Notes under the pieces: generated by a model
Database searches by the model: none
Told to the model about the DNA's origin: nothing
Seen by the model: only the letters and a program-made list of their open reading frames with translations
Program-made: the position numbers and the translations under genes
Part shown: positions 1-64,000 of the stretch, piece by piece
Numbering within the stretch: the stretch's first letter is position 1
Layout: every line of letters starts with the position of its first letter
NCBI GenBank assembly: GCA_030123565.1
Contig: CP126122.1
Coordinates: forward strand, 3,548,800 to 3,612,799
DNA length: 64,000 nucleotides
Direction of reading: 5' to 3'
Source of the DNA: Nitrospira sp.
GTDB taxonomy: Bacteria; Nitrospirota; Nitrospiria; Nitrospirales; Nitrospiraceae

Positions 1-378
1 CTGCCCTTGATTGGCCTTACAGAGGTAGTTCAGGGCCCCCTGAGCGGACAAGCGGGCTTCTTTGTGCAACCGCGCCTTGCCATAGTCCACCGCCAGGGTC
101 AACTGGCGGATCGCGTCGGAACCGGCTCCGCCGGACTGCGCCTTGCTGAGCCCGTCTTGCAATTTCGCCGTCGCGCTGTCGATCACCGTCACATCAGAGC
201 CCCATCGCTTGGTGACATCGACGGTCGAACGCCTGCCGAGCCCCGGCGCATCGGTCAACTCGACGATGGCATCGTTCACCGCCTGAATGGCGTCCGCGAC
301 CTGAGCCTGCGCGGCGATCGGCATGCTGCCGATCGCCAGCGCCGCCACGCCCAGCGTCACTGTTAACATTTTTTTCAT
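1..378 (-). CDS. Secreted hypothetical protein, C-terminus cut by window edge
   Basis: The first 126 codons of a minus-strand gene are present and run off the left edge. The ATG at 378 is preceded by a GGAGACC-like ribosome site. The N-terminus is a clear Sec signal peptide: KK followed by a hydrophobic stretch ending near AAQAQ, at about residues 1-23. The mature part is mostly helical with one Cys near the window edge. I do not recognise a family. It lies downstream of the porin gene on the same strand, separated by an 81-base spacer carrying a 10-bp inverted repeat. A periplasmic location is inferred from the signal peptide alone. Confidence 0.7.
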   Translation of the reverse strand, partial: MKKMLTVTLGVAALAIGSMPIAAQAQVADAIQAVNDAIVELTDAPGLGRRSTVDVTKRWGSDVTVIDSATAKLQDGLSKAQSGGAGSDAIRQLTLAVDYGKARLHKEARLSAQGALNYLCKANQGQ

Positions 379-408
379 AGTGGTCTCCTTCTTCTGACTA
401 AAGCCGTC

Positions 409-455
409 AGCGATCAGCAAGGAAGCTGTCGGCTGAAAGCTGTAAGCTGATCGCT
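409..455. repeat. 10-bp inverted repeat with degenerate AGCTGA-like units
   Basis: AGCGATCAGC at 409-418 is the exact reverse complement of 446-455. The 27-base interior contains repeated AGCTGT/GGCTGA/AGCTGA-like words. It lies between the porin stop and the start of the next minus-strand gene. No T-tract follows on either strand, so it looks more like a REP-type element or an RNA processing/stabilising hairpin than a simple terminator. Confidence 0.6.
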
Positions 456-459
456 TCCC

Positions 460-2160
460 CTAGAAGTTCATCCACAGTGACATATAGGCCCAATGTTGAT
501 TGACCGTCTGATTCAAGGTGCTGGTCAAGTAGCCGCCGCTGAACATGGTGCCGTAGGCTGCCTGGAGCGCCACCTTGCCGTCGGCGAACATTCTTGTGTA
601 GGCGACGTCGATTTCGTCACCGACATGCGTCTTCGTGTTGTTCGGGTTCGAGAAGACGTAACAGCCTTGCGCGCCTCGATACCAACAGTCCTTGGAATTG
701 GCCAGATTCAGGTTCGTGTACCACAATTCGATGTGGTCACGTGCCGATGGACGGGCTTGGAAGTTGACCGATGGAGACAACATGTTCTTCCAGGCCTGCA
801 CGTCCATGTAGCCCATATGGATGTGGTTGGTCGGGAAGAAGTTTTCAAAGGTATTGGCTGTCTTACAGACCTGACCTGCCTGGCCGCAGGTGTTGTTTCG
901 GCTGTCGCCGGAGGCATAGTCGAAGTTGAAGGCCAGGCGCGGCTTCCAGGCCGTGTCATAGAACGTGTAGCCGATCCAGTTTCTGGTCGCCCAGGCGTTG
1001 ATATGCAAACATTTCTGCTCACCAGTGCAGGCGCCGACCTGACCCATCTGGCCGAACTGCCAGGCGATTTCATTCGAGAAGTCGAATCCGCCTTTGCGCA
1101 TCTCGATCCGGTTCCCGATCATGTGGCGGGTCTGGTTCGAGTGTTTGGCCGTGCCAAGCCCCTGCGCAACGTTATCCGCCGAACTCAAATTATTCTTGTA
1201 ATAGACGTAGAACGGTTCGATCACCATGCCGGGAATGGCCTTGTACTGGTTGTAGAAAATGAACATGTCGGCATCGCGGTTCGCATCCCCAGCCACCTGG
1301 TTGGTCGCTCCACCAGCGACCGCAGTACCACCGGCCACATTAGGTGAACCGCTACCAACCGGAGACGCCTGACCGAGATCGGTTTCCGCATTCCTAAACC
1401 AACCGAAATAGCTGTCCCAGGTCTTGGTCTGGTAGGCGAACATCACGCCGTCATGGGAATAACCGGTGTTGGCCCAATCGAAGTGGCCGAACAGAGAATG
1501 GTTGCCGAAGATCACGTATTGCCGACCGGCCTTCATGCTGAGGCCTTGAATCCCGCCCAGATTCCGCACCAACATGTAGGCGGCTCGCACACCCAAGCGG
1601 CCATTGTTTCCGCCGCCACCGGAGATCCCGCCGTTATGGTTCAAGGGATCGCCGCCGTTGCCGGCGTTGGTGGGGTTTCCGTTACCGCCCCAGGTCGCGC
1701 TGTCGATGATTTCCATGTAGAAGTTGACGTCCGGCGAGAGGTCATAACCGATGCCCAACCGCACCCATTGTTGCACGAAGAAATCGTTCCCGCTGTTTCC
1801 ACCATTGGTCCCCACCCCACCTGGAGCACCCCTGGTTCCAAACGTATTACAAGACCCGTTGGCGTTGATGGCCGCGCCGAAGCAGGTGTGGTTTCTCATT
1901 TCCGGGCGCACACGCAGGTCGGCGCGCATCCAGAGGTTTTTCACGTCGAAGTTCCGGCCGATGACCGGATCGTAGAGCTCGTACGCTTCTTTCTGCGGCA
2001 TGTTGCGGGGGATGGCGGGAAGGTTCGTGATGCGTTCGCCCGGGGGAAGTTCGAATCCGGCAAAGGCCGGGACTGCCAGACACTGCAGGGCCGTAACCGC
2101 CGCAGCGCCGAAGATGGTGGCCAACCGGCCCCACCTGGTCCGTCCGTGGATGCGTTTCAT
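460..2160 (-). CDS. Outer-membrane porin, alginate-export-like beta-barrel
   Basis: A 566-residue protein if started at the ATG at 2160, which has a strong AGGAGG ribosome site; an upstream in-frame start would add 24 residues that do not look like a signal peptide. A signal peptide ending near VPAFA is followed by an alternating pattern typical of a beta-barrel, with Gly/Asn-rich loops at about residues 100-180. The chain ends in WMNF, a C-terminal Phe as in many outer-membrane proteins. It resembles alginate-export-type (AlgE-like) porins that I recall from Nitrospira. Substrate is unknown. Its unusual 5' leader is described separately. Confidence 0.75.
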   Translation of the reverse strand: MKRIHGRTRWGRLATIFGAAAVTALQCLAVPAFAGFELPPGERITNLPAIPRNMPQKEAYELYDPVIGRNFDVKNLWMRADLRVRPEMRNHTCFGAAINANGSCNTFGTRGAPGGVGTNGGNSGNDFFVQQWVRLGIGYDLSPDVNFYMEIIDSATWGGNGNPTNAGNGGDPLNHNGGISGGGGNNGRLGVRAAYMLVRNLGGIQGLSMKAGRQYVIFGNHSLFGHFDWANTGYSHDGVMFAYQTKTWDSYFGWFRNAETDLGQASPVGSGSPNVAGGTAVAGGATNQVAGDANRDADMFIFYNQYKAIPGMVIEPFYVYYKNNLSSADNVAQGLGTAKHSNQTRHMIGNRIEMRKGGFDFSNEIAWQFGQMGQVGACTGEQKCLHINAWATRNWIGYTFYDTAWKPRLAFNFDYASGDSRNNTCGQAGQVCKTANTFENFFPTNHIHMGYMDVQAWKNMLSPSVNFQARPSARDHIELWYTNLNLANSKDCWYRGAQGCYVFSNPNNTKTHVGDEIDVAYTRMFADGKVALQAAYGTMFSGGYLTSTLNQTVNQHWAYMSLWMNF

Positions 2161-2252
2161 AGCGTTCCTCCTGTGAATTGGATGGCGACCCTTCATGTAC
2201 CCATGCACTCCGGGCGCCCTCTGTACATCCAACCGCTATTGCACTATGAAGC

Positions 2253-2350
2253 CGACTCGTCTGTGTGGTTCAGAGTGGGCCAGACCCGATGGTGCCCACC
2301 ATCCGGCCTCGTCGCTCGCGTGGATCCCGATGCGAGCTTCCCACACAGTC
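2253..2350 (-). promoter_or_regulatory. Structured 5' leader of the porin gene
   Basis: CTGTGTGG at 2261-2268 pairs exactly with CCACACAG at 2341-2348. Inside this closing helix are two hairpins: GATGGTG (2288-2294) with CACCATC (2297-2303), flanked by GGCC/GGCC at 2278-2281 and 2305-2308, and GCTCGC (2314-2319) with GCGAGC (2332-2337). Together they form a three-way-junction-like fold about 100 nt upstream of the porin ATG. No known riboswitch consensus was recognised. The fold is inferred from complementarity only. Confidence 0.5.
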
Positions 2351-2360
2351 AGGGTTTGAA

Positions 2361-2405
2361 GTTATAGACCGTGGTCACCTCCCTTCATAGTCGTACATAG
2401 TCGTA
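2361..2405 (-). promoter_or_regulatory. Candidate activator-dependent promoter of the porin gene
   Basis: On the minus strand a TATAAC box (plus 2361-2366) lies 19 nt downstream of a perfect tandem repeat of TACGACTATG (plus 2386-2395 and 2396-2405). No good -35 box is present; the repeats occupy roughly -32 to -51 relative to the predicted start. Transcription would begin near 2354, immediately before the closing helix of the structured leader. Confidence 0.4.
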
Positions 2406-2423
2406 GAGCGATCATGAATGGTA

Positions 2424-2723
2424 TTAGGCCTGCTTGGGCAAACCTGCTTCCTCTGCCCCGCGCTCTACGCCCGATGTGGCGTGATTGATTTCCTCTTCCG
2501 CTTCCTTCATCGACGATTCGAAGTCCTGCTCCACCATCTTCATCTCCTGCTGGATCAGGTTGATCTCCGGCTCAACCGTCTTTTTCAGGTCATCCGCCGT
2601 TTCCTTGAACCCCTTGACGGCCTGGCCGACCTGGCGGCCGATCTCGGGCAGTTGCTTGGGCCCGAACAGCAGGAACGCAATCACCAGGATGATGAGAATT
2701 TCTCCGGCGCCAAGACCAAACAT
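2424..2723 (-). CDS. tatB: Twin-arginine translocase subunit, TatA/TatB family
   Basis: A 99-residue protein with the Tat architecture: a short N-terminal membrane helix with Glu8 (residues 5-21), an FGPKQLP hinge, an amphipathic helix (about 24-45), then a charged coiled-coil-like tail rich in Glu and Lys. It should help form the twin-arginine pore that exports folded proteins across the inner membrane. The GP hinge, Glu8 and long acidic tail lean towards TatB, while the GQAVKGFKE segment is TatA-like, so the symbol is tentative. It follows another TatA-type gene by 93 bases; tatC is not in the window. Confidence 0.8.
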   Translation of the reverse strand: MFGLGAGEILIILVIAFLLFGPKQLPEIGRQVGQAVKGFKETADDLKKTVEPEINLIQQEMKMVEQDFESSMKEAEEEINHATSGVERGAEEAGLPKQA

Positions 2724-2816
2724 GGTGTTTCGTGCTGAGGCGGTTCTGCTGAAGACCGGGCGGCACGACCAGCAGGTCAGGTTCCCGGCATTCAGTCACA
2801 TCCTCAGTTCCGCAAG

Positions 2817-3101
2817 TTACCCCTGCGTGGTCCGTGGCGGTGACGCCGCATCGGCCTGTTGAGCGGGCGGCGCGGCGGCCGGCTGTCCACTCTGCTGGAT
2901 CTGTGCCGACGGTTGAGGAGCAGCGGGGTCCGCCTCCGAGGCGGTCACGTCGATCGCATCTGCTTCATGGACCGACTTCTTGAACCCCTTGATTGCCTTG
3001 CCCAATCCCTCACCGAGCTGAGGAATTTTCCCCGCACCGAAGATGATCAGCACGATGATGAGGATCAGCAGCAGCTCCATCCAGCCGAACGAACCAAACA
3101 T
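2817..3101 (-). CDS. tatA: Twin-arginine translocase subunit TatA
   Basis: A 94-residue TatA-type protein. It has an N-terminal membrane helix of Leu and Ile (residues about 8-22), an [20 protein letters not shown] hinge and amphipathic helix typical of TatA/TatE, and a disordered Ala/Pro/Gln-rich tail. TatA oligomers form the export channel of the Tat pathway with TatC. It is the upstream member of a two-gene minus-strand unit with the TatA/TatB-like gene. The start at 3101 gives the usual MFG N-terminus and has an AAGGAG-like ribosome site. Confidence 0.88.
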
Positions 3102-3257
3102 GGTACTGTATGCTCCTTGTTACAGCTGTGCGATTATCCGCACGACGTATGTCCCTGTACGTGCGACCGACGATCCATATCGTGAAGAGAGGCGTCCGAG
3201 ATGACCGTGACTGCGAAACCGCGTCCTTTTGATTTCTCGTGATACGAGGGCAACAGG

Positions 3258-3314
3258 CGCGATCTCCTTTTAGAAATCGCGGAGAAGGCTATAGAAACGG
3301 ACGTAATTAGTCAA
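3258..3314 (-). promoter_or_regulatory. Possible promoter and inverted repeat upstream of the tat genes
   Basis: On the minus strand TTGACT (plus 3309-3314) precedes TATAGC (plus 3288-3293) with a short 15-base spacer, so it is a weak sigma-70 candidate. Downstream lies an inverted repeat, CGCGAT at 3258-3263 with ATCGCG at 3276-3281. It could be an operator or leader hairpin. The 272-base stretch between the tat genes and the methyltransferase holds nothing else I can support. Confidence 0.3.
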
Positions 3315-3373
3315 GCTCTTTCTCCTAGATCCATCGCAGCTTGGATGTCGTTCGACCGACCAGGTCCGACGAG

Positions 3374-4855
3374 TTACGGTCGAAACGAGAAGTGATAGTA
3401 CTCGACCGGACTCGGGGGGGCCCCGAGCGCCATCAACCACGCTTCGCGCTCGTAGCCGAGATCCTCCAGCGACTGCTGCGCCCGGCTCAATTCTTCCTCG
3501 GTCACATAGGCGATCGTATCGGGAATCCCGTTCGATTTGAGCGACAGCAGAATCCCCTGCGCCGCTTCACGATCCTCCGCCGGCATCCCGTCACGCAGCG
3601 GGAACTCGATCTTGCGCTGATAGGGACTCTCGTATGTTTCGTTCAAGGCGCGAATCGTCTGCAACGTGAGCCGATCCAGTTCCCAGGGCTGAACCTTCGA
3701 GCCGACCATCGGGTGGCAGGCCAACAAATCCATCAGGGTCATGACGTTCGTCCCGAGCCGGCTGCCGACGAACTCCCGCTGCGTCTCGATGGCGGTGGCC
3801 GCAATCCCCATGTGTTTGGCCACCGCTTGAATCAGCGCCAGGTTCACCATGAAGCTGTATTGCCCGCCGAACTGACCGTAGCAGGGCTTATCGGGATCGT
3901 TGAGCACCCGCATGTCCGCGGTCCCCGCATCGAAACTGCTGAAGCCCACCGCGTCGGTCGCCAGCACCCGCTTCGCTTCCTTGAGCGAGGCGCAGGCACC
4001 GAGATTCACCGGCACCAAGACCTCCTCGTCGATCCCCTTCATGAACTCGGTGATCGTCTTGCGATAAGGAACGTCCTTCCATTCCACCTTGTGATATTCA
4101 CGCTCCCAGATCAAATCGTCAAGAAAAGGCGGAAACTGTTTCAGCCGGTCGATGTCCTTGGCCTCGAACGCCCGGACGAACCCGGACCAATCGGTGATGG
4201 CTGCGGCCTTGCGCTCATTGAGGTTCGGCCGGATATGTTCTTCTTCGTACTCGGCCCCCTTCTTGACCAGGAGCTTGGTCGTCAACTCGTTCCACAGTTC
4301 GTTGCACAGGATCCGATCGACGGTGCCGTCGGCCACGGTCGCCAACTGTTCGACATCGGCGCAGAGCGACTCGACCTTCGCCAGGTGCGGCGCCAGATCC
4401 GGATGGGCGCGCGCCCGCTCCAATGCGTGGGCCTGCGAATCGACCAGGACGTACCGCAACCGCGGGTAGACCAACCCGTCCTTGTCGAGACGCTGCAGGT
4501 GGCTGAGAAAGCAGGCGGCCAGATTGCCGTTGCCCGGGCCCCATTCCATCACTGTCAGAGGTGAGGGGGGAGGCGTAAGGGGTGAGGAGGCATCGTCGGT
4601 AGAACGAGCTTCGCGTTTCGCGCCGGCTTTCTTGTCGCGTTTGATGACCTGCTCGTAATAGTCGGCCGCCAAGGCATGCGCCAACCGGTAGTCGGCCGAG
4701 GTGAATGTCTGGTAGAAACTGCGCTGCTGATCGCCCCGCAACTGATAGAACAGGACATTGATATGCGCCTGCCACTGATCGACCGGCTTGTACTCCCCCA
4801 ACGGTTGAGGCAGCGCATCGAGATCATCCACCTGCGTCATGACTTGTTGTTCCAT
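3374..4855 (-). CDS. MidA-like SAM-dependent methyltransferase
   Basis: A 493-residue protein. A glycine-rich SAM-binding motif EWGPGNGNLA lies near residue 100, followed by a second-strand acidic region (VLVDSQ) and an ILCNELWNEL segment resembling the SNELLDA motif of the MidA/NDUFAF7 family (Methyltransf_28). Members methylate arginine in respiratory complex I subunits or related targets; the substrate here is unknown. The start at 4855 has a GAGGGAG ribosome site. A Pro/Ser/Thr-rich low-complexity stretch (about residues 85-98) sits just before the SAM motif and is encoded by a C/T-rich repeat. The gene stands alone. Confidence 0.65.
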   Translation of the reverse strand: MEQQVMTQVDDLDALPQPLGEYKPVDQWQAHINVLFYQLRGDQQRSFYQTFTSADYRLAHALAADYYEQVIKRDKKAGAKREARSTDDASSPLTPPPSPLTVMEWGPGNGNLAACFLSHLQRLDKDGLVYPRLRYVLVDSQAHALERARAHPDLAPHLAKVESLCADVEQLATVADGTVDRILCNELWNELTTKLLVKKGAEYEEEHIRPNLNERKAAAITDWSGFVRAFEAKDIDRLKQFPPFLDDLIWEREYHKVEWKDVPYRKTITEFMKGIDEEVLVPVNLGACASLKEAKRVLATDAVGFSSFDAGTADMRVLNDPDKPCYGQFGGQYSFMVNLALIQAVAKHMGIAATAIETQREFVGSRLGTNVMTLMDLLACHPMVGSKVQPWELDRLTLQTIRALNETYESPYQRKIEFPLRDGMPAEDREAAQGILLSLKSNGIPDTIAYVTEEELSRAQQSLEDLGYEREAWLMALGAPPSPVEYYHFSFRP

Positions 4856-4861
4856 GCCATC

Positions 4862-4879
4862 TCCCTCTGAAAAGAGGGA
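4862..4879 (-). promoter_or_regulatory. Hairpin over the methyltransferase ribosome-binding site
   Basis: TCCCTCT (4862-4868) and AGAGGGA (4873-4879) form a perfect 7-bp stem with a 4-base loop. On the minus-strand transcript the downstream arm AGAGGGA is the Shine-Dalgarno sequence of the methyltransferase start at 4855. A folded RNA would hide it, so translation may be low or conditional. Confidence 0.5.
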
Positions 4880-4995
4880 AATTTTAACAGGAAGTAAATT
4901 TCACCCGCAACCCAACCGGCACCATTCATGAATGCCGGCTCCGTCGTCGGAGACGTTTCTTGACAGGCCTGCCGACCGGAGTGTACCAAGACAGC

Positions 4996-5571
4996 ATGAG
5001 GCTGTGCTGTTGGCTCACCGGTGCCGTTCTCCTCCTCTCAGGCTCCCCACTCGGGGCGGAAGAACTCCCGCTCACGCGCAATGTGCCGATTCCGGAATAT
5101 CAGAACCGACCCGAACAGACTAAACCCTACAACTTCGACGCTCCGCCGGAAGGGATGTTTCGTACCATCGTATTGGCGGAAGGGTTCGACGAAGAACTGG
5201 GTTTTCAACGGACCCATGAAATCGTTCCCGTCAAACCGACCGAACAGTTTCCTCCTGGAACCAAACCGGTCTTCATCGTGTTCGAGCTCCATCAGCATTA
5301 CCAATCCTTTCAGGTGTTCGGGCGCTGCTATCCCGAACAGGTGACCGGACTGGACGGAGGAACATTGGTCGCTGAGGATGCGATGTACATCGCTCTGGAA
5401 GACCAAACCGGTTACCTGAAACTGTTCCCCGCGCAAGGGGGCTGGAAACCAGGCCGATACAAGGTGGAAATTCACGCCGGTGAGCAGATCAACGACATGA
5501 GCCTGGTCGGCACCATGCGCTTCACCGTCACTGCATTACTGGATTCCCAGGCATCGAATGCCTCCCAGTAA
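4996..5571 (+). CDS. Secreted hypothetical protein
   Basis: A 191-residue protein when started at the ATG at 4996, which gives a textbook signal peptide (MRLCCW, a Leu-rich core, cleavage near LGAEE). Earlier in-frame starts add residues before the signal and are unlikely. The mature domain of about 165 residues has mixed strand content, with motifs such as VFELHQHYQSF and GWKPGRYKVEI that suggest a small beta-sandwich. I do not recognise the family. It is the only gene of its short plus-strand unit, and the next gene has its own promoter candidate. Confidence 0.65.
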   Translation: MRLCCWLTGAVLLLSGSPLGAEELPLTRNVPIPEYQNRPEQTKPYNFDAPPEGMFRTIVLAEGFDEELGFQRTHEIVPVKPTEQFPPGTKPVFIVFELHQHYQSFQVFGRCYPEQVTGLDGGTLVAEDAMYIALEDQTGYLKLFPAQGGWKPGRYKVEIHAGEQINDMSLVGTMRFTVTALLDSQASNASQ

Positions 5572-5727
5572 GACTCGTCCCTTCGCAGCGCAGAGGACCG
5601 CTCATCCAATAGACTACCCACGGCTCTCCTCGCAGCGAGAGGAGGCGCTGCTGTCTTGCCGCACATCCATCGCTCGCGCAAATTCATGGCCGCCTCCGTC
5701 GCCGGAGAATACTCGAGACAGAATCGT

Positions 5728-5757
5728 TTGACCGCCCCTCCATCCCTTTTGTAGAAT
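5728..5757 (+). promoter_or_regulatory. Sigma-70-like promoter of the glycosyltransferase operon
   Basis: TTGACC (5728-5733) and TAGAAT (5752-5757) are separated by 18 bases, about 50 bases before the GT2 start at 5809. It lies in a 237-base gap with no gene. Confidence 0.5.
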
Positions 5758-5808
5758 GTTGCCCGTGGTGAGCGACGAACCCCTGCGCGAAGGACCTGAT
5801 CCCGCTCC

Positions 5809-6579
5809 ATGACTGTGCCGACCCGCCCATGGGCTTCCGTGGTCATCCCCATCAAGGATGAGCGCGACAATCTGGTGCCTCTGGCTGAGCAACTCGTGAA
5901 GGTCCTGGACGGCCGGGAGGAGTCGCGATCGGCGCCGTTCGAGTTGCTGTTCATCGACGACGGCAGCAGCGACGGGAGTTCGGAAATCCTCGACGGCCTG
6001 GCCGCTCGATACCGCATGGTGAAGGTCTTTCACTTCGACCGCAACTACGGGCAGTCCGCTGCCTTCGATGCCGGCTTCAAACAATCCGCCGGAGAGCTGG
6101 TAATGACGATCGACGGCGATCTGCAAAACGACCCGGCGGACATCGCCGTGCTGCTCCCGCACATCCGGACGTTCGACCTCGTCTGCGGATGGCGCAAGGA
6201 CCGTCACGACAACCTGACGCGCAAGATTTCTTCCCGCATCGCCAATGCCGTCCGCAGTTCCGTGACCGGCGACCGGGTGCACGACACCGGCTGCTCGCTC
6301 AAGCTGTTTCGCCGGGCGGTCGTGGAAAAACTGCAGCTCTTCGAGGGGATGCACCGGTTCTTTCCCGCCCTCGCCTTGATGCACGGGTTCACCGTCACGG
6401 AAGTGCCGGTGCGCCACTACCCCCGCACCCGCGGAACCTCGAAATACGGCGTGGGCAACCGCCTCTTCAAAGGACTGTACGACCTGGTGGCGGTGCGATG
6501 GATGCAGCACCGTTGCTTGCGGTACCGTTATCGCGCCGCCGCGACGCCCTCATCTCCATCGGCCTCCGCACGCCCATGA
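5809..6579 (+). CDS. Family 2 glycosyltransferase, polyprenyl-phosphate sugar synthase type
   Basis: A 256-residue GT2 enzyme of the dolichol-phosphate mannose synthase (DPM1/ArnC-like) type. Visible motifs are SVVIPIKDERDN at the N-terminus, the nucleotide-sugar site DDGSSDGS, the metal-binding DGDLQNDP (DxD region) and a C-terminal RGTSKYG segment typical of this group. It has no C-terminal membrane helices, so it probably works at the inner face of the membrane, loading a sugar onto undecaprenyl phosphate. Its stop overlaps the start of the next gene (ATGA), indicating translational coupling. Donor sugar is unknown. Confidence 0.85.
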   Translation: MTVPTRPWASVVIPIKDERDNLVPLAEQLVKVLDGREESRSAPFELLFIDDGSSDGSSEILDGLAARYRMVKVFHFDRNYGQSAAFDAGFKQSAGELVMTIDGDLQNDPADIAVLLPHIRTFDLVCGWRKDRHDNLTRKISSRIANAVRSSVTGDRVHDTGCSLKLFRRAVVEKLQLFEGMHRFFPALALMHGFTVTEVPVRHYPRTRGTSKYGVGNRLFKGLYDLVAVRWMQHRCLRYRYRAAATPSSPSASARP

Positions 6580-6875
6580 CGCTCGAAACCACCTGGCTGA
6601 TCATCGGATTCCTCGGACAGGGGATCTTCTTCATGCGCTGGGTCGTCCAATGGATCACCTCGGAACGCCACGCGGAAAGCCGCGTCCCCACCGCCTTCTG
6701 GTACATGAGCCTCATCGGCGGACTGATCACGCTCGCCTACGCGATCTATCGGAAAGACCCCGTCTTCATTGCCGGCCAGAGCATCGGAAGTCTCGTATAT
6801 CTCCGCAACCTCATGCTCATCCACCGTCCGAATCAAACCGAATCCGGCACGGCCTCCCCGGCGACCAAATCGTAA
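6576..6875 (+). CDS. Lipid-A biosynthesis N-terminal (LABN) domain membrane protein
   Basis: A 99-residue protein with three hydrophobic segments and LABN-domain motifs: GQGIFFMRWVVQWITSE, VPTAFWYMSLIGG and VFIAGQSIGSLVYLRNL. Such free-standing LABN proteins commonly accompany a GT2 and an ArnT-like transferase. They are thought to help flip or channel the lipid-linked sugar, although the biochemical role is not well defined. It starts inside the GT2 stop and its own stop overlaps the next ATG (TAATG), so the three genes are tightly coupled. Confidence 0.85.
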   Translation: MTLETTWLIIGFLGQGIFFMRWVVQWITSERHAESRVPTAFWYMSLIGGLITLAYAIYRKDPVFIAGQSIGSLVYLRNLMLIHRPNQTESGTASPATKS

Positions 6876-8671
6876 TGGAACTCCAATCGAACGGACAGCC
6901 CCCGTCCCCCGAGACGCCGGCGCAGGCCGACCGATTCATCCAACCTCCGGCACTGTTGCTGCTGTTGGCGATGGCAGCCGTGCTGTTCTTCGTCGGACTC
7001 GGCTCAACCGGACTGACGGACCGCGACGAAGGCCGCAACGCCGAAGCCGGCCGCGAGATGTATGAAACGGGCGATTACATCAGCCCGACTTTCAACTACG
7101 AGCCGCGCTTCGCCAAGCCGGTGTTCGTCTATTGGTTGATGAGCCTTTCGTACCATCTGTTCGGCGTGAATGAATTCGCGGCGCGGTTCCCCTCCGCCCT
7201 CTTCGGCGTCGGGCTGATTCTCCTCCAATACCTGTTCCTGACGCGCTGCCGAGGCCCGGTCATCGGGCTGTTCGGCGCGGCGATGCTGTTGCTGAACCTG
7301 GAAATCATCGGCCTCGGGCGCATGGCCCTGACCGACAGTGTCCTGAATTTCTTCACGACCCTGTCGCTTTATGGATTCTGGTTGGGACTCTACGGCAGGG
7401 GACGTGAGCGCCAATTCGTATGGCTCTTCTACATCGGCATGGCGCTGGGGACCCTGACCAAAGGTCCGATCGGTTTCCTGATTCCCCTGCTGGCAGCGGG
7501 ATTGTACCTCTGGTTGACCGGTTCATGGTCGCTCTATCGGCGCCAAGGATTCCCCCTTGCGGGCCTGCTCGTCTTCCTGGTCCTGGCGCTCCCCTGGTAC
7601 ATCATGATGTTGAACATTCACGGGCAACGTTACACGACCTCCGCGCAAGGCGACACGGTCGGCAGATTTTTCGGCGCCATGGAAGGCCACGGCGGCACCA
7701 TCTTTTTTTACCTGCCCGTCTTCCTGCTCGGGTTTTTCCCCTGGAGCGGTCTGCTGCCCTTTGCCTGGTACCAGGCCTACAAGAGCTGGCGCGAGTCGAA
7801 ACGTGCAGGCCTGTTCTCACCTCCTCAATCCTCCATCGACGCGCAGCCCTCTCCACTTGCGTTGGAATGGTTCGCCGCCGCGTGGGTCATCGGCGGATTG
7901 GTGTTCTTCAGCCTGTCTTCGACACGCTTGCCGCACTACATCGCTCCGCTGTTTCCCGCCGCGGCGATCTTGACGGCCTCCTACTGGCATCGTTGCGTGA
8001 CCGATCCTGCCGTCCCCGGTGTACGCGCCGCCCTCCACACCATCACGGCAGTCGGCTCTCTCCTGGCCATCGCCTTCGCTTCGCTGCCGCCCCTCTACGC
8101 AAAGTTCGCCGGGAAACTGGTCAACGAATTTCCCCTGGCCGGACAGGTGTCGTTGGGACCGGGGCCCTACACCGTCGCCTCGATCTTCCTGGTCGGCATG
8201 GGGCTGGTGGCCTATTTTGGATTCAGCGAGACCAGACGCCCAGCCGCCTTCTGGGCCGCAGGGGGATCGTTGGCCCTCGTGGTGCTCGCCGCCATCCAAT
8301 TGACCTTTCCGCTGGTGAACCTCGTGGTCATCGATCCGCCACAGCGACTGGCCGAAGTCGCAGGGGTCAACCTCGGTCCGAATGATCGGCTGATTGTCTA
8401 TGGCCAGCCCCGCCCCTCGCTGGTGTTTTATGCGAAGCGGAAAGCCATCATGATTCCTAAGAACGAGGAGGCGAATATCAAGCCGTACCTGACCCAGCCG
8501 GGACGCACAATGATCCTGCTCCCGAGTGCGCTGAGGGGACGGCTGCCGTTGGAAACGATGGACTATCCGGTCTTGCTCGAACGGTTCGGCTACATCCTGC
8601 TGGCCAATCAATCGATGATCCATGTGCCGGAACAGGCGGAGAAGCCCCCGGTGCGCATTCCAGGTCACTGA
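6875..8671 (+). CDS. ArnT-like GT39 membrane glycosyltransferase
   Basis: A 598-residue polytopic membrane protein of the ArnT/PMT type. The first periplasmic loop carries the expected acidic motif DRDEGRNAEAGREM followed by FAKPVFVYWLMSLSYHLFG, and about ten hydrophobic segments follow. A soluble domain of about 110 residues forms the C-terminus. These enzymes take a sugar from a polyprenyl-phosphate carrier on the outer face of the inner membrane and add it to lipid A, another glycan or protein. The GT2 and LABN genes directly upstream complete the pathway module. Acceptor is unknown. The TAATG overlap with the upstream gene sets the start at 6875. Confidence 0.85.
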   Translation: MELQSNGQPPSPETPAQADRFIQPPALLLLLAMAAVLFFVGLGSTGLTDRDEGRNAEAGREMYETGDYISPTFNYEPRFAKPVFVYWLMSLSYHLFGVNEFAARFPSALFGVGLILLQYLFLTRCRGPVIGLFGAAMLLLNLEIIGLGRMALTDSVLNFFTTLSLYGFWLGLYGRGRERQFVWLFYIGMALGTLTKGPIGFLIPLLAAGLYLWLTGSWSLYRRQGFPLAGLLVFLVLALPWYIMMLNIHGQRYTTSAQGDTVGRFFGAMEGHGGTIFFYLPVFLLGFFPWSGLLPFAWYQAYKSWRESKRAGLFSPPQSSIDAQPSPLALEWFAAAWVIGGLVFFSLSSTRLPHYIAPLFPAAAILTASYWHRCVTDPAVPGVRAALHTITAVGSLLAIAFASLPPLYAKFAGKLVNEFPLAGQVSLGPGPYTVASIFLVGMGLVAYFGFSETRRPAAFWAAGGSLALVVLAAIQLTFPLVNLVVIDPPQRLAEVAGVNLGPNDRLIVYGQPRPSLVFYAKRKAIMIPKNEEANIKPYLTQPGRTMILLPSALRGRLPLETMDYPVLLERFGYILLANQSMIHVPEQAEKPPVRIPGH

Positions 8672-8710
8672 CAGGATGCGGACTTTTTGAATATCCTGCG
8701 CACTCTCTCT

Positions 8711-9793
8711 TTACTGCAAGGGCACGAGCCCCTTGAGGGCCTGAATCGCAGCTAAGGCCGCGATGGCCCCCGCCGCATAGAGACAGTCGTCTCGCCATGA
8801 AGGGGGAGCTGTCGAGGGAGCCGTTCTTGTAAAAGCGACCGGCCATCGCGCCAGACAGACGAGGCCGGCCAATCCGATGACCACCGGCGCGGCTGTCGCA
8901 ACAGCCAAGCCCAAGCCCACGAGATTGACTGCCGATGTCGGGTTGCCTGCGCCGACGGCCGCAGCCTGGCTCCGATGTCGCGTCTGTCGCAAGACCAAAC
9001 CTCCTGCCACCAGCGCCGCCCCCGACGCGAGCAGGATTCCATCCGTCGTCGGATCGACAATGCGATGCGTCAACACCCAGAACAGACCTGTGATGAGTAG
9101 AACCATCGGCGCAATCCGGATAAGGGCCTGTGCGCATGACCGGCCCCACCAGTGCAGCGGGCCGTTGAAGATCGATCCCACCACAAATCCCATCACCATG
9201 CCTGCGACGACATCGCTGGGAAAGTGAGAGCCTCGCCAGATTCGACTGGCTCCGACCCATACAGCGATGGCGAACGGTAGCCATCGCAGCCGTGGAAGGG
9301 CGCGGGCCAACACAGTCACCACAGCTACGGTCGCCGAAGTGTGGCCGGACGGGAACGAATCCAGCCCCGAATCCAGCGACGGCCACCATTGCCACCCTCC
9401 GGAATGGGTGAGGCGCGGTCTCGGGCGGCCGATGACGTGTTTGAGGCCGTTGACGAGCAGCGCCACCACGCCGTGCGCGAGCAGGCTATCCAGCCCGAGG
9501 CGTCTCAGCCGGTCGCGCTTCAGGTACAGACCGGATCCCAAGACGAGCAGGCTGATCGTCACGAGGGTGCCGCCGTTGCCGAGCTTTTCACCGAGATCGC
9601 CGAGCCGCTGGAGGGCCGACAGGTTGTGCGACCGGAGAAACCACAGGATGGGAATATCGATCTGCAGGAGCGCCGCGAACGAGCCGATCAACGCGAGAAC
9701 GGAGAGGACCACCGCCGGAACCGGCGGACGAGCCGGTGCCGGCTCGGGCTGCCCCTGCAGCGGCGCAGCCCGCCCGTCATCCGGTTCGGTCAT
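8711..9793 (-). CDS. PAP2-family membrane phosphatase
   Basis: A 360-residue protein started at the ATG at 9793, which overlaps the upstream stop. The three PAP2 signature motifs are present in order: KHVIGRPRPR, PSGHTSAT, and SRIWRGSHFPSDVVAG with the catalytic His. Several hydrophobic helices surround them, and the last third contains further membrane helices. Family members dephosphorylate lipid phosphates, including undecaprenyl diphosphate and phosphatidic acid. It is convergent with the glycosyltransferase trio, so recycling of the undecaprenyl carrier is an attractive but unproven role. It is the last gene of a minus-strand run. Confidence 0.82.
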   Translation of the reverse strand: MTEPDDGRAAPLQGQPEPAPARPPVPAVVLSVLALIGSFAALLQIDIPILWFLRSHNLSALQRLGDLGEKLGNGGTLVTISLLVLGSGLYLKRDRLRRLGLDSLLAHGVVALLVNGLKHVIGRPRPRLTHSGGWQWWPSLDSGLDSFPSGHTSATVAVVTVLARALPRLRWLPFAIAVWVGASRIWRGSHFPSDVVAGMVMGFVVGSIFNGPLHWWGRSCAQALIRIAPMVLLITGLFWVLTHRIVDPTTDGILLASGAALVAGGLVLRQTRHRSQAAAVGAGNPTSAVNLVGLGLAVATAAPVVIGLAGLVCLARWPVAFTRTAPSTAPPSWRDDCLYAAGAIAALAAIQALKGLVPLQ

Positions 9794-10920
9794 GGAACCC
9801 AGTCGGCGAGAAACACGTTGAACTCTCCCCGCTCTTTCGCCCCCCGATCGGACACCCAAACGAGACGCTTCCCGTCGGGAGAGAACATGGGAAAACTGTT
9901 GAACTGCCCGTCGAACGTCAGCCGCTCCAGACCGGACCCGTCTTCATTGACGAGGTAGAGATGGAACTCCGGCCGCCCCCCCTCATTCCTGGTCTCTACG
10001 TTCGACGAAAAGATGAGACGGTGCCCGTCCGGATGGAAATAGGGGGAAAAGTTGGAGGCGCCGTTGTGCGTCACTTGCTGCTTGCCGGACCCGTCGGCAT
10101 TCATGATGAAGAGTTCGAGCCGGCCCGGCTCCACCAGGTGTTGCGCCAGGAGGGTCTTGTACTGGTCCAGTTCTTCCTGGTTGCTCGGATGTTGCGCGCG
10201 ATAGACGATCCGCTTGCTGTCGGGAGAAAAGAAGGGCCCGCCGTCGTAGCCGACCTCCTGGGTCAGCCGCCGGGGATGGGTCCCATCCAGATCCATGGCG
10301 TAGATATCGAGATCGCCGTCGCGCATGGAGGTCCACACGATCGTCTTGCCGTTGGGAGAGACCGTCGCTTCCGCATCATAGCCCGGCGTATTGGTCAATC
10401 GCTGCGGGTCCTGCCCGTCGATCCTGACGGAGAAGAGATCGTAGTCGTCCAGGGCCCAGCGATAGGCCCCATCCCTCTTCGGTTTCGGAGGACAATTGGG
10501 CCCCCTCAGGTGCGTGGACGAGTACAGGACGCGACGGTCGCCGGGGAAAAAGTAGCCGCAGGTTGTCGCCCCCACCCCGGTGCTGACCATGCGAATCGTA
10601 TCGCTGCCCAGGTCCATGACGTACATTTGATAACAGCCGAGCGGTTCATTGGCCGGCTTCATCGCTGCGGCAAAGGTATCCTTCATCCAATTGTTCGTGG
10701 ACTGAAAGATCAGTTTGTTTCCGCTGAAGGAAAAATAGGCCTCGGCATTCTGCCGTCCGAACGTGAGTTGCCTGACATTGGCGAGGTGCCGCTCAGCCGA
10801 TGTGTTCTGCTTGGCCGGCGATTTGGCCTGTTTCATCTCGGCCGCTCCTGCCATGTTCGTCAGGACGGAACCCACCAGAAGCCCCAGCATTCCGATCGTG
10901 CCCCTGCTACCGTGTTTCAA
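9790..10920 (-). CDS. TolB-like WD40/PD40 beta-propeller protein, secreted
   Basis: A 376-residue protein with a signal peptide (cleavage near MAGAAE) and repeated TolB-type PD40 blades. Recurring motifs such as ATVSPNGKTIVWTSMRDGD, FFSPDSKRIVYRA, YFHPDGHRLIFSSN and MFSPDGKRLVWVSDRG mark at least five blades. Such propellers act in the periplasm as binding platforms; no enzymatic residues are evident. The gene starts inside the end of the M1 peptidase gene, and its stop overlaps the PAP2 start, so the three are probably co-transcribed. Its partner is unknown. Confidence 0.8.
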   Translation of the reverse strand: MKHGSRGTIGMLGLLVGSVLTNMAGAAEMKQAKSPAKQNTSAERHLANVRQLTFGRQNAEAYFSFSGNKLIFQSTNNWMKDTFAAAMKPANEPLGCYQMYVMDLGSDTIRMVSTGVGATTCGYFFPGDRRVLYSSTHLRGPNCPPKPKRDGAYRWALDDYDLFSVRIDGQDPQRLTNTPGYDAEATVSPNGKTIVWTSMRDGDLDIYAMDLDGTHPRRLTQEVGYDGGPFFSPDSKRIVYRAQHPSNQEELDQYKTLLAQHLVEPGRLELFIMNADGSGKQQVTHNGASNFSPYFHPDGHRLIFSSNVETRNEGGRPEFHLYLVNEDGSGLERLTFDGQFNSFPMFSPDGKRLVWVSDRGAKERGEFNVFLADWVP

Positions 10921-13093
10921 TTCGCACCTCTACACTCATCGTATCCTCCCAATCTCCCCTTGCCACCACGGCTCCTTCGCGAAACACCACATAACTCTGC
11001 CACCCGTAAAAAAACAAGAGCCGGGTGACTCGCCCAAGCGCCTGCGGGGTCACCCCGTAGAGCAGGGTGATCACACTGCCCGGCTGGTCCTCTCTTCGGC
11101 AGGAAACCAGCAAGGCCATGGTCGGCCCCTCGTACATCCGCCCATCCAGCGAGAATCCGTTGTCCGTCAGGCGGACGCGATCACCACAAGAGCGCAGCGC
11201 CTCCGAGGCCACGGCGTTCTCCCGAGGACCGCCCAGCACCAGCAACGATCCTTCCGGCAGACGCGCTGGCGCCTCTCTCCCCTGAAGCACCGTTGTGCGC
11301 TGTGCGCCCGGCTTCCCAGCCTCCTGCGCGACGATGCGTTGAACCACTTCACCGAACGGAGCCGATTGATCCACGGAAGCAGGAGCGGACGGGATGACCG
11401 TCCGCAACATATCTGTCACGTAGAGATTCAGCATGGGAGCCATGTCGCGACGTGCCACGCGACGAAAGAGGTGAGAGTCCGGATCCAACCGGACGGCCGA
11501 CGGTCGTGCCGGCAGTGGCACCATCGCGTCTTGTTGGGCCTCGGTCACCTGGATACGGACACGTTGAGTACCTCCCCCGGCCAACGTAAACTCCAGCTCG
11601 ACCGGAATCCGGTAGGGTGTTCCCTGCTGAGCGATATGCACCGCCGCCTCGACCGTTCCCACTTGCCCTGATGTCCCATGGATCGGTTGCACATGCAATC
11701 CGGACAGTACGAGTTCCGGCGCACCGTCCCGCTCGATCCACTGGGCGAAGAACCACCGTAAGTCACGGCCCGCCGCTTCCTGAAAGGTTCTCTCCAGGTC
11801 CTTCCAATCGGCGACCGCGCCCAGGTACCGCTCCGGTATCTGCTTGAGTGCCCGCCAAAACACGGCATCGCCCACCTCCTGTCTGAGGAGATGAAAGACC
11901 ATGGCGGACTTTTGGTAGCCGATGGCATTGTCCTTCTCGTCATGCTTCTGCGTGAATGTTTCAAGCGGATAATCATCGCCCGGACGGACGTAGACGGAAT
12001 AGCCCAGAAGCATCAGCCGCCGCTGCTCGCGAGCCTGAGCCTCGTCGCCGGTGAGTTCATGGTAATAGTAGTTCGACAGGTAGGTCGTCAGGCCCTCCAC
12101 CCAATTGCCCTGACTCACCCGATTGAACACCCCGTTGCCGATCCAGGAATGCACGATTTCATGTCCGAGCGCGTAAGGCTGCGTATAGCGGCGCTTGATG
12201 ACCCCGCTCCCCAGCAACGTAAAGGACGGCATCCCCAAGCCGCTGGAGAAAAAATTTTCGACGACGGCAAACTGCGAGAACGGATAGGGTCCGAGCAGCG
12301 GAATATAGGCGTCGAGATACCTGGCAGACGCGTCGAGGTAGTCATCCGCAAGGGATGCCTCATCGGGAAACAGGTAGGTCGCCAGCTGAATCACCTGACC
12401 GGACCGTGCCTGCCAGGCGCGGCGCTTGACGACGAAGCGGTTGGCCACTACCGTCAACGCTTCACTCTTGGTGGAGACGATCCACTTGGTCTGGTCGGAC
12501 TGGGCGGTTCCCTGGGTCACGGCAGCCCAGCCCTCCGGCACCGTGATCGTCACCTCATAGGTAGCCAGCGAATCATCGATGTCCGGATACCACCGACTTT
12601 CGCTGCTGAGGTACACACCTTCAGGGCCGATGTGGCCGGACGTTTCGCTCGGCGTGACGAAACGAAGGTGGCGTGGATCCCGCGGAGGATCGTCGATCAC
12701 GCCGCGATAGGAAAATCGTAGTCGTACTGATCCGTCAGCCGGGTCGGCGGGGGGCTGTTTCAGGGTGATGCGTTGAGCTTCCGATTGACCGGACGACCCG
12801 GCCCGTTCGAACGCCACCGGTACGGCGGATGCACAGGGATCTTGACAGAGGGTCACATCCTCGAGCCGTTCGAGCAGCAGGGTGGGGGCGAGTGAAAACG
12901 CCAGCACCTGCTCGGGAGACCCTCCGGCGATGGTCAGTTGGTCCGTCGCGACCAATTGATGGGAATCCGGAAGCAGTTCGAGCGCCAGTTGATGGTGTCG
13001 AATCGTCGGAAGGCGGGATGTGGACTCAGCGATTGCGAGAGCGGGAACCAGAAAAACCACGAGCAGACTGACACCGATGAGACGCTGCACCAT
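10907..13093 (-). CDS. M1-family zinc metallopeptidase, secreted
   Basis: A 728-residue protein with a signal peptide (cleavage near ALAIAES), an N-terminal all-beta domain and a gluzincin core. The zinc motif HEIVH is near residue 310, with the third ligand Glu in NWVEGLTTY; the upstream VVENFF may stand in for the exopeptidase GxMEN loop. The spacing between HEIVH and this Glu is 17 residues instead of the usual 18. The C-terminal 250 residues are a separate region of unknown role. It probably works in the periplasm as an aminopeptidase or protein-processing enzyme. Operon with the propeller gene downstream. Confidence 0.82.
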   Translation of the reverse strand: MVQRLIGVSLLVVFLVPALAIAESTSRLPTIRHHQLALELLPDSHQLVATDQLTIAGGSPEQVLAFSLAPTLLLERLEDVTLCQDPCASAVPVAFERAGSSGQSEAQRITLKQPPADPADGSVRLRFSYRGVIDDPPRDPRHLRFVTPSETSGHIGPEGVYLSSESRWYPDIDDSLATYEVTITVPEGWAAVTQGTAQSDQTKWIVSTKSEALTVVANRFVVKRRAWQARSGQVIQLATYLFPDEASLADDYLDASARYLDAYIPLLGPYPFSQFAVVENFFSSGLGMPSFTLLGSGVIKRRYTQPYALGHEIVHSWIGNGVFNRVSQGNWVEGLTTYLSNYYYHELTGDEAQAREQRRLMLLGYSVYVRPGDDYPLETFTQKHDEKDNAIGYQKSAMVFHLLRQEVGDAVFWRALKQIPERYLGAVADWKDLERTFQEAAGRDLRWFFAQWIERDGAPELVLSGLHVQPIHGTSGQVGTVEAAVHIAQQGTPYRIPVELEFTLAGGGTQRVRIQVTEAQQDAMVPLPARPSAVRLDPDSHLFRRVARRDMAPMLNLYVTDMLRTVIPSAPASVDQSAPFGEVVQRIVAQEAGKPGAQRTTVLQGREAPARLPEGSLLVLGGPRENAVASEALRSCGDRVRLTDNGFSLDGRMYEGPTMALLVSCRREDQPGSVITLLYGVTPQALGRVTRLLFFYGWQSYVVFREGAVVARGDWEDTMSVEVRIETR

Positions 13094-13130
13094 TCACCCT
13101 TCACCGACCGCACGAGGTGGAGGGTGAAGC

Positions 13131-13916
13131 TTAACACTCTCGACAGACCATCACAAGCTGGATGGCCGTCAACGCCCGCTCCAAATCAAGAGGTTTGTCC
13201 AATACTTCCTGCGGGCCCAACGCCCAGGCCTCGGCCAGTAAGGCGTCGTTCTGGTGGCCGCTCAGAATGATCGTCCTTCCGGCATAGTCTCGTTCCGCAA
13301 GGGCCCGCAACAGTTCCACACCGTTCATCTCCGGCATGACGAGGTCCAGGATGACCAGGTCGGGAACCGATTCTCCGACCAGACGAAGCGCTTCGCGACC
13401 ATCCTTCGCCGAATGCACCTGATACCCGCGCAGGCTGAGGAACCGCACCAGGAGATCCCGGACCATCACGTCGTCATCGACCACGAGAATCCGTTCATCG
13501 GGGGCTTGATTCGCCTCATCCGTCGACTGGGACAGCCTCGATGACGCCTGCCTCTTCGCCTGTTGCGCCACCCGCTGCACGGCTCCGATGAGCACATCCA
13601 ACGACAAACCCTTTCGCAGAAAATCCGTCACCCGCAACTTGCGAGCCTGATTCTCCTGCTCCTCGGTCGCTCCGCCTCCCAGGATGATGACACCGGCACG
13701 GGGGTCCTGTGCCCGAATCTCCTTGAGAACCGCCAGTCCATCCATGTCCGGCATGCGCAAATCGAGGAGCGTGACCAACGGATGGAGCTGCTGAAACAGC
13801 GCCACCCCCTCGCGCCCACCGGTGGCCGTACTGACTTGATACCCGTGACGGGCCAATGCCACCTGCAACAGATCGCAGTGCAACCGGTCATCATCGATCA
13901 CCAATAATGTGCTCAT
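13131..13916 (-). CDS. Response regulator with two receiver domains and no output domain
   Basis: A 261-residue protein started at the ATG at 13916. Two CheY-like receiver domains are joined by a linker rich in Gln and Ser. Receiver 1 (residues 1-115) has the acidic pair DDD, the phospho-acceptor Asp in LLDLRMPD and a Lys in FLRKG, but Gly replaces the conserved Thr/Ser after the fourth strand (IILGGG). Receiver 2 (about 140-258) is complete: DDD, ILDLVMPE, IILSG and DKP. With no DNA-binding domain it may act as a phosphorelay intermediate or through protein contacts. No histidine kinase is nearby. Confidence 0.83.
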   Translation of the reverse strand: MSTLLVIDDDRLHCDLLQVALARHGYQVSTATGGREGVALFQQLHPLVTLLDLRMPDMDGLAVLKEIRAQDPRAGVIILGGGATEEQENQARKLRVTDFLRKGLSLDVLIGAVQRVAQQAKRQASSRLSQSTDEANQAPDERILVVDDDVMVRDLLVRFLSLRGYQVHSAKDGREALRLVGESVPDLVILDLVMPEMNGVELLRALAERDYAGRTIILSGHQNDALLAEAWALGPQEVLDKPLDLERALTAIQLVMVCREC

Positions 13917-14064
13917 GGTCTCTTCCCGGTTTTCCCAGTTATGTCGCCGGAACGCGACGGAACGCACCGACGCTCTACGTAGCCTATCACGGGTACCGGG
14001 GGAGGAGAAGGAATTGCGCGAAAGTGCCACGGGTGATGCAGGGACAGCCGGTTCGGCAGGGGGG

Positions 14065-14979
14065 TTAGAACAGGGCTTCTACGAACGCGGCGGCGTCGAA
14101 GTCTTGTAGGTCCTCGACGGATTCCCCGATCCCGATCAGCCGGACCGGAATCTTGAAGGCGTCGGCAATGGCCACGACGATGCCGCCGCGGGCCGTGCCG
14201 TCCAGTTTGGTCAGGGCGATTCCGGTCACGCCCACCGCCTCATGGAACTGTCTGGCTTGGGCGATGGCATTCTGTCCGACCGTCGCGTCCAACACCAGCA
14301 ACACTTCATGGGGTGCGCCGGGACACTCTTGCGCCACCACGCGTTTGATCTTCCGCAACTCATCCATGAGGTTCGTTTTCGTATGCAACCGTCCGGCGGT
14401 ATCGATGAGGACCACATCCGACCCGCGCGCCTTTGCAGCCGTCATTCCATCATAGGCCACCGCGGCCGGATCGGCGCCGGGTCGATGGCGGATCACATCG
14501 ACCTGAATGCGGTCCGCCCACACCTGCAATTGATCGATCGCCGCAGCCCGGAAGGTATCGCCGGCCACGAGCAACGGCGTTTTGCCCTGTTGGCGAAAAC
14601 GCTGGGTCAATTTCGCCACCGTCGTGGTCTTGCCGACGCCGTTGACCCCCACGGCCAAAATGACGAAGGGGCGCGGTCCCTGAGAAACCAATTGGTCCAG
14701 CGGCGCGGCTTGGGTCGGAAGCAGAATATCCAATACCGATTGCCGCAGTAGCTCCCGCACCTTCTCGGCGGAAGAAAAATTGCCTCCCCGCATCTGCGCG
14801 CGCAACTGCCCCATGACACGTTCCACCGCCGACATGCCGAGATCGGCACTGATCAAGGCCGCCTCCAATTCATCCAGGAGCGCCGGATCGACCGCCCGCC
14901 CAAGAAGGCGGTCGAGTTGCCCCGCCACCGCATCGCGGGTTTTCGACAGTCCCGCACTCAGTTTCTGAAGCCACCCCAC
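14065..14979 (-). CDS. ftsY: Signal recognition particle receptor FtsY
   Basis: A 304-residue SRP-type GTPase. It has a helical N-domain (residues 1-90, including LISADLGMSAVERV), then the G-domain with GVNGVGKTTTVAKL (G1), DTAGRLHTKTNLMDEL (G3) and TKLDGTARGG (G4). It docks ribosome-SRP complexes at the inner membrane. The acidic A-domain of enteric FtsY is missing; the protein starts with a short amphipathic helix MGWLQKLSAGL, as in many non-enteric bacteria. It lies downstream of phoH-ybeY on the same strand. Confidence 0.95.
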   Translation of the reverse strand: MGWLQKLSAGLSKTRDAVAGQLDRLLGRAVDPALLDELEAALISADLGMSAVERVMGQLRAQMRGGNFSSAEKVRELLRQSVLDILLPTQAAPLDQLVSQGPRPFVILAVGVNGVGKTTTVAKLTQRFRQQGKTPLLVAGDTFRAAAIDQLQVWADRIQVDVIRHRPGADPAAVAYDGMTAAKARGSDVVLIDTAGRLHTKTNLMDELRKIKRVVAQECPGAPHEVLLVLDATVGQNAIAQARQFHEAVGVTGIALTKLDGTARGGIVVAIADAFKIPVRLIGIGESVEDLQDFDAAAFVEALF

Positions 14980-15059
14980 TGCCTACCTCACTTCTCCTTC
15001 AATGGGAACCATACCTCTACCGGAATCAACGTCCCGTATCATACCTGATCCCCATCACC

Positions 15060-15509
15060 TTACACCAACAGCCGTGGGACCGGAGCGATCCCGCGCAGGA
15101 TGGCCCGCTCGCGCCGGACCATGCGCCGCGCCTCCACGGCACTTCGCTCGTGATCGTACCCACAGAGATGAAGCACGCCATGAATCAAGAGCACCGCCAG
15201 CTCATGATCGATGCCCTGTCCATGTCGACGAGCTTGGCGAATGGCTTGCGGCAGGGAAATGACGACGTCTCCAAGAAGGGGCGAGGGCGGCCCAGGTCCC
15301 TCTCGCATGGCAAAGGCCAGCACATCCGTCGTCTTGTCACGCTGACGAAAGGTCCGATTCAGGCGACGCATCCGATGATCGCCCACGATTTCGAGGCTGA
15401 GCAGCGCGTCGGCTTCGCCCACCGTTTTGAGGATCCGGCCGGCTAGCTTTTTCAAGGCACCGAGACGCACCTGTCGCCTCATCAGCCGCATGCCGATCGC
15501 CACCGGCAT
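15060..15509 (-). CDS. ybeY: Endoribonuclease YbeY
   Basis: A 149-residue YbeY protein with the metal-binding motif H-x3-H-x5-H at His110, His114 and His120 (HGVLHLCGYDH). The conserved RxxDKTTDVLAF segment lies at about residues 55-67 and GDVVIS at 80-85. YbeY is a single-strand endoribonuclease involved in 16S rRNA 3'-end maturation and ribosome quality control. The start codon shares one base with the phoH stop (TAATG), so translation is coupled. The phoH-ybeY pair is a widely conserved arrangement. Confidence 0.94.
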   Translation of the reverse strand: MPVAIGMRLMRRQVRLGALKKLAGRILKTVGEADALLSLEIVGDHRMRRLNRTFRQRDKTTDVLAFAMREGPGPPSPLLGDVVISLPQAIRQARRHGQGIDHELAVLLIHGVLHLCGYDHERSAVEARRMVRRERAILRGIAPVPRLLV

Positions 15510-16576
15510 TAATGCGACTGGCCCCAGGAACCTGTCGGAGGAGAGGTGGCGCGGGACGTTTTGAGATCCGAGCGATGCCCCTTCGCCTGTGCTCGAGCCT
15601 CGCTTTTTCTGAGGTGAGTCGCGTTGGCGGGATCGACCGCATGACGGTCGTAAGCCTTGATGATCTCCTGAACGAGCCGATGGCGCACGACATCTCGCTC
15701 ATCGAAATAGACGAACTCAATGCCGGCGACGTCCTGAAGAATGTCGCGCACTTCAATGAGCCCGGACACACGATCGGACGGCAGGTCGATCTGCGTAATG
15801 TCCCCCGTCACCACGGCCTTCGAGTGAAATCCCAGGCGAGTGAGGAACATTTTCATTTGCTCGGCGGTCGCATTCTGAGCTTCGTCCAAAATCACGAACG
15901 AATCGTTGAGGGTACGGCCGCGCATGAACGCGAGCGGCGCAATTTCTATATCCCCTCGCTCGATAAGGCGGTTGGCCCGTTCCATGTCCATCATATCGAA
16001 CAGGGCATCGTACAGCGGCCTGAGATACGGATTGACCTTGGCATACATATCACCGGGGAGATACCCCAGTTTCTCGCCTGCCTCGACGGCCGGGCGGGCA
16101 AGAATGATGCGGCTGACATCCTTCTTCATCAGGGCACTGACCGCCATCGCCATCGCCAAGTAGGTCTTGCCCGTCCCGGCGGGACCGATACCGATCACGA
16201 TGTCGTGCTTTTCAATTGCCTCGAGGTAGTACTTCTGAGTTGGAGTTTTCGGAACGATGAACCGTTTTTTGGTTACGATCGGGGAAGAACTGAAAAGCAG
16301 TTCTTTGAGGGAAGCGTCGTGGTTGTGACGAAGGGCGGTCAGTGCATGCGTGACATCGTCCGGCTTGAGATCATACCCTTCGTTCGTCAGGGAGGCGAGT
16401 TCGGTGAGGACTCGTTCCGCCTGCTTCACGGCATCCGGCGCACCATCCACCGTGACTTCTTCGCCGCGCGCCGAGAACCGCACCCCGAACTCTTCCTCTA
16501 CGAGCTTGAGGTGTCGATCGTGATGGCCGAAGAGGGCCGCGGTATTGGTGCCTTCCCGTAGTTTGATCTTACGCAC
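15509..16576 (-). CDS. PhoH-like ATPase (YbeZ type)
   Basis: A PhoH-family P-loop ATPase of about 355 residues. Walker A is GPAGTGKTYLAMAM and Walker B is VILDEAQNAT; the FIVPKTPTQKYYLEAI segment before the P-loop is typical. It is thought to cooperate with YbeY, whose gene follows directly, in RNA metabolism. I place the start at a GTG at 16576, with AAAGGAG 14 bases upstream and a promoter candidate further up. A TTG at 16603 is also possible and would add nine residues, but it has no ribosome site and lies about 7 nt from the predicted transcription start. Confidence 0.92.
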   Translation of the reverse strand: MRKIKLREGTNTAALFGHHDRHLKLVEEEFGVRFSARGEEVTVDGAPDAVKQAERVLTELASLTNEGYDLKPDDVTHALTALRHNHDASLKELLFSSSPIVTKKRFIVPKTPTQKYYLEAIEKHDIVIGIGPAGTGKTYLAMAMAVSALMKKDVSRIILARPAVEAGEKLGYLPGDMYAKVNPYLRPLYDALFDMMDMERANRLIERGDIEIAPLAFMRGRTLNDSFVILDEAQNATAEQMKMFLTRLGFHSKAVVTGDITQIDLPSDRVSGLIEVRDILQDVAGIEFVYFDERDVVRHRLVQEIIKAYDRHAVDPANATHLRKSEARAQAKGHRSDLKTSRATSPPTGSWGQSH

Positions 16577-16616
16577 GCCGGTGTCGAAAACTCCTTTCGA
16601 CAAACTCGATAGCGAG

Positions 16617-16646
16617 ATTCTAGCAAACCCAGAACGGCAGGAACAA
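16617..16646 (-). promoter_or_regulatory. Candidate promoter of the phoH-ybeY unit
   Basis: On the minus strand TTGTTC (plus 16641-16646) and TAGAAT (plus 16617-16622) are spaced by 18 bases. The -10 box is good and the -35 box weak. The predicted start near 16610 favours the GTG start of phoH. Confidence 0.4.
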
Positions 16647-16692
16647 GATCAAGGAGGGAAGAATAGGAAAAATAAGAGGCGCTCCCACCAGG

Positions 16693-17730
16693 TCATCCTT
16701 GAGGCGATTGAGGTGTAGGGGACTGGGCGGTAGAGGGAATCGAGACTTCAAACTCCTGCCATGCCGTCCCACCCTGCCCGTCTTCCGCCATGACCTTGAC
16801 GCGGTGGGTACCGGCTGACCCCGCTGTCACCTTCCAGGTCACCTGCCCCGTGACCTTATCGATCGTCATGCCGGGAGGCGCCGTCTCCAGCGTATAGTTG
16901 ACCATATCTCCATCCGGGTCTTTCGCATGAACCAGATATTCGTATTGCTCCCTATTCGTCAGCGCTGACGGGCTCGACAGGATCTGCGGCGGTGAATTGC
17001 CCAAGACGATCGGCGTGGCACGAACCGGGAGAGCCGCCGCATCTTGGTCTCGGGCAATCACTTCGACCGCCACGATGTCCTTTCGACCAAACCCGGTGGT
17101 ATCCAGGACGCTTTCGTCACCTTCCTTCACCTGTTTGTCGTTGCGCCACCAGCGATACGTGTAGTGAATCTCATCGCGATCCGGATCGACGGTGTCGATC
17201 TTCGCAAAGACACGATTGCTCCCTTCGGGCAACGCTGCCTCAATGGTCACATGCGTGACGAGCGGCGGAGTATTCACCACCGTGACCGGCTCGGTGCGAT
17301 AGGGGGCGCTCTCGGCTTGACCATCCGACACGATGACCTCCACCGCGACCTGGTCGCCTCGCTTCACATGGTCCGGCTTCAACTCGAACCCGGTCGCTCC
17401 TAATACCGGAGCGCCATTGACGATCCATTGGAATCGCTTTGTGATCTCGGTTCCTTCTGGATCATCAGCGGCCACATGCGCGGTGATGGGCCCAACCAAT
17501 GTCAGGGGAGCGGGAACGATGGTGACGAGACGAACCGTGGGCGGCTGATTCTGCTTCGTATTGCTTGCGGCGACCGATCCGTCTTGGGGAGAGGATGAGC
17601 ATCCCCACCAGACAATGATCAAGCAGCACATAACGACCAGACGAAACGCCCCGGGGAAGGCGAAGGGGGGAAGCCCCTTCGCCTTTTTATTCGCCTCACA
17701 CTCCAAGTCCGTCGTCACATGTTTGTCCAT
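16693..17730 (-). CDS. Putative lipoprotein with repeated Ig/cadherin-like domains
   Basis: A 345-residue protein with a membrane segment ending in a Cys (VWWGCSS), which could be a non-standard lipobox. It has three repeated all-beta modules of about 90 residues: PPTVRLVTIVP, PPLVTHVTIEA and PPQILSSPSA mark their beginnings. Each contains a DPEGTE/DPDRDE/DPDGDM loop like the calcium-binding loops of cadherin or Ig-like adhesion domains. A Pro/Ser/Gln tail closes it. Its start overlaps the end of pilY1 by 16 bases, so it is part of the pilus operon; a surface or periplasmic adhesive or scaffold role is inferred from domains and context. Confidence 0.7.
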   Translation of the reverse strand: MDKHVTTDLECEANKKAKGLPPFAFPGAFRLVVMCCLIIVWWGCSSSPQDGSVAASNTKQNQPPTVRLVTIVPAPLTLVGPITAHVAADDPEGTEITKRFQWIVNGAPVLGATGFELKPDHVKRGDQVAVEVIVSDGQAESAPYRTEPVTVVNTPPLVTHVTIEAALPEGSNRVFAKIDTVDPDRDEIHYTYRWWRNDKQVKEGDESVLDTTGFGRKDIVAVEVIARDQDAAALPVRATPIVLGNSPPQILSSPSALTNREQYEYLVHAKDPDGDMVNYTLETAPPGMTIDKVTGQVTWKVTAGSAGTHRVKVMAEDGQGGTAWQEFEVSIPSTAQSPTPQSPQG

Positions 17731-20700
17731 GAGAAGTATCGACTGCGAGGATCAATGGCAACAGGGACACTGATGTTCGAGCTTGGAAGCCCTCCGGGAG
17801 GGTTTCCACCAATTCCACATGTCGCACAGTCGCCGAAGTTTCCTTGGCTCATATTGATCAAGAGACCGAACGGGCTGCCACCATCCCGACCGGATCCCAT
17901 ATGGACGACGATGCCAAAGGCTAAGCCCTCTCCAAGCGAGCCGAACCTATTGACCGTTTGGTTCGCGCCCGACACAGCAGTACCGATAATCGGCTCTTGG
18001 TAGGCGCTGCCTGTCTTGTAGAAGAGCGCCCAGAGCCGACTTGTCCCGGATGAAAGACAGATGTCGTTGGTGGGGATATAGGTCGGGAAAAACACCACGC
18101 CCCCGAATACCGTCGGGCTGTTCACGACGCGCTCTCCGATACCGTAAGGCGACGGCTGGGACGGTGGGTTAGCCGGTTCGAGCAACTGGGTCATCCATCC
18201 GTCCTTACTCTGGACGAGCCCGATCAATCCGGTAAAGGTGGTCGCGCCGGTGACTCCGGATACCTGAGTGGTTCCGCTCGCCTGCCCGCAATCGCCGACT
18301 CCAACCACACAGACCGTAGCATTCGAGACATCGACAAGGTTATTTTCCATGCAATTGGTGATACTCACCGTTTGGTTACAACCCGCATTCAGCACGGAAT
18401 CTTTTAATCCGACGAAATACTGGGTAGACAGGTCGGTCTTATCTGCTGCACTCTCGTATCGACCGCTCCCGACAAAAACCCACACATTCGCGGCATCGTC
18501 CACCGTCACAGACGGCGCAGTGGAAACCGGCCCCATTTCCGCTCCGGACGAAAACGTATCCAACATTTCTGTGGGGACTTGATTTCCGCCGGACGTGATC
18601 CCCCACTGAGTCGGACTGGTCACAGTGCCGAACTTAGCGGTGGAACCTCCCGCTCCCATGGTCAGTCGATAAACTTTTCCGCGCCAAGGGGGGGCGCCGT
18701 CATTGATGACGCGTCCGAAATAGACCACATCGTGACGATAATCCAAATTCTTATCGAACGCCGTCATGTCGCCGATGTAGGAATTCCAGGTCCCTGCTGA
18801 AAGCGAAGTCACCAGACTATTGTTACTGCCAGGCCCAGTCGCCAGGTCGATGACAAAGAGTTTTGCGGTTTGCGCCACACTGGCATCGTACCCGGTCGGC
18901 CCAGACCCCACGACCATGTACCACTTCGCATTCGCATTGCTGGCCATGGCATCCCCTGCGGGATTCACGCGGACAACGGCCGGTACGCTGGTGGCCAACC
19001 CCAAGTCCGACCGACTGAATGACCAGAGTAGTTTCGGAGCATCGGGGTTGGTGATATCCATCGCAAAATAGGAGCTATAAAACGTATAGTTGGTCCCGCT
19101 GATGTTGACGGTTAAGGGTGGGGCTCCGGTTCCGGAGGTACAGGCCCCACAACTTCCTCCCATGCGGAATCCACCGATGAGAATAGTCCCCCAACCGTTC
19201 GGATGGTCCCCATCCACCGGAAAAATCCGCACATCCGCAACTTTGAGAGGCAAGTCGACATAGTAGGCATGTTGGTAGTCGGCGCGAGTTAAAAAGGCAA
19301 GCTGCGGAAGAAGTTCATACGGCACGAATCCCCACAACTCATCTCCCAACGGGACTCCAGTGGAGTTGTCGGTCGGGTTCGTGGTGAACCAACCATGTTC
19401 GGTGGTATTGGCGGGAGCGGAGGCACTCGTATCGTCGCCGGGATGGTAATAGCCCGCGTTGAACGCATGCAACATACCGTCGTTTCCACCGACATAGGCG
19501 ACCTGCCGGCGGTTGTACCACCGTTGGAGAAAGGCCGAGTAGCTCTGATCCCCATAGACCGCATCATGCCGATCCCTTGGACTCGCAACCACGGTCGGTG
19601 TGGAGTGGATGATGTCGCCGAGTTTCCAAACCTTTAACGCTCCGCTATTGGGCGGTACCTGAAGACGACGGTCCCGGGTCGTTGATTGCTCCGAACAGGT
19701 CGCCACATCGCAACCGCGCACAAAGTTGATGATCGTGGTTCCCTCAGTACTCGACGCCGCACGAAGATACGGCCGGAGTGTCGGCTCGTTGCCGGTCGTG
19801 AATGGGATCTGTTCACCGGCATCAACGACCCCGTCATGGTCTGAGTCGACCCAGGTCAGGATGGTTCGAGTTGACGAATCCTTCAAGGCCAATTGCTTAC
19901 CTGCTTCCCAAATCGGGAGAATGTCGCTCAACACTTTCCCGCAGGGATTACAGTCCGCCACCGTCACCTGATTGTCGCCATTTTGATCGTTCGGCAGCCC
20001 ATCGCCGTCACTATCGACGTACTTATCCACTTTCACGACATTCGCCGCCGCATCGAACCGGGTCTTAATGATCCTGTCGACTTTATAGTCGAGTCGGCCA
20101 TCTTGGTTCGTATCCTCGCGGGTATTCCCAAAGGTATCGATAAACAGGGATTGCGTGTAGCCGGTCCACTTCACATCACTGAGCGTGGACGGTTCGATGG
20201 TGCTGGGATAGAAGTAGGATTGATACAACGCCCCCTCACCGGTCGAGGCCGTCGCCAGCACGGAAACCGAAGAGCCGGAGGAACTCCGTCTGAGAATACT
20301 CGCGATCGTTGCCAGAAGCTTGTCCTGAATGTCGTCGACGTTGGACGACTCGAAGTACGCATCTGGAATGCCATCGGGAACGATGGACCCAGTCAGATTG
20401 TTTTCCTTGTCGTATTCTGCAGTCAGGTCCGGGCGGCCGTTGCCGTTCGAATCGGTGAAGGCCCCCATCTTGGCCGTCTGCATCAGGATTTCTCGACCTG
20501 AAATGTTTCCAAATGTGAAAAAGGTGTAGACTGTGGCGTTCTGCATGCCGGGGATATCGTGACCAGCCACGTTGATCTGAGGGATCGTGGCTTGACGAAG
20601 ATCGGTCGTGTGCATCCAATAGGCCACGTCATCCAAATAGTGGTTTCCGTTCGAGGCATAGTCGGTCTTATGCTCTGCGAGCAATGTGGCGGGCGGCGTG

Positions 20701-22163
20701 GCATTGTTCGTGTTGCATGTCCCATTTGCAGTATGGATGGTCGTGCTCGAACCGGTACAATGCAGTCCATGGGTCGCAGCATGCGCAAAGTCCTGAAGGT
20801 TGCTCGGAATATTCGTATCCTGGGTAGGTTCGCCGTCGGTCACGATAATGACGAAGGTTTGACAGCAATTGGCGACTTGAGATTTTGCGGCCCAGGCCGG
20901 TGTGTGGTTGCTGCCGAAGAAATAGGGGTCACGTCCACAGGCGTTCGTAATGTAGCCGGCAGGACAGGTTTCGGTGCCGGTTAGGGCCGAGATTTCGGCA
21001 GCTCCGATACTGCCAACACCGGTCGCTTGAAAGGCGACGCCATTTGAGTTTCCTCCGGAGAAGGCGATCGGGTAGACATAGGCATTCGTCAAGAACGTCG
21101 AGTTGATTTGGGCGATATAGCGAGCCGACTCGTACAATGACTCCGACAGCGGCGTCCACGTCGAGGGGTACGATTCTCCCAAGGCATCCAGCATCGCCGC
21201 CGTATTCGTATTGAAGGTTTCCACAGTGGAACCGCTCCAGTCGATCGACTGACGCGCCCCCAGCCCCACCAATACCCGTCCCCCGTCGCCTGCGCCTTTG
21301 AATTCAAACAGGCCGAATCGCGCTTTCGAGCCGATTTGCTGGATGACCCCCGTCGGCTCTGTATTCACGGCCAAGCGTAGTTGATATTGCGTTTCCGTAA
21401 AACCATCGCTGTCGCTGCAGGAAGTGGCCGTGTCACCGGGTGCTGTTGAATCGTCATCGATGCAGAAGCTTCCACCCATGCCGTTGACTCCCCCCCGCAG
21501 ATGGACTCTGATATTTGAAGGAATCCCGGGGGTTGCAGAAGTCGGGATGCGTCCGGAATATCCGTTTCCTGTCCCACTCGGAATAGTGAACGTGACATGG
21601 CCGCGGCTCGACGTATCAAACGTCGATTGCGCCTTGACCGTTTTCAACGCGGGAGTCCCGGTCGCAGGACAGGTTCCGTCGGCGGCGCGAGTGACCACAC
21701 AGTCTCCTCCTGACATGGCCTTCTTCAAGGCATCAAACCGACGGAATGTAGACCAGTTCAAGAGATTGCCGTCCCACTCAGTGGACGAGCAGGATGCTGC
21801 AATGGAAGCTTTTATCGACGATTCAGAAAATCGCGTGTTTCCAGCCGTGGCATCGTAGGTGTAGCACTTGAGCGAGTCAAAAAATCCTGTGTACTTGGTG
21901 GTACTTACATAGGTTTGGACCACAGGTGTCGTAGATCCATCAGAATGGACTCCGCAGTTGCTCGGGTCGCAGGCCGGATCAGCCATACTGCCGGAGTTAT
22001 CGAGCAGCAGCAAAATGTTCGGAGTTGTCACACTTGAGACAAACGGCGGGACGGCGGAATAGTCGGCATTCGACACGGCGGCCTTCGCATCTTCTGTTCC
22101 CGCCAGAACGCCGATGGAACCCAGTGCGATAGTCGTTATAGCGACGATAGCGCGAGAATTCAT
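17715..22163 (-). CDS. pilY1: Type IV pilus tip-associated protein PilY1
   Basis: A 1482-residue PilY1-type protein. Signal peptide at residues 1-29 (cleavage near AKAAV). A von Willebrand A-like domain starts at about residue 48 with the metal-site motif DNSGSM (55-60). A C-terminal PilY1 beta-propeller contains VAYVGGNDGMLHAFNAG (near residue 890) and WGFVPYELLPQL. Between them lie four aspartate-rich loops: DSNGNGRPD (about 571), DTNQDGRLD (684), DSDGDGLPND (719) and DSDHDGVVD (773). PilY1 sits at the pilus tip with minor pilins and can act in adhesion, surface sensing and calcium-controlled retraction. It is preceded by the minor pilin genes of cassette A. Confidence 0.9.
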   Translation of the reverse strand: MNSRAIVAITTIALGSIGVLAGTEDAKAAVSNADYSAVPPFVSSVTTPNILLLLDNSGSMADPACDPSNCGVHSDGSTTPVVQTYVSTTKYTGFFDSLKCYTYDATAGNTRFSESSIKASIAASCSSTEWDGNLLNWSTFRRFDALKKAMSGGDCVVTRAADGTCPATGTPALKTVKAQSTFDTSSRGHVTFTIPSGTGNGYSGRIPTSATPGIPSNIRVHLRGGVNGMGGSFCIDDDSTAPGDTATSCSDSDGFTETQYQLRLAVNTEPTGVIQQIGSKARFGLFEFKGAGDGGRVLVGLGARQSIDWSGSTVETFNTNTAAMLDALGESYPSTWTPLSESLYESARYIAQINSTFLTNAYVYPIAFSGGNSNGVAFQATGVGSIGAAEISALTGTETCPAGYITNACGRDPYFFGSNHTPAWAAKSQVANCCQTFVIIVTDGEPTQDTNIPSNLQDFAHAATHGLHCTGSSTTIHTANGTCNTNNATPPATLLAEHKTDYASNGNHYLDDVAYWMHTTDLRQATIPQINVAGHDIPGMQNATVYTFFTFGNISGREILMQTAKMGAFTDSNGNGRPDLTAEYDKENNLTGSIVPDGIPDAYFESSNVDDIQDKLLATIASILRRSSSGSSVSVLATASTGEGALYQSYFYPSTIEPSTLSDVKWTGYTQSLFIDTFGNTREDTNQDGRLDYKVDRIIKTRFDAAANVVKVDKYVDSDGDGLPNDQNGDNQVTVADCNPCGKVLSDILPIWEAGKQLALKDSSTRTILTWVDSDHDGVVDAGEQIPFTTGNEPTLRPYLRAASSTEGTTIINFVRGCDVATCSEQSTTRDRRLQVPPNSGALKVWKLGDIIHSTPTVVASPRDRHDAVYGDQSYSAFLQRWYNRRQVAYVGGNDGMLHAFNAGYYHPGDDTSASAPANTTEHGWFTTNPTDNSTGVPLGDELWGFVPYELLPQLAFLTRADYQHAYYVDLPLKVADVRIFPVDGDHPNGWGTILIGGFRMGGSCGACTSGTGAPPLTVNISGTNYTFYSSYFAMDITNPDAPKLLWSFSRSDLGLATSVPAVVRVNPAGDAMASNANAKWYMVVGSGPTGYDASVAQTAKLFVIDLATGPGSNNSLVTSLSAGTWNSYIGDMTAFDKNLDYRHDVVYFGRVINDGAPPWRGKVYRLTMGAGGSTAKFGTVTSPTQWGITSGGNQVPTEMLDTFSSGAEMGPVSTAPSVTVDDAANVWVFVGSGRYESAADKTDLSTQYFVGLKDSVLNAGCNQTVSITNCMENNLVDVSNATVCVVGVGDCGQASGTTQVSGVTGATTFTGLIGLVQSKDGWMTQLLEPANPPSQPSPYGIGERVVNSPTVFGGVVFFPTYIPTNDICLSSGTSRLWALFYKTGSAYQEPIIGTAVSGANQTVNRFGSLGEGLAFGIVVHMGSGRDGGSPFGLLINMSQGNFGDCATCGIGGNPPGGLPSSNISVPVAIDPRSRYFSWTNM

Positions 22164-22237
22164 AGTCCCTCCTCCTTATCTCAAATCGGACAGCAGCCAT
22201 TTGGATTTTGGCTACGAGTTGAGACAGGACCGACTCG

Positions 22238-22567
22238 TTACTGCGGCAACTTCACCATCATCTTGTCGACGCGACCTTCCTTGAGATGAAATTTGACCTC
22301 GGAGGTCGGCACGATCTGATCGAGGTCCAATGGCCGGCCTTGATGGTCGACCACCTGTGCATCGGATTTGGCCACATAACTTCGACCGTCGATCCGAATC
22401 GTCGTCCCTTGTACCTCATCAACTACGCCGGACTGGAAACCGACAGTCGAAAACGGCATCGTGTTTTCTACGGTCTGCCCGAAACTGACGGACGAAATCA
22501 GAGGGAACCCCTGCATCAGTGTCAGCAAGCCGAATGCGACCACCATGGCTTTGCTTTTCATCGCCAT
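22238..22567 (-). CDS. Small secreted protein between pilX and pilY1
   Basis: A 109-residue protein with a signal peptide (MAMKSK, hydrophobic core, cleavage near SSVSFG). The mature part contains SGVVDEVQGTTIRIDGRSYV and HQGRPLDLDQIVPTSEVKFHL, a compact beta-rich pattern similar to small DUF5666-like or PilY2-like proteins; this similarity is from memory and weak. It lies 9 bases after pilX and 74 bases before pilY1, so it is almost certainly co-expressed. A chaperone or assembly-partner role for PilY1 is only a guess. Confidence 0.65.
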   Translation of the reverse strand: MAMKSKAMVVAFGLLTLMQGFPLISSVSFGQTVENTMPFSTVGFQSGVVDEVQGTTIRIDGRSYVAKSDAQVVDHQGRPLDLDQIVPTSEVKFHLKEGRVDKMMVKLPQ

Positions 22568-22576
22568 ACGTCCCTC

Positions 22577-23227
22577 TCAGTTGATTTTCTTGACACAGGT
22601 GTCGCCTTCCAGACACCCATAGACCGATGTCACCGTACTGCTTGAACCAGTGGCCGGGTTGTTCGCCACGCAGGTAATTCGATAGACCTTCTCAACCGAC
22701 CCTGATGCTCCAGACCCCTGCCCTGACTTCACGCGCGTGTAGAGAAGATCGATGTCGCCGTTGACCATGAAACCGGGAAGATTTGTCATCACGAAGTTCG
22801 GCGCAAAGTTCGGCCCAGTGCTCGCAGAATCCGTATAGTTGTAGGCTGGCGTATTCGGCGTGGCAGGAGGTGATGGGAGGTCATATCCATAAATCTCGCT
22901 GTACAGCGTCGTGGCATTTGCCGTCGGGACCGGACCAGCCGGAGCTATGAATGAGACTGGAAGCACTCCAGGAGGCGACAAAGTCTGTTGAATGATGTTG
23001 GCGGCAAGGCCTTCACAGGAATCGGCTGCAGCCACCACGCTTTCGGTACTACGAAAAAATCCCGCCATTCGGTTCTCCAAACCAGTCACGGTAATGGCCG
23101 CAATCCCGAGAACGGTCAGAATCAACAACATCAGAAGCACGGTGAGCAACGCGATACCCTGCTCATTCTTCACTGCTGTCATTTCGCGTTTTTCGCCTGC
23201 ACTGGTATGTTGATGCCGAAGATTCAT
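22577..23227 (-). CDS. pilX: Minor pilin PilX-like, cassette A
   Basis: A 216-residue pseudopilin of the PilX type. The prepilin cleavage site is NEQG-IALLTVLLML, followed by a long hydrophobic helix. Glu at position 5 of the mature protein is absent, as is usual for PilX/GspK-type subunits. The C-terminal domain has several Cys residues (DSCEG, ITCVANN, GCLEGDTC) likely to form disulfides. In other species PilX works with PilV, PilW and PilY1 in the pilus priming complex. An internal ATG at 23182 would shorten the leader; I keep the first ATG, which has a GAGATAGG ribosome site. Confidence 0.83.
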   Translation of the reverse strand: MNLRHQHTSAGEKREMTAVKNEQGIALLTVLLMLLILTVLGIAAITVTGLENRMAGFFRSTESVVAAADSCEGLAANIIQQTLSPPGVLPVSFIAPAGPVPTANATTLYSEIYGYDLPSPPATPNTPAYNYTDSASTGPNFAPNFVMTNLPGFMVNGDIDLLYTRVKSGQGSGASGSVEKVYRITCVANNPATGSSSTVTSVYGCLEGDTCVKKIN

Positions 23228-23242
23228 CGCGCCTATCTCTCG

Positions 23243-24346
23243 TTATAAGTTTCGCGGCTGGATGGTACGGACCAGCACCCGCCGTCGCTGCTGCTGATAC
23301 ACCGTTGGATCATAAGTGGGATCCGTCGAGGGGTCATGATCGCCGACCACCACGGGTGCCATCGTGTTGGCGGCCTTGGTTCCCTTCTCGTCAAGCCCCC
23401 CCTCAGCCTTCATTGGCCTGACAACTAGGCTGACTTGAGCCATCTTGATCTTGTCCGGCGTCCACGGTGTGATCGCCCAAGCACTATTGGAGATAAAATC
23501 TCCCTGCGTGAATGTCGGCAGTCCGGAGGTCGAAGACCCGTCTTGCTCATCCACAACTCCATCCGGGAGAAGGGGATTGGGAACCGCCTGATTGCATCCA
23601 TCACAGGCATAGGTGATTTGTAAGTCTTCCACACCGTCGACGATCGGCACGTTGTCGCGTACCAGACAAGGTGCGTCACTCCCGCACGTTGCCGGACTAT
23701 TCGCCACCACCTGATAACGTATGCACTGCATCAGATATACCTGCGTGCCGATGGGATATTGGCCGGTCACGTAATTTCCGGTGCCAAATCCGATCGAGGT
23801 TGCGGTAATGGTTTTCACGGTCTTCGACTCGGCGCCTCCGATCGAAATGGTCGAATTGAGAGCAAGCCCCTTGGCAGTCATGTCGGTGATGGCGGCCCCG
23901 GAAAGGCTGATCGAGTTGTCTTGCGTAGGAGCATTCGGAATCCCTCCGGCCGCCGCGGTCAACGTCCACCCTGTGGTGTTCATTACCGGAAGCACCATGG
24001 AAACCCCATCAGGCCCGGCATCGGCCCCTGCCGGCGCCTGATCTTGTGGAAGCAACCCGACCGGTTTTGTGATGGCTCCGATGGTGGCATTACAGGTACC
24101 CACAGCCTGCGTAGCTGGGTCGGTGGCATTGTAGTTGAAGCCGGCAAGCTTGATGTCACGGCTTAATAAGTCGATTCCCAACCGGGAATTCTGCTGCGCT
24201 TCTGCCACCTGGCTGTTGACGACATTCGCACGGTTGGAAGTCACGACCGTCGTCATCGTCGCCGCTACAATCGCGACCGTAATCAAGACGGCCACCATCA
24301 GTTCCACGAGAGTGAATCCCTGCTGATTCCCTACAAGTCGACGCAT
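23243..24346 (-). CDS. pilW: Minor pilin PilW-like, cassette A
   Basis: A 367-residue PilW-type protein with the prepilin signal GNQQG-FTLVELMVAV (cleavage after Gly10, Glu5 present) and a hydrophobic helix to about residue 32. A conserved helix SRLGIDLLSRDIKLAG follows. The globular domain carries pairs of Cys (CGSDAPCL, CDGCNQ). It ends with a basic VRTIQPRNL. It would be a large minor pilin near the tip. It lies between pilV and pilX on the same strand with spacings of 15-19 bases. Confidence 0.85.
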   Translation of the reverse strand: MRRLVGNQQGFTLVELMVAVLITVAIVAATMTTVVTSNRANVVNSQVAEAQQNSRLGIDLLSRDIKLAGFNYNATDPATQAVGTCNATIGAITKPVGLLPQDQAPAGADAGPDGVSMVLPVMNTTGWTLTAAAGGIPNAPTQDNSISLSGAAITDMTAKGLALNSTISIGGAESKTVKTITATSIGFGTGNYVTGQYPIGTQVYLMQCIRYQVVANSPATCGSDAPCLVRDNVPIVDGVEDLQITYACDGCNQAVPNPLLPDGVVDEQDGSSTSGLPTFTQGDFISNSAWAITPWTPDKIKMAQVSLVVRPMKAEGGLDEKGTKAANTMAPVVVGDHDPSTDPTYDPTVYQQQRRRVLVRTIQPRNL

Positions 24347-24365
24347 CGTCCTACTCCAGGCCGCG

Positions 24366-24890
24366 TTATTCAGGCGCGATCAAATTCGTAAATGTCACCG
24401 TCTTGGTCCGAGCCGTGCTCACATTGCTGTGCATGGTTTGCCAACTGACAGTAATCGTGACCAGGAACCGATTCATCGTGACCGGATTCGCGGTGGGATC
24501 TGGATCGAGACGGGTGGCCGTGATGACCCCACGGGCTCCGACGAGCCCTGAATTCGCCACCAATGCGGACCACTGTGTGCAATCACCCAGCGCCATCCGT
24601 TGCGTACTGACATTCTGAGGGCAAGCCGTGCCTGTGTCTGTGTTGTGATAGTCCAAGACGTGCTGCCGATTGTTTTGGATGCGCTCCGCCATGTCGGCGG
24701 CAAGATTAGTGACCCGCGTCACATCATTAGCATCAACATTTTTCCCCAGCGACATCCCCGATAATCCCGCCAGCCCCAACAACCCGACTGAGAGCACGCC
24801 CGCCGCCACCATCGCTTCCAAGATGGTAAAGCCCTGCCGGCAGCCTGTGGCTTGTCCTGGCAATTGCTGGCGGTGAGCAATTCGTTTCAT
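24366..24890 (-). CDS. pilV: Minor pilin PilV-like, cassette A
   Basis: A 174-residue protein when begun at the ATG at 24890, just after fimT. The leader is unusually long (20 residues) before the site CRQG-FTILEAMVAAGVLSVG; the helix is followed by a globular domain with Cys pairs (TACPQN, GDCTQW). The SVGLLGLAGL pattern is typical of PilV. It should be processed by the PilD encoded at 31182-31952. Spacing to fimT is 8 bases and to pilW 19 bases. Confidence 0.83.
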   Translation of the reverse strand: MKRIAHRQQLPGQATGCRQGFTILEAMVAAGVLSVGLLGLAGLSGMSLGKNVDANDVTRVTNLAADMAERIQNNRQHVLDYHNTDTGTACPQNVSTQRMALGDCTQWSALVANSGLVGARGVITATRLDPDPTANPVTMNRFLVTITVSWQTMHSNVSTARTKTVTFTNLIAPE

Positions 24891-24898
24891 GCTGCCTC

Positions 24899-25402
24899 TT
24901 AAGGACACGTCGATTGGGCACACCAGTTGATCTTGCCGGCCGGAGTGACGACGACGGAATAGGCCGTTCCCTGCGCGGACACGAGCGCAACCGTTTGATT
25001 CGCGCCCGACCCACTCAGCCCCTGCTGGGTAAACTGAATCGTCGGTCCTCCGGTAAACGACACAATGGACTGGGGAAGGGTAACGGGAGAAAAGACCCCT
25101 CCGAAATCGACAATCACCCTGCCCGATACCAGAGCGAGTTGCACGGTGACGGCAAGATTCCTGTTCATTGCCGCCATACGAGCCAGGCTGAGGCTGCCGG
25201 CCAGCTCCGTCGTGGCTTGTTTCAACTGGTAGCGCGAATTCCATTGCAGATATTGGGGAACGGCCACCATCACCAGAATACCGACGATCGCGCAAGCGAT
25301 CATCACCTCGACCAAGGTGAAACCCTTATGGCCGAGGACAATCGATGACCGCTGCTGAGGGCGATGCGTCCACATGGCAAGTGGTAGATGAGCAAGTGCC
25401 AT
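24899..25402 (-). CDS. fimT: Minor pilin of GspH/FimT family, cassette A
   Basis: A 167-residue pseudopilin with the cleavage site GHKG-FTLVEVMIACAIVGIL. The leader is long (27 residues) if the ATG at 25402 is used. The GspH/FimT pattern continues with ATTELAGSLSLARMAAMNRNLAVTV. Two Cys near the C-terminus (CAQSTC) may form a disulfide loop. It is the first gene of cassette A. FimT-like minor pilins help initiate pilus assembly and in some species bind DNA; the latter is not evident from the sequence here. Confidence 0.83.
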   Translation of the reverse strand: MALAHLPLAMWTHRPQQRSSIVLGHKGFTLVEVMIACAIVGILVMVAVPQYLQWNSRYQLKQATTELAGSLSLARMAAMNRNLAVTVQLALVSGRVIVDFGGVFSPVTLPQSIVSFTGGPTIQFTQQGLSGSGANQTVALVSAQGTAYSVVVTPAGKINWCAQSTCP

Positions 25403-25738
25403 GCCGATGGTTTTCCTCTCAAATCGTTCCCTAACATCTTGAAATGCTTAGGTGCCTCCTCAACTGGAACAGTACAATTCCGAGCGTTCAGAGATCGCGC
25501 AAGTGACAAATTTTGTCGGACTCCTGTCCATTTCTACAAAGATGAGTGAGGCACGGCACCACCGGGATTGAGTCTCAAACGGACCGCGCCGAGACCCGTT
25601 CTGAAAAAGATGCTACCGGAGGGTTTCCGCGAAAGTGAGTCGGATGGGCAGCTTGTCTATGGAAACTCGGCAGGAAGAATGTCTGACGTGCGAGTGTATT
25701 AGACGGAGAGAGCACATCGGTCCACGTAAAAAGGTGCG
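25403..25738 (-). promoter_or_regulatory. 336-base gap upstream of minor pilin cassette A
   Basis: No gene is evident. A perfect inverted repeat GACAAA-T-TTTGTC lies at 25505-25517, about 100 bases before the fimT start, and is a candidate operator. I could not place a convincing sigma-70 or sigma-54 promoter, although the gap separates the pilB-type gene from cassette A and most likely holds the promoter of the latter. Confidence 0.4.
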
Positions 25739-27538
25739 TTACTTGATCGCCACAGCACGTACCTGCTTATAGGTGGTGAGGCCTTGCATGACCTTTTGAA
25801 TGCCATCCTGCACCAATGTCCTCATACCTTCCTCCTTCGCCAGCGCCAACAGCTCGCCGGTTCGAGCCCGGGATTGAATGAGCCCTTTCATGCGGTCGGA
25901 CACCACCATCAATTCATGGATGGGGACTCGCCCGCGATAGCCGGTCTGATTGCAGACCTCGCATCCCCTTCCACGAAAGAGGGTGAAGGTTGAATTGTAC
26001 TCGTGCCCCATACGTGCCCAATCCGACTCTCCATAGGCCTGCACGATCTCGTCATATTCCCCGCGACCGGGATGGTAGGTCTCCCGGCAGTTCGAACAAA
26101 GACGCTTGCACAGGCGCATCGCCAACACCCCCAGCATGGCATCGGAAAAATTGAAGGGGTCGCACCCCAGGTCAAGCAACCGCACGACGGTTTCCACAGC
26201 ACTATTCGTATGGATGGTACTGAACACCAAATGCCCGGTGAGCGATGCTTCAATGGCGATGTCGGCTGTTTCCTTGTCACGCATTTCTCCGATCATGATC
26301 ACATCCGGATCCGCCCGTAAGAACGCCCGCATGGTTGCGGCGAAGGTGAGTCCGATCTTGGGGTGGACCTGAACCTGCCGCAGCCCGTCCTGCGTGATTT
26401 CGATGGGATCTTCCGCCGTCCAGATTTTTCGCTCGTCGTTGTTGATGGACGCGAGGACGGCATGCAAGGTCGTAGTCTTCCCGGACCCGGTCGGCCCGGC
26501 GCAGAGCACGATACCATGAGGCTTCTGCGCAAGTTCCTCCGTCAGACGTCGCGTCTCGGCGCCGAATTCCAATTCTTCCAGGCGGCGAGGGCCGTTCGCG
26601 GTCAACAACCGAATCACTACATCTTCATTGAAGCCGGCCGTGGGGAGCGTCGCGACACGCAACTCGACCTCCTGACCGGTGCTCAGCTTGAAGCGAATTT
26701 TTCCATCCTGCGGCTTGCGCCGCTCGGCGATATCCAGGCTGGCCATAATCTTCACGCGAGAGACGATCGCCCGTCGATAGGCGGCCGGAATCTTCATGTA
26801 CGTAAAACACGTCCCGTCGACACGGAAGCGCACCGATGTTTCTTTTCGATCGGCATAGGGCTCGATGTGAATATCCGATGCCCTTCGTCGATAGGCCTCC
26901 GCAATGATCTGGTTGGCGAGGCGCACGATGGCGGAATCGTTTTCGGTGATCGCCGCAATCGTGGCATTCTGCTGCTCCTCCAATTGCGCTTCACTGACCA
27001 ATTCACCGAGGATGTCCGTGATCGCATCGCCTGACTCCCGACCATGAGCGGCGCTCAGAAACTGTTCGATATCACGAGCAAGCCCGACACAATAGGAGAG
27101 TGTGCGCCCGGGAAACGCGCGACGCACATCGAGGAGTTTGTCAGGATTGCGAGGATCGTCCATCAGGACTTCGACCCCATTGCCTTCTCGCCTGAGCGGC
27201 ACCCAATGATTCATGCGAAGATAGTCCAGGCTCAAATTTTTCAACAGTTCACGCTCCACAACCGTGCGCTCGTCATAGGCGAGGAATGGGCAGTTGTAGA
27301 ACGCCGCCAAGGCTGCGCCGATGGCCGGTTTGGGAACCCGATACCGATCCATGAGCACCGCGGCCACATCGACCCGCTTTCGCAAGGCTTCAGTCGCGGC
27401 CATCGCCAGCTCTTCCTGCCGAAGAAAACCCTGTTCGACGAGCAGGTTGTACCGGCCGAAAGCAGCGGCTTGGCCTGAACGGGCGGGTTCTTGTTGAAGG
27501 TCTCTTGTCGGTAACGTGGAGAGGGTTGCACGCATCAT
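25739..27538 (-). CDS. pilB: PilB/GspE-type pilus assembly ATPase
   Basis: A 599-residue secretion ATPase. An N-terminal MshEN-like region (about residues 30-170) precedes the AAA-type motor. Walker A is GPTGSGKTTTLHAV, the Asp box contains TAEDPIEI, and Walker B is DPDVIMIGEMRD followed by GHLVFSTIHTN. A four-Cys zinc site (CSNC and CEVC) matches GspE/PilB rather than PilT. It powers pilin polymerisation at the inner membrane. The ATG at 27538 has an AAAGGGA ribosome site; an upstream start would add 22 residues. It closes cassette B rather than sitting with pilC or pilT, which are not in this window. Confidence 0.88.
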   Translation of the reverse strand: MMRATLSTLPTRDLQQEPARSGQAAAFGRYNLLVEQGFLRQEELAMAATEALRKRVDVAAVLMDRYRVPKPAIGAALAAFYNCPFLAYDERTVVERELLKNLSLDYLRMNHWVPLRREGNGVEVLMDDPRNPDKLLDVRRAFPGRTLSYCVGLARDIEQFLSAAHGRESGDAITDILGELVSEAQLEEQQNATIAAITENDSAIVRLANQIIAEAYRRRASDIHIEPYADRKETSVRFRVDGTCFTYMKIPAAYRRAIVSRVKIMASLDIAERRKPQDGKIRFKLSTGQEVELRVATLPTAGFNEDVVIRLLTANGPRRLEELEFGAETRRLTEELAQKPHGIVLCAGPTGSGKTTTLHAVLASINNDERKIWTAEDPIEITQDGLRQVQVHPKIGLTFAATMRAFLRADPDVIMIGEMRDKETADIAIEASLTGHLVFSTIHTNSAVETVVRLLDLGCDPFNFSDAMLGVLAMRLCKRLCSNCRETYHPGRGEYDEIVQAYGESDWARMGHEYNSTFTLFRGRGCEVCNQTGYRGRVPIHELMVVSDRMKGLIQSRARTGELLALAKEEGMRTLVQDGIQKVMQGLTTYKQVRAVAIK

Positions 27539-27643
27539 GGGAACGGTCCCTTTCTCAAGGTCGCCAAGAAGAATCGAATGTGGGTGATCGTTCTTCGTCA
27601 ACATGTTTGCACCGGCGATTGTCCCGATCGAGATCCTTCCTCG

Positions 27644-29146
27644 TCAGATTCTGACCTGCCAGCTTCCCGGCGCCACAAACACCAGGGGCATGCCCTGCAC
27701 GAGTCCTTCGCGAAGATCGTGGTTGTACCAAACTTCCAAAATCCCCGCCCCGTTCGTGTTGTCGGCAATCGTCCCTTGAGCCACCACCCCACCATAGGCC
27801 TTGAGGTGTCCCGCATAACGCAAGTCGCCCGCGACATACAGCACGCCTTGAAGCTGGATGCCGGATAACTGAACCGGCACCCTGGTTCCCAGAGACACCT
27901 GCCCCTCCGGCGGCGGACTGAGTGCCGGCACCGGCTTCCCGGTGCCCCCTGCCTTCCACAGCACATGGGCGTTCACCACAAAAATCCCTTCGGCATACTC
28001 TTGATCGAGGACGATCGTCCCCAAGTTGTCCGGCCGAGGCGGCAGACCATCAAGGGTATCGACGAACATCAAGCCCCGGTGATCCCCAGGCCCCTTTGAT
28101 GCAAACACCTCCGTAGCCGGATGCCCCAATCCCGGTTGAATCACGCCGCCTGGATACAGCAGCCCCTCCCGATCCATGCCGTAATACCGTCCGAATTGTT
28201 TCGCCATCCGTTTCATGGCTTCGTAATCCCACTGATCCATCTTGATACCTGGAACCGGCTCCTGCCGGAGATGGACATTCAAAGGAATCCCGGACGACGC
28301 ACCGGCCTGAATCTGTGTGAAAAATGCCTCACCGCCGAGCCAGATATCGAGCCATCGATCCTCACGGTGCACCATCTCGTCATAGGCCTGTCCCGTCACC
28401 GCCGCCAGCCCGCTCTTGAGCGGCAGTTGATCCGGCCGGGGGAAATACGCTTGACCACGCACCATCATGTCGCCCCAATGGGCGTTCACCGAACCAGGTT
28501 GGGATAGGACTGATTCGCTTCCAAGAGCCCCGCTCTGGATCGGCGCATGCAGTGCCGGAACGGCATAGGCTCCGAATTCAACCGACAAGGTTTTCGTCAC
28601 GCGGGAGGCATGACCGGCTCCCGCCGTCACTTCTACCGTACAGAGCAGGCCAGGCCGCGTGGCACCGTAGACTCGCAATTTGAGAATCTTGGCGAGTCCT
28701 TTGAGCGACTTGAACCAGCCGGTTTGGGGATCGTTCAACAAGCGGTCCTGCTGAGGATTTGTCGCATCAAACAGCACGTCGGGACGATCGCCGGTCCCAA
28801 CAAACTGTGAGCGCCCCTGCTGATCGAAATACGAAGGATCGCCCTGGGCATTCATCGCTCGTTTGGCTAACCACACCGGTTCCGCTCCTTGCGGTAGAAG
28901 CGAGGGATCGTGGAACCATCCCATCACCACATCGACGGCGGCTTCGGCCGCATGATAGGCCAGACGCTCCTCTTGCAACACACTGGCGCCGACGATCTCC
29001 TGCCCCGCCAGCTGCATGGAAGTCATGCCTAGGAGCGTCAGCAGAAACATCACCATCAGCGCCGCCAGCAACGCCATCCCCCGCTCATCCTGTCGCAACG
29101 TGATTCCCGAACGCCCCATGTTCTTGTTCATGATTCTATTCCTCAT
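27644..29146 (-). CDS. PilX-like pseudopilin with large C-terminal domain, cassette B
   Basis: A 500-residue protein with a prepilin-like N-terminus: DERG-MALLAALMVMFLLTLLG, lacking Glu5 like PilX/GspK subunits. The next segment, HAAEAAVDVVMGWFH, matches the start of PilX-type proteins. The remaining 400 residues form an unusual large domain rich in Gly, Pro and aromatic residues, with a single Cys. I do not recognise the C-terminal region. By position it is the PilX counterpart of cassette B, but more than twice the length of PilX in cassette A. It could be the tip subunit of a second pseudopilus. Confidence 0.7.
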   Translation of the reverse strand: MRNRIMNKNMGRSGITLRQDERGMALLAALMVMFLLTLLGMTSMQLAGQEIVGASVLQEERLAYHAAEAAVDVVMGWFHDPSLLPQGAEPVWLAKRAMNAQGDPSYFDQQGRSQFVGTGDRPDVLFDATNPQQDRLLNDPQTGWFKSLKGLAKILKLRVYGATRPGLLCTVEVTAGAGHASRVTKTLSVEFGAYAVPALHAPIQSGALGSESVLSQPGSVNAHWGDMMVRGQAYFPRPDQLPLKSGLAAVTGQAYDEMVHREDRWLDIWLGGEAFFTQIQAGASSGIPLNVHLRQEPVPGIKMDQWDYEAMKRMAKQFGRYYGMDREGLLYPGGVIQPGLGHPATEVFASKGPGDHRGLMFVDTLDGLPPRPDNLGTIVLDQEYAEGIFVVNAHVLWKAGGTGKPVPALSPPPEGQVSLGTRVPVQLSGIQLQGVLYVAGDLRYAGHLKAYGGVVAQGTIADNTNGAGILEVWYNHDLREGLVQGMPLVFVAPGSWQVRI

Positions 29147-29152
29147 CCGAAT

Positions 29153-29929
29153 TTAAGCCCGTATCGCGACTTCACGCGCCAGCATCGATCCCTTCCTGCC
29201 GACTTGAATCGTCACCCGAACACGCACAATCTCCCGCAAATCAGTCGTCACGAGACCCTCGCGGTTCACATAGTGCAACTGAAAAACTCCCACATCGGCC
29301 AACAGCGTGCTCACGCCGCCGTCCACCTCGCGCATCAACCGCATCGTCCCATCGTCATCACGCTTGAGGTAGTAGCGCACTCGATTGAGTAGAAAGACCG
29401 CGCTATGCATCGGCAACCGTTCGGTGACAGACGTCACAAGAGTCAGCTGTTGCTTCCTGCCGTCAGCCGCCAGACGATTCCAGGCACAACGCTCCGCCGT
29501 GCAGAGCAGCAATTGCTTCCCCTTCGGCCAGCCGGCACCTTCCTCGACCGGTAATTCCTGTCGTCCAATCTCCACGGCCTGGGTCAGCGTCGTCGCGGAC
29601 CCGCTCAAATTGGCGAAGAACTCGACTTCATCGCGCTCCGCTTTCGTAAACGGCGCCTCTGCGCCCAACAATCCTGCGCCCGCCAAACGCACTTCACTGC
29701 ACAATACATCCAATCCAAGCCGCAGTTCTTGGTTCGACACCATGGTCGACTGTTGCGAGGTCACGCGTAACCCGTAGGCCGAAAACATGTGGATCGCGGC
29801 AGAGGTCGCGATACCGCTGATGGACAATGCGATCAGGAGTTCAACGAGACTGAATCCGGCACAGCCTGCCCATCGCCCTGTGTTCATTCGTTCCGCCCTT
29901 CTGTCGAAATTGATGTCGATTCTTCTCAT
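29153..29929 (-). CDS. PilW-like minor pilin, cassette B
   Basis: A 258-residue protein whose ATG at 29929 overlaps the preceding stop (ATGA). The cleavage site is GCAG-FSLVELLIALSISGIA with Glu5 present, and the helix is followed by SNQELRLGLDVLCSEVRLAG, the same conserved PilW helix as in cassette A (SRLGIDLLSRDIKLAG). An alternative ATG at 29887 would give a shorter leader. The C-terminal domain is about 100 residues shorter than in the cassette A protein. It ends 7 bases before the large PilX-like gene. Confidence 0.8.
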   Translation of the reverse strand: MRRIDINFDRRAERMNTGRWAGCAGFSLVELLIALSISGIATSAAIHMFSAYGLRVTSQQSTMVSNQELRLGLDVLCSEVRLAGAGLLGAEAPFTKAERDEVEFFANLSGSATTLTQAVEIGRQELPVEEGAGWPKGKQLLLCTAERCAWNRLAADGRKQQLTLVTSVTERLPMHSAVFLLNRVRYYLKRDDDGTMRLMREVDGGVSTLLADVGVFQLHYVNREGLVTTDLREIVRVRVTIQVGRKGSMLAREVAIRA

Positions 29930-30453
29930 GACAACACCGGCTGGCCCACATAATGAGGATTGGCTCGGATCGTGCGCAGGCGAATTTCCTTTACCTGGCC
30001 GCCTATCGTCCGGAATATCGCGCGGGCCTCGATCGTCGCCAGGCTCGAAGCCGCAGGCTGTCCGCTTCGATTGAATTCCACAGTCCATACCAGTCGAATG
30101 TCGGGCCTGCTGAGACTGGCCGTAAAGATGCCGTCGCCGTTCGTCGCATCGTCCTGCAGGCCGTCGTCGCGCATCGAAGCCTCCAACATGCCGTCCTGAT
30201 CCAGATCGTCCAGCAGCAGATGCTCCCATGACAGGCTCCGCTTGGCTTCCAGCCGCGATTCAGCCAGAGCCAATGCCGTGGCCGTCAACGCGCCGCGCTG
30301 CAACCCACGCTCCGCCGACTCGAACATCCCGATCGTCCCGATCACTCCGATGGACAGCACCACCAACGCCACCATGCTTTCAACCAAGGTGAACCCCGAG
30401 GCGTCAATCAGATGGGATCGTCTTCCTACTGAACCGCACCCCTGTTCCGTCAT
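29926..30453 (-). CDS. PilV/GspI-like minor pilin, cassette B
   Basis: A 175-residue pseudopilin with the site DASG-FTLVESMVALVVLSIG. The pattern VLSIGVIGTIGMFESAERG and ALALAESRLEAKRSL is typical of PilV/GspI proteins. An acidic loop DDLDQDGMLEA in the middle resembles a calcium-binding loop. Start and stop overlap the neighbouring cassette B genes by four bases (ATGA), so translation is coupled through all three genes. Confidence 0.8.
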   Translation of the reverse strand: MTEQGCGSVGRRSHLIDASGFTLVESMVALVVLSIGVIGTIGMFESAERGLQRGALTATALALAESRLEAKRSLSWEHLLLDDLDQDGMLEASMRDDGLQDDATNGDGIFTASLSRPDIRLVWTVEFNRSGQPAASSLATIEARAIFRTIGGQVKEIRLRTIRANPHYVGQPVLS

Positions 30454-30884
30454 GACGACACCACCCGTCCGGTGATACTCACCGTCACCTGATGTGTTTC
30501 ATGTTGGCCATCGACCAGGACTATGGTAGTGGCGGTTGCCGAACGGCCGCTGGGTTGAAACAGGATCTCCGGTTTCGTCGTCATCGACTCGATGACCGTG
30601 CCCTTTCGTGCGAACTCGTAGCGGCGGAGCGGGCCCGTTCCGCAGTCCACACATTCCGTGCGAAGCTCGAACTGTTCCGCATTCACCACGACTCGGATCC
30701 GCTCATGCCGAGCCATGGCCAATTGCCGGGCCATGCGCAACTCCGATGCGATCTCCGTCACGACCGCCCGGCGTTGCTGCTTCGCCACCAGCGCCGCCCA
30801 ACTCGGCAGGCTCACCCCGACCCCGATGGCGACAATGGCAGCCACGGTACAGAGTTCCACGAGACTCCCTCCACGTTCGTTCAT
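30450..30884 (-). CDS. GspH/FimT-like minor pilin, cassette B
   Basis: A 144-residue pseudopilin started at the ATG at 30884, which has a GAAAGGAG ribosome site. The leader is very short (MNERG), with cleavage giving GSLVEL and Glu5 in place. The SELRMARQLAMARHERIRV segment matches the FimT/GspH family pattern. Two Cys (CVDC) lie in the globular domain. It is the first gene of cassette B; the upstream gap carries a palindrome and direct repeats. Confidence 0.8.
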   Translation of the reverse strand: MNERGGSLVELCTVAAIVAIGVGVSLPSWAALVAKQQRRAVVTEIASELRMARQLAMARHERIRVVVNAEQFELRTECVDCGTGPLRRYEFARKGTVIESMTTKPEILFQPSGRSATATTIVLVDGQHETHQVTVSITGRVVSS

Positions 30885-31069
30885 ACCGGCTCCTTTCGTC
30901 GAGCGCGTAGAGCGATTCCAAGTTCCATGCCGCCTCAGATCCGCCAGGACAGAGGGCCGCCCTCCGCTCTCATCCATGCCGGTCTGTCGTGCGAACCCGC
31001 GGAGATCTTGGGGAAATAGGCAGAAGCTACCTGCCATAGAACGTGGCAGCGCCCAGACAAGAAGGAGAT

Positions 31070-31127
31070 GAACAGTTATGAACTGTTCCGAATCAGATAC
31101 AGTGAATCATCCATTCGGATACAGTGA
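31070..31127 (-). promoter_or_regulatory. Operator-like palindrome and direct repeats upstream of cassette B
   Basis: GAACAGTT (31070-31077) and AACTGTTC (31081-31088) form a perfect 8-bp inverted repeat with a 3-base centre. Beside it, GATACAGTGA occurs twice (31096-31105 and 31118-31127), 22 bases apart, close to two helical turns. They lie about 190-240 bases before the first pilin gene of cassette B and just after the end of pilD. This suggests a regulator-binding region; the regulator is unknown. Confidence 0.45.
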
Positions 31128-31181
31128 TGGAAAGTATGAACGCCTGCAAATCAGCTCTGCAAGCCGATTGAGCGGGAATTA

Positions 31182-31952
31182 CTACGGAAGATCGATCAGC
31201 GACCAGTACCATTCAAACAGGGGTTGGTGAAACAGCAAGGCCAGGACCGCCCCGATCGCAAGGAAGGGCCCGAAGGGGATGTACTGCTCCCGCCGCATGA
31301 TCCGGGCCACCATGAGCCCGCTTCCGATCACGGACCCCAGCAACGAGCCGATCATGATGGCCAGCAGCGTCGGTTGCCATCCGATGAACGAACCGACCAT
31401 GGCCATCAGCTTGATATCGCCTCCGCCCATGCCCTCTTTCCCGAAGATATAGGGACTGACCCAGGCCAGAAACCATAAGCTCCCCCCGCCCACCAATACC
31501 CCGAGGAGGGAATCAACGATGCCGACCGGCAGGATCAGGACGGCGCAGAGCAATCCGATGACGATCCCCGGTAGCGTCACCGCATTCGGAATCATGTAAT
31601 GGGAGAGGTCCGTCCCCGTAACGACGATCAGCGCAGAGACCAGCGCGGCATAGACGCACGCCGTCGCGGTAAAACCGAACATCCAAAAGACGATCACATA
31701 GGCGATCGCGTTAACGGCTTCCACCAACGGATATCGGATAGAAATGGGCGCACGGCAGGCACGACATCGACCTCTCAAAATCAGATAACTGATGACTGGA
31801 ATATTGTCGTAGGGCGCGATGGCCTGTCCGCATGAGGGGCAATGAGAGGCCGGCCATGCCACCGACTCTTCGCGCGGCAATCGGTAGATACAGACGTTCA
31901 AGAAACTGCCGATCACAGCGCCGAACAGCAACACGACGATGTAGAGCATCAT
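31182..31952 (-). CDS. pilD: Prepilin peptidase / N-methyltransferase PilD
   Basis: A 256-residue bifunctional type IV prepilin peptidase (family A24). The N-terminal cytoplasmic domain has the zinc-type Cys quartet C38, C41, C63 and C66. The catalytic aspartates are Asp115 (TGTDLSHYMIPN) and Asp179 in MGGGDIKLM. Seven to eight membrane helices are visible. It cleaves the leader of prepilins after Gly and methylates the new N-terminus, and should process all the pseudopilins of cassettes A and B. It is upstream of cassette B on the same strand but separated by 297 bases. Confidence 0.94.
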   Translation of the reverse strand: MMLYIVVLLFGAVIGSFLNVCIYRLPREESVAWPASHCPSCGQAIAPYDNIPVISYLILRGRCRACRAPISIRYPLVEAVNAIAYVIVFWMFGFTATACVYAALVSALIVVTGTDLSHYMIPNAVTLPGIVIGLLCAVLILPVGIVDSLLGVLVGGGSLWFLAWVSPYIFGKEGMGGGDIKLMAMVGSFIGWQPTLLAIMIGSLLGSVIGSGLMVARIMRREQYIPFGPFLAIGAVLALLFHQPLFEWYWSLIDLP

Positions 31953-32171
31953 GGACTTCCCCGAAATGGCCGAGCCGTCCCGGCCGCTCGCCTCATTGCA
32001 TGATAGGTAATATATCCTACTGCAATAACCGCATTTTCAAAAGTGTCGTATCTCAACTTCATCCATTTACAAATGCTAGGAGAACTGCGTATAATCCGTA
32101 AGCCTTTTGGCGTTGGAAATCGCAGGCCTCGGTCAGAGAATCGCATTTATCCGAAGGGGAGCCAGACGTAC

Positions 32172-32456
32172 ATGTCGACAGCGGCCAAAATGAACAAGAG
32201 CTCAAGAAACGCATCGTCGCCCGAGCCGGCATTACCCCCGCGTAAACGACGACCCGAAGCCCTCACGACCCGTGAACAGGAGATTCTGGAGCTGATCTGG
32301 ACCGGCTTCAAGAATAAAGAAATCGCCCAACGGTTGAAAATCAGCGTCAAAACGGTCGAGGCTCACCGAGCGAATATGATGAAAAAAATCCGGGTCTCCA
32401 ATACCGCCCAACTCCTCAAGGCCGCCATTCAAGGAAAAATGCTCCGACTCCGGTAA
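32172..32456 (+). CDS. Stand-alone LuxR-type HTH regulator
   Basis: A 94-residue protein. A basic, disordered N-terminus of about 30 residues is followed by a complete LuxR/GerE helix-turn-helix: LTTREQEILELIWTGFKNKE, IAQRLKISVKTVEAHRANMM and a C-terminal helix NTAQLLKAAI. There is no receiver or sensor domain. The ATG at 32172 follows GAAGGGGAG. It is divergent from pilD, with 219 bases between them, making it a candidate regulator of the pilus genes. An alternative ATG lies six codons further in. Confidence 0.78.
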   Translation: MSTAAKMNKSSRNASSPEPALPPRKRRPEALTTREQEILELIWTGFKNKEIAQRLKISVKTVEAHRANMMKKIRVSNTAQLLKAAIQGKMLRLR

Positions 32457-32473
32457 GCCAGTCGAAAACAAGC

Positions 32474-33250
32474 TCACGGCTTTCCGGCCGCACCCTCCCG
32501 TCGCTGGCGCAACGCCTCGTACAACACGACGGCCGCCGCCGCCGAGACATTGAGCGAACCGACCTTCCCAAGCATGGGGATGTGCGCCGCATCGTCACAG
32601 GCTCCACGCACGCCCGGACGAACCCCCTTCCCCTCCCCGCCGAATACGAGCGCAACCGGCCCTCGAAAATCCAGCGCCGTGTAGACTTTGGGAGCGTCGG
32701 CGTCCAATGCGTAGACCCACAGCCCCGCATCCTGGAGACGCTCGATCAAACGAGAGAGATTCGGCACCCGCCCGACAGGCATATGATCAACTGCGCCGGC
32801 AGAGGCCTTTGCCACGACGCTGGTCAATCCCACCGCGCGACGCTCGGGAATGAATACCCCCTGCACACCGGAAGATTCGGCCGTTCGCAGGATGGCGCCC
32901 AGGTTATGCGGATCCTCCACGCCGTCGAGCAGGACCAACAGCGGAGTCTTCCCCTCCCCCTGCGCCGACAAAAGAATATCATCCGGTTCGACATAGGCCT
33001 TGGCGGCGACCAACCCGACGACTCCCTGGTGGCGACCGCCGGGGACGAGCCGGTCGAGAGCCGCTCGCGGTTCGATATGCACCGGCACCCGTTTCTCCCT
33101 TGCCGACTGGACTATGTCAGCGAACTGTCGATCGGTGCCCAATAGGAGCAGGCGCTGGAGGGGACGAACACCGGCGCGAAGCGCCTCGCGCACGGCATGG
33201 AGGCCGTAGATCACTTCCGAGGGGCTATCGTTTCCATCGACTCGTGCCAT
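32474..33250 (-). CDS. rlmB: 23S rRNA 2'-O-methyltransferase RlmB-like (SpoU family)
   Basis: A 258-residue protein started at the ATG at 33250, inside the last 26 bases of cysS. It has the RlmB substrate-binding domain (IYGLHAVREALRAG at the N-terminus) and a SPOUT knot with LLDGVEDPHNLGAILRTAE, VALVFGGEGKGV and LNVSAAAAVVLYEAL. It methylates the ribose of G2251-equivalent or a similar rRNA nucleotide. Longer in-frame starts inside cysS are not supported. The last Gly-Lys-Pro residues are specific to this protein. Confidence 0.88.
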   Translation of the reverse strand: MARVDGNDSPSEVIYGLHAVREALRAGVRPLQRLLLLGTDRQFADIVQSAREKRVPVHIEPRAALDRLVPGGRHQGVVGLVAAKAYVEPDDILLSAQGEGKTPLLVLLDGVEDPHNLGAILRTAESSGVQGVFIPERRAVGLTSVVAKASAGAVDHMPVGRVPNLSRLIERLQDAGLWVYALDADAPKVYTALDFRGPVALVFGGEGKGVRPGVRGACDDAAHIPMLGKVGSLNVSAAAAVVLYEALRQRREGAAGKP

Positions 33251-34685
33251 CTGGGCGATCCTCGATCGTAATGCCACGGGAAGCCAGTTCTGCGCGGATC
33301 TGGTCGGCAAGCCTGTAATCTTTGGCCTTTTTCGCCTCGATGCGCGCCGCAAGCCGGCCGGCGATATCCTCATCGGATAGTGCCGCCACCGCCCCTCCCG
33401 GCTCGCCGACTGATGTCTGTCGGATCCGGCTCTTGAATTGCCAGTTGTCCGGCTGCAAGAGCCCGAGTACCGCTCCCGACGTACGGAACTCCTGCCGCAC
33501 CGTACGTCGCATTTCGTGCGACAAGCCGGCTTCGATGGCCTTATTGGCTTCTCCCCGCAGCTTCTGCAACGCAGCCACGGCTGCGGGACTATTCAGGTCA
33601 TCATCCATGGCTTCAACGAACCTTTGTCGCGTCCGCTCCGCCACCTCTCGCATTTGGTGATCAGCCGCACCTCGATCCGGACCAGGCTCATTCAGGCGCT
33701 CGAAGAGATCGTAAAATCCATTGAGCGCGCCCTTCGCCTCCCGCAAACTTTGATCTGAAAAATCCAACGGACTGCGATAGTGGGTGGAGAGGAGAAAATA
33801 GCGCAGGATCTCGCCGGTCACGGCGTCCGGCCACTCGGATTGCTGAAAAATCTCTCGGATCGTAAAAAAGTTTCCCAAGGACTTGGACATCTTTTCTTGG
33901 TTGATCTGGACGAATCCATTGTGAACCCAGTACCGCGCGAATTCCCGGCCGGTCGCGCCGCAAGACTGCGCGATCTCATTCTCGTGGTGGGGAAAAATCA
34001 GGTCCATCCCGCCGCCATGGATGTCGAAGGTTTCGCCGAGGTGTCTCATGGCCATGGCAGAACATTCGATATGCCATCCAGGCCTGCCAGGCCCCCAAGG
34101 ACTTTCCCAGGAAGGCTCACCGGGTTTGCTGCCCTTCCACAACGCAAAGTCCATAGGATGGCGTTTGCGCTCATCCACGTCCACGCGAGCCCCTGCCTGT
34201 AAATCGTCGATTCTCCGCTTGGAGAGCCTGCCGTACAGGGGATACCGATCGACCTGAAAATAGACATCCCCGTCGACGCGATAGGCCATCCCCTTCGCCA
34301 GCAACCGGTCGACGAGCGTCACGATATCGGCGATATGCTCCGTGGCCCTGGGCTCGAGCGTGGCCCGATGCACGCCCAGTTTCTCCATATCCTTGTAATA
34401 GGCGTCGATGTACTTGGAGGTAATGTCCTCGCAACTCACCCCCTGCTCATTCGCCCGTTTGATGATTTTGTCGTCCACATCCGTGAAGTTCTTGGCAAAT
34501 TCGACGGTGTAGCCTGAAAATTCCAGATAGCGCCGCAGCACGTCGAAGACCAGTGCACTGCGGGCATGTCCAAGGTGGCAATAGTCATAGACCGTCACCC
34601 CGCAGACATACATGCGGACCTTCCCGGGCACCAATGGCTCGAACAGGTCCTTGTTTCCAGACAACGTATTGTAGACACGCAGCAT
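33225..34685 (-). CDS. cysS: Cysteinyl-tRNA synthetase
   Basis: A 486-residue class I aminoacyl-tRNA synthetase. The first zinc-ligand segment MYVCGVTVYDYCHLGHARS contains the HIGH equivalent (HLGH), and EKMSKSLGNF is the KMSKS loop. Zinc ligands continue with HIECSAM and HHENEIAQS. The C-terminal anticodon-binding domain includes AARIEAKKAKDYRLADQIR. I use the ATG at 34685, which begins MLRVYNTLSG as in other CysRS; a start 13 codons upstream would overlap the dedA stop. Confidence 0.95.
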   Translation of the reverse strand: MLRVYNTLSGNKDLFEPLVPGKVRMYVCGVTVYDYCHLGHARSALVFDVLRRYLEFSGYTVEFAKNFTDVDDKIIKRANEQGVSCEDITSKYIDAYYKDMEKLGVHRATLEPRATEHIADIVTLVDRLLAKGMAYRVDGDVYFQVDRYPLYGRLSKRRIDDLQAGARVDVDERKRHPMDFALWKGSKPGEPSWESPWGPGRPGWHIECSAMAMRHLGETFDIHGGGMDLIFPHHENEIAQSCGATGREFARYWVHNGFVQINQEKMSKSLGNFFTIREIFQQSEWPDAVTGEILRYFLLSTHYRSPLDFSDQSLREAKGALNGFYDLFERLNEPGPDRGAADHQMREVAERTRQRFVEAMDDDLNSPAAVAALQKLRGEANKAIEAGLSHEMRRTVRQEFRTSGAVLGLLQPDNWQFKSRIRQTSVGEPGGAVAALSDEDIAGRLAARIEAKKAKDYRLADQIRAELASRGITIEDRPDGTSRWKR

Positions 34686-34693
34686 GTGCGTCC

Positions 34694-35329
34694 TTACTCC
34701 AGAGAAGGTCGGCGCTTCGGCCAATGCGACCAGAGAAAATAGCCGAGCCCTACGGCAAGGAACAGCCCGATCACCAGATCCGCATGATGGAAATACTCAC
34801 GCAATTGATTCCAATGCTCACCCATCTTCAACCCCACATAGGCGAGCGCATAACACCAGGGCAGGGCCCCGACGAACGAAAATATCACAAACTTCGTCAC
34901 GTCCATGCGGGCGATCCCGGCCGGGAGCGAAATGAAAGTCCGCACGACCGGCAGGAGTCGGCTGATCAGCACCGCCGCGTCGCCATGTTTCGTAAACCAC
35001 CGATCGGCTAACTCCAAATCATGCTGCGAGACCAGGAAATACCGGCCGTACCGCTCGACGAACGGCCGCCCTCCCCAGACTCCGACATAATAAGCGACCA
35101 GCGAGCCGAACACGTTGCCGATCGCGCCGGCGAGCGTCACCCCGAGCATCGAGAACTGGCCGGTTGAGACAAGGTAGCCGGAAAACGGCATGATGATTTC
35201 GCTCGGCAGGGGAATACAGGCGCTCTCGATCGCCATCGTGATCACAATGCCGGTGTAGCCGAACGTCGAAATCGCCGCGATGACGAATCGCCCGAGCTGT
35301 TCGATCAACCACTCGATCAACGCCGTCAT
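34694..35329 (-). CDS. DedA-family membrane protein
   Basis: A 211-residue VTT/DedA-domain protein. Family hallmarks are ESACIPLPSEIIMPFSGYL near the N-terminus, the GxxxG-type helix AGAIGNVFGSLVAYYVG, and SRLLPVVRTFISLPAGIARM. Four or five membrane segments are visible. DedA proteins are linked to undecaprenyl-phosphate or phospholipid scrambling and to membrane-potential maintenance. It starts inside the surE stop (ATGA overlap) and is followed by cysS after 8 bases. Confidence 0.88.
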   Translation of the reverse strand: MTALIEWLIEQLGRFVIAAISTFGYTGIVITMAIESACIPLPSEIIMPFSGYLVSTGQFSMLGVTLAGAIGNVFGSLVAYYVGVWGGRPFVERYGRYFLVSQHDLELADRWFTKHGDAAVLISRLLPVVRTFISLPAGIARMDVTKFVIFSFVGALPWCYALAYVGLKMGEHWNQLREYFHHADLVIGLFLAVGLGYFLWSHWPKRRPSLE

Positions 35330-36141
35330 GTCCGTGCCCTCCTACGCGAACGCGGACTCGCCGGCACCCTGCGCGCAGGCGGTCGCGAGAGAGGCCGTTC
35401 CCATGCTTTGAATTGTTCGAACACGGCGTAATGGGTTGTGTCGAGATGGATCGGGGTCACGGACACCAGATGGCGCTCCAGCGCTTCGTGGTCGGCGTCG
35501 TTCCGGCGACTCCACGATTGGCGTGTCCCGGCGATCCAGTAATACTTGCGCCCCCTCGGATCGACTTTCTCGACGATGGGATTTTCGAAACGGCGCCGAC
35601 TCAGGCAGGTCACCTTGACTCCCTTGATGGATCGAAACGGGCCGTTCGGAATATTCACGTTCAAAATGGTTTCCGGCGGCAATCCGTGTAAGAGCACCTC
35701 CTGTGCGACTCGAGCCGCATATCGTGCCCCCACGTCGAACCGAAACTCGTGTTCGCCCTCCTGCGACACGGCCATCGAGGGGATGCCGAGGATCGTCCCT
35801 TCCAGGGCGGCCGAAACGGTTCCGGAATACATTACGTCATCGCCGAGATTCACCCCTCTATTGATACCGGACACGATCAACGCGGGCCGCCCCGGCAAGA
35901 CCTTCACCAGGGCCAGATTGACACAGTCCACAGGAGTCCCGTTCACCATGAAGACACGCGGCCCCATCTTGGTAATGCGAAGCGGCTTGTGTAATGTAAC
36001 CGCGTGCCCCACTGCCGTCCGCTCTCGATCGGGCGCCACGATCCATACCTCTCCCAGCGCGCGCAGCGCGGCCGCCACCGCATGGATCCCGGGGGATGTA
36101 ATCCCGTCATCGTTGGTCACAAGGATTCTCGCACGTGCCAC
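35326..36141 (-). CDS. surE: 5'/3'-nucleotidase SurE
   Basis: A 271-residue SurE protein. The metal-binding and catalytic segments are ILVTNDDGITSPG at the N-terminus, VSGINRGVNLGDDVMYSGTV and GTPVDCVNLAL. SurE dephosphorylates nucleoside monophosphates and short polyphosphate. The start codon is GTG at 36141 with AAGAGG upstream. The C-terminus is a basic Arg/Pro-rich tail. It is the first gene of a minus-strand unit with the DedA gene, cysS and rlmB. Confidence 0.93.
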   Translation of the reverse strand: MARARILVTNDDGITSPGIHAVAAALRALGEVWIVAPDRERTAVGHAVTLHKPLRITKMGPRVFMVNGTPVDCVNLALVKVLPGRPALIVSGINRGVNLGDDVMYSGTVSAALEGTILGIPSMAVSQEGEHEFRFDVGARYAARVAQEVLLHGLPPETILNVNIPNGPFRSIKGVKVTCLSRRRFENPIVEKVDPRGRKYYWIAGTRQSWSRRNDADHEALERHLVSVTPIHLDTTHYAVFEQFKAWERPLSRPPARRVPASPRSRRRART

Positions 36142-36304
36142 AGCCTCTTCTCACTCTTCGACAACGCCCTGAAAGGGGTGAACAGAACCGGCGGATCGAG
36201 GTCGGGGACAGGAACGGTGGGAAGACCCATCGGCGAGCGCACACGATCGTTTGCGGGAGATCACCAGTTGCAATCCAGGCCCATGCTGCAAGACATCCTG
36301 TCGA

Positions 36305-36381
36305 TGGTCGGGGCGGCGGGATTTGAACCCACGACCACTCGCACCCCAAGCGAGTGCGCTACCGGGCTGCGCTACGCCCCG
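36305..36381 (-). tRNA. tRNA-Pro (anticodon GGG)
   Basis: A complete cloverleaf on the minus strand: acceptor CGGGGCG pairs with CGCCCCG, the D-stem is GCGC/GCGC, the anticodon stem CTCGC/GCGAG encloses loop TTGGGGT, and the T-arm is GTGGG-TTCAAAT-CCCGC. The anticodon GGG reads Pro codons CCC and CCU. The discriminator is A, and a 3' CCA is encoded at 36305-36307. It lies between surE and the MerR-type gene. Confidence 0.95.
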
Positions 36382-36443
36382 ACTTACACGACTTCGATAT
36401 CCCTGCGCGGTTTGAACGCAGCCGCCCGCATCACCGGAACGGT

Positions 36444-36794
36444 TCAAGGCGAATAGGAGTCGATTACCCTGATGATCGCCTGGAGATCACCCCTGACACG
36501 CTGTGCCAGTTCTTTCCGCGATCCGCGCTTTGCAGTGGCCCGTCCTCGACGGGCCCAGTAGCGCTTGACGCCGGCCAGCGTGTGCCCTTCGTCATAGAGC
36601 ATCCGCTTGATCTCCAGCACCGTCTCCACATCTCGCTGCACATACAGCCTCTGGTTGCCTCGGCTTTTTTTCGGTTTTAAGAAGCTGAACTCCGACTCCC
36701 AAAACCGCAAGACATAGGCCGGCAATTTTGCAATCTTGCTGACTTCTCCGATCTTATAAAAAACCTTGCTTCCCAGTCTGGGATCATTCCCCAT
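36444..36794 (-). CDS. MerR-family transcriptional regulator
   Basis: A 116-residue protein started at the ATG at 36794. The winged-helix domain has the MerR pattern FYKIGEVSKIAKLPAYVLRF, then NQRLYVQRDVETVLEIKRML and GHTLAGVKRYWARRG. The C-terminal part is a short basic helix (about residues 85-116) without a recognised ligand-binding or metal-binding domain, so the signal it senses is unknown. It directly follows the ihfA/HU gene; the ihfA-merR-tRNA-Pro order is common in several phyla. Confidence 0.87.
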   Translation of the reverse strand: MGNDPRLGSKVFYKIGEVSKIAKLPAYVLRFWESEFSFLKPKKSRGNQRLYVQRDVETVLEIKRMLYDEGHTLAGVKRYWARRGRATAKRGSRKELAQRVRGDLQAIIRVIDSYSP

Positions 36795-36835
36795 GACCGG
36801 TCCTCGTGCTGCGTTCACTCGTGGCAAGATAGAGA

Positions 36836-37111
36836 CTAGGAATTGACGTACTTCTTAAAGACCTGACTGGGCCGAAACGTCACCACTCGACGGGGAGTAA
36901 TCCCGATTTCTTCGCCGGTCCGTGGATTGCGTCCCTTGCGCGCCCCCTTGCTCCGCACGACAAAATTTCCAAACCCTGCGATCTTGACCGCATCGCCTTT
37001 CTGCAACACGCCCTTCAACAGATTGAGCACGAGTTCGACGATATCGGCTGCATCGTTTTTGGACACTCCAACCTGCTTGAAAATCTCGTTTGCGATATCC
37101 GCCTTTCTCAT
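36836..37111 (-). CDS. ihfA: Integration host factor / HU family DNA-bending protein
   Basis: A 91-residue HU/IHF protein begun at the ATG at 37111 with a GGGGAGAGG ribosome site. The fold is recognisable from MRKADIANEIFKQVG, GFGNFVVRSKGARKGRNPRTG (the beta arm with its intercalating Pro) and the C-terminal helix RPSQVFKKYVN. It is closest to IHF alpha by the GEEIGITPRRVVTFRPS segment, though HU cannot be fully excluded. Abundant nucleoid protein that bends DNA at promoters and recombination sites. Confidence 0.88.
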   Translation of the reverse strand: MRKADIANEIFKQVGVSKNDAADIVELVLNLLKGVLQKGDAVKIAGFGNFVVRSKGARKGRNPRTGEEIGITPRRVVTFRPSQVFKKYVNS

Positions 37112-37194
37112 GCCTCTCCCCCCGCCATCCACTAGAGTCGTTCCATAGGAAGTGTTTCTTGGTGTCGAGCGTCCAAGACAAAGAATTTTCCCAT

Positions 37195-37223
37195 AAGTTA
37201 CGTGAGGTTACCTGCTCTGTCAA
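37195..37223 (-). promoter_or_regulatory. Candidate promoter of ihfA
   Basis: On the minus strand a perfect TTGACA (plus 37218-37223) precedes TAACTT (plus 37195-37200) with a 17-base spacer. The -10 box is weak. It lies 84 bases upstream of the ihfA ATG, after the cimA stop. Confidence 0.45.
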
Positions 37224-37256
37224 GGATTATGTGAACCCCGGGGAGGGGGAGAGTCT

Positions 37257-38900
37257 TCAGTGATCTCTGAGGAGCAATTTGTACTCGATACTATCGGCCA
37301 GTGCTTGCCAACTGGCTTCCATGATGTTCTCCGATACGCCGACCGTTCCCCACTTGTCTTTGTGGTCTCCCGATTCGATCAAGACCCGGACCTTGGATTC
37401 CGTTCCTTTGTTGGCGGACAACACGCGGACCTTATAGTCCAGGAGTTTTACTTCGCGGAGTTGCGGATAGAACTTTTCCAAGGCCTTGCGAAGCGCGTGG
37501 TCGAGGGCATTCACCGGGCCGGCTCCCACGGCTGCGGTATGTTCGATCACATCGCCGACCTTCACCATGACCGTCGCTTCGGACAAGAGCATGCCCTGCT
37601 CCTGTTTTTTCTCGACGATCACCCGGAAGCCCAGCAATTGAAAGGACGGGCGATGGCTGCCCATGGCTTTTCGCATCAACAACTCGAACGATCCTTCCGC
37701 GCCTTCGAATTGATAGCCTTGGCTTTCACGCTCCTTGAGCGTGTCGACCAGTTCTCCCAGCTTCGCATGGTTCTTGTTCAGCGAAATGCCGTAGGCCTCG
37801 ACCTTTTCCAATAGACCGCTTCGTCCGGCATAATCCGACACCAGAATCCGACGGCGATTCCCGACTTCGTCCGGGTCGACATGCTCGTAGGTCGCCGCGT
37901 TCTTGAGCACCGCATGGATGTGGACGCCGCCCTTGTGCGCGAAGGCTGCATCCCCGACGTAGGGTTGGTGCTTATTGGGCATCAAGTTGGCGATCTCCGT
38001 CACGAACCCCGACACGTCTTTCAGGCGCGCGAGATTGTCCCCGAGGGCGGGACGCCGCATCTTCAACTGCAAATTCGGGATGATGGAACAGAGGTTCGCG
38101 TTCCCACAGCGTTCGCCGATCCCATTGATCGTGCCTTGGACCTGTAGAATTCCGGACTCCACGGCCACGAGAGAATTGGCGACCGCCATTTCACTGTCGT
38201 TGTGCGCATGGATCCCCAGCGGAACGGGACATTCCTGCTTGACCACCCGGCAAATTTCGCGGATTTCCCAAGGCATCGTGCCGCCGTTCGTGTCGCACAG
38301 AATCACCCGCTCGGCGCCGCCGGCGATCGCCTTTCGAATTGTCTGCAAGGCATACTCCGGGTTCGCCTTATAGCCGTCGAAAAAATGTTCGGCATCATAG
38401 AACACCCGGCGATCCTTCGAGCGAAGGTAATGGATCGAGTCCTCGATCAATTCCAGGTTCTTGACGAGCGAAATATTCAGCGCGTCCGTGACCTGGAACG
38501 ACCAGCTCTTGCCGAAGAGCGTGATCGTGCGGGTTTCGGACGCCAGCAAGGCTTGGAGGTTCTTGTCTTTGCGGACCGAGTTGCTGGCCTTTCTGGTCGA
38601 GCCGAAGGCCACGACGGTCGCATGCCGAAAGGGGATCGTCTTGACCATCCGAAAGAACTCGATGTCTTTCGGATTGGCGCCGGGCCACCCGCCTTCGATG
38701 AACTGTACACCGAGTTCGTCGAGCTGTTGGGCGATGCGGATCTTATCCTCGACGGAGAAACTGACGTCCTCCGCCTGGGCTCCGTCGCGCAAGGTCGTAT
38801 CGTAGATTTCAAGCGCAGAGGCCTGAGTCGCGGTGAGAGCCGGCGCCGTGACGGATTCCGAGGTGCGGGATCGGCGCGGCGCTGTGGATCGTTGTTTCAT
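37257..38900 (-). CDS. cimA: Citramalate synthase CimA
   Basis: A 547-residue enzyme of the isopropylmalate synthase superfamily. The catalytic HMGL-like barrel has YDTTLRDGAQAEDVSFS, the metal ligands HAHNDSEMAVANS and NGIGERCGNANL. The length, the GGWPG segment and the C-terminal LeuA-type domain (about residues 430-540) match the CimA group rather than LeuA. It condenses pyruvate and acetyl-CoA to citramalate, a threonine-independent route to isoleucine. It follows lysC by 75 bases, linking isoleucine and threonine supply in one operon. Confidence 0.92.
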   Translation of the reverse strand: MKQRSTAPRRSRTSESVTAPALTATQASALEIYDTTLRDGAQAEDVSFSVEDKIRIAQQLDELGVQFIEGGWPGANPKDIEFFRMVKTIPFRHATVVAFGSTRKASNSVRKDKNLQALLASETRTITLFGKSWSFQVTDALNISLVKNLELIEDSIHYLRSKDRRVFYDAEHFFDGYKANPEYALQTIRKAIAGGAERVILCDTNGGTMPWEIREICRVVKQECPVPLGIHAHNDSEMAVANSLVAVESGILQVQGTINGIGERCGNANLCSIIPNLQLKMRRPALGDNLARLKDVSGFVTEIANLMPNKHQPYVGDAAFAHKGGVHIHAVLKNAATYEHVDPDEVGNRRRILVSDYAGRSGLLEKVEAYGISLNKNHAKLGELVDTLKERESQGYQFEGAEGSFELLMRKAMGSHRPSFQLLGFRVIVEKKQEQGMLLSEATVMVKVGDVIEHTAAVGAGPVNALDHALRKALEKFYPQLREVKLLDYKVRVLSANKGTESKVRVLIESGDHKDKWGTVGVSENIMEASWQALADSIEYKLLLRDH

Positions 38901-38975
38901 AGGCGTGAGAGTACCAGGGACAGCACCGGGCTGTCGAGACTCCCGCCCGGCCGACAGACACCTCCGGCCAAGCCG

Positions 38976-40211
38976 TTACCCCAAAGCAGGAGCGGATGCC
39001 CGATCCAGGCCGAATGCCGTATGGAGCGCGCGCATTGCCAGTTCAAGATACTTTTCCTCAATGACACAAGAGATTTTTATTTCCGACGTGCTGATCATCA
39101 TGATGTTCACGCCCTCGTGCGACAACACCTCGAACATCTTCGCCGCCACACCGGAATGGGACCGCATGCCCACCCCGATGAGAGACACTTTGGCGATGGC
39201 TTCCGTCACCGCCACCGAGCGCGCGCCGATTTCCTGGGCCAAGTGCTGAACGAGATCGACGGCCTTCCGCAAATCCGGCTTCGGGACGGTGAACGAAATG
39301 TCGGTCATGGAGGCCTGGCTGACGTTTTGAATGATCATGTCCACGACGATATTCGCCTGCGCCACGGCTCCGAAGAGGCGGGCGGCAATGCCGGGGCGAT
39401 CCGGCACCCCGACGATCGTAATCTTGGCCTGATTGCGGTCCCCCGTCACTCCCGACACCATGACCCTTTCCATATCGGCATCTTCACGTGTCACGAGTGT
39501 TCCCTTCCCTTCTTTGAAACTCGAATTGACCTCCACCGGCACGGAATATTTCGCCGCAAATTCGACCGAGCGGCTCTGCAGCACCTTGGCACCGAGGCTC
39601 GCCATTTCCAGCATCTCTTCATAGGAGATTTTTTCCAGGCGGCGGGCGGCAGGCACGATGTTCGGATCGGCCGTATAGACCCCGTCCACATCCGTATAAA
39701 TAATGCAGCGATCGGCCTTGAGTGCCGCGGCCAGCGCGACCGCCGTCAAGTCGGACCCGCCCCGACCGAGCGTCGTCACATCCGAGCTGGCATTGATACC
39801 TTGAAAACCCGCCACCACCGGAACGACCCCCTCCGACAACGCCTCCTTGATGCGATCCGCGGTTACGCGGGAAATCCTGGCCTTGGTATGGGCACTGTCG
39901 GTGTGGATTCCAACCTGCCGGCCGGTAAAGGAACGGGCGTTGATGCCCCGCCCCCTGAGTTCCATGGCCAACAGGGCGATCGTGACCCGCTCACCCGTCG
40001 AGAGCAACATGTCCAACTCGCGCTCGTCAGGTACGCCGGTCACTTCATGGGCCAGCTTGAGCAACCGATCCGTTTCGCCGCTCATCGCCGACAACACCAC
40101 AAGGATGTGATGCCCGTCTTTGTGCGCCCGTTCGACCCGCTCGGCGACGCGATGGATCCGCTCGACATTGCCGACGGATGTACCTCCGTATTTATGAACG
40201 ATCAACGCCAC
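38976..40211 (-). CDS. lysC: Aspartate kinase
   Basis: A 411-residue aspartokinase. The N-terminal kinase domain has [15 protein letters not shown], the [32 protein letters not shown] region for Asp and ATP, and [12 protein letters not shown]. Two ACT domains (about residues 265-400) are expected to bind allosteric amino acids such as Lys or Thr. It catalyses the first step of the aspartate family pathway. It begins 5 bases after the apgM stop. Confidence 0.95.
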
Positions 40212-40216
40212 GACTC

Positions 40217-41467
40217 TTACGCTCCGCGTGGAAAGAACCGCGCCATGAGTTTGCTGGCGTCACGCGGCGTGACCCCGGCGCCGGTCGCGTCCTGTTCGTG
40301 AAACCGCTTGGCGGCGCCGGATCGCAACTGACCGGTACTGTCACAGAGGGCGTACAGGATCGGGGGAACCTCGCCACCACGGCCTTTCGCCAGACCAGGG
40401 TCGCAGACCACGAGCAGTCGATAGGCCGGATGTGTCGCCAAGGCCGTGACGATCGGCCCCACGACCTGATCATCGAATCGCTCGATGGCGCGAACTTTGT
40501 CCTGGACATCGATCGCATGCAGCACGTCGTCCGAGAGTCCGGCATGAAGATAGACGAAGTCTTTTTTCGCCAACTCACGCACCGCCGCCTCGACAGGTCC
40601 CGAAAATTCTTCCGCCTCCATCCCGCCGTCGATCGGAAGGTCGGCCGATTCTAAACCCGCGCACAATCCGACTCCGCGATGGACGTCGCTGGATGAAACG
40701 ACGACACCGCTGACCTGATACCGCTCCGGCAGGGGCGGCCAGAGGGATGCGCGGCCCTGCCCCCACAACCATAAACAATTGGCCGGCTTCAGCCCATCCT
40801 GCCGGCGCTCCTCATTGACCGGATGGTCGCGCAGGATGACCAACGACGCATCCATGATTTTGCGCAACACATCGGCCCCATCACCGGTCGGCAAGGCCTC
40901 GGCGATCTGCCGCCCGACCAACTGCTGGGGATCAAGACAGGTCGCGCGCGATTTCCCCCCCACCCACACCATCAAGTGCCGGTGGCCGGAACCGGGATAG
41001 AACTGAATCGTCTCCGACCCAAGCTGCTCGTTGACGGCCTCAAGCAATTCCCGCGCTTGCTCCGTGTCGATCAAGCCTGCGGTCGCATCGTCCATGACCA
41101 CATGCGGCCCCAGTTTCTTGACCTCGACCGCACGATCCTTGCCGCCGGACGGGCCCTCACCGCGTACCGTCACCATCGTGCAGCGGAACACCACGTCCTG
41201 TTCACCCACCGTGACCCCGAGCCCTGCCGCCTCCAGCGGACCGGGACCGGGATAGTATTTTCTCGGATCGTACCCCAGTATGGCCACACTCGTGACCTCA
41301 CTCCCTGCAGGCCCGTTCTCCTGCGGAAGACTCAGGAGCCCGACTTCGCCGCTCTGAGCGATACGATCAAGGTGCGGAGTCACGGCCGCTTCAAGGGGGG
41401 TTTTTCCGCCGAGATCCGGACATGGCATGTCGGCCATCCCGTCGGCGTGCAGGATCAAGTACTTCAT
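40217..41467 (-). CDS. ApgM-type phosphoglycerate mutase / probable homoserine kinase
   Basis: A 416-residue member of the alkaline-phosphatase superfamily, close to cofactor-independent phosphoglycerate mutase (ApgM). DADMADMP-like metal motif HADGMADMP is at the N-terminus, the probable phosphorylated Ser lies in [15 protein letters not shown], and FVYLHAG plus [15 protein letters not shown] carry further metal ligands. A subgroup of this family (TIGR02535) is proposed to be homoserine kinase when encoded among threonine genes. Here it lies between thrC and lysC with spacings of 18 and 5 bases, and no thrB is visible, so homoserine kinase is the favoured role. Confidence 0.8.
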
Positions 41468-41485
41468 GCAATGGTCCTGAGATGA

Positions 41486-42544
41486 TCAGACATGAAGGAG
41501 GCGGGCCACATCGTCGCGGGTGGCTTTCACCGTTTTAGGCTGACGTGAAATACTGATCGCCGTATCGGCATCCTTCAACCCATGCCCGGTCAAGGTGCAG
41601 ACGACCGTGGCACCCTCTTTCAACATTCCGGCTTGACTCATTTTAATGACACCGGCCACCGACGTGGCCGACGCCGGTTCGCAAAACACCCCTTCTTCGC
41701 TGGCCACCAAGGCATAGGCATGCAGAATCTCCTCATCGGTGACCATGTCGATGGCGCCCGACGATTCCTGCAGGACCGTGAGGGCCGACTGCCAGCTGGC
41801 CGGATTGCCGATTCTGATGGCGGTGGCAACGGTTTGAGGTTCTTCCACCACATGGCCCAAGACGATCGGTGCTGCACCGGCAGCCTGAAATCCCATCATG
41901 CGGGGCAAGCGCGTCGTTTGATTGGCCGCGCGATACTCCCGATACCCGTTCCAATAGGCGGTAATATTACCCGCATTCCCCACGGGAAGTACATGGATGC
42001 TCGGGGCGTCCCCAAGTTCATCGCAGATCTCCATGGCCGCGGTCTTTTGCCCCTCGATGCGGTAGGGGTTCAACGAATTCACCAGCTCGACGGGGTACGA
42101 AGCCGCCAGTTCCTTGACGATCGTGAGGGCTTGATCGAAATTCCCTTCGACTTGAATCACCGTGGCCTGATGCATCATGGCTTGCGACAATTTGCCCAGG
42201 GCGATCTTTCCCGCCGGAATGAGCACGTAGACGGCCATCCCGGCCCTGGCGCCGTAGGCGGCGGCGGATGCGGAGGTATTCCCTGTAGAGGCACAGATCA
42301 CCGCCCGCGCTCCCCCTTCGAGCGCCTTGGAGATCGCCATGGTCATCCCCCGGTCCTTGAAGGACCCGGTCGGGTTCACCCCCTCGTACTTGAGATAGAG
42401 GTCCACCCCGGGCGCGATTTTTTTCGCAAGCCGCGCCGCATGGATCAAGGGAGTATTGCCCTCGCCCAGCGTGATGACGGGCGTCTGGGCCGTCACGGAA
42501 AGAAACTTTCGATACTCTTCGATGATGCCGCGCCAGCGATTCAT
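41486..42544 (-). CDS. thrC: Threonine synthase
   Basis: A 352-residue PLP enzyme. PLP attaches to the Lys of [36 protein letters not shown] is the phosphate loop, and [16 protein letters not shown] the second PLP-phosphate region. It converts phosphohomoserine to threonine. This is the shorter form typical of many bacteria rather than the long enteric type. It follows hom by 50 bases and precedes the apgM-like gene by 18 bases. Confidence 0.94.
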
Positions 42545-42593
42545 GACATCCTACTCCGCCACCGAAGAGACAAGACTCGGAGCGCCGAATTCT

Positions 42594-43907
42594 TCATTCA
42601 TCCCGCCCTTCAACCCTGATGAGCGTCGCCGGCTCGGAGATATAGGACATGGGGTTGATGTCACGGAGGGCATTCTGTACGTCCCGTTCTTTCGCCATGT
42701 GCGTCATGATGACCACCGGCACGGTCTGCCCTTCCTTGCGTCCTTGCTGCAATACCGAGGAAATGCTGATGCCGTAACGGCCCAATACCCCGGCAATCTG
42801 CGACAGCACGCCGGGCCGGTCCAGCACCATGAAACGGATGTAGTAGAGCGACGTAATTTCCTCCATCGGCCGCATCCGCAAGGGACGCCGCTGGTCCTGC
42901 TGAAACGAGGCGGGCGGGACACGACCGGCGGCATTCTTGAGGAGATTGCGCGCGATGGAGACGACGTCGCCGACGACGGCGCTGCCAGTCGGCATCGAGC
43001 CGGCGCCGCGGCCATGGAGCATCACGTCTTCGACGGCATCTCCCACCAACTGAATCGCATTGTAGACGCCGTCCACCTTGGCGATTTGTGAGGCGGACGG
43101 CACCATCGTGGGATGGACACGCGCCTCGATTTCGCCGTCGAAATATTTCGCGATCGCCAGCAACTTGATCGTAAACCCGAATTCCTTCGCATAGGCGATG
43201 TCGAGCGGCGTCAACCCCGTGATGCCCTCCGTATAGATCTCTTTGAAATTGACGGGCGTCCCGTAGGCCAAACTGACCATGATCGTCAGCTTGTGCGCCG
43301 AATCGATTCCTGCGACATCGAAGGTGGGATCGGCCTCGGCATAGCCGGCTCGTTTCGCCTCCTCCAAGACCGTATCGAATCGCTGCCCTTCGCTGGTCAT
43401 GCGGCTGAGGATGTAATTGGAGGTGCCGTTGATGATGCCGTAGATGGATTGGATATTGTTCGCCGCCAAGCCCTCCGTCAAGGCGCGGATCACCGGAATG
43501 CCGCCGCCCACGCTGGCCTCGAATCCGAGATCGATCCCTTGACGGGATGCGGCGGCGAAAATCTCTTCGCCATGCACCGCCAACAGTGCCTTGTTGGCCG
43601 TCACCACGTGCTTGCCTCGATGGATCGCGTCCAAGATCACGCGCTTCGCAGTGTCATACCCGCCCATCAGCTCGATCACAATGTCCACACGCGGATCCGC
43701 CAACACCTGCTGGATGTCCGTCGTCAGGATCCCCGGCGGGATCGCAATACCGCGGTCGCGCGTGATGTCCAGATCGGCAATGCGGACAAGTCTGATCGGC
43801 ACGCCGACCCGCCGACGAATCAACTCGGCATTCTCGGTCAAGACCCGGACGACACCGGTCCCCACCGTACCGAAACCGATCAATCCAACCCCGATCTCGG
43901 CTTTCAT
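42594..43907 (-). CDS. hom: Homoserine dehydrogenase
   Basis: A 437-residue enzyme with an NAD(P)-binding [16 protein letters not shown] at the N-terminus, the catalytic domain including [20 protein letters not shown] and [19 protein letters not shown], and a C-terminal ACT domain (about residues 350-430, [21 protein letters not shown]) for feedback control. It reduces aspartate semialdehyde to homoserine. Its start overlaps the alaC stop by four bases (ATGA). Confidence 0.95.
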
Positions 43908-45100
43908 GATTCCTGCCCGTCCAACTTCAAGGCCTTTCTGATGCCGCGCAGGGCCTGGCGGGTTCGGTGTTCATTTTCTACCAGAGCAAATCGCACAAAC
44001 TCATCCCCACCTTCCCCGAACCCGATACCAGGCGACACCGCCACCTTGGCATCTTTCAGGAGCAGTTTCGAAAATTCCAGCGACCCCATGTGCCGATAGG
44101 GGTCAGGGATACGGGCCCAGACGAACATCGTCGCACGCGGCAAGGCCACCGACCAACCGATGCGATTGAGGCCGTTCACGAGCACATTGCGCCGGTTTTG
44201 ATAGCGCTGCACGACTTCTTTGACACAATCCTGCGGCCCGTTCAACGCCACCGTGCTGGCGATTTGAATCGGCTGAAAGATCCCATAGTCGAGATAACTC
44301 TTGATCTTGGCGAGCGCGCCGACCACTTCGCGGTTGCCGACGCAGAATCCGACCCGCCAGCCGGGCATATTGTAGGCCTTGGACAGTGTGTAAAACTCCA
44401 CGCCGACCTCTTTCGCCTCCGGCACTTGTAAAAAACTCGGTGCCTTGTAACCGTCGAAGGCGATATCGGCATAGGCCAGATCATGAATCACGATGACGTC
44501 ATGTTCCTTGGCAAACGCGACGATCTTCTTAAAAAACTCCAGGTCGACCACCGCCGTCGTCGGATTGTGCGGGAAATTGATCACGAGGATGCGAGGGCGC
44601 GGCAAGGTCTGACGATAGACCCGCTGGAGATCGTCGAAAAAATCGCTGTCCTGCCGCAGCTCAATCCCGCGCACCTCACCGCCGGCGATGATAAAGCTGT
44701 ACATATGGATCGGATAGGTCGGGGTCGGCGTCAGCACGACGTCGCCGGGCCCGATCGTGGCCAGCGCCAGGTGCGCGAGTCCTTCCTTCGACCCGATCGT
44801 CACGATCGCTTCGGTCTCCGGGTCCAACTCCACATCATAGTTCCGCTTATACCATCCGGTAATGGCATGGCGGAGTTTCGTGATCCCTCGCGAGGCGGAG
44901 TAGCGATGGTTTTTCGCCTTCTTCGACGCCTCGATCAGTTTGTCTACAATATGGCCTGGTGTGGGCTGATCCGGGTTGCCCATGCCGAAGTCGATGATGT
45001 CCTCCCCCCGCTGGCGTGCCTCAAGCTTCAGGGTTTGTACTTGCGCAAATACATAGGGGGGAAGTCGTTTGATGCGATAAAAGCCGTCTCCGAGCGCCAT
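43904..45100 (-). CDS. alaC: Class I aminotransferase, AlaC-like
   Basis: A 398-residue fold-type I aminotransferase. The PLP Lys is in [20 protein letters not shown], with [13 protein letters not shown] and [14 protein letters not shown] also conserved. The N-terminal [10 protein letters not shown] and [16 protein letters not shown] match glutamate-pyruvate transaminase AlaC more than LL-diaminopimelate aminotransferase, although function in either alanine or lysine synthesis is possible. It is the first gene of the threonine operon and overlaps hom. Confidence 0.85.
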
Positions 45101-45152
45101 GGATTAGTTTGACTCCTAAGGGCGGGGCCTATCGTCAACAGGTTCGATCGTC

Positions 45153-45206
45153 ACGCCTTCGAAAAAGGCGTATTGTAATGAAGGCCTTAAAACGAGTCAA
45201 TTTGAC
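45153..45206 (-). promoter_or_regulatory. Sigma-70-like promoter of the alaC-hom-thrC-lysC-cimA operon with palindromes
   Basis: On the minus strand TTGACT (plus 45195-45200) and TACAAT (plus 45172-45177) are exactly 17 bases apart, about 70 bases before alaC. A 7-bp inverted repeat, ACGCCTT (45153-45159) with AAGGCGT (45165-45171), covers the predicted start point, and GTCAA-T-TTGAC (45196-45206) overlaps the -35 box. Both could be operators. Confidence 0.6.
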
Positions 45207-45267
45207 TATGATTTTAGAGGGTTGGAGACCGTCGTCCTTGCGTGAGGGCTGACCGACGACACCCTTC

Positions 45268-45297
45268 TTGCTCGCCCTGCCTTATTCTGTTAATAAT
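45268..45297 (+). promoter_or_regulatory. Candidate promoter of the pdxJ operon
   Basis: TTGCTC (45268-45273) is followed 18 bases later by AATAAT (45292-45297). The -10 is good and the -35 poor. It lies 87 bases before the pdxJ start. Confidence 0.35.
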
Positions 45298-45321
45298 GCC
45301 CTACTGACGACAGAATTGTCT

Positions 45322-45384
45322 ATGAATTTCGACCAGTTCCGGAATCTTTCCCCTGCATTGTTCGGGCAAACTGCGGAGGCGTGA
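45322..45384 (+). CDS. Possible 20-residue leader peptide ending on the pdxJ start
   Basis: A short reading frame [20 protein letters not shown] ends with a TGA that overlaps the pdxJ ATG (TGATG). It lies downstream of the promoter candidate, so ribosomes finishing it could reinitiate at pdxJ. No strong ribosome site is seen before its ATG, and nothing else supports expression, so this is speculative. Confidence 0.25.
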
Positions 45385-46097
45385 TGGCTCGACTCGGTGT
45401 GAATATCGATCATGTGGCAACAATCCGGCAAGCTCGTGGCGGGAACGATCCCGACCCCTTGACCGCCGCCATTCTCGTCGAACTGGCCGGAGCCGACGGC
45501 TTGGTCGTGCATCTACGGGAAGACCGCCGGCACATCCAAGACCGTGATCTCACCATGTTGCGGGAAATCGTTCGGACCAAATTGGATTTGGAAATGGCCG
45601 CCGACGATGCGATGGCCAAGATCGCTCTGAGCGTGAAGCCGGACCTGGTCACGTTGGTCCCGGAACGGAGGCAAGAGTTGACCACCGAAGGCGGCCTGGA
45701 TGTCGCCACCCATCGCGAGCGGATTCAAAAGATCGTCGACATGCTCCGCGACGGAGGGATCCCCACCAGCCTCTTCGTGGAGCCGACGCTGGATCAAATC
45801 AAGGCCGCTCACAAAATCGGCGCGGCCTATGTCGAACTGCACACCGGTCGCTATGCCAACGCCAAGCGTTCCAAGGAAGAAGACGAGGAATTCGAGGCCA
45901 TCACCCAGGCGGCCAAGCTGGCCTACAAACTCGGCCTCGGTGTGAATGCCGGACACGGCCTGAATTATAAGAATGTGAAGCGCCTGGCACGGCTGCCGGA
46001 GATCGTGGAATTCAACATCGGCCACAGCATCATCGCCCGATCCGTCATGGTCGGCCTCGCCCAAGCGGTTCGCGAAATGAAGGAGTTGGTGGCCTAG
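45384..46097 (+). CDS. pdxJ: Pyridoxine 5'-phosphate synthase PdxJ
   Basis: A 237-residue TIM-barrel enzyme that condenses 1-deoxyxylulose 5-phosphate and 3-amino-2-oxopropyl phosphate into pyridoxine 5'-phosphate. Family segments are [43 protein letters not shown] and [12 protein letters not shown]; His and Glu active-site residues are in the first two. I use the ATG at 45384 (ribosome site GGAGGCGTG); a GTG one codon earlier is possible. First gene of a plus-strand operon with nnrD and mutS. Confidence 0.95.
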
Positions 46098-46102
46098 GCC
46101 TG

Positions 46103-47674
46103 GTGACGGACAACCCTATGATACCGATCGTCACTGGCGACCAGATGCGCACGCTCGACCGTCGGACGATCACGGAAGCGCATGTACCGAGCCTGACGCT
46201 GATGGAACGAGCTGGCGCAGGAGTCGTCACCCATCTTGAACAATGGTATGGACCGGTGGCCGGAAAATCGATCGCCGTCGTCTGCGGAAAAGGGAATAAC
46301 GGCGGAGACGGCTTCGTCATCGGACGGTTGTTGCGGCGGAAAAAGGCCCGAGCACAGGTCCTTCTGCTGGCATCACCCACCGGCCTGAGTCGCGACGCGA
46401 GAACCATGTATCAACGGTTTCAACGGGCGGCAGGGCAATCGGCCGTGATACGTCCCACGGACGCCGATGGGTTACGTCGTCGACTGGCGGCCAGCGATGT
46501 CATCGTCGATGCCATTTTGGGCACGGGACTTTCGACCGCCGTCACCGGCCTCTATCGTGACGCGATTGAGGCGATCAATGCGGCCGTCCGCCCGACCGTG
46601 GCGGTGGATCTTCCTTCCGGCCTGCATGCCGACACAGGAGCCGTGCTGGGAGCCGCCGTCCAGGCAGACCTCACCGTGACGTTCGGCCTGCCTAAAGTCG
46701 GGTTGTACAGCGGATTCGGGATCGATTGCGCCGGCACCGTTCGCCTGGTCGATATCGGTATTCCTGCTGCGTTTGTCGAGGCTATCGATCGCCGCCTGCT
46801 GCTCTTGACCGGTGCCGCAGCCCACGCGGCGCTTCCCAGGCGGCGCCCGTCCTCGCACAAAGGCACATACGGCCATATAGGCATCATCGCCGGGTCGGTC
46901 GGCAAGACAGGCGCCGCGGCCATGGCCGCCTTGGCTGCGCTCCGCGTCGGAACCGGTTTGGTCACGGTTGCGGTCCCATCAAGCGTGAACGACATCCTGG
47001 AAGCAAAATTGCTGGAAGCCATGACCCTCCCGATGCCGGAAACCAAAGCCCGCACCTTCGCACGTTCCGGCCTGGATCGCCTGCTTGCCTTCGCCGGCAG
47101 CCGAGACGCGGCGGCCATCGGCCCCGGCCTGACGACCCACCCGGAGACGGTCGACCTCGTCCAGGAATTCGTCAAACGCATCGACCGACCCTGTGTGTTG
47201 GATGCCGATGCGCTGAATGCCCTGGCGGGAAAGGCCTCGCTGTTGACCGAGTGTAAGCGACCGCCGATCATCACGCCTCACCCGGGAGAGATGGCGCGAT
47301 TGGAAGCCGACGCGACCACCCAGTCCGTCAATCAAGACCGCATCGGTACGGCCACGCGGTTTGCGCGTGAACGCGGCGTCTTTGTGATCCTCAAGGGGGC
47401 TCGCACGGTCATCGCCGGACCGGACGGCCTGGCGGCCGTTTGTCCGACCGGTAATCCGGGCATGGCAACGGCCGGAACCGGCGACGTGTTGACCGGCATG
47501 GTCGGCGGCTTGCTGGCCCAAGGTCTGTCCCAGTGGGACGCCGCCTGCGCCGCCACCTACTTTCACGGGCTGGCCGGAGACCTGGCGGCGAACCGCCTCG
47601 GCCAGACCGGCATGATCGCACGTGATCTGATCCGGCACATTCCCTATGCCCTCGCGTCCGACACGCAGGCGTAA
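46103..47674 (+). CDS. nnrD: Bifunctional NAD(P)H-hydrate epimerase / dehydratase
   Basis: A 523-residue fused repair enzyme. The N-terminal YjeF-N epimerase domain (residues 1-215) has CGKGNNGGDGFVIGRLL and VDLPSGLHADTG. The C-terminal ADP-dependent dehydratase domain (about 225-515) has SHKGTYGHIGIIAGS, VLDADALNAL, ITPHPGEMARL and GTGDVLTGMVGGLLAQG. Together they restore damaged NADHX and NADPHX. The start is GTG at 46103, five bases after pdxJ; an ATG at 46118 is an alternative. Its last bases overlap tsaE. Confidence 0.94.
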   Translation: MTDNPMIPIVTGDQMRTLDRRTITEAHVPSLTLMERAGAGVVTHLEQWYGPVAGKSIAVVCGKGNNGGDGFVIGRLLRRKKARAQVLLLASPTGLSRDARTMYQRFQRAAGQSAVIRPTDADGLRRRLAASDVIVDAILGTGLSTAVTGLYRDAIEAINAAVRPTVAVDLPSGLHADTGAVLGAAVQADLTVTFGLPKVGLYSGFGIDCAGTVRLVDIGIPAAFVEAIDRRLLLLTGAAAHAALPRRRPSSHKGTYGHIGIIAGSVGKTGAAAMAALAALRVGTGLVTVAVPSSVNDILEAKLLEAMTLPMPETKARTFARSGLDRLLAFAGSRDAAAIGPGLTTHPETVDLVQEFVKRIDRPCVLDADALNALAGKASLLTECKRPPIITPHPGEMARLEADATTQSVNQDRIGTATRFARERGVFVILKGARTVIAGPDGLAAVCPTGNPGMATAGTGDVLTGMVGGLLAQGLSQWDAACAATYFHGLAGDLAANRLGQTGMIARDLIRHIPYALASDTQA

Positions 47675-48272
47675 GCCATCGCCTTCGCCATCCTCACCGC
47701 CGCGGCAGAGGAGCGGAGAAACCGACCGCGTCGGGAAGCCTTGGCCCATCGTGCTGCGATCTCCACGCCAGACCCATCGTCTGGGACGGTGCCTCGGGAA
47801 ACTTCTCCAAGGAGGAGAAGTCGTGGCCCTATTCGGAGAATTGGGGACGGGCAAAACCTCGCTGGTCAAGGGCATCGCCGAAGGGTTGCTCGCCGAACCG
47901 ACCGCCGTGAGCAGCCCGACCTTTACGCTGATCCACGAATACCGGGGGCGGCTTCGCCTCATCCACACCGACTTGTACCGTTTGACCGCATCACAACTCG
48001 TGGACACCGGCCTCAGCGACTACTTAGACGACCACAGCGTCACCGTCATCGAATGGGCTGACCGATGGGGGAATGGCCTTCCACCGGACCGGCTCGAGGT
48101 CCGTTTGTCCCACGACACTCCAGGCACCCGTCGAGCCATCCTCACGGCCGGCGGCCTCTCTGCCGGCCGTTTGCTGGCGGCGCTTCGTTCCCGCATGTCG
48201 AACGGTCGTCCCACTGGAGCGCCCCGGCAAACCCGTGTACAATTGTCCCGGCCAAGGAGGGCTTCGCAGTGA
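47646..48272 (+). CDS. tsaE: tRNA threonylcarbamoyladenosine biosynthesis protein TsaE
   Basis: A TsaE ATPase with Walker A LFGELGTGKTSLVKGIA, the SSPTFTLIHEYRG segment, HTDLYRL and a Walker-B-like VIEWADRWG. It works with TsaB and TsaD to make t6A37 in tRNAs reading ANN codons. As drawn the protein has 208 residues, with about 35 low-complexity residues before the conserved domain and a 50-residue basic tail. The true start may be further downstream, since the first ATG lies within the end of nnrD and has no ribosome site. Confidence 0.88.
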   Translation: MPSRPTRRRKPSPSPSSPPRQRSGETDRVGKPWPIVLRSPRQTHRLGRCLGKLLQGGEVVALFGELGTGKTSLVKGIAEGLLAEPTAVSSPTFTLIHEYRGRLRLIHTDLYRLTASQLVDTGLSDYLDDHSVTVIEWADRWGNGLPPDRLEVRLSHDTPGTRRAILTAGGLSAGRLLAALRSRMSNGRPTGAPRQTRVQLSRPRRASQ

Positions 48273-48613
48273 TTCGGTTGATATTGGTGGGGACCCTGCT
48301 GCTGCTCTCGCTGTCGTTTTTCCTGCAGAACCAGGAGCAGGAAGTCACGCTGCGGTACTTTTTCGGTCTCCGATCCGCATCGACCCTGATCTACAAACCG
48401 ATCCTGGCCGCCTTCGGGGTCGGCCTGCTTGTGTCGGGAATATTGCTGTTTCCCGCCTGGGTGCGTGGACGGATCGAACTGCGACGAAAAACCAAGGCCT
48501 TGCAAGAATCCGAGGTGGATCTGGAACGGCTCCGGCAGGCCCTCGATAAGGCCACCCGTCGCATGGGGTCCTCGGCAGTCACGGACCTGGAAGGAGAGCC
48601 TTCCGATGGGTGA
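48269..48613 (+). CDS. LapA-domain (DUF1049) small membrane protein
   Basis: A 114-residue protein begun at a GTG (48269) that overlaps the tsaE stop and has AAGGAGG upstream. It contains two membrane helices, LILVGTLLLLSLSFFL and PILAAFGVGLLVSGILLF, with NQEQEVTLRYFFG between, followed by a cytoplasmic coiled-coil tail. This is the LapA-domain (DUF1049) layout. In enterobacteria LapA acts with LapB in LPS assembly control, but LapB is not next to it here, so function is open. Confidence 0.8.
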   Translation: MIRLILVGTLLLLSLSFFLQNQEQEVTLRYFFGLRSASTLIYKPILAAFGVGLLVSGILLFPAWVRGRIELRRKTKALQESEVDLERLRQALDKATRRMGSSAVTDLEGEPSDG

Positions 48614-51254
48614 CGCCGACGGCACCCCGTTGATGCGGCAATATCGCGAGATCAAGCAGGCTTACCGTGATGCCATTCTGTTTTTTCGCGTCGGCGACTT
48701 CTACGAAATGTTCCATGAAGACGCCGTCGAAGCCTCCAAACTTCTGTCGATTGCGCTGACATCACGGGATAAATCCAGCGAAACCCCAGTCCCCCTTTGC
48801 GGTGTCCCCCACCACGCCGCAACCAACTACATTGCAAAACTGCTCCACGCGGGCCGAACCGTCGCCCTCTGCGAGCAAGTGGAAGACCCCAAACTCGCCA
48901 AGGGACTGGTCCGCCGCGAAGTCGTCCGGCTCTATACCCCCGGCACCTTGATCGACAGCGAATTCCTCACCTCGGCCGAATCGAACGTGTTGGCGGCAGT
49001 GGCGGTCTCCTGTCGTTCCGTCGGGACCGGACGCAAGGAACTGTCTTTCGGGCTGGCCATGCTCGAGTTCTCGACCGGGGACTATTGGATCAGCGAATTT
49101 CATGGGGCACAGGCACAAAGATCCCTTCTCGACGAACTCACCAGGCTCGAACCGAAGGAATTGTTGTTTGCCGAAGGGCTGACGCCTGAGGAACTGCGTT
49201 GGACGGCAGACGTGGCCGGACCGCGGTGTTGCGCGCAACCCGCTGCCTGGTTCGACCCGGAGGAAGGACGCATCAGATTACAGGCACAGTTTCTTGTCCA
49301 CTCGCTGGAAGCCTTCGGCTGCCAGGGCCTCTCACTCGGAATTCAAGCCGGAGGGGCGGTGCTGCGCTATGTCCGGGAAACACAACCATCCGCCTCGCTC
49401 GACCACATCCGCCAGATACGAGTCAGACATGGTCATGACGCGATGCATCTGGATGCGGCCACCATCCGCAACCTGGAACTCGTCAGGCCTGCCGGCCGAG
49501 CCGACGAATCTCCGGGACAGCAGGCTTACACCCTGTTGGGGGTCTTAGACCGCACCGTTACAGCCATGGGAAACCGCTTGCTCCGTGAGTGGCTGCTGCA
49601 TCCGCTTGTGACCTGTGCGCCGATCGAGGCTCGGCTCACGGCAGTCGACGACCTCAAGAATCAACTCGACGCACGGGTGCACTTGCGGACGGCCTTGCGG
49701 ACCGTCCAGGATATTCCACGCCTCTGCAGCAGAGTGTCTCTCGGCGTCGCCAATCCGCGGGATATCGTGGCCTTGAAACGCTCACTCTCCTCTCTTCCTG
49801 CGGTTCAAGCCGGATTGTCCGCACTCCATGCCCCGCTCCTCACGGATCTCTCGGCGGCGTGGGACAACGCGCAGGATCTGTACGAGTTGATCGAGCAGGC
49901 CATTGTCCCGGAGGCACCCATCTCGGTGCGGGACGGAGGCATTCTGAAGGACGGCTATCACCCGGAGGTGGACGAACTTCGCAAGGCGAGTCGTGAAGGG
50001 AAAGGCTGGATCGCCGGGCTGGAGGCGAAGGAACGCACACGCACCGGAGTCGACTCGCTGAAGATCCGATACAACCAGGTCTTCGGGTACTACATTGAAA
50101 TGACGAAGGCCAACCTCGGGAAGGTTCCACCCGACTATATTCGGAAACAAACGCTGGTCAATGCCGAACGGTTCATGACTGCTGAACTGAAAGAATTGGA
50201 AGAGCGTGTGATCGGCGCCGATATCAAACTGACGGCGCTGGAGCAAGAATTGTTCGAAACACTCCGAGCACGATTGGCTGCGGAGACGGCCCGTCTCCAA
50301 GACATCAGCCGCCGGTTGGCCATCCTGGATGTCCTGGCTGCCCTGGCGGAAACCGCCGCACTCAATCGATACGTTCGCCCGATCCTGGACGAAGGCGGTG
50401 GCCTCCATATCGTTCAAGGCCGACACCCCGTCATTGAACGCCTCGACCTCTCCGGTGGGTTCGTCCCGAACGACACGCACTTAGACCTTGCTGCCGGCCG
50501 CCTTCACATTCTGACCGGTCCCAACATGGCGGGCAAAAGCACGTACCTGCGGCAAGTCGCCCTCATCACGCTACTGGCGCAGATGGGAAGTTTCGTGCCG
50601 GCCAAAGAAGCCCATATCGGGCTGGTCGATCGCATCTTTACCAGGGTCGGTGCGTCCGACAACCTCGCCGGCGGACAGAGTACCTTCATGGTCGAAATGA
50701 CCGAAACGGCACAGATCCTCAACTGTGCCACATCACGCAGCTTGATCCTCCTGGACGAAATCGGTCGCGGCACGAGCACCTACGATGGGCTCAGCATTGC
50801 ATGGGCCATCGCAGAATACATCCATGATCCCCATCGACTCGGGGCACGCACGCTCTTCGCCACGCACTATCATGAGATGACTCAGCTTGAAAGTTTGCGG
50901 GAAGGGATCACGAACTATTGCGTCGCTGTGCAGGAGCGGGATGGTGAGGTCCTCTTCTTGCGAAAAATCATTCTCGGGGGCGCCGATCGTAGTTACGGGA
51001 TTCATGTCGCCCAATTGGCTGGTCTTCCACATCCGGTCATCCATCGAGCCAAGGCGGTGTTGGCTCAACTCGAATCCTCCACATCCTCTTCTCGCCCGCT
51101 TGCTGACAGTCAACAGTCGTTACAATTCGACGCGACCTTGCCGGCTCCCCATCCCCTGCTTGACGAGGTCCGACAAATGGATCTTTTCTCCATGACCCCC
51201 CTGGATGCGCTCAATCGGTTAGCGGCCCTTCAGCAGCGACTGTTGAGCGAGTAA
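48606..51254 (+). CDS. mutS: DNA mismatch repair protein MutS
   Basis: An 882-residue MutS. The mismatch-reading motif FYE is at Phe32-Glu34 in FFRVGDFYEMF. The ABC ATPase has Walker A GPNMAGKSTYLRQ near residue 638, the signature GASDNLAGGQSTF and Walker B LILLDEIGRGTSTYDG near 713; a short helix-turn-helix dimer region closes the ATPase. The C-terminal tail is short and lacks the long tetramerisation extension. The ATG at 48606 overlaps the end of the lapA-like gene. MutL is not in the window. Confidence 0.96.
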   Translation: MGDADGTPLMRQYREIKQAYRDAILFFRVGDFYEMFHEDAVEASKLLSIALTSRDKSSETPVPLCGVPHHAATNYIAKLLHAGRTVALCEQVEDPKLAKGLVRREVVRLYTPGTLIDSEFLTSAESNVLAAVAVSCRSVGTGRKELSFGLAMLEFSTGDYWISEFHGAQAQRSLLDELTRLEPKELLFAEGLTPEELRWTADVAGPRCCAQPAAWFDPEEGRIRLQAQFLVHSLEAFGCQGLSLGIQAGGAVLRYVRETQPSASLDHIRQIRVRHGHDAMHLDAATIRNLELVRPAGRADESPGQQAYTLLGVLDRTVTAMGNRLLREWLLHPLVTCAPIEARLTAVDDLKNQLDARVHLRTALRTVQDIPRLCSRVSLGVANPRDIVALKRSLSSLPAVQAGLSALHAPLLTDLSAAWDNAQDLYELIEQAIVPEAPISVRDGGILKDGYHPEVDELRKASREGKGWIAGLEAKERTRTGVDSLKIRYNQVFGYYIEMTKANLGKVPPDYIRKQTLVNAERFMTAELKELEERVIGADIKLTALEQELFETLRARLAAETARLQDISRRLAILDVLAALAETAALNRYVRPILDEGGGLHIVQGRHPVIERLDLSGGFVPNDTHLDLAAGRLHILTGPNMAGKSTYLRQVALITLLAQMGSFVPAKEAHIGLVDRIFTRVGASDNLAGGQSTFMVEMTETAQILNCATSRSLILLDEIGRGTSTYDGLSIAWAIAEYIHDPHRLGARTLFATHYHEMTQLESLREGITNYCVAVQERDGEVLFLRKIILGGADRSYGIHVAQLAGLPHPVIHRAKAVLAQLESSTSSSRPLADSQQSLQFDATLPAPHPLLDEVRQMDLFSMTPLDALNRLAALQQRLLSE

Positions 51255-51290
51255 TACGCATATCGAGCACTGTCTTCACAAGAATTCGGC

Positions 51291-51326
51291 AAAGAAAAAG
51301 GCGGCGCCCTTTCGGAGCACCGCCTT
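51291..51326 (-). terminator. Rho-independent terminator shared by convergent ends
   Basis: AAGGCGG (51298-51304) pairs with CCGCCTT (51320-51326). Read on the minus strand the stem is followed by TTTCTTT, a good terminator for the secreted-protein gene ending at 51354. On the plus strand the same stem follows mutS but lacks a T-run, so it may work less well for mutS. Confidence 0.7.
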
Positions 51327-51353
51327 CCCTTCAAGCCGATGGCTTGCTAAAAA

Positions 51354-52016
51354 TCAGTGACCGCCCCGATTGTACTGGGCCGTCCAAGGAATCAGGTTGG
51401 CGAGCGGCTTGCCGTTAGGCAGCAGCACATCATACTGCATCAACACCGAGTCGGCGCCCTTCGGAGAGGTATTCAGTGCCTGCTTGGCTGCAGCGCAGGC
51501 CGCATCGGCTTCCGTCTTTCCCTCACAATCCTTCAACCGAAGTGAGGAAATGCTCTTCGTTTTGCCCATTTCACCGGCATTGTCGTTGAGCTTCTTGACC
51601 GAGGAAATCACCCGGTGATTCTGCTCGGTTTCCTGTGCCACGAATTCAACCAACGTCGTCGGGGAACTTGGCGGAACCTCCTTCGCAGCCGCCGGTCCTG
51701 CATGCGGACGTGCCATCGACTTCAGCTGCTCCCAGACATTCTTGTCGGCGGGATAGAACTTGAGGTTCTTGCCCGGGTGAATTTTCTGCCAGAACAGACC
51801 GCTTTCGGCATTGCCCCCGAACACGGCGATATTGATCCACACCGCCTCATCATAAGGATCCAAAATGATCACCCGACCCTGCAGCGTGGTGGGCTTGCTC
51901 AAATCTCCCCACTCAAACCGCTCCTGGAATGCCTCAATGGCCAGCGCGGTGGAGGCAAATCCTACCACAAGAGCCACGGCAGCCATAAAAGACCACCCTT
52001 GCTTTTGAAGCTTCAT
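51354..52016 (-). CDS. Secreted hypothetical protein, pair member 1
   Basis: A 220-residue protein started at the ATG at 52016, with a signal peptide (MKLQKQGWSF, cleavage near STALAIEA). The mature domain has TTLQGRVIILDPYDEAVWIN and GLFWQKIHPGKNLKFYPADK; a helix and coiled segment follow, with two Cys (CEGKTEADAAC). The GRV...E.. pattern with an aromatic-rich continuation recurs in the protein encoded just upstream, suggesting distant relatedness. I do not recognise either family. A minus-strand terminator follows. Confidence 0.65.
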   Translation of the reverse strand: MKLQKQGWSFMAAVALVVGFASTALAIEAFQERFEWGDLSKPTTLQGRVIILDPYDEAVWINIAVFGGNAESGLFWQKIHPGKNLKFYPADKNVWEQLKSMARPHAGPAAAKEVPPSSPTTLVEFVAQETEQNHRVISSVKKLNDNAGEMGKTKSISSLRLKDCEGKTEADAACAAAKQALNTSPKGADSVLMQYDVLLPNGKPLANLIPWTAQYNRGGH

Positions 52017-52075
52017 AATCGCATCCTCCTTAAAGAAGACAAAAGAGTCTAAAAATGTCGCCTCGCGTATAAATG

Positions 52076-52588
52076 TTACTTCAAGACCTTGAAGCCGGTA
52101 ATGGTCCGACCATCGAGCGTCACTTCCATCGCCACAAGTTCCTGCGACGCCTTGATGATCTGGTCCATCAAGCTCTTGTCCTTGACGGCCAACCGAACAG
52201 TGGTTGCGGCATGGTACCAACCAGCATACGGATTGTTCCTATCGGTACCGCCGGTGAAGCCCCAGGCGCAGCAGACGAACAAAGGATCCGGCGGCTTGAC
52301 TTCCATTTGCGTTGACGAGCGTCCACCACCTTCTCCGGAAGCCGGTTCACCGGTATTCCAATATTGAATACCGAAGAGAATTTCATTGTCAGGATTATCC
52401 GCCCACTGCGACCAGACACGCCCCTTGAGGGTGTTGGTGGTCTCTCCCTTGAAAACCTTTCCGCTGCCCGTAATGATTTCGCTGACCCCACCCCCAGCTG
52501 GAGCATCGGCTGCCACCGAAAGCTCGGCGGTCAGCAAGCCGACAACGGAGGACACTGCAAGTGCGGCTAGAATTCCGACCCTATTCAT
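52076..52588 (-). CDS. Secreted hypothetical protein, pair member 2
   Basis: A 170-residue protein started at the ATG at 52588 (GGAGGGTAGGG ribosome site). It has a signal peptide with cleavage near LSVAADA. The mature part contains GSGKVFKGETTNTLKGRVWS, a CC pair in LFVCCAWGF, and VTLDGRTITGFKVLK. The NTLKGRV...DNPDNEILFGI segment resembles the TTLQGRV...DPYDEAVWINI segment of the next gene. It is first in a two-gene unit. Function unknown. Confidence 0.65.
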   Translation of the reverse strand: MNRVGILAALAVSSVVGLLTAELSVAADAPAGGGVSEIITGSGKVFKGETTNTLKGRVWSQWADNPDNEILFGIQYWNTGEPASGEGGGRSSTQMEVKPPDPLFVCCAWGFTGGTDRNNPYAGWYHAATTVRLAVKDKSLMDQIIKASQELVAMEVTLDGRTITGFKVLK

Positions 52589-52954
52589 AACCCTACCCTC
52601 CTTGGAAAAATGATGGCTAGAGAACCTGTGAGTCCTAAATATCCAAAAAAGAGTGCCAAAAAAACAAAATTCAGAGAACGTGCTAGCAGGAGGAAGTGCG
52701 ACCCACACCCCCTTTCTCTCTGCTTACCTTCCCCTGTAATGCAGTCGAAATAAATTCAGACTTTAGTAGCGAAAACGCGGCCATGGTACTGAAATCCACG
52801 AAATGTGTCAAGAAAATGTTTTGCCGAAATTCCATCACGAACATCACCGATAAACATTTATATTATCAGCTGGTTATCCTCTTTCAGCGGCAGAACCACG
52901 GGGCTCCTCTTCTCTCAAGGCACAGGCGTATTGCTCTAAATCGTCAAACGGTTG
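52589..52954 (-). promoter_or_regulatory. 366-base gap with the promoter of the secreted-protein pair
   Basis: No gene is evident. On the minus strand a strong TTGACA (plus 52806-52811) and TACCAT (plus 52783-52788) have a 17-base spacer, giving a predicted 5' untranslated region of about 190 bases before the ATG at 52588. T-rich runs lie between. The rest of the gap, next to the M16 peptidase stop, holds nothing I can support. Confidence 0.5.
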
Positions 52955-54208
52955 TTAGGGGGCGAAGGCCTGTAGGCTTTTGGTCGGGATCGGCCCGAGC
53001 GCCGTAATCGAAAGACGGTGTTGATCAAACAGGTCTTGTGCCACACGATAGATCTGATCGATCGTCACGCGATCGATTTCCGCCGTCATCTGTTCCAGCG
53101 ACACATGACAGCCTTGCGTCAACTCATCTTTTGCCAGCTTGCTCATGCGGCTATGTGAACTCTCCAAACCAAGCATCAAACTGCCCTTCATTTGGTTTTT
53201 AACGCGGGCCAGATCCTTCGCATCGACCCCATGTCTACGCAGCTTCTTGAGCTCCCGACAGACGACTTCCACGACACGCTGCACCTCTTTCGGGCGCGTG
53301 CCTGCGTAGACGGTGATCATGCCTCCATCTGAATAGGTAGAAAGATAGGAATAGATGGAATAGACGAGGCCTCGCTTCTCCCGCACTTCCTGAAAGAGCC
53401 GCGAGCTCACACTTCCTCCCAACACGCCATTAAGCGCATGGGCTGCATAACGGTCCTTGTGCCCGGCGGCCAAACCTTGCAGCCCCAAACAGAGATGGAC
53501 CTGCTCAAGCGTCTTGCGCTGGACCAACACCCCTCCCTTGACTTCAGGCGGGCGGCGATTCGGCCTGACTGCCGGCCCCTTGTGCGAACCGGAAAAGTAT
53601 CGAGCCAACAATTGCTCCAAACGTCTCCACGTGAAGTTGCCCGCCACCGCCACAACCGTCCGCTCCGGATCATAATGGGACCGCACATACGCCAACAGAT
53701 CGTTTCGATCGAGTGCCTGGATTCTCGGAGCCTGTCCGAGGATCGGCCGACCCAGCGGATGGCTTCCCAGGATGTGTTTCATATGGAGTTCCTGAACCAG
53801 ATCCTCCGGATCGTCCTGAACCATCCGAATCTCTTCGAGCACCACCTGTTTTTCCTTCTCGACCTCCTTGGATTCGAAGCGAGAACGGTAGAACAGATCG
53901 GAGAGCAGCTCCAAGGCAGTCTCCAATTGCTGGTCCAGCACCTTCACGTAAAAGGTCGTGGTTTCACGGGTCGTGAATGCATTCATTTCCCCGCCCAGCG
54001 CGTCGATCTCGCGGGAAATCTGCGTCGCCGACCGGCTTCGCGTCCCCTTGAAAAACATGTGCTCCAGGAAATGAGAGAGCCCTTCTTCCCCCGGCTGCTC
54101 ATCGCGGGATCCGACGTTCACCCAAATCCCGATCGTGACGGACTTCAGCGTCGGGATATGTTCCGCCACAATGCGCAACCGGTTGTCGAGGACGATCTTG
54201 CGGTACAC
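52955..54208 (-). CDS. M16-family zinc metallopeptidase
   Basis: A 417-residue protein of the pitrilysin / mitochondrial-processing-peptidase type. The inverted zinc motif HFLEH is near residue 46 in GLSHFLEHMFFKGT, and the third ligand is in EKEKQVVLEEIRM, about 75 residues later. The second, inactive half includes HLCLGLQGLAAGHKDRYAAHAL and SRLFQEVREKRGLVYSIYSY, the substrate-binding half of the clamshell. No signal peptide is visible. It follows pnp by six bases, as is common in many bacteria. Confidence 0.9.
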   Translation of the reverse strand: MYRKIVLDNRLRIVAEHIPTLKSVTIGIWVNVGSRDEQPGEEGLSHFLEHMFFKGTRSRSATQISREIDALGGEMNAFTTRETTTFYVKVLDQQLETALELLSDLFYRSRFESKEVEKEKQVVLEEIRMVQDDPEDLVQELHMKHILGSHPLGRPILGQAPRIQALDRNDLLAYVRSHYDPERTVVAVAGNFTWRRLEQLLARYFSGSHKGPAVRPNRRPPEVKGGVLVQRKTLEQVHLCLGLQGLAAGHKDRYAAHALNGVLGGSVSSRLFQEVREKRGLVYSIYSYLSTYSDGGMITVYAGTRPKEVQRVVEVVCRELKKLRRHGVDAKDLARVKNQMKGSLMLGLESSHSRMSKLAKDELTQGCHVSLEQMTAEIDRVTIDQIYRVAQDLFDQHRLSITALGPIPTKSLQAFAP

Positions 54209-54214
54209 GATCGA

Positions 54215-56332
54215 TTATCCTGCCGGAGTGGGCTCGGTGGTAGGAGAGCCGGCCGGCGCCGGCATCGCTTCTTTCCGGCTCAGACGAATCTTTCCCTGTT
54301 TGTCGATTTCCAGCACCTTCACCATGACCTGATCGCCTTCGGAGACCTCGTCGGAGACCGCCTTGACCCGATGGTGGGCCAGCTGAGAAATGTGCACCAG
54401 CCCATCCGTGCCGGGAAGCACTTCGACGAAGGCGCCGAAATCCATGATCTTCCGTACCGTCCCCAGATAGATCTTGCCGACCTCGACTTCCTCGGTCAGG
54501 CGCTTGATCATCTCGATGGCCTTCTGTGCCGAGGCCTCATCGGACGAGGCAATCGTGACATCGCCCGTGTCTTCGACATTGATCTTCACGCCGGTCTCCG
54601 CGATGATGCTGCGGATCATTTTTCCACCGGGGCCGATGACGTCGCGGATCTTGTCCTGCTTGATCTTCATCGGGAATATCCGCGGTGCGAAGGCCGACAG
54701 CTTGGTCCGCGGGGTGTTCAGGGCCTGGGCCATCCGCTCGAGGATGTGCAGTCGACCGGCTTTCGCCTGAGCCAGCGCTTCACGCATCAACGCCGACGTA
54801 ATCCCTCCGATCTTGATGTCCATCTGCAGAGCGGTGACGCCGTTCTTGGTTCCCGTCACCTTGAAATCCATATCACCCAGATGGTCTTCCAATCCCAGGA
54901 TATCGGAGAGAACCAGCACCTGGTCCCCTTCCTTGATCAATCCCATCGCGATCCCAGCCACCGGCTCCTTGATCGGAACACCCGCGTCCAACAGCGCCAG
55001 CGTGCCTCCGCAGACCGTGGCCATGGAAGACGACCCGTTCGATTCCAGAATTTCCGACACAATCCGCACCGTGTACGGAAACTTGTCTTTGCCCGGAATG
55101 ACTGATTTCAACGCCCGCTCCGCGAGGGCTCCGTGGCCCACTTCACGCCGTCCCGGCGACCGAAGCGGCCGCGCCTCACCGACACTGAAGGGCGGAAAAT
55201 TGTAATGCAGCATGAAGGTGCGCATGTACTCACCTTCCAAGGCGTCGATCCGTTGCTCGTCGTCCGTCGTTCCCAGCGTCACCACAGCCAAGCTCTGCGT
55301 TTCTCCGCGGGTAAACACGGCGGAGCCATGCGCACGCGGCAACACTCCGACTTCGCAGGTGATCGGACGAATGTCCGCCGGGCCACGACCATCGGCGCGT
55401 ACCCGCTTTTCGAGGATCATGTTGCGGACTTCCGTATACTCCAAGCCGTGGAAAATGATTTTCACATGCCGCGCCCGATTGGGATCGTCGGTCTTCAGCT
55501 TCTCGATCGTCTCCGCCAGTACCTGGTCCAAACGTTCCTGCCGCGCACTTTTGTTTGGAATGAGGATGGCTTCGCGAATCGGCCCCGCCACCAATGCGCG
55601 AACCTGTTCGCTCAGGGCCGCATCGATCGGCTCCTGCTCCACGGTCCGTTTCGGCTTGCCGGCCAGTCCGCGCAATTCTTCGATCTTCGCGACGATCCGC
55701 TTGATCTCGCCGTGCGCCAATTCGATGGCCTCCAACATGGTCGCTTCGGGCAATTCGCTCGCCCCCGCCTCGACCATCATCACCGCATCCGCCGTCCCTG
55801 CCACCACGAGATGGAGGTCGCTGGTCTCCAAGATCTCCAGATCGGGGTTCACCACGAACTGTCCGTTGACACGCCCGATCTTGACGCCCGCGATCGGACC
55901 GTTGAACGGAATCGGCGAGATCGCCAGCGCCGCGGAGGCCGCAATGATGCCGATGACATCCGATACGCCGCTCTTGTCGGCGGACAACACCGAGGCGATG
56001 ACTTGAGTGTCGAGGTAGTATCCCTCGGGGAACAGTGGACGAAGCGGCCGATCGATCAACCGGCTGGTGAGCACCTCCCGTTCCGACGGACGGCCTTCCC
56101 GTTTGAAATACCCGCCGGGAATCTTGCCCGCGGCGTAGGTCTTTTCCTGGTAATCCACGGTCAGCGGCAGAAAGTCCACGCCGGGCTTGACGGTTTGGGA
56201 CGCGACGGCCGTGGCGAGCACGACGGTATCACCATAGGTCGCCCAGATCGCGCCGTCCGCCTGTTTCGCAATACGGCCGGTCTCCAGCGTCAAGCGGCGA
56301 CCCGCCAGCTCGATGTCTACAACATGTTTCAT
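54215..56332 (-). CDS. pnp: Polyribonucleotide nucleotidyltransferase (PNPase)
   Basis: A 705-residue PNPase. Two RNase PH domains are present: FFPLTVDY-like [27 protein letters not shown] in the first and [20 protein letters not shown] plus [13 protein letters not shown] with catalytic aspartates in the second. A KH domain with [12 protein letters not shown] (about residues 555-615) and an S1 domain with [20 protein letters not shown] (about 620-690) bind RNA. It degrades RNA 3' to 5'. A long hairpin lies in its leader, between rpsO and pnp. Confidence 0.96.
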
Positions 56333-56437
56333 CTATGGTCTCCTTCAGTTAAGTCCCACAGATGCCCACAGAGATAAGCTCAATCGGCATGGCCGGCCTT
56401 TGAACTTGTTTCAGTGTTCACCTGCGAGGACGATGGT

Positions 56438-56467
56438 GAGGCCGCCACACAGGACGGTGGCGGCCTC
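56438..56467 (-). promoter_or_regulatory. rpsO-pnp intergenic hairpin
   Basis: GAGGCCGCCAC (56438-56448) and GTGGCGGCCTC (56457-56467) form a perfect 11-bp GC-rich stem with an 8-base loop, starting 13 bases after rpsO. There is no T-run. In Escherichia coli an RNase III hairpin in this same gap controls pnp expression, and this may be the equivalent. Confidence 0.65.
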
Positions 56468-56480
56468 CTCGTTCACACAA

Positions 56481-56750
56481 CTACTTACGAATGCCCAGGC
56501 GCTCCAGAATCGCACGATACCGCGCCTCGTCGATATGGCGGAGGTAGTCCAGCAACCGCCGGCGACGTCCCACCAAGGTCAACAGCCCACGCCGGGAATG
56601 GTGGTCTTTCTTATGCAGCTTGAAATGCTCCGTCAAATAGGTAATCCGGTTCGTCAGGATGGCGATTTGCACCTCCGGCGAGCCGGTGTCCTTGTCATGC
56701 TGCTGAAAATTTTTCACCAATTCCGTCTTCACTTCTTTCACGAGTGCCAT
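56481..56750 (-). CDS. rpsO: Small ribosomal subunit protein uS15
   Basis: An 89-residue S15. The family pattern is complete: [36 protein letters not shown] and [20 protein letters not shown]. It binds the central domain of 16S rRNA and is usually encoded next to pnp, as here. It starts six bases after the truB stop. Confidence 0.96.
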
Positions 56751-56756
56751 ACGTCT

Positions 56757-57788
56757 CTACTCCTCTATTGGATTCGCGATTCTACCGCCCTGTGATTCTT
56801 CCGTGATCAAGACTTTTGAAACAGCAATCGGCTGTTCGCTCAAACCATGTTTCTCGATGTCCATGCCTGCCGGCAGGGTCCCGATGGCCAGCAGACGTCC
56901 CGCTTCGTCCTTGATACGGATGGCCCGCGTCGACCGCTCAAAGGAAGCGGTCGTCACGCCCACCCATGCCAGGATTTCGGAAGGGGGGATCGGCATTCCA
57001 TGCAACACCCGCCCGGCCGTCCCGGCTCCCACCCTGCAGGCCGGAAGACCGGCCAGCGCTTCGTCCAATGTGAGCATGGATGCGGCGAGTGTGCCCTGCT
57101 CAAGACGCGACTCTACTTCCTCCACCCTCAACGCCTGCTCCAGGGTCAGCGGGCCGACTCGTTCACGCACCAACATCGTCATATGGCCGCCGACGCCCAG
57201 CCTTTGTCCGATATCCGCACAAAGCGTCCTGATATAGGTCCCCTTGGAACAGGCCACCCGCAGCGTCACATCCGGAATCTGAACCCGAACGACGTCGAGA
57301 CGAGAGACGGTCACCTCTCGAGCTTGGCGCGCCACATCCCGTCCGGCCCTTGCGGCCTTGTACAACGGAACCCCCCCGACCTTCACCGCGGAATACATGG
57401 GGGGCACCTGCTGAATGGGCCCTTCAAACTCTGCCGCGACCTCGCGGACACGTTCTTCCGTGATCGATTCAGTCGGCGCTCGCTGAAGCAAGGTCCCTGT
57501 GGCATCCTGCGTGTCGGTAGTCTCTCCGAGTCGCAAGCCTGCCAGATAGGTTTTGTCCCATTCCAGCAAATATTCGGCGATGCGCGTCCCACGTCCCACG
57601 AGCAAGGGCAAGACACCGGTCGCCGCCGGATCCAGCGTCCCGGCATGGCCCAATTTCATCCCGCGCAACTTCCCCCGGATCCGCGCCACCACGTCATGCG
57701 AGGTCCACCCTGCTTCCTTGTGGACGTTCAATACGCCGTCTTGGAGGGCAGCGCCCACCTGTGCTTCCGTCGCGGCAATCATCGTCAT
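56757..57788 (-). CDS. truB: tRNA pseudouridine(55) synthase TruB
   Basis: A 343-residue enzyme that makes the pseudouridine at position 55 in the T-loop of tRNAs. The catalytic Asp is Asp53 in KLGHAGTLDPAATGVLPL. Further TruB elements are TYLAGLRLGETTDTQDATG, QVPPMYSAVKVGG and the KGTYIRTLCADIG loop. The C-terminal extension (about residues 240-340) includes a PUA-like domain. Start at 57788 or two codons later. Starts three bases after rbfA. Confidence 0.94.
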   Translation of the reverse strand: MTMIAATEAQVGAALQDGVLNVHKEAGWTSHDVVARIRGKLRGMKLGHAGTLDPAATGVLPLLVGRGTRIAEYLLEWDKTYLAGLRLGETTDTQDATGTLLQRAPTESITEERVREVAAEFEGPIQQVPPMYSAVKVGGVPLYKAARAGRDVARQAREVTVSRLDVVRVQIPDVTLRVACSKGTYIRTLCADIGQRLGVGGHMTMLVRERVGPLTLEQALRVEEVESRLEQGTLAASMLTLDEALAGLPACRVGAGTAGRVLHGMPIPPSEILAWVGVTTASFERSTRAIRIKDEAGRLLAIGTLPAGMDIEKHGLSEQPIAVSKVLITEESQGGRIANPIEE

Positions 57789-57791
57789 GTG

Positions 57792-58184
57792 CTAGGCATC
57801 GGCACGCGGGGTTTCAACGGCCGTCTCATCTTGATCACGGTGCAGGCCTTCCAGCAGTTGCAAGACACGATCGCCTCTCGGGCCGCTCACATCCTTCACG
57901 AACGTCACCTCGGGCAGGTACCGCAACGCCAACCGCCGACCCAATTCAGCGCGGACAAAGCCGCTCGCCTTCGCCAACCCGTCGAACACCTGCCGCTCGT
58001 CTTCATTGCGCTCCATGGTCGTGACAAAGATTCGCGCGATACGCAGATCCTTGGTCAGTTCCACATCGGTCACCGTGACGGAACGCACGCGCGGGTCTTT
58101 GATCTTCCGCATCAGGATGTCGGCGACTTCCATGCGAATCTGATCCGCCACGCGCTCGGCCCGGCTGTATGTCGCTTTAGTCAT
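57792..58184 (-). CDS. rbfA: Ribosome-binding factor A
   Basis: A 130-residue RbfA with the KH-like fold pattern RAERVADQIRMEVADILMRK, VTVTDVELTKDLRIARIFV and LRYLPEVTFVKD. It assists late maturation of the 30S subunit. The C-terminal tail of about 25 residues is acidic. Preceded by the ylxP-like gene and followed by truB. Confidence 0.93.
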   Translation of the reverse strand: MTKATYSRAERVADQIRMEVADILMRKIKDPRVRSVTVTDVELTKDLRIARIFVTTMERNEDERQVFDGLAKASGFVRAELGRRLALRYLPEVTFVKDVSGPRGDRVLQLLEGLHRDQDETAVETPRADA

Positions 58185-58193
58185 GGTGCCGCC

Positions 58194-58475
58194 TTAGAGC
58201 AATTCGATGCGTGACCGCACCAGCTGGATCGTGGGTACGCTTCGGATCAAATTCACGGCTTGATCCAGCACTTGATTGACATGGGCGGATTCGTTGGCCA
58301 CACAGGCCAAACCGAGAATCGCCTTCTGCCACAAGTCCTGATCCCCGACCTCGGCCACCGAGACATTGAACTTATCTCGCAGCCGACTTTTCACGCTCTG
58401 CAGAACCTGGCGCTTGTCTTTCAATGAATGGCCGTCGGGAATGAACAGTTCAACCGTACAGAGCCCGACGATCAT
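58194..58475 (-). CDS. YlxP-like (DUF503) protein
   Basis: A 93-residue DUF503/YlxP protein: [20 protein letters not shown] at the N-terminus, then [23 protein letters not shown] and a conserved VNESAHV-like [19 protein letters not shown] segment. Its precise role is not settled; it is usually found between infB and rbfA, exactly as here, and is thought to act with them in translation or ribosome assembly. ATGA overlap with infB. Confidence 0.9.
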
Positions 58476-61087
58476 GCCCGATGACTTTGCGGAGACGCAC
58501 CCCGGTTTGCCGGTTCAAGCTTGGCGGCAATCTTATCGAAGACATAGGCTTCGATAATGTCTCCGGATTTGAGGTCATTGAAATTCTCGATCGTGATGCC
58601 GCACTCATATCCCTGCTGCACTTCACGCACGTCGTCCTTGAACCGCCGGAGCGACCCCAACTTACCTTCGTAGACCACCACATGGTCTCGAATCACCCGC
58701 GCGCCGACGCTGGCCCGAGAGACGACGCCGTCCACCACGTAGCAACCAGCCACCAGGCCGGCTTTTGGAATCGTAAACACCTGCCGCACCTCCGCCCGTC
58801 CAAGGACGCGCTCCTTCAGCATCGGCTCCAGCAGCCCCTCCATCGCCGCGCGGATATCGTTCAGCGCATCATAAATGATGCTGTAGAGGCGCACGTCGAC
58901 ACCTTCACGCTCGGCCAGCGCAGCCGCTTTCGGCTCCGGGCGGATATTGAATCCGATCACGATCGCCTTGGAGGCCGCCGCCAACAGAATGTCCGTCTCC
59001 GTGATGCCGCCCACGCCGCTGTGCATGACGCGCAGTTTCACGGCTCCGGCGGGCATTTTTTCCACCGCGGCAGCCAAGGCTTCGGCCGACCCCTGCACGT
59101 CGGCTTTGATGACGATGGGCAATTCTTTGACGTTGCCTTCTTGAATCTTGGCGAACAAATCATCCAGACTGACTTTCGCCGGCCCGGCCAGTTCGGCAGC
59201 CCGCTGCTTCCTGGCCCGTTCCTCGGCAATTTCACGGGCGACGCGCTCATCCTTCACGATGGTGAACAGATCCCCAGCTGAAGGCACGCCCGGCAAACCG
59301 ATCACCTCGACAGGAACCGACGGGCCGGCCTCGGAGGTTTTGCTCCCCGTGTCCGTGACCAGCGCCCGGACACGACCGCTGAAGTTTCCCACCACAAAGG
59401 CGTCTCCGACATGCAGAGTTCCGCTTTGCACCAATACCGTGGCGACCGGTCCCCGTCCCCGATCCAGCTTCGCCTCGATCACCAGGCCTTTCGCCATGCG
59501 TGAGGGGTCCGCTTTCAACTCCAGCACTTCCGCCTGCAGCAGAATCATCTCCAAGAGCTGATCCAGCCCGGTCCGCTGCTTGGCGGAGACTTCCACCATG
59601 ATCGTATCGCCGCCCCAAGCCTCGGGAATCAACCCATGTTCGGTCAGGGCATTCTTGACACGATCGACGTTGGACCCGGGCTTGTCGATCTTGTTGATCG
59701 CCACGATCAAGGGTACTCCAGCGGCCTTCGCATGGTGAATGGCTTCCACCGTTTGCGGCATGACACCGTCGTCGGCCGCGACCACCAGAATTACGATGTC
59801 CGTCGCCTTGGCTCCCCGCGCGCGCATGGCCGTGAAGGCTTCGTGGCCAGGGGTATCGAGGAAAGTCACTTGTTTGCCGCGGACGCCGACGATGTACGCA
59901 CCGATATGTTGCGTGATCCCCCCGGCCTCCCCCTCGGCCACTTTCGTTTGGCGAATCGCATCGAGCAGAGAGGTTTTCCCGTGATCGACATGCCCCATGA
60001 TCGTGACGACCGGCGGGCGCGGCACGGCATGTTCCTCACCGGCTGACTGCGCGGCCTCTTCGAGCAACTCCTCGCCGACCTTTTCCGTCGAGACCTCCAC
60101 CTTGGTACCGTACTCTTCGGCGATCAACGAGGCCGCTTCGAGATTGATGGGCTGATTGAAGGTCACCATCTGGCCCATCTCCATCAGCTTTCGCACAATG
60201 TCCGCCGGCCGCTGACCGATGAGTTCGGCAAATTCCTTGACGCTCACTCCTGCGCTCAATTTCACGCTTTTCTTTCTCGGTTTTGTGACTTCCGTGGGCG
60301 ACGCATGGTGAATATGTCTGGATCGGTCTTCACGCCGTTGCACGGGGATGGCCCGCAGGTCTCCCCATCGAGTGGCATCGTTTTTAAACTTCGTCTCGTC
60401 TTCTTCCCGCGTCCGGGGCGCCTTTTTGGCCTTCTTCAATTTCTCACGCGCAGCCGCTTCGCTCTCCAGCACTTCGGTGACCATACCCTTCTTCTTCGCC
60501 AGGGCGGCGAGGGCATCGAGCGCGGGAGTCGTCGTCACGGGCGCTTGAACCGGCGTGGCCGGCGATTCTGTCGAGGCCGCCACGACGGCCGGCTGGTTCA
60601 CCGCCTCCTCTGATGAAACAGGCTCCGACGGGGCCGTTCCAGCCGCCTCAGGACCAGAGCCGACGGCCGGCGCAACGGCTGCGGCTTCTCCTCCCGGATG
60701 GACGGCATGGGCAGGAGGAACCGTCGCAAAAGCGGCTTCCGCCGCCGCGAGAGGCGCCACACCATCTTCAGCGCCCTCTTCTTTCTTCTTTTTAATGAGA
60801 ATGCGTTTCTTATCGGGCTTCTGAGGCTCCTCGTGCGTCACCGCATGCGCCTTCTCATGCGAGAGAGCGGTATCTTTCGTCGAACGAAGCCCTTTCTTGA
60901 CATCGTGCCCACCCGACAGGGCCTCACCGGCCCGCGCCTTGGAACTCAACTTCTCCAACGCGATGCGAACCGACGCCTCATCCAGGGCGCTGCTGTGGGA
61001 TGCCACAGGAATCCCGAGTCGCTTCAGTTCGGGAATCAGTTCCCGATTTTCCATCCCCAACTGCTTTGCTAATTCGTACACCCGCAT
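58472..61087 (-). CDS. infB: Translation initiation factor IF-2
   Basis: An 871-residue IF-2. The IF2-N domain is at residues 1-50 ([20 protein letters not shown]). A long Ala/Pro/Glu/Val-rich, low-complexity linker follows to about residue 240, then a second IF2-N region. The GTPase domain begins near residue 355 with [26 protein letters not shown] and NKIDKPG follow. The C-terminal domains carry [13 protein letters not shown] and [11 protein letters not shown]. It places initiator tRNA on the 30S subunit. I use the ATG at 61087; an upstream start would add eight atypical residues. Confidence 0.96.
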
Positions 61088-61127
61088 ACAGTACCGCTCA
61101 GCTCCACCCACTTAGAGAATTGCCGTT

Positions 61128-61150
61128 CGGCCCATGAAAATTGTGGGCCG
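61128..61150 (-). promoter_or_regulatory. nusA-infB intergenic hairpin
   Basis: CGGCCCA (61128-61134) and TGGGCCG (61144-61150) form a 7-bp stem with a 9-base loop in the 65-base gap between nusA and infB. There is no T-run on the minus strand, so it is more likely an RNA processing or stability element than a terminator. Confidence 0.4.
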
Positions 61151-61152
61151 CT

Positions 61153-62292
61153 TCAGTCCGCCTGTTGCGCCGCAGCCCGCGCCTCATCCTGCTGACGCTG
61201 CGCCTCGGTCTCCTCCGCCAGGGCCGCCTTGATCTCCCGATCCCGCTCGGCCTTTTCCTTCTCATATTCGGTCGCGCTGATGATGTCGATCTTCCAGCCG
61301 GTCAACCGCGCGGCCAGCCGCACATTTTGTCCGTTCTTGCCGATCGCCAGAGACAACTGCGAGTCCGCCACCACCACCAGCGCCGATTTCTTTTCTTCGT
61401 CGATCCCGACCTTCTCGATCGTGGCAGGATTCAACGCCTCCGCGATAAACACGCGCGGATCTTGCGTCCAGGTGATGATGTCGATCTTTTCACCGCGCAA
61501 CTCGCGGACCACGGCCTGCACCCGCGACCCCTTGATGCCGACACAGGCCCCCACCGGGTCCACGGCCTTGTCGCGCGAGGAGACCGCGATCTTGGTGCGA
61601 TCACCTGGCTCACGTACGATCGACTTGATCTCGACGATCTTTTCCCCGACTTCCGGGACTTCCAGTTCGAACAGTTTCGCCACGAACTGCGGGTGGCTGC
61701 GCGAGAGGATGACCTGTACATCCTTGGGCGTACGGCGCACTTCCAAGAGCAATGCTTTCACACGATCGCCGCGCCGATAGGTTTCACGTGGGATCTGCTC
61801 TTGAATGGGGAGGATCGCCTCGGTCTTGCCGAGATCCACCAGAAAATTCCGTCGCTCCATCCCGAGAATGATGCCGTTGACCAGGTCGCCCTGCCTGGTC
61901 GAATATTCCTTCTGAACGGCTTCCCATTCGGCCTCTCGCACCTTCTGAAAGATGACCTGCTTGGCCGTCTGAGCCGCGATGCGCCCCAGTTCATCCATTT
62001 CGATCAGGGAGCCGATTTCGTCGCCGACCTCTGCGCCCTCGTCATATTGGCGCGCTTCCTTCAGGGAGATTTCGGCTTTCGGATTGGCGACCGTATCGAC
62101 GATCACCTTCTTCGACACGACCGAGATCTCGCCGGTTTTGGGATCGATTTCTACCTGGATGTTCTCTGCCTGGCCAAATCGTTTCTTCGCAGCGGTCTGA
62201 AGTGCGGACTCGATCGCGCCAATGACCCTGGCCTTGTCGATTCCTTTTTGGCGGCCGATTTCATCGATGACTGCGATCAACTCTCGGTTCAT
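61153..62292 (-). CDS. nusA: Transcription elongation/termination factor NusA
   Basis: A 379-residue NusA. The N-terminal RNA-polymerase-binding domain is residues 1-125. An S1 domain begins near residue 130 with GDLVNGIILGMERRNFLVDL, and two KH domains follow: GACVGIKGSRVQAVVRELRG and SLAIGKNGQNVRLAARLTG. The acidic AR repeats of the enteric protein are missing; instead there is a short Glu/Ala/Gln-rich tail. NusA controls pausing, termination and antitermination, and can regulate its own operon. Confidence 0.95.
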   Translation of the reverse strand: MNRELIAVIDEIGRQKGIDKARVIGAIESALQTAAKKRFGQAENIQVEIDPKTGEISVVSKKVIVDTVANPKAEISLKEARQYDEGAEVGDEIGSLIEMDELGRIAAQTAKQVIFQKVREAEWEAVQKEYSTRQGDLVNGIILGMERRNFLVDLGKTEAILPIQEQIPRETYRRGDRVKALLLEVRRTPKDVQVILSRSHPQFVAKLFELEVPEVGEKIVEIKSIVREPGDRTKIAVSSRDKAVDPVGACVGIKGSRVQAVVRELRGEKIDIITWTQDPRVFIAEALNPATIEKVGIDEEKKSALVVVADSQLSLAIGKNGQNVRLAARLTGWKIDIISATEYEKEKAERDREIKAALAEETEAQRQQDEARAAAQQAD

Positions 62293-62351
62293 GGATCACA
62301 CCTCATGGTTAACACTGCGCCCCGGCACCCCTTGCCGCCCATTTAAAACTC

Positions 62352-62867
62352 CTAAAACTCCACGTTCCGACGCGCCAAGGCAATCTGCTCAAGCTCAACC
62401 CGAACGGTTTCCGTATTTTTTTTCTGTTGTACCGCAAGTGTCACGGCATGCTCCTCAACATCGACCAAGGTTCCCACGAGCCGCCATTGCCCCTGCATCG
62501 GCCGGCGCAACTTGAGGTTCACCGGCTGCCCGATCAGGCGCCGATAGTCCTCCGGTCCCCGTAAGGGACGATCCAGGCCGGGTGATGAAACTTCCAGCGT
62601 ATAGGCGTGCGGGAAGGGATCGATGACATCCAGCGCCGGACTCAGCGAGCGATGCGCCTGCTCGCAGTCCGTCAGCGTGATACCGCCCGGCTTGTCGATA
62701 AAGACACGAATCACGGTCCTGGGGCCCTGGCCGACACAGACTGTCTCGACTAACTCAAGGCCATGGGACCGTAAAATAGGAGCCGCGAGTTCTTGCACTC
62801 GCAGGTGGAGGGCCTCGGTCCTTTTCATCGAGGACTTGCCCGCCGACAGTGCTCCCGCTTCACTCAT
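62352..62867 (-). CDS. rimP: Ribosome maturation factor RimP
   Basis: A RimP protein of about 171 residues with the pattern LVETVCVGQGPRTVIRVFIDKPGG-type N-domain (HGLELVETV, RVFIDKPGGITL), LEVSSPGLDRPLRGPEDYRR and a C-terminal SH3-like barrel. It assists 30S assembly and is the usual first gene before nusA. I choose the ATG at 62867; a TTG two codons earlier and an ATG at 62828 (MKRTEALHLRV) are also possible. There are only about 20 bases between the start and the upstream terminator. Confidence 0.9.
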   Translation of the reverse strand: MSEAGALSAGKSSMKRTEALHLRVQELAAPILRSHGLELVETVCVGQGPRTVIRVFIDKPGGITLTDCEQAHRSLSPALDVIDPFPHAYTLEVSSPGLDRPLRGPEDYRRLIGQPVNLKLRRPMQGQWRLVGTLVDVEEHAVTLAVQQKKNTETVRVELEQIALARRNVEF

Positions 62868-62885
62868 AGACAAAAAAGAAGCTCA

Positions 62886-62912
62886 AACAAAAAAGTGGGC
62901 CTGGGCCCACTT
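62886..62912 (-). terminator. Rho-independent terminator between dat and rimP
   Basis: AAGTGGGCC (62893-62901) and GGCCCACTT (62904-62912) are perfectly complementary. On the minus strand the stem is followed directly by TTTTGTT. It should terminate dat transcripts. It lies 19 bases before the rimP ATG, leaving no space for a normal promoter between them. Confidence 0.85.
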
Positions 62913-62957
62913 AAAGCGCAGGAACCATACCACGCCGCTTTATTGAAAGCAAGGGCA

Positions 62958-63797
62958 CTAGCCGATCAACGCGTCCCATCGGCGCGCCAAGATCTGCGAG
63001 ACAGGTCCCGGTCCACCGGTTCCGATCACCCGCCCGTCGATCAGGACCACCGGCAGCACCTCCACCGTCGTACCAGTCAGAAAGACTTCCGAGGCCGTGA
63101 ACAATTCTTCCCTGGTCACGAAAGCTTCGGAAACCGGGAGCCCTTCTTTTCGCGCCAACTCCAAGACGATCGCGCGCGTCACGCCGGAGAGAATTCTGGG
63201 CCCTTCCGGCGCAGTCTGGACCGTGCCGTTCCGCACGACCATCACATTACTCACCGATCCCTCCGTCACCAGTCCCTCACGAATCAGGATCGCCTCGAAC
63301 ACCCCGGCCTCCTTGGCCTGCTGACGTGCCAACACATTCGGCAACAGATTCACGCTTTTGATGTCGCAACGTCCCCAGCGAATGTCGTCGGTCGTGATGG
63401 CCCGCACCCCGGCATGCCGAACCGCTGCCTCCAGCGGACGAAGTTCTCGAAAGGTCAAGACCGTGGTCGGTGCAAGATCAATGGGAAAGGGGTGGTCGCG
63501 AGGGGCCGGTCCGCGGGTGATCTGCAGATAAATTTTGGTCTCTGGGCATCGGCTCAACCGCAGTCCCTCATGAATCAACGAGGTCCACTGAGTCGCCGTA
63601 TGCCCGATTGGAAGCTGTAGCGCCCGCGCACTCCGTTCGAGTCTGGCCAGATGCGCCTCCAGGGAGAAGGGCTGCCCGCGATAGGTGCGGATGACTTCAT
63701 AGACGCCGTCGCCGAATTGAAATCCACGATCCTCGATGCCGACGACCGCATCAGCCAACGGACTGAACCGACCATTCACACAGGCGATGTCAGGCAT
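62958..63797 (-). CDS. dat: Class IV aminotransferase, D-amino-acid transaminase-like
   Basis: A 279-residue fold-type IV PLP enzyme. The PLP Lys is in GRCDIKSVNLLPNVLA; the N-terminal VNGRFSPLADAVVGIEDRGFQFGDGVYEVIRTY and LTGTTVEVLPVVLIDGRVIG are conserved. The IEDRG, RGFQFGDG and size match D-amino-acid transaminase (Dat) more closely than branched-chain aminotransferase, but 4-amino-4-deoxychorismate lyase cannot be excluded. It makes D-glutamate or D-alanine for peptidoglycan in the first case. Followed by a strong terminator. Confidence 0.8.
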   Translation of the reverse strand: MPDIACVNGRFSPLADAVVGIEDRGFQFGDGVYEVIRTYRGQPFSLEAHLARLERSARALQLPIGHTATQWTSLIHEGLRLSRCPETKIYLQITRGPAPRDHPFPIDLAPTTVLTFRELRPLEAAVRHAGVRAITTDDIRWGRCDIKSVNLLPNVLARQQAKEAGVFEAILIREGLVTEGSVSNVMVVRNGTVQTAPEGPRILSGVTRAIVLELARKEGLPVSEAFVTREELFTASEVFLTGTTVEVLPVVLIDGRVIGTGGPGPVSQILARRWDALIG

Positions 63798-63822
63798 AGC
63801 GCATTTCTCACCGCCCCATTCC

Positions 63823-64000
63823 TCAGGACACGGTCACATAAAAAATTTGCCGGTCTTCAGCCGTGAATTTCCACCCCATTCGTTTTTCAAACACCAGCCG
63901 GTGGGTTCCGACCGCCACGGGCCTGAACTCGAACGTGCGTTGCCCGTTATCGACCGCGTTATTGCTGGCGATGCGAAGAAAATCGTCTTCGACCAGAGGC
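63823..64000 (-). CDS. C-terminus of a possible chagasin-like or Ig-like protein, cut by window edge
   Basis: About 59 codons before the TGA at 63823-63825 are visible. The pattern NGQRTFEFRPVAVGTHRLVF followed by EKRMGWKFTAEDRQIFYVTV resembles the last strands of a chagasin-type (inhibitor family I42) or other small Ig-like beta-sandwich domain. The rest is outside the window, so family membership is not established. It is upstream of dat on the same strand, separated by 25 bases. Confidence 0.4.
   Translation of the reverse strand, partial: PLVEDDFLRIASNNAVDNGQRTFEFRPVAVGTHRLVFEKRMGWKFTAEDRQIFYVTVS

Follow-up and report, generated by a model that had tools for sequence, protein, structure and literature searches.

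We describe a structured leader of an outer-membrane porin gene in Nitrospira sp., which we propose, with a probability of roughly 0.6, to be a member of a new family of cis-acting porin leader RNAs in the Nitrospiraceae that would act on translation initiation or mRNA stability. The window analyzed here is a stretch of 64,000 nt (CP126122.1, positions 3,548,800 to 3,612,799) from a 4.6-Mb, single-contig genome whose genus also includes Nitrospira defluvii (FP929003.1). Judged by comparison of homologous sequences, the leader is a conserved, covarying RNA structure at a fixed position. The comparison indicates that its family-wide core is made of two hairpins, P3 and P4, and that the three-way junction, in which P2 and P3 lie inside the closing helix P1, is the form of this genus. 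The three-way junction had been proposed in the first-pass annotation, which overlooked P4; the junction stands, mainly as the local form of a more widely shared element.

The features of the locus are summarized in Table 1. The leader extends from approximately 2390 to the start codon at 2160, and the printed strand has to be reverse-complemented to give its sense RNA. The upstream placement of the leader had been recognized correctly; the strand had to be corrected, as the porin is encoded on the minus strand and the RNA reads from ∼2390 down to 2160. The order TatA-type gene, TatA-type gene, leader and porin was held at all loci with enough flanking sequence, and the position of the leader between tatA and porin was fixed even where porin identity was only 33-39%. 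At six loci (L066, L069, L070, L071, L074, and L029) the porin behind tatA is ∼33-36% identical to the window porin, with P4 and the start region AUCCAAUUCACAGGAGGAACGCUAUG retained; at these loci the porin has probably diverged or been replaced while the leader stayed.

Several observations were made on the neighboring genes. A gene for a small secreted protein lies downstream of the porin in the window (1-378, minus strand) and at locus L107 (6950-7378), and it is also found behind the porin in several further genera. The protein has no Pfam or NCBIfam match and by eye is reminiscent of small metal-binding SmbP-type proteins. At locus L167 (G039 contig 8, 107400-108700) the porin is duplicated in tandem with the small secreted gene between the copies, and the start region of the second copy carries no leader. 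Such a leader was also not found at the porin paralogue of the same genome (51% identity; L111, G000 contig 1, 779904-781565, minus strand), where a small ORF and a long GC-rich hairpin lie upstream.

Table 1. Genes and predicted RNA elements of the tatA-porin locus, in window coordinates; RNA arms are written 5' to 3' on the sense strand.
Feature	Position	Strand	Sequence	Remarks
Outer-membrane porin (Alginate_exp, PF13372)	460..2160	-		102 bits against a cut-off of 25.2; downstream of leader
Translation start region	2158..2183	-	AUCCAAUUCACAGGAGGAACGCUAUG	Near-invariant; Shine-Dalgarno AGGAGG 2167-2172, start codon 2158-2160
Match of covariance model R1 to the leader	2158..2301	-		E = 1.3e-9; sole match in genome
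Hairpin P4	2178..2233	-	GUUGGAU (2227-2233) with AUCCAA (2178-2183)	Found in all homologues aligned
P4 inner stem	2212-2219 with 2184-2191	-	GGGCGCCC with GGGUCGCC	
Hairpin P3	2282..2309	-	GAUGGU (2298-2303) with ACCAUC (2288-2293)	Loop GGGC (2294-2297)
P3 outer stem	2305-2309 with 2282-2286	-	AGGCC with GGUCU	
Hairpin P2	2332-2337 with 2314-2319	-	GCUCGC with GCGAGC	Swap test p ≤ 5e-5
P1, closing helix of three-way junction	2341-2348 with 2261-2268	-	CUGUGUGG with CCACACAG	Swap test p ≤ 5e-5
P0, tentative outer helix	2383-2390 with 2244-2251	-	CUAUGAAG with CUUCAUAG	Pairs in most genus members, partly G-U
5' conserved strand	2373..2387	-	UGAAGGGAGGUGACC	Shine-Dalgarno-like, without start codon at normal spacing
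TatA-family protein gene	2424..2723	-		Upstream of leader; its end is 2424
Second TatA-family gene	2817-3101	-		Farther upstream; same order at homologous loci

We examined the three complementary pairs of the printed strand from which the first-pass annotation had deduced a structured RNA. All three are perfect inverted repeats: the 8-bp arms 2261-2268/2341-2348, GATGGTG/CACCATC (2288-2294/2297-2303) with 2 nt between, and GCTCGC/GCGAGC (2314-2319/2332-2337) with 12 nt between. The second had been read as a 7-bp hairpin with a 2-nt spacer, which is valid for the repeat and not for the RNA: an RNA hairpin loop of 2 nt is impossible, and the sense strand makes 6 bp with a 4-nt loop. The exact layout is rare, as had been argued. 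Two such hairpins in an 8-bp closing helix are unmatched elsewhere in the window (0 others in 1880 overlapping 102-base pieces), and none of 20,000 random sequences matching the local composition had the same layout; the criteria were set post hoc. The single-sequence folding energy of the sense strand is unremarkable (z = -1.1, 23 of 200 shuffles equally good), and the opposite strand gave z = -2.2; the mean z of the P1-P1' stretch was -2.8 in 25 homologues of the genus. On folding energy alone the case could not have been made, in spite of the rarity of the layout.

A DNA search detected the leader, at 74-94% identity, in one genome of a sister genus and in the majority of those of the genus itself; of the 29 genus genomes, 25 were found by a start-region pattern to have homologous leaders between tatA and porin. 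In the genus alignment the blocks UGAAGGGAGGUGA (invariant in 26 leaders), AUGGUGGGCACCA, AGCGGUUGGAU, and GCCAUCCAAUUCACAGGAGGAACGCUAUG are invariant or nearly so, and between them stand stems with changing letters. Pairing was assessed by an alignment-free swap test, in which the duplex energy of a genome's own two arms is compared with that of arms exchanged between genomes; for P1 and P2 the arms were taken from alignment columns. Within the genus, own arms gave -12.8 kcal/mol vs. -11.0 for swapped arms in P1 and -13.5 vs. -10.4 kcal/mol in P2 (p values in Table 1). Two wrong-arm control pairings within the genus gave p = 0.88 and 0.31. P0 was rejected as a firm helix and kept as tentative only, since its swap tests were not significant (p = 0.22 within the genus and 0.63 across genera). 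In the sequence-only genus alignment, 92.2% of cells were paired (34-43% with slid partners) and 11 pairs carried two-sided changes, a level reached by 0 of 500 shuffles; in P2, seven of the ten aligned pairs changed on both sides. The check for compensatory changes had been named beforehand as the refuting test, and P1, P2, and P3 all show such changes. A strict all-pairs covariation scan (R-scape-like, 25 genus sequences) found nothing significant (best E = 0.3), which we attribute to the use of 25 closely related sequences and to the drifting register of P1; this result is still counted against the structure.

The start-region pattern also led to leaders in other genera, including that of N. 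moscoviensis (NZ_CP011801.1). The covariance model R1 was built solely from 10 leaders of other genera with the genus of the window held out, and it recovered the window leader (Table 1). R1 matched 64 of 175 genomes of the family, in 14 of 22 genera. Among its weak matches, the six fetched have tatA upstream, the porin downstream and the GGCAC hairpin, and five of them are in genera new to the set; two weak matches of genus g19 were left out of this flank check. Two further weak matches, in G189 and G389, were rejected as false since tatA and porin are missing. In 295 genomes sampled across the phylum, the only match outside the family was the one in G389, without either gene, which we took as chance. 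Leaders were confirmed by gene order and the GGCAC hairpin in 14 genera. The leader is single-copy per genome and always stands between tatA and porin where the flanks are readable; its apparent absence in G008, where the porin is present, was dismissed as an assembly gap of Ns.

Across these genera the two core hairpins changed in sequence and kept their pairing. The P3 stem takes the versions GAUGGU/ACCAUC, GCCGU/ACGGU, GGAGGCAU/AUGCCUCU, GGAAGCGCG/CGUGCUUCC and others, and GGCAC is conserved in the loop region. With one genome per genus, the P3 swap test across the 14 genera gave -16.1 for own arms vs. -10.7 for swapped arms (z = -5.7, p ≤ 1e-5). P4 has the outer arms GUUGGAU with AUCCAA(U) across the family, and its inner stem, GGCAGCC/GGCUGU or equivalents, covaries across genera (swap test p = 0.0018). 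In the R1-fitted alignment of 61 leaders, which leans toward the structure, 91.9% of cells were paired vs. 21-48% with slid partners, and two-sided changes were found at 18 of 21 pairs, including all nine model pairs of P3.

These changes also bear on whether the element works as DNA, that is, as inverted repeats binding a transcription factor or as a mobile repeat. P3 does contain a near-perfect palindrome, ATGGTGGGCACCAT, that is invariant in the genus. However, the palindrome occurs once in the genome and the region is single-copy; from genus to genus, different complementary arms stand around a constant center, which is the reverse of an operator. In addition, pairing of the helix arms is better on the porin-sense strand in 20 to 26 of 26 sequences (the number varies with the helix), which would be expected of changes that proceed via G-U pairs, and these pairs favor the sense strand. 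A DNA-level function therefore has next to no probability. As for known repeat elements (REP, MITE), the leader is present in the genome in a single copy, not in many.

The leader is not retained everywhere. Several leaders of genus g6 have P4 and lack the GGCAC hairpin, and three g6 genomes that were checked (L164, L165, and L166 in G052, G107, and G104) have tatA next to the porin and no such leader. This suggests that the leader was lost within g6. The porin start is also different at these three loci. Because some g6 genomes keep tatA and porin without the leader, its conservation elsewhere is more than a consequence of gene order; the same leaderless genomes and the g6 leaders without the GGCAC hairpin show that it is not essential throughout.

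The 5' conserved strand follows tatA in most other genera in the version GGAAGGRGGUGAC. It resembles a strong Shine-Dalgarno sequence and shows near-complementarity to the 16S rRNA 3' terminus. Equivalents were seen at L034, L062, L065, and L144-L148, at distances to P3 of tens to >100 bases. The strand is absent from genus g10, in which a promoter-like pair, TTGtcA-17-CAgAtT, was noticed by eye ∼45 nt before P3. Four further candidates were considered and dropped. An upstream ORF behind the Shine-Dalgarno-like strand has, on inspection, no start codon at normal spacing, and a sigma-54 promoter within P3 (TGGCAC-like) has, on inspection, no -12 element. A pseudoknot of GUGACC with the loop GGGCAC has five positions with little variation, and its sixth breaks down in roughly half of the genera. 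A contact between the P3 and P4 loops was seen by eye in single sequences only.

The leader would form part of the porin mRNA and would act after transcription start, on translation initiation or on mRNA stability. This proposal draws on three observations: the stems behave as RNA, the sense strand of the leader is free of terminator-like hairpins, and P4 lies directly against the ribosome-binding site, terminating 5 nt before the Shine-Dalgarno AGGAGG in the window. With respect to transcription attenuation, no minus-strand terminator-like site (GC-rich hairpin plus U-run) was found between positions 1 and 5000. With less certainty, the P3 loop may be read by a factor acting in trans, of which an RNA-binding protein is the most likely kind, as a conserved terminal loop on a sequence-free stem is the usual mark of a trans-recognized hairpin. 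The genome encodes csrA (PF02599, E = 3e-22). The P3 loop is GGCAC, and a CsrA-type GGA in exposed hairpin loops is not conserved; the GGA of the 5' strand is not retained in all genera, and that of the Shine-Dalgarno sequence is generic.

Alternatively, P4 and P3 may belong to a constitutive 5' UTR that merely protects a strongly expressed porin mRNA or keeps the ribosome-binding site open, without sensing. The near invariance of the start region and the location of P4 immediately before the Shine-Dalgarno sequence are consistent with this possibility, and stabilizing stem-loops are known from a porin 5' UTR, that of the E. coli ompA mRNA. A pure stabilizer, however, needs no conserved loop, yet GGCAC has been kept in 14 genera on a rewritten stem. 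We consider constitutive protection possible and unlikely.

A second alternative is that the three-way junction of the genus, or P3 together with P4, is a new riboswitch class sensing an ion or small molecule connected with nitrite oxidation, in which ligand binding switches between folds with an accessible and a hidden start region. The junction and the conserved single strands would suit such a device, and RNAalifold predicted that the 5' strand can alternatively pair with the start region. This pairing exceeded shuffles only marginally within the genus (p 0.013-0.165) and was mostly at chance level elsewhere; moreover, the junction is not common to the other genera, and the conserved bases belong to a terminal loop rather than to a shared junction core. 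We regard a riboswitch as quite improbable. If it were one, control of porin translation would set outer-membrane permeability.

The first-pass annotation had called the leader a cis-regulatory RNA, either a sensor or a small-RNA binding site. The conserved, covarying leader is borne out, and an Hfq-type small-RNA target is less likely because no Hfq gene (PF17209) was found in this genome by a search that was positive in E. coli. A trans-encoded small RNA could use its seed to pair with the conserved start region or the loop of P3; mRNAs of porins are well-known targets of small RNAs (PMC9988348, PMC10117139), and an exposed loop that is short and conserved would be a suitable seed site. Against this, no candidate small RNA was identified, and the six conserved loop bases are few for Hfq-free pairing. 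A small-RNA target is highly unlikely, and a cis-acting leader RNA that would act after transcription start is the explanation we favor.

The leader belongs to no recognized class, as the earlier reading had noted. With Rfam 15 (4227 families, gathering scores), the window contains only a tRNA elsewhere; at 2100-2500 nothing matched up to E = 5, and six homologous loci gave no credible match. A conserved covarying structure upstream of one orthologous gene is the general mark of a cis-regulatory leader, and this was found here. In the open-access literature no paper was found on this leader or on RNA-based regulation of the porin gene in Nitrospira, and PMC8115632, PMC7078480, and PMC11109978 contain nothing on the leader of this porin gene. 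We concluded that the element probably represents a new family within a known kind, that of structured, conserved leader RNAs, with a predicted function. Nitrospira are important nitrifiers that are difficult to culture. A family-wide leader that is present in one copy and has a conserved loop points the experimenter to the gene, the bases and the compensatory mutants, and if the leader responds to a condition, it would reveal how Nitrospira adjust the outer membrane.

Compared with small-RNA-controlled porin mRNAs, as described in PMC9988348 and PMC10117139, the likeness would be post-transcriptional porin control; the difference is that neither Hfq nor a small RNA was found here. Orphan riboswitch candidates and leader motifs from comparative genomics (PMC7266159) are alike in having a covarying structure fixed upstream of one gene. 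The porin leader differs from the orphan candidates in that it is not in Rfam 15, is confined to one bacterial family and one gene, and has its conserved bases in a terminal loop instead of a shared junction core. The leader of E. coli ompA also has stem-loops in a porin-type 5' UTR, although it is not known to be defined by a conserved loop of the P3 kind. Hairpin operators in mRNA are bound by proteins in the case of phage MS2 coat protein, ribosomal-protein leaders and CsrA sites. The porin leader resembles these operators in its conserved loop on a free-sequence stem near the ribosome-binding site; its loop is GGCAC instead of the GGA loop of CsrA sites, and its trans factor is putative.
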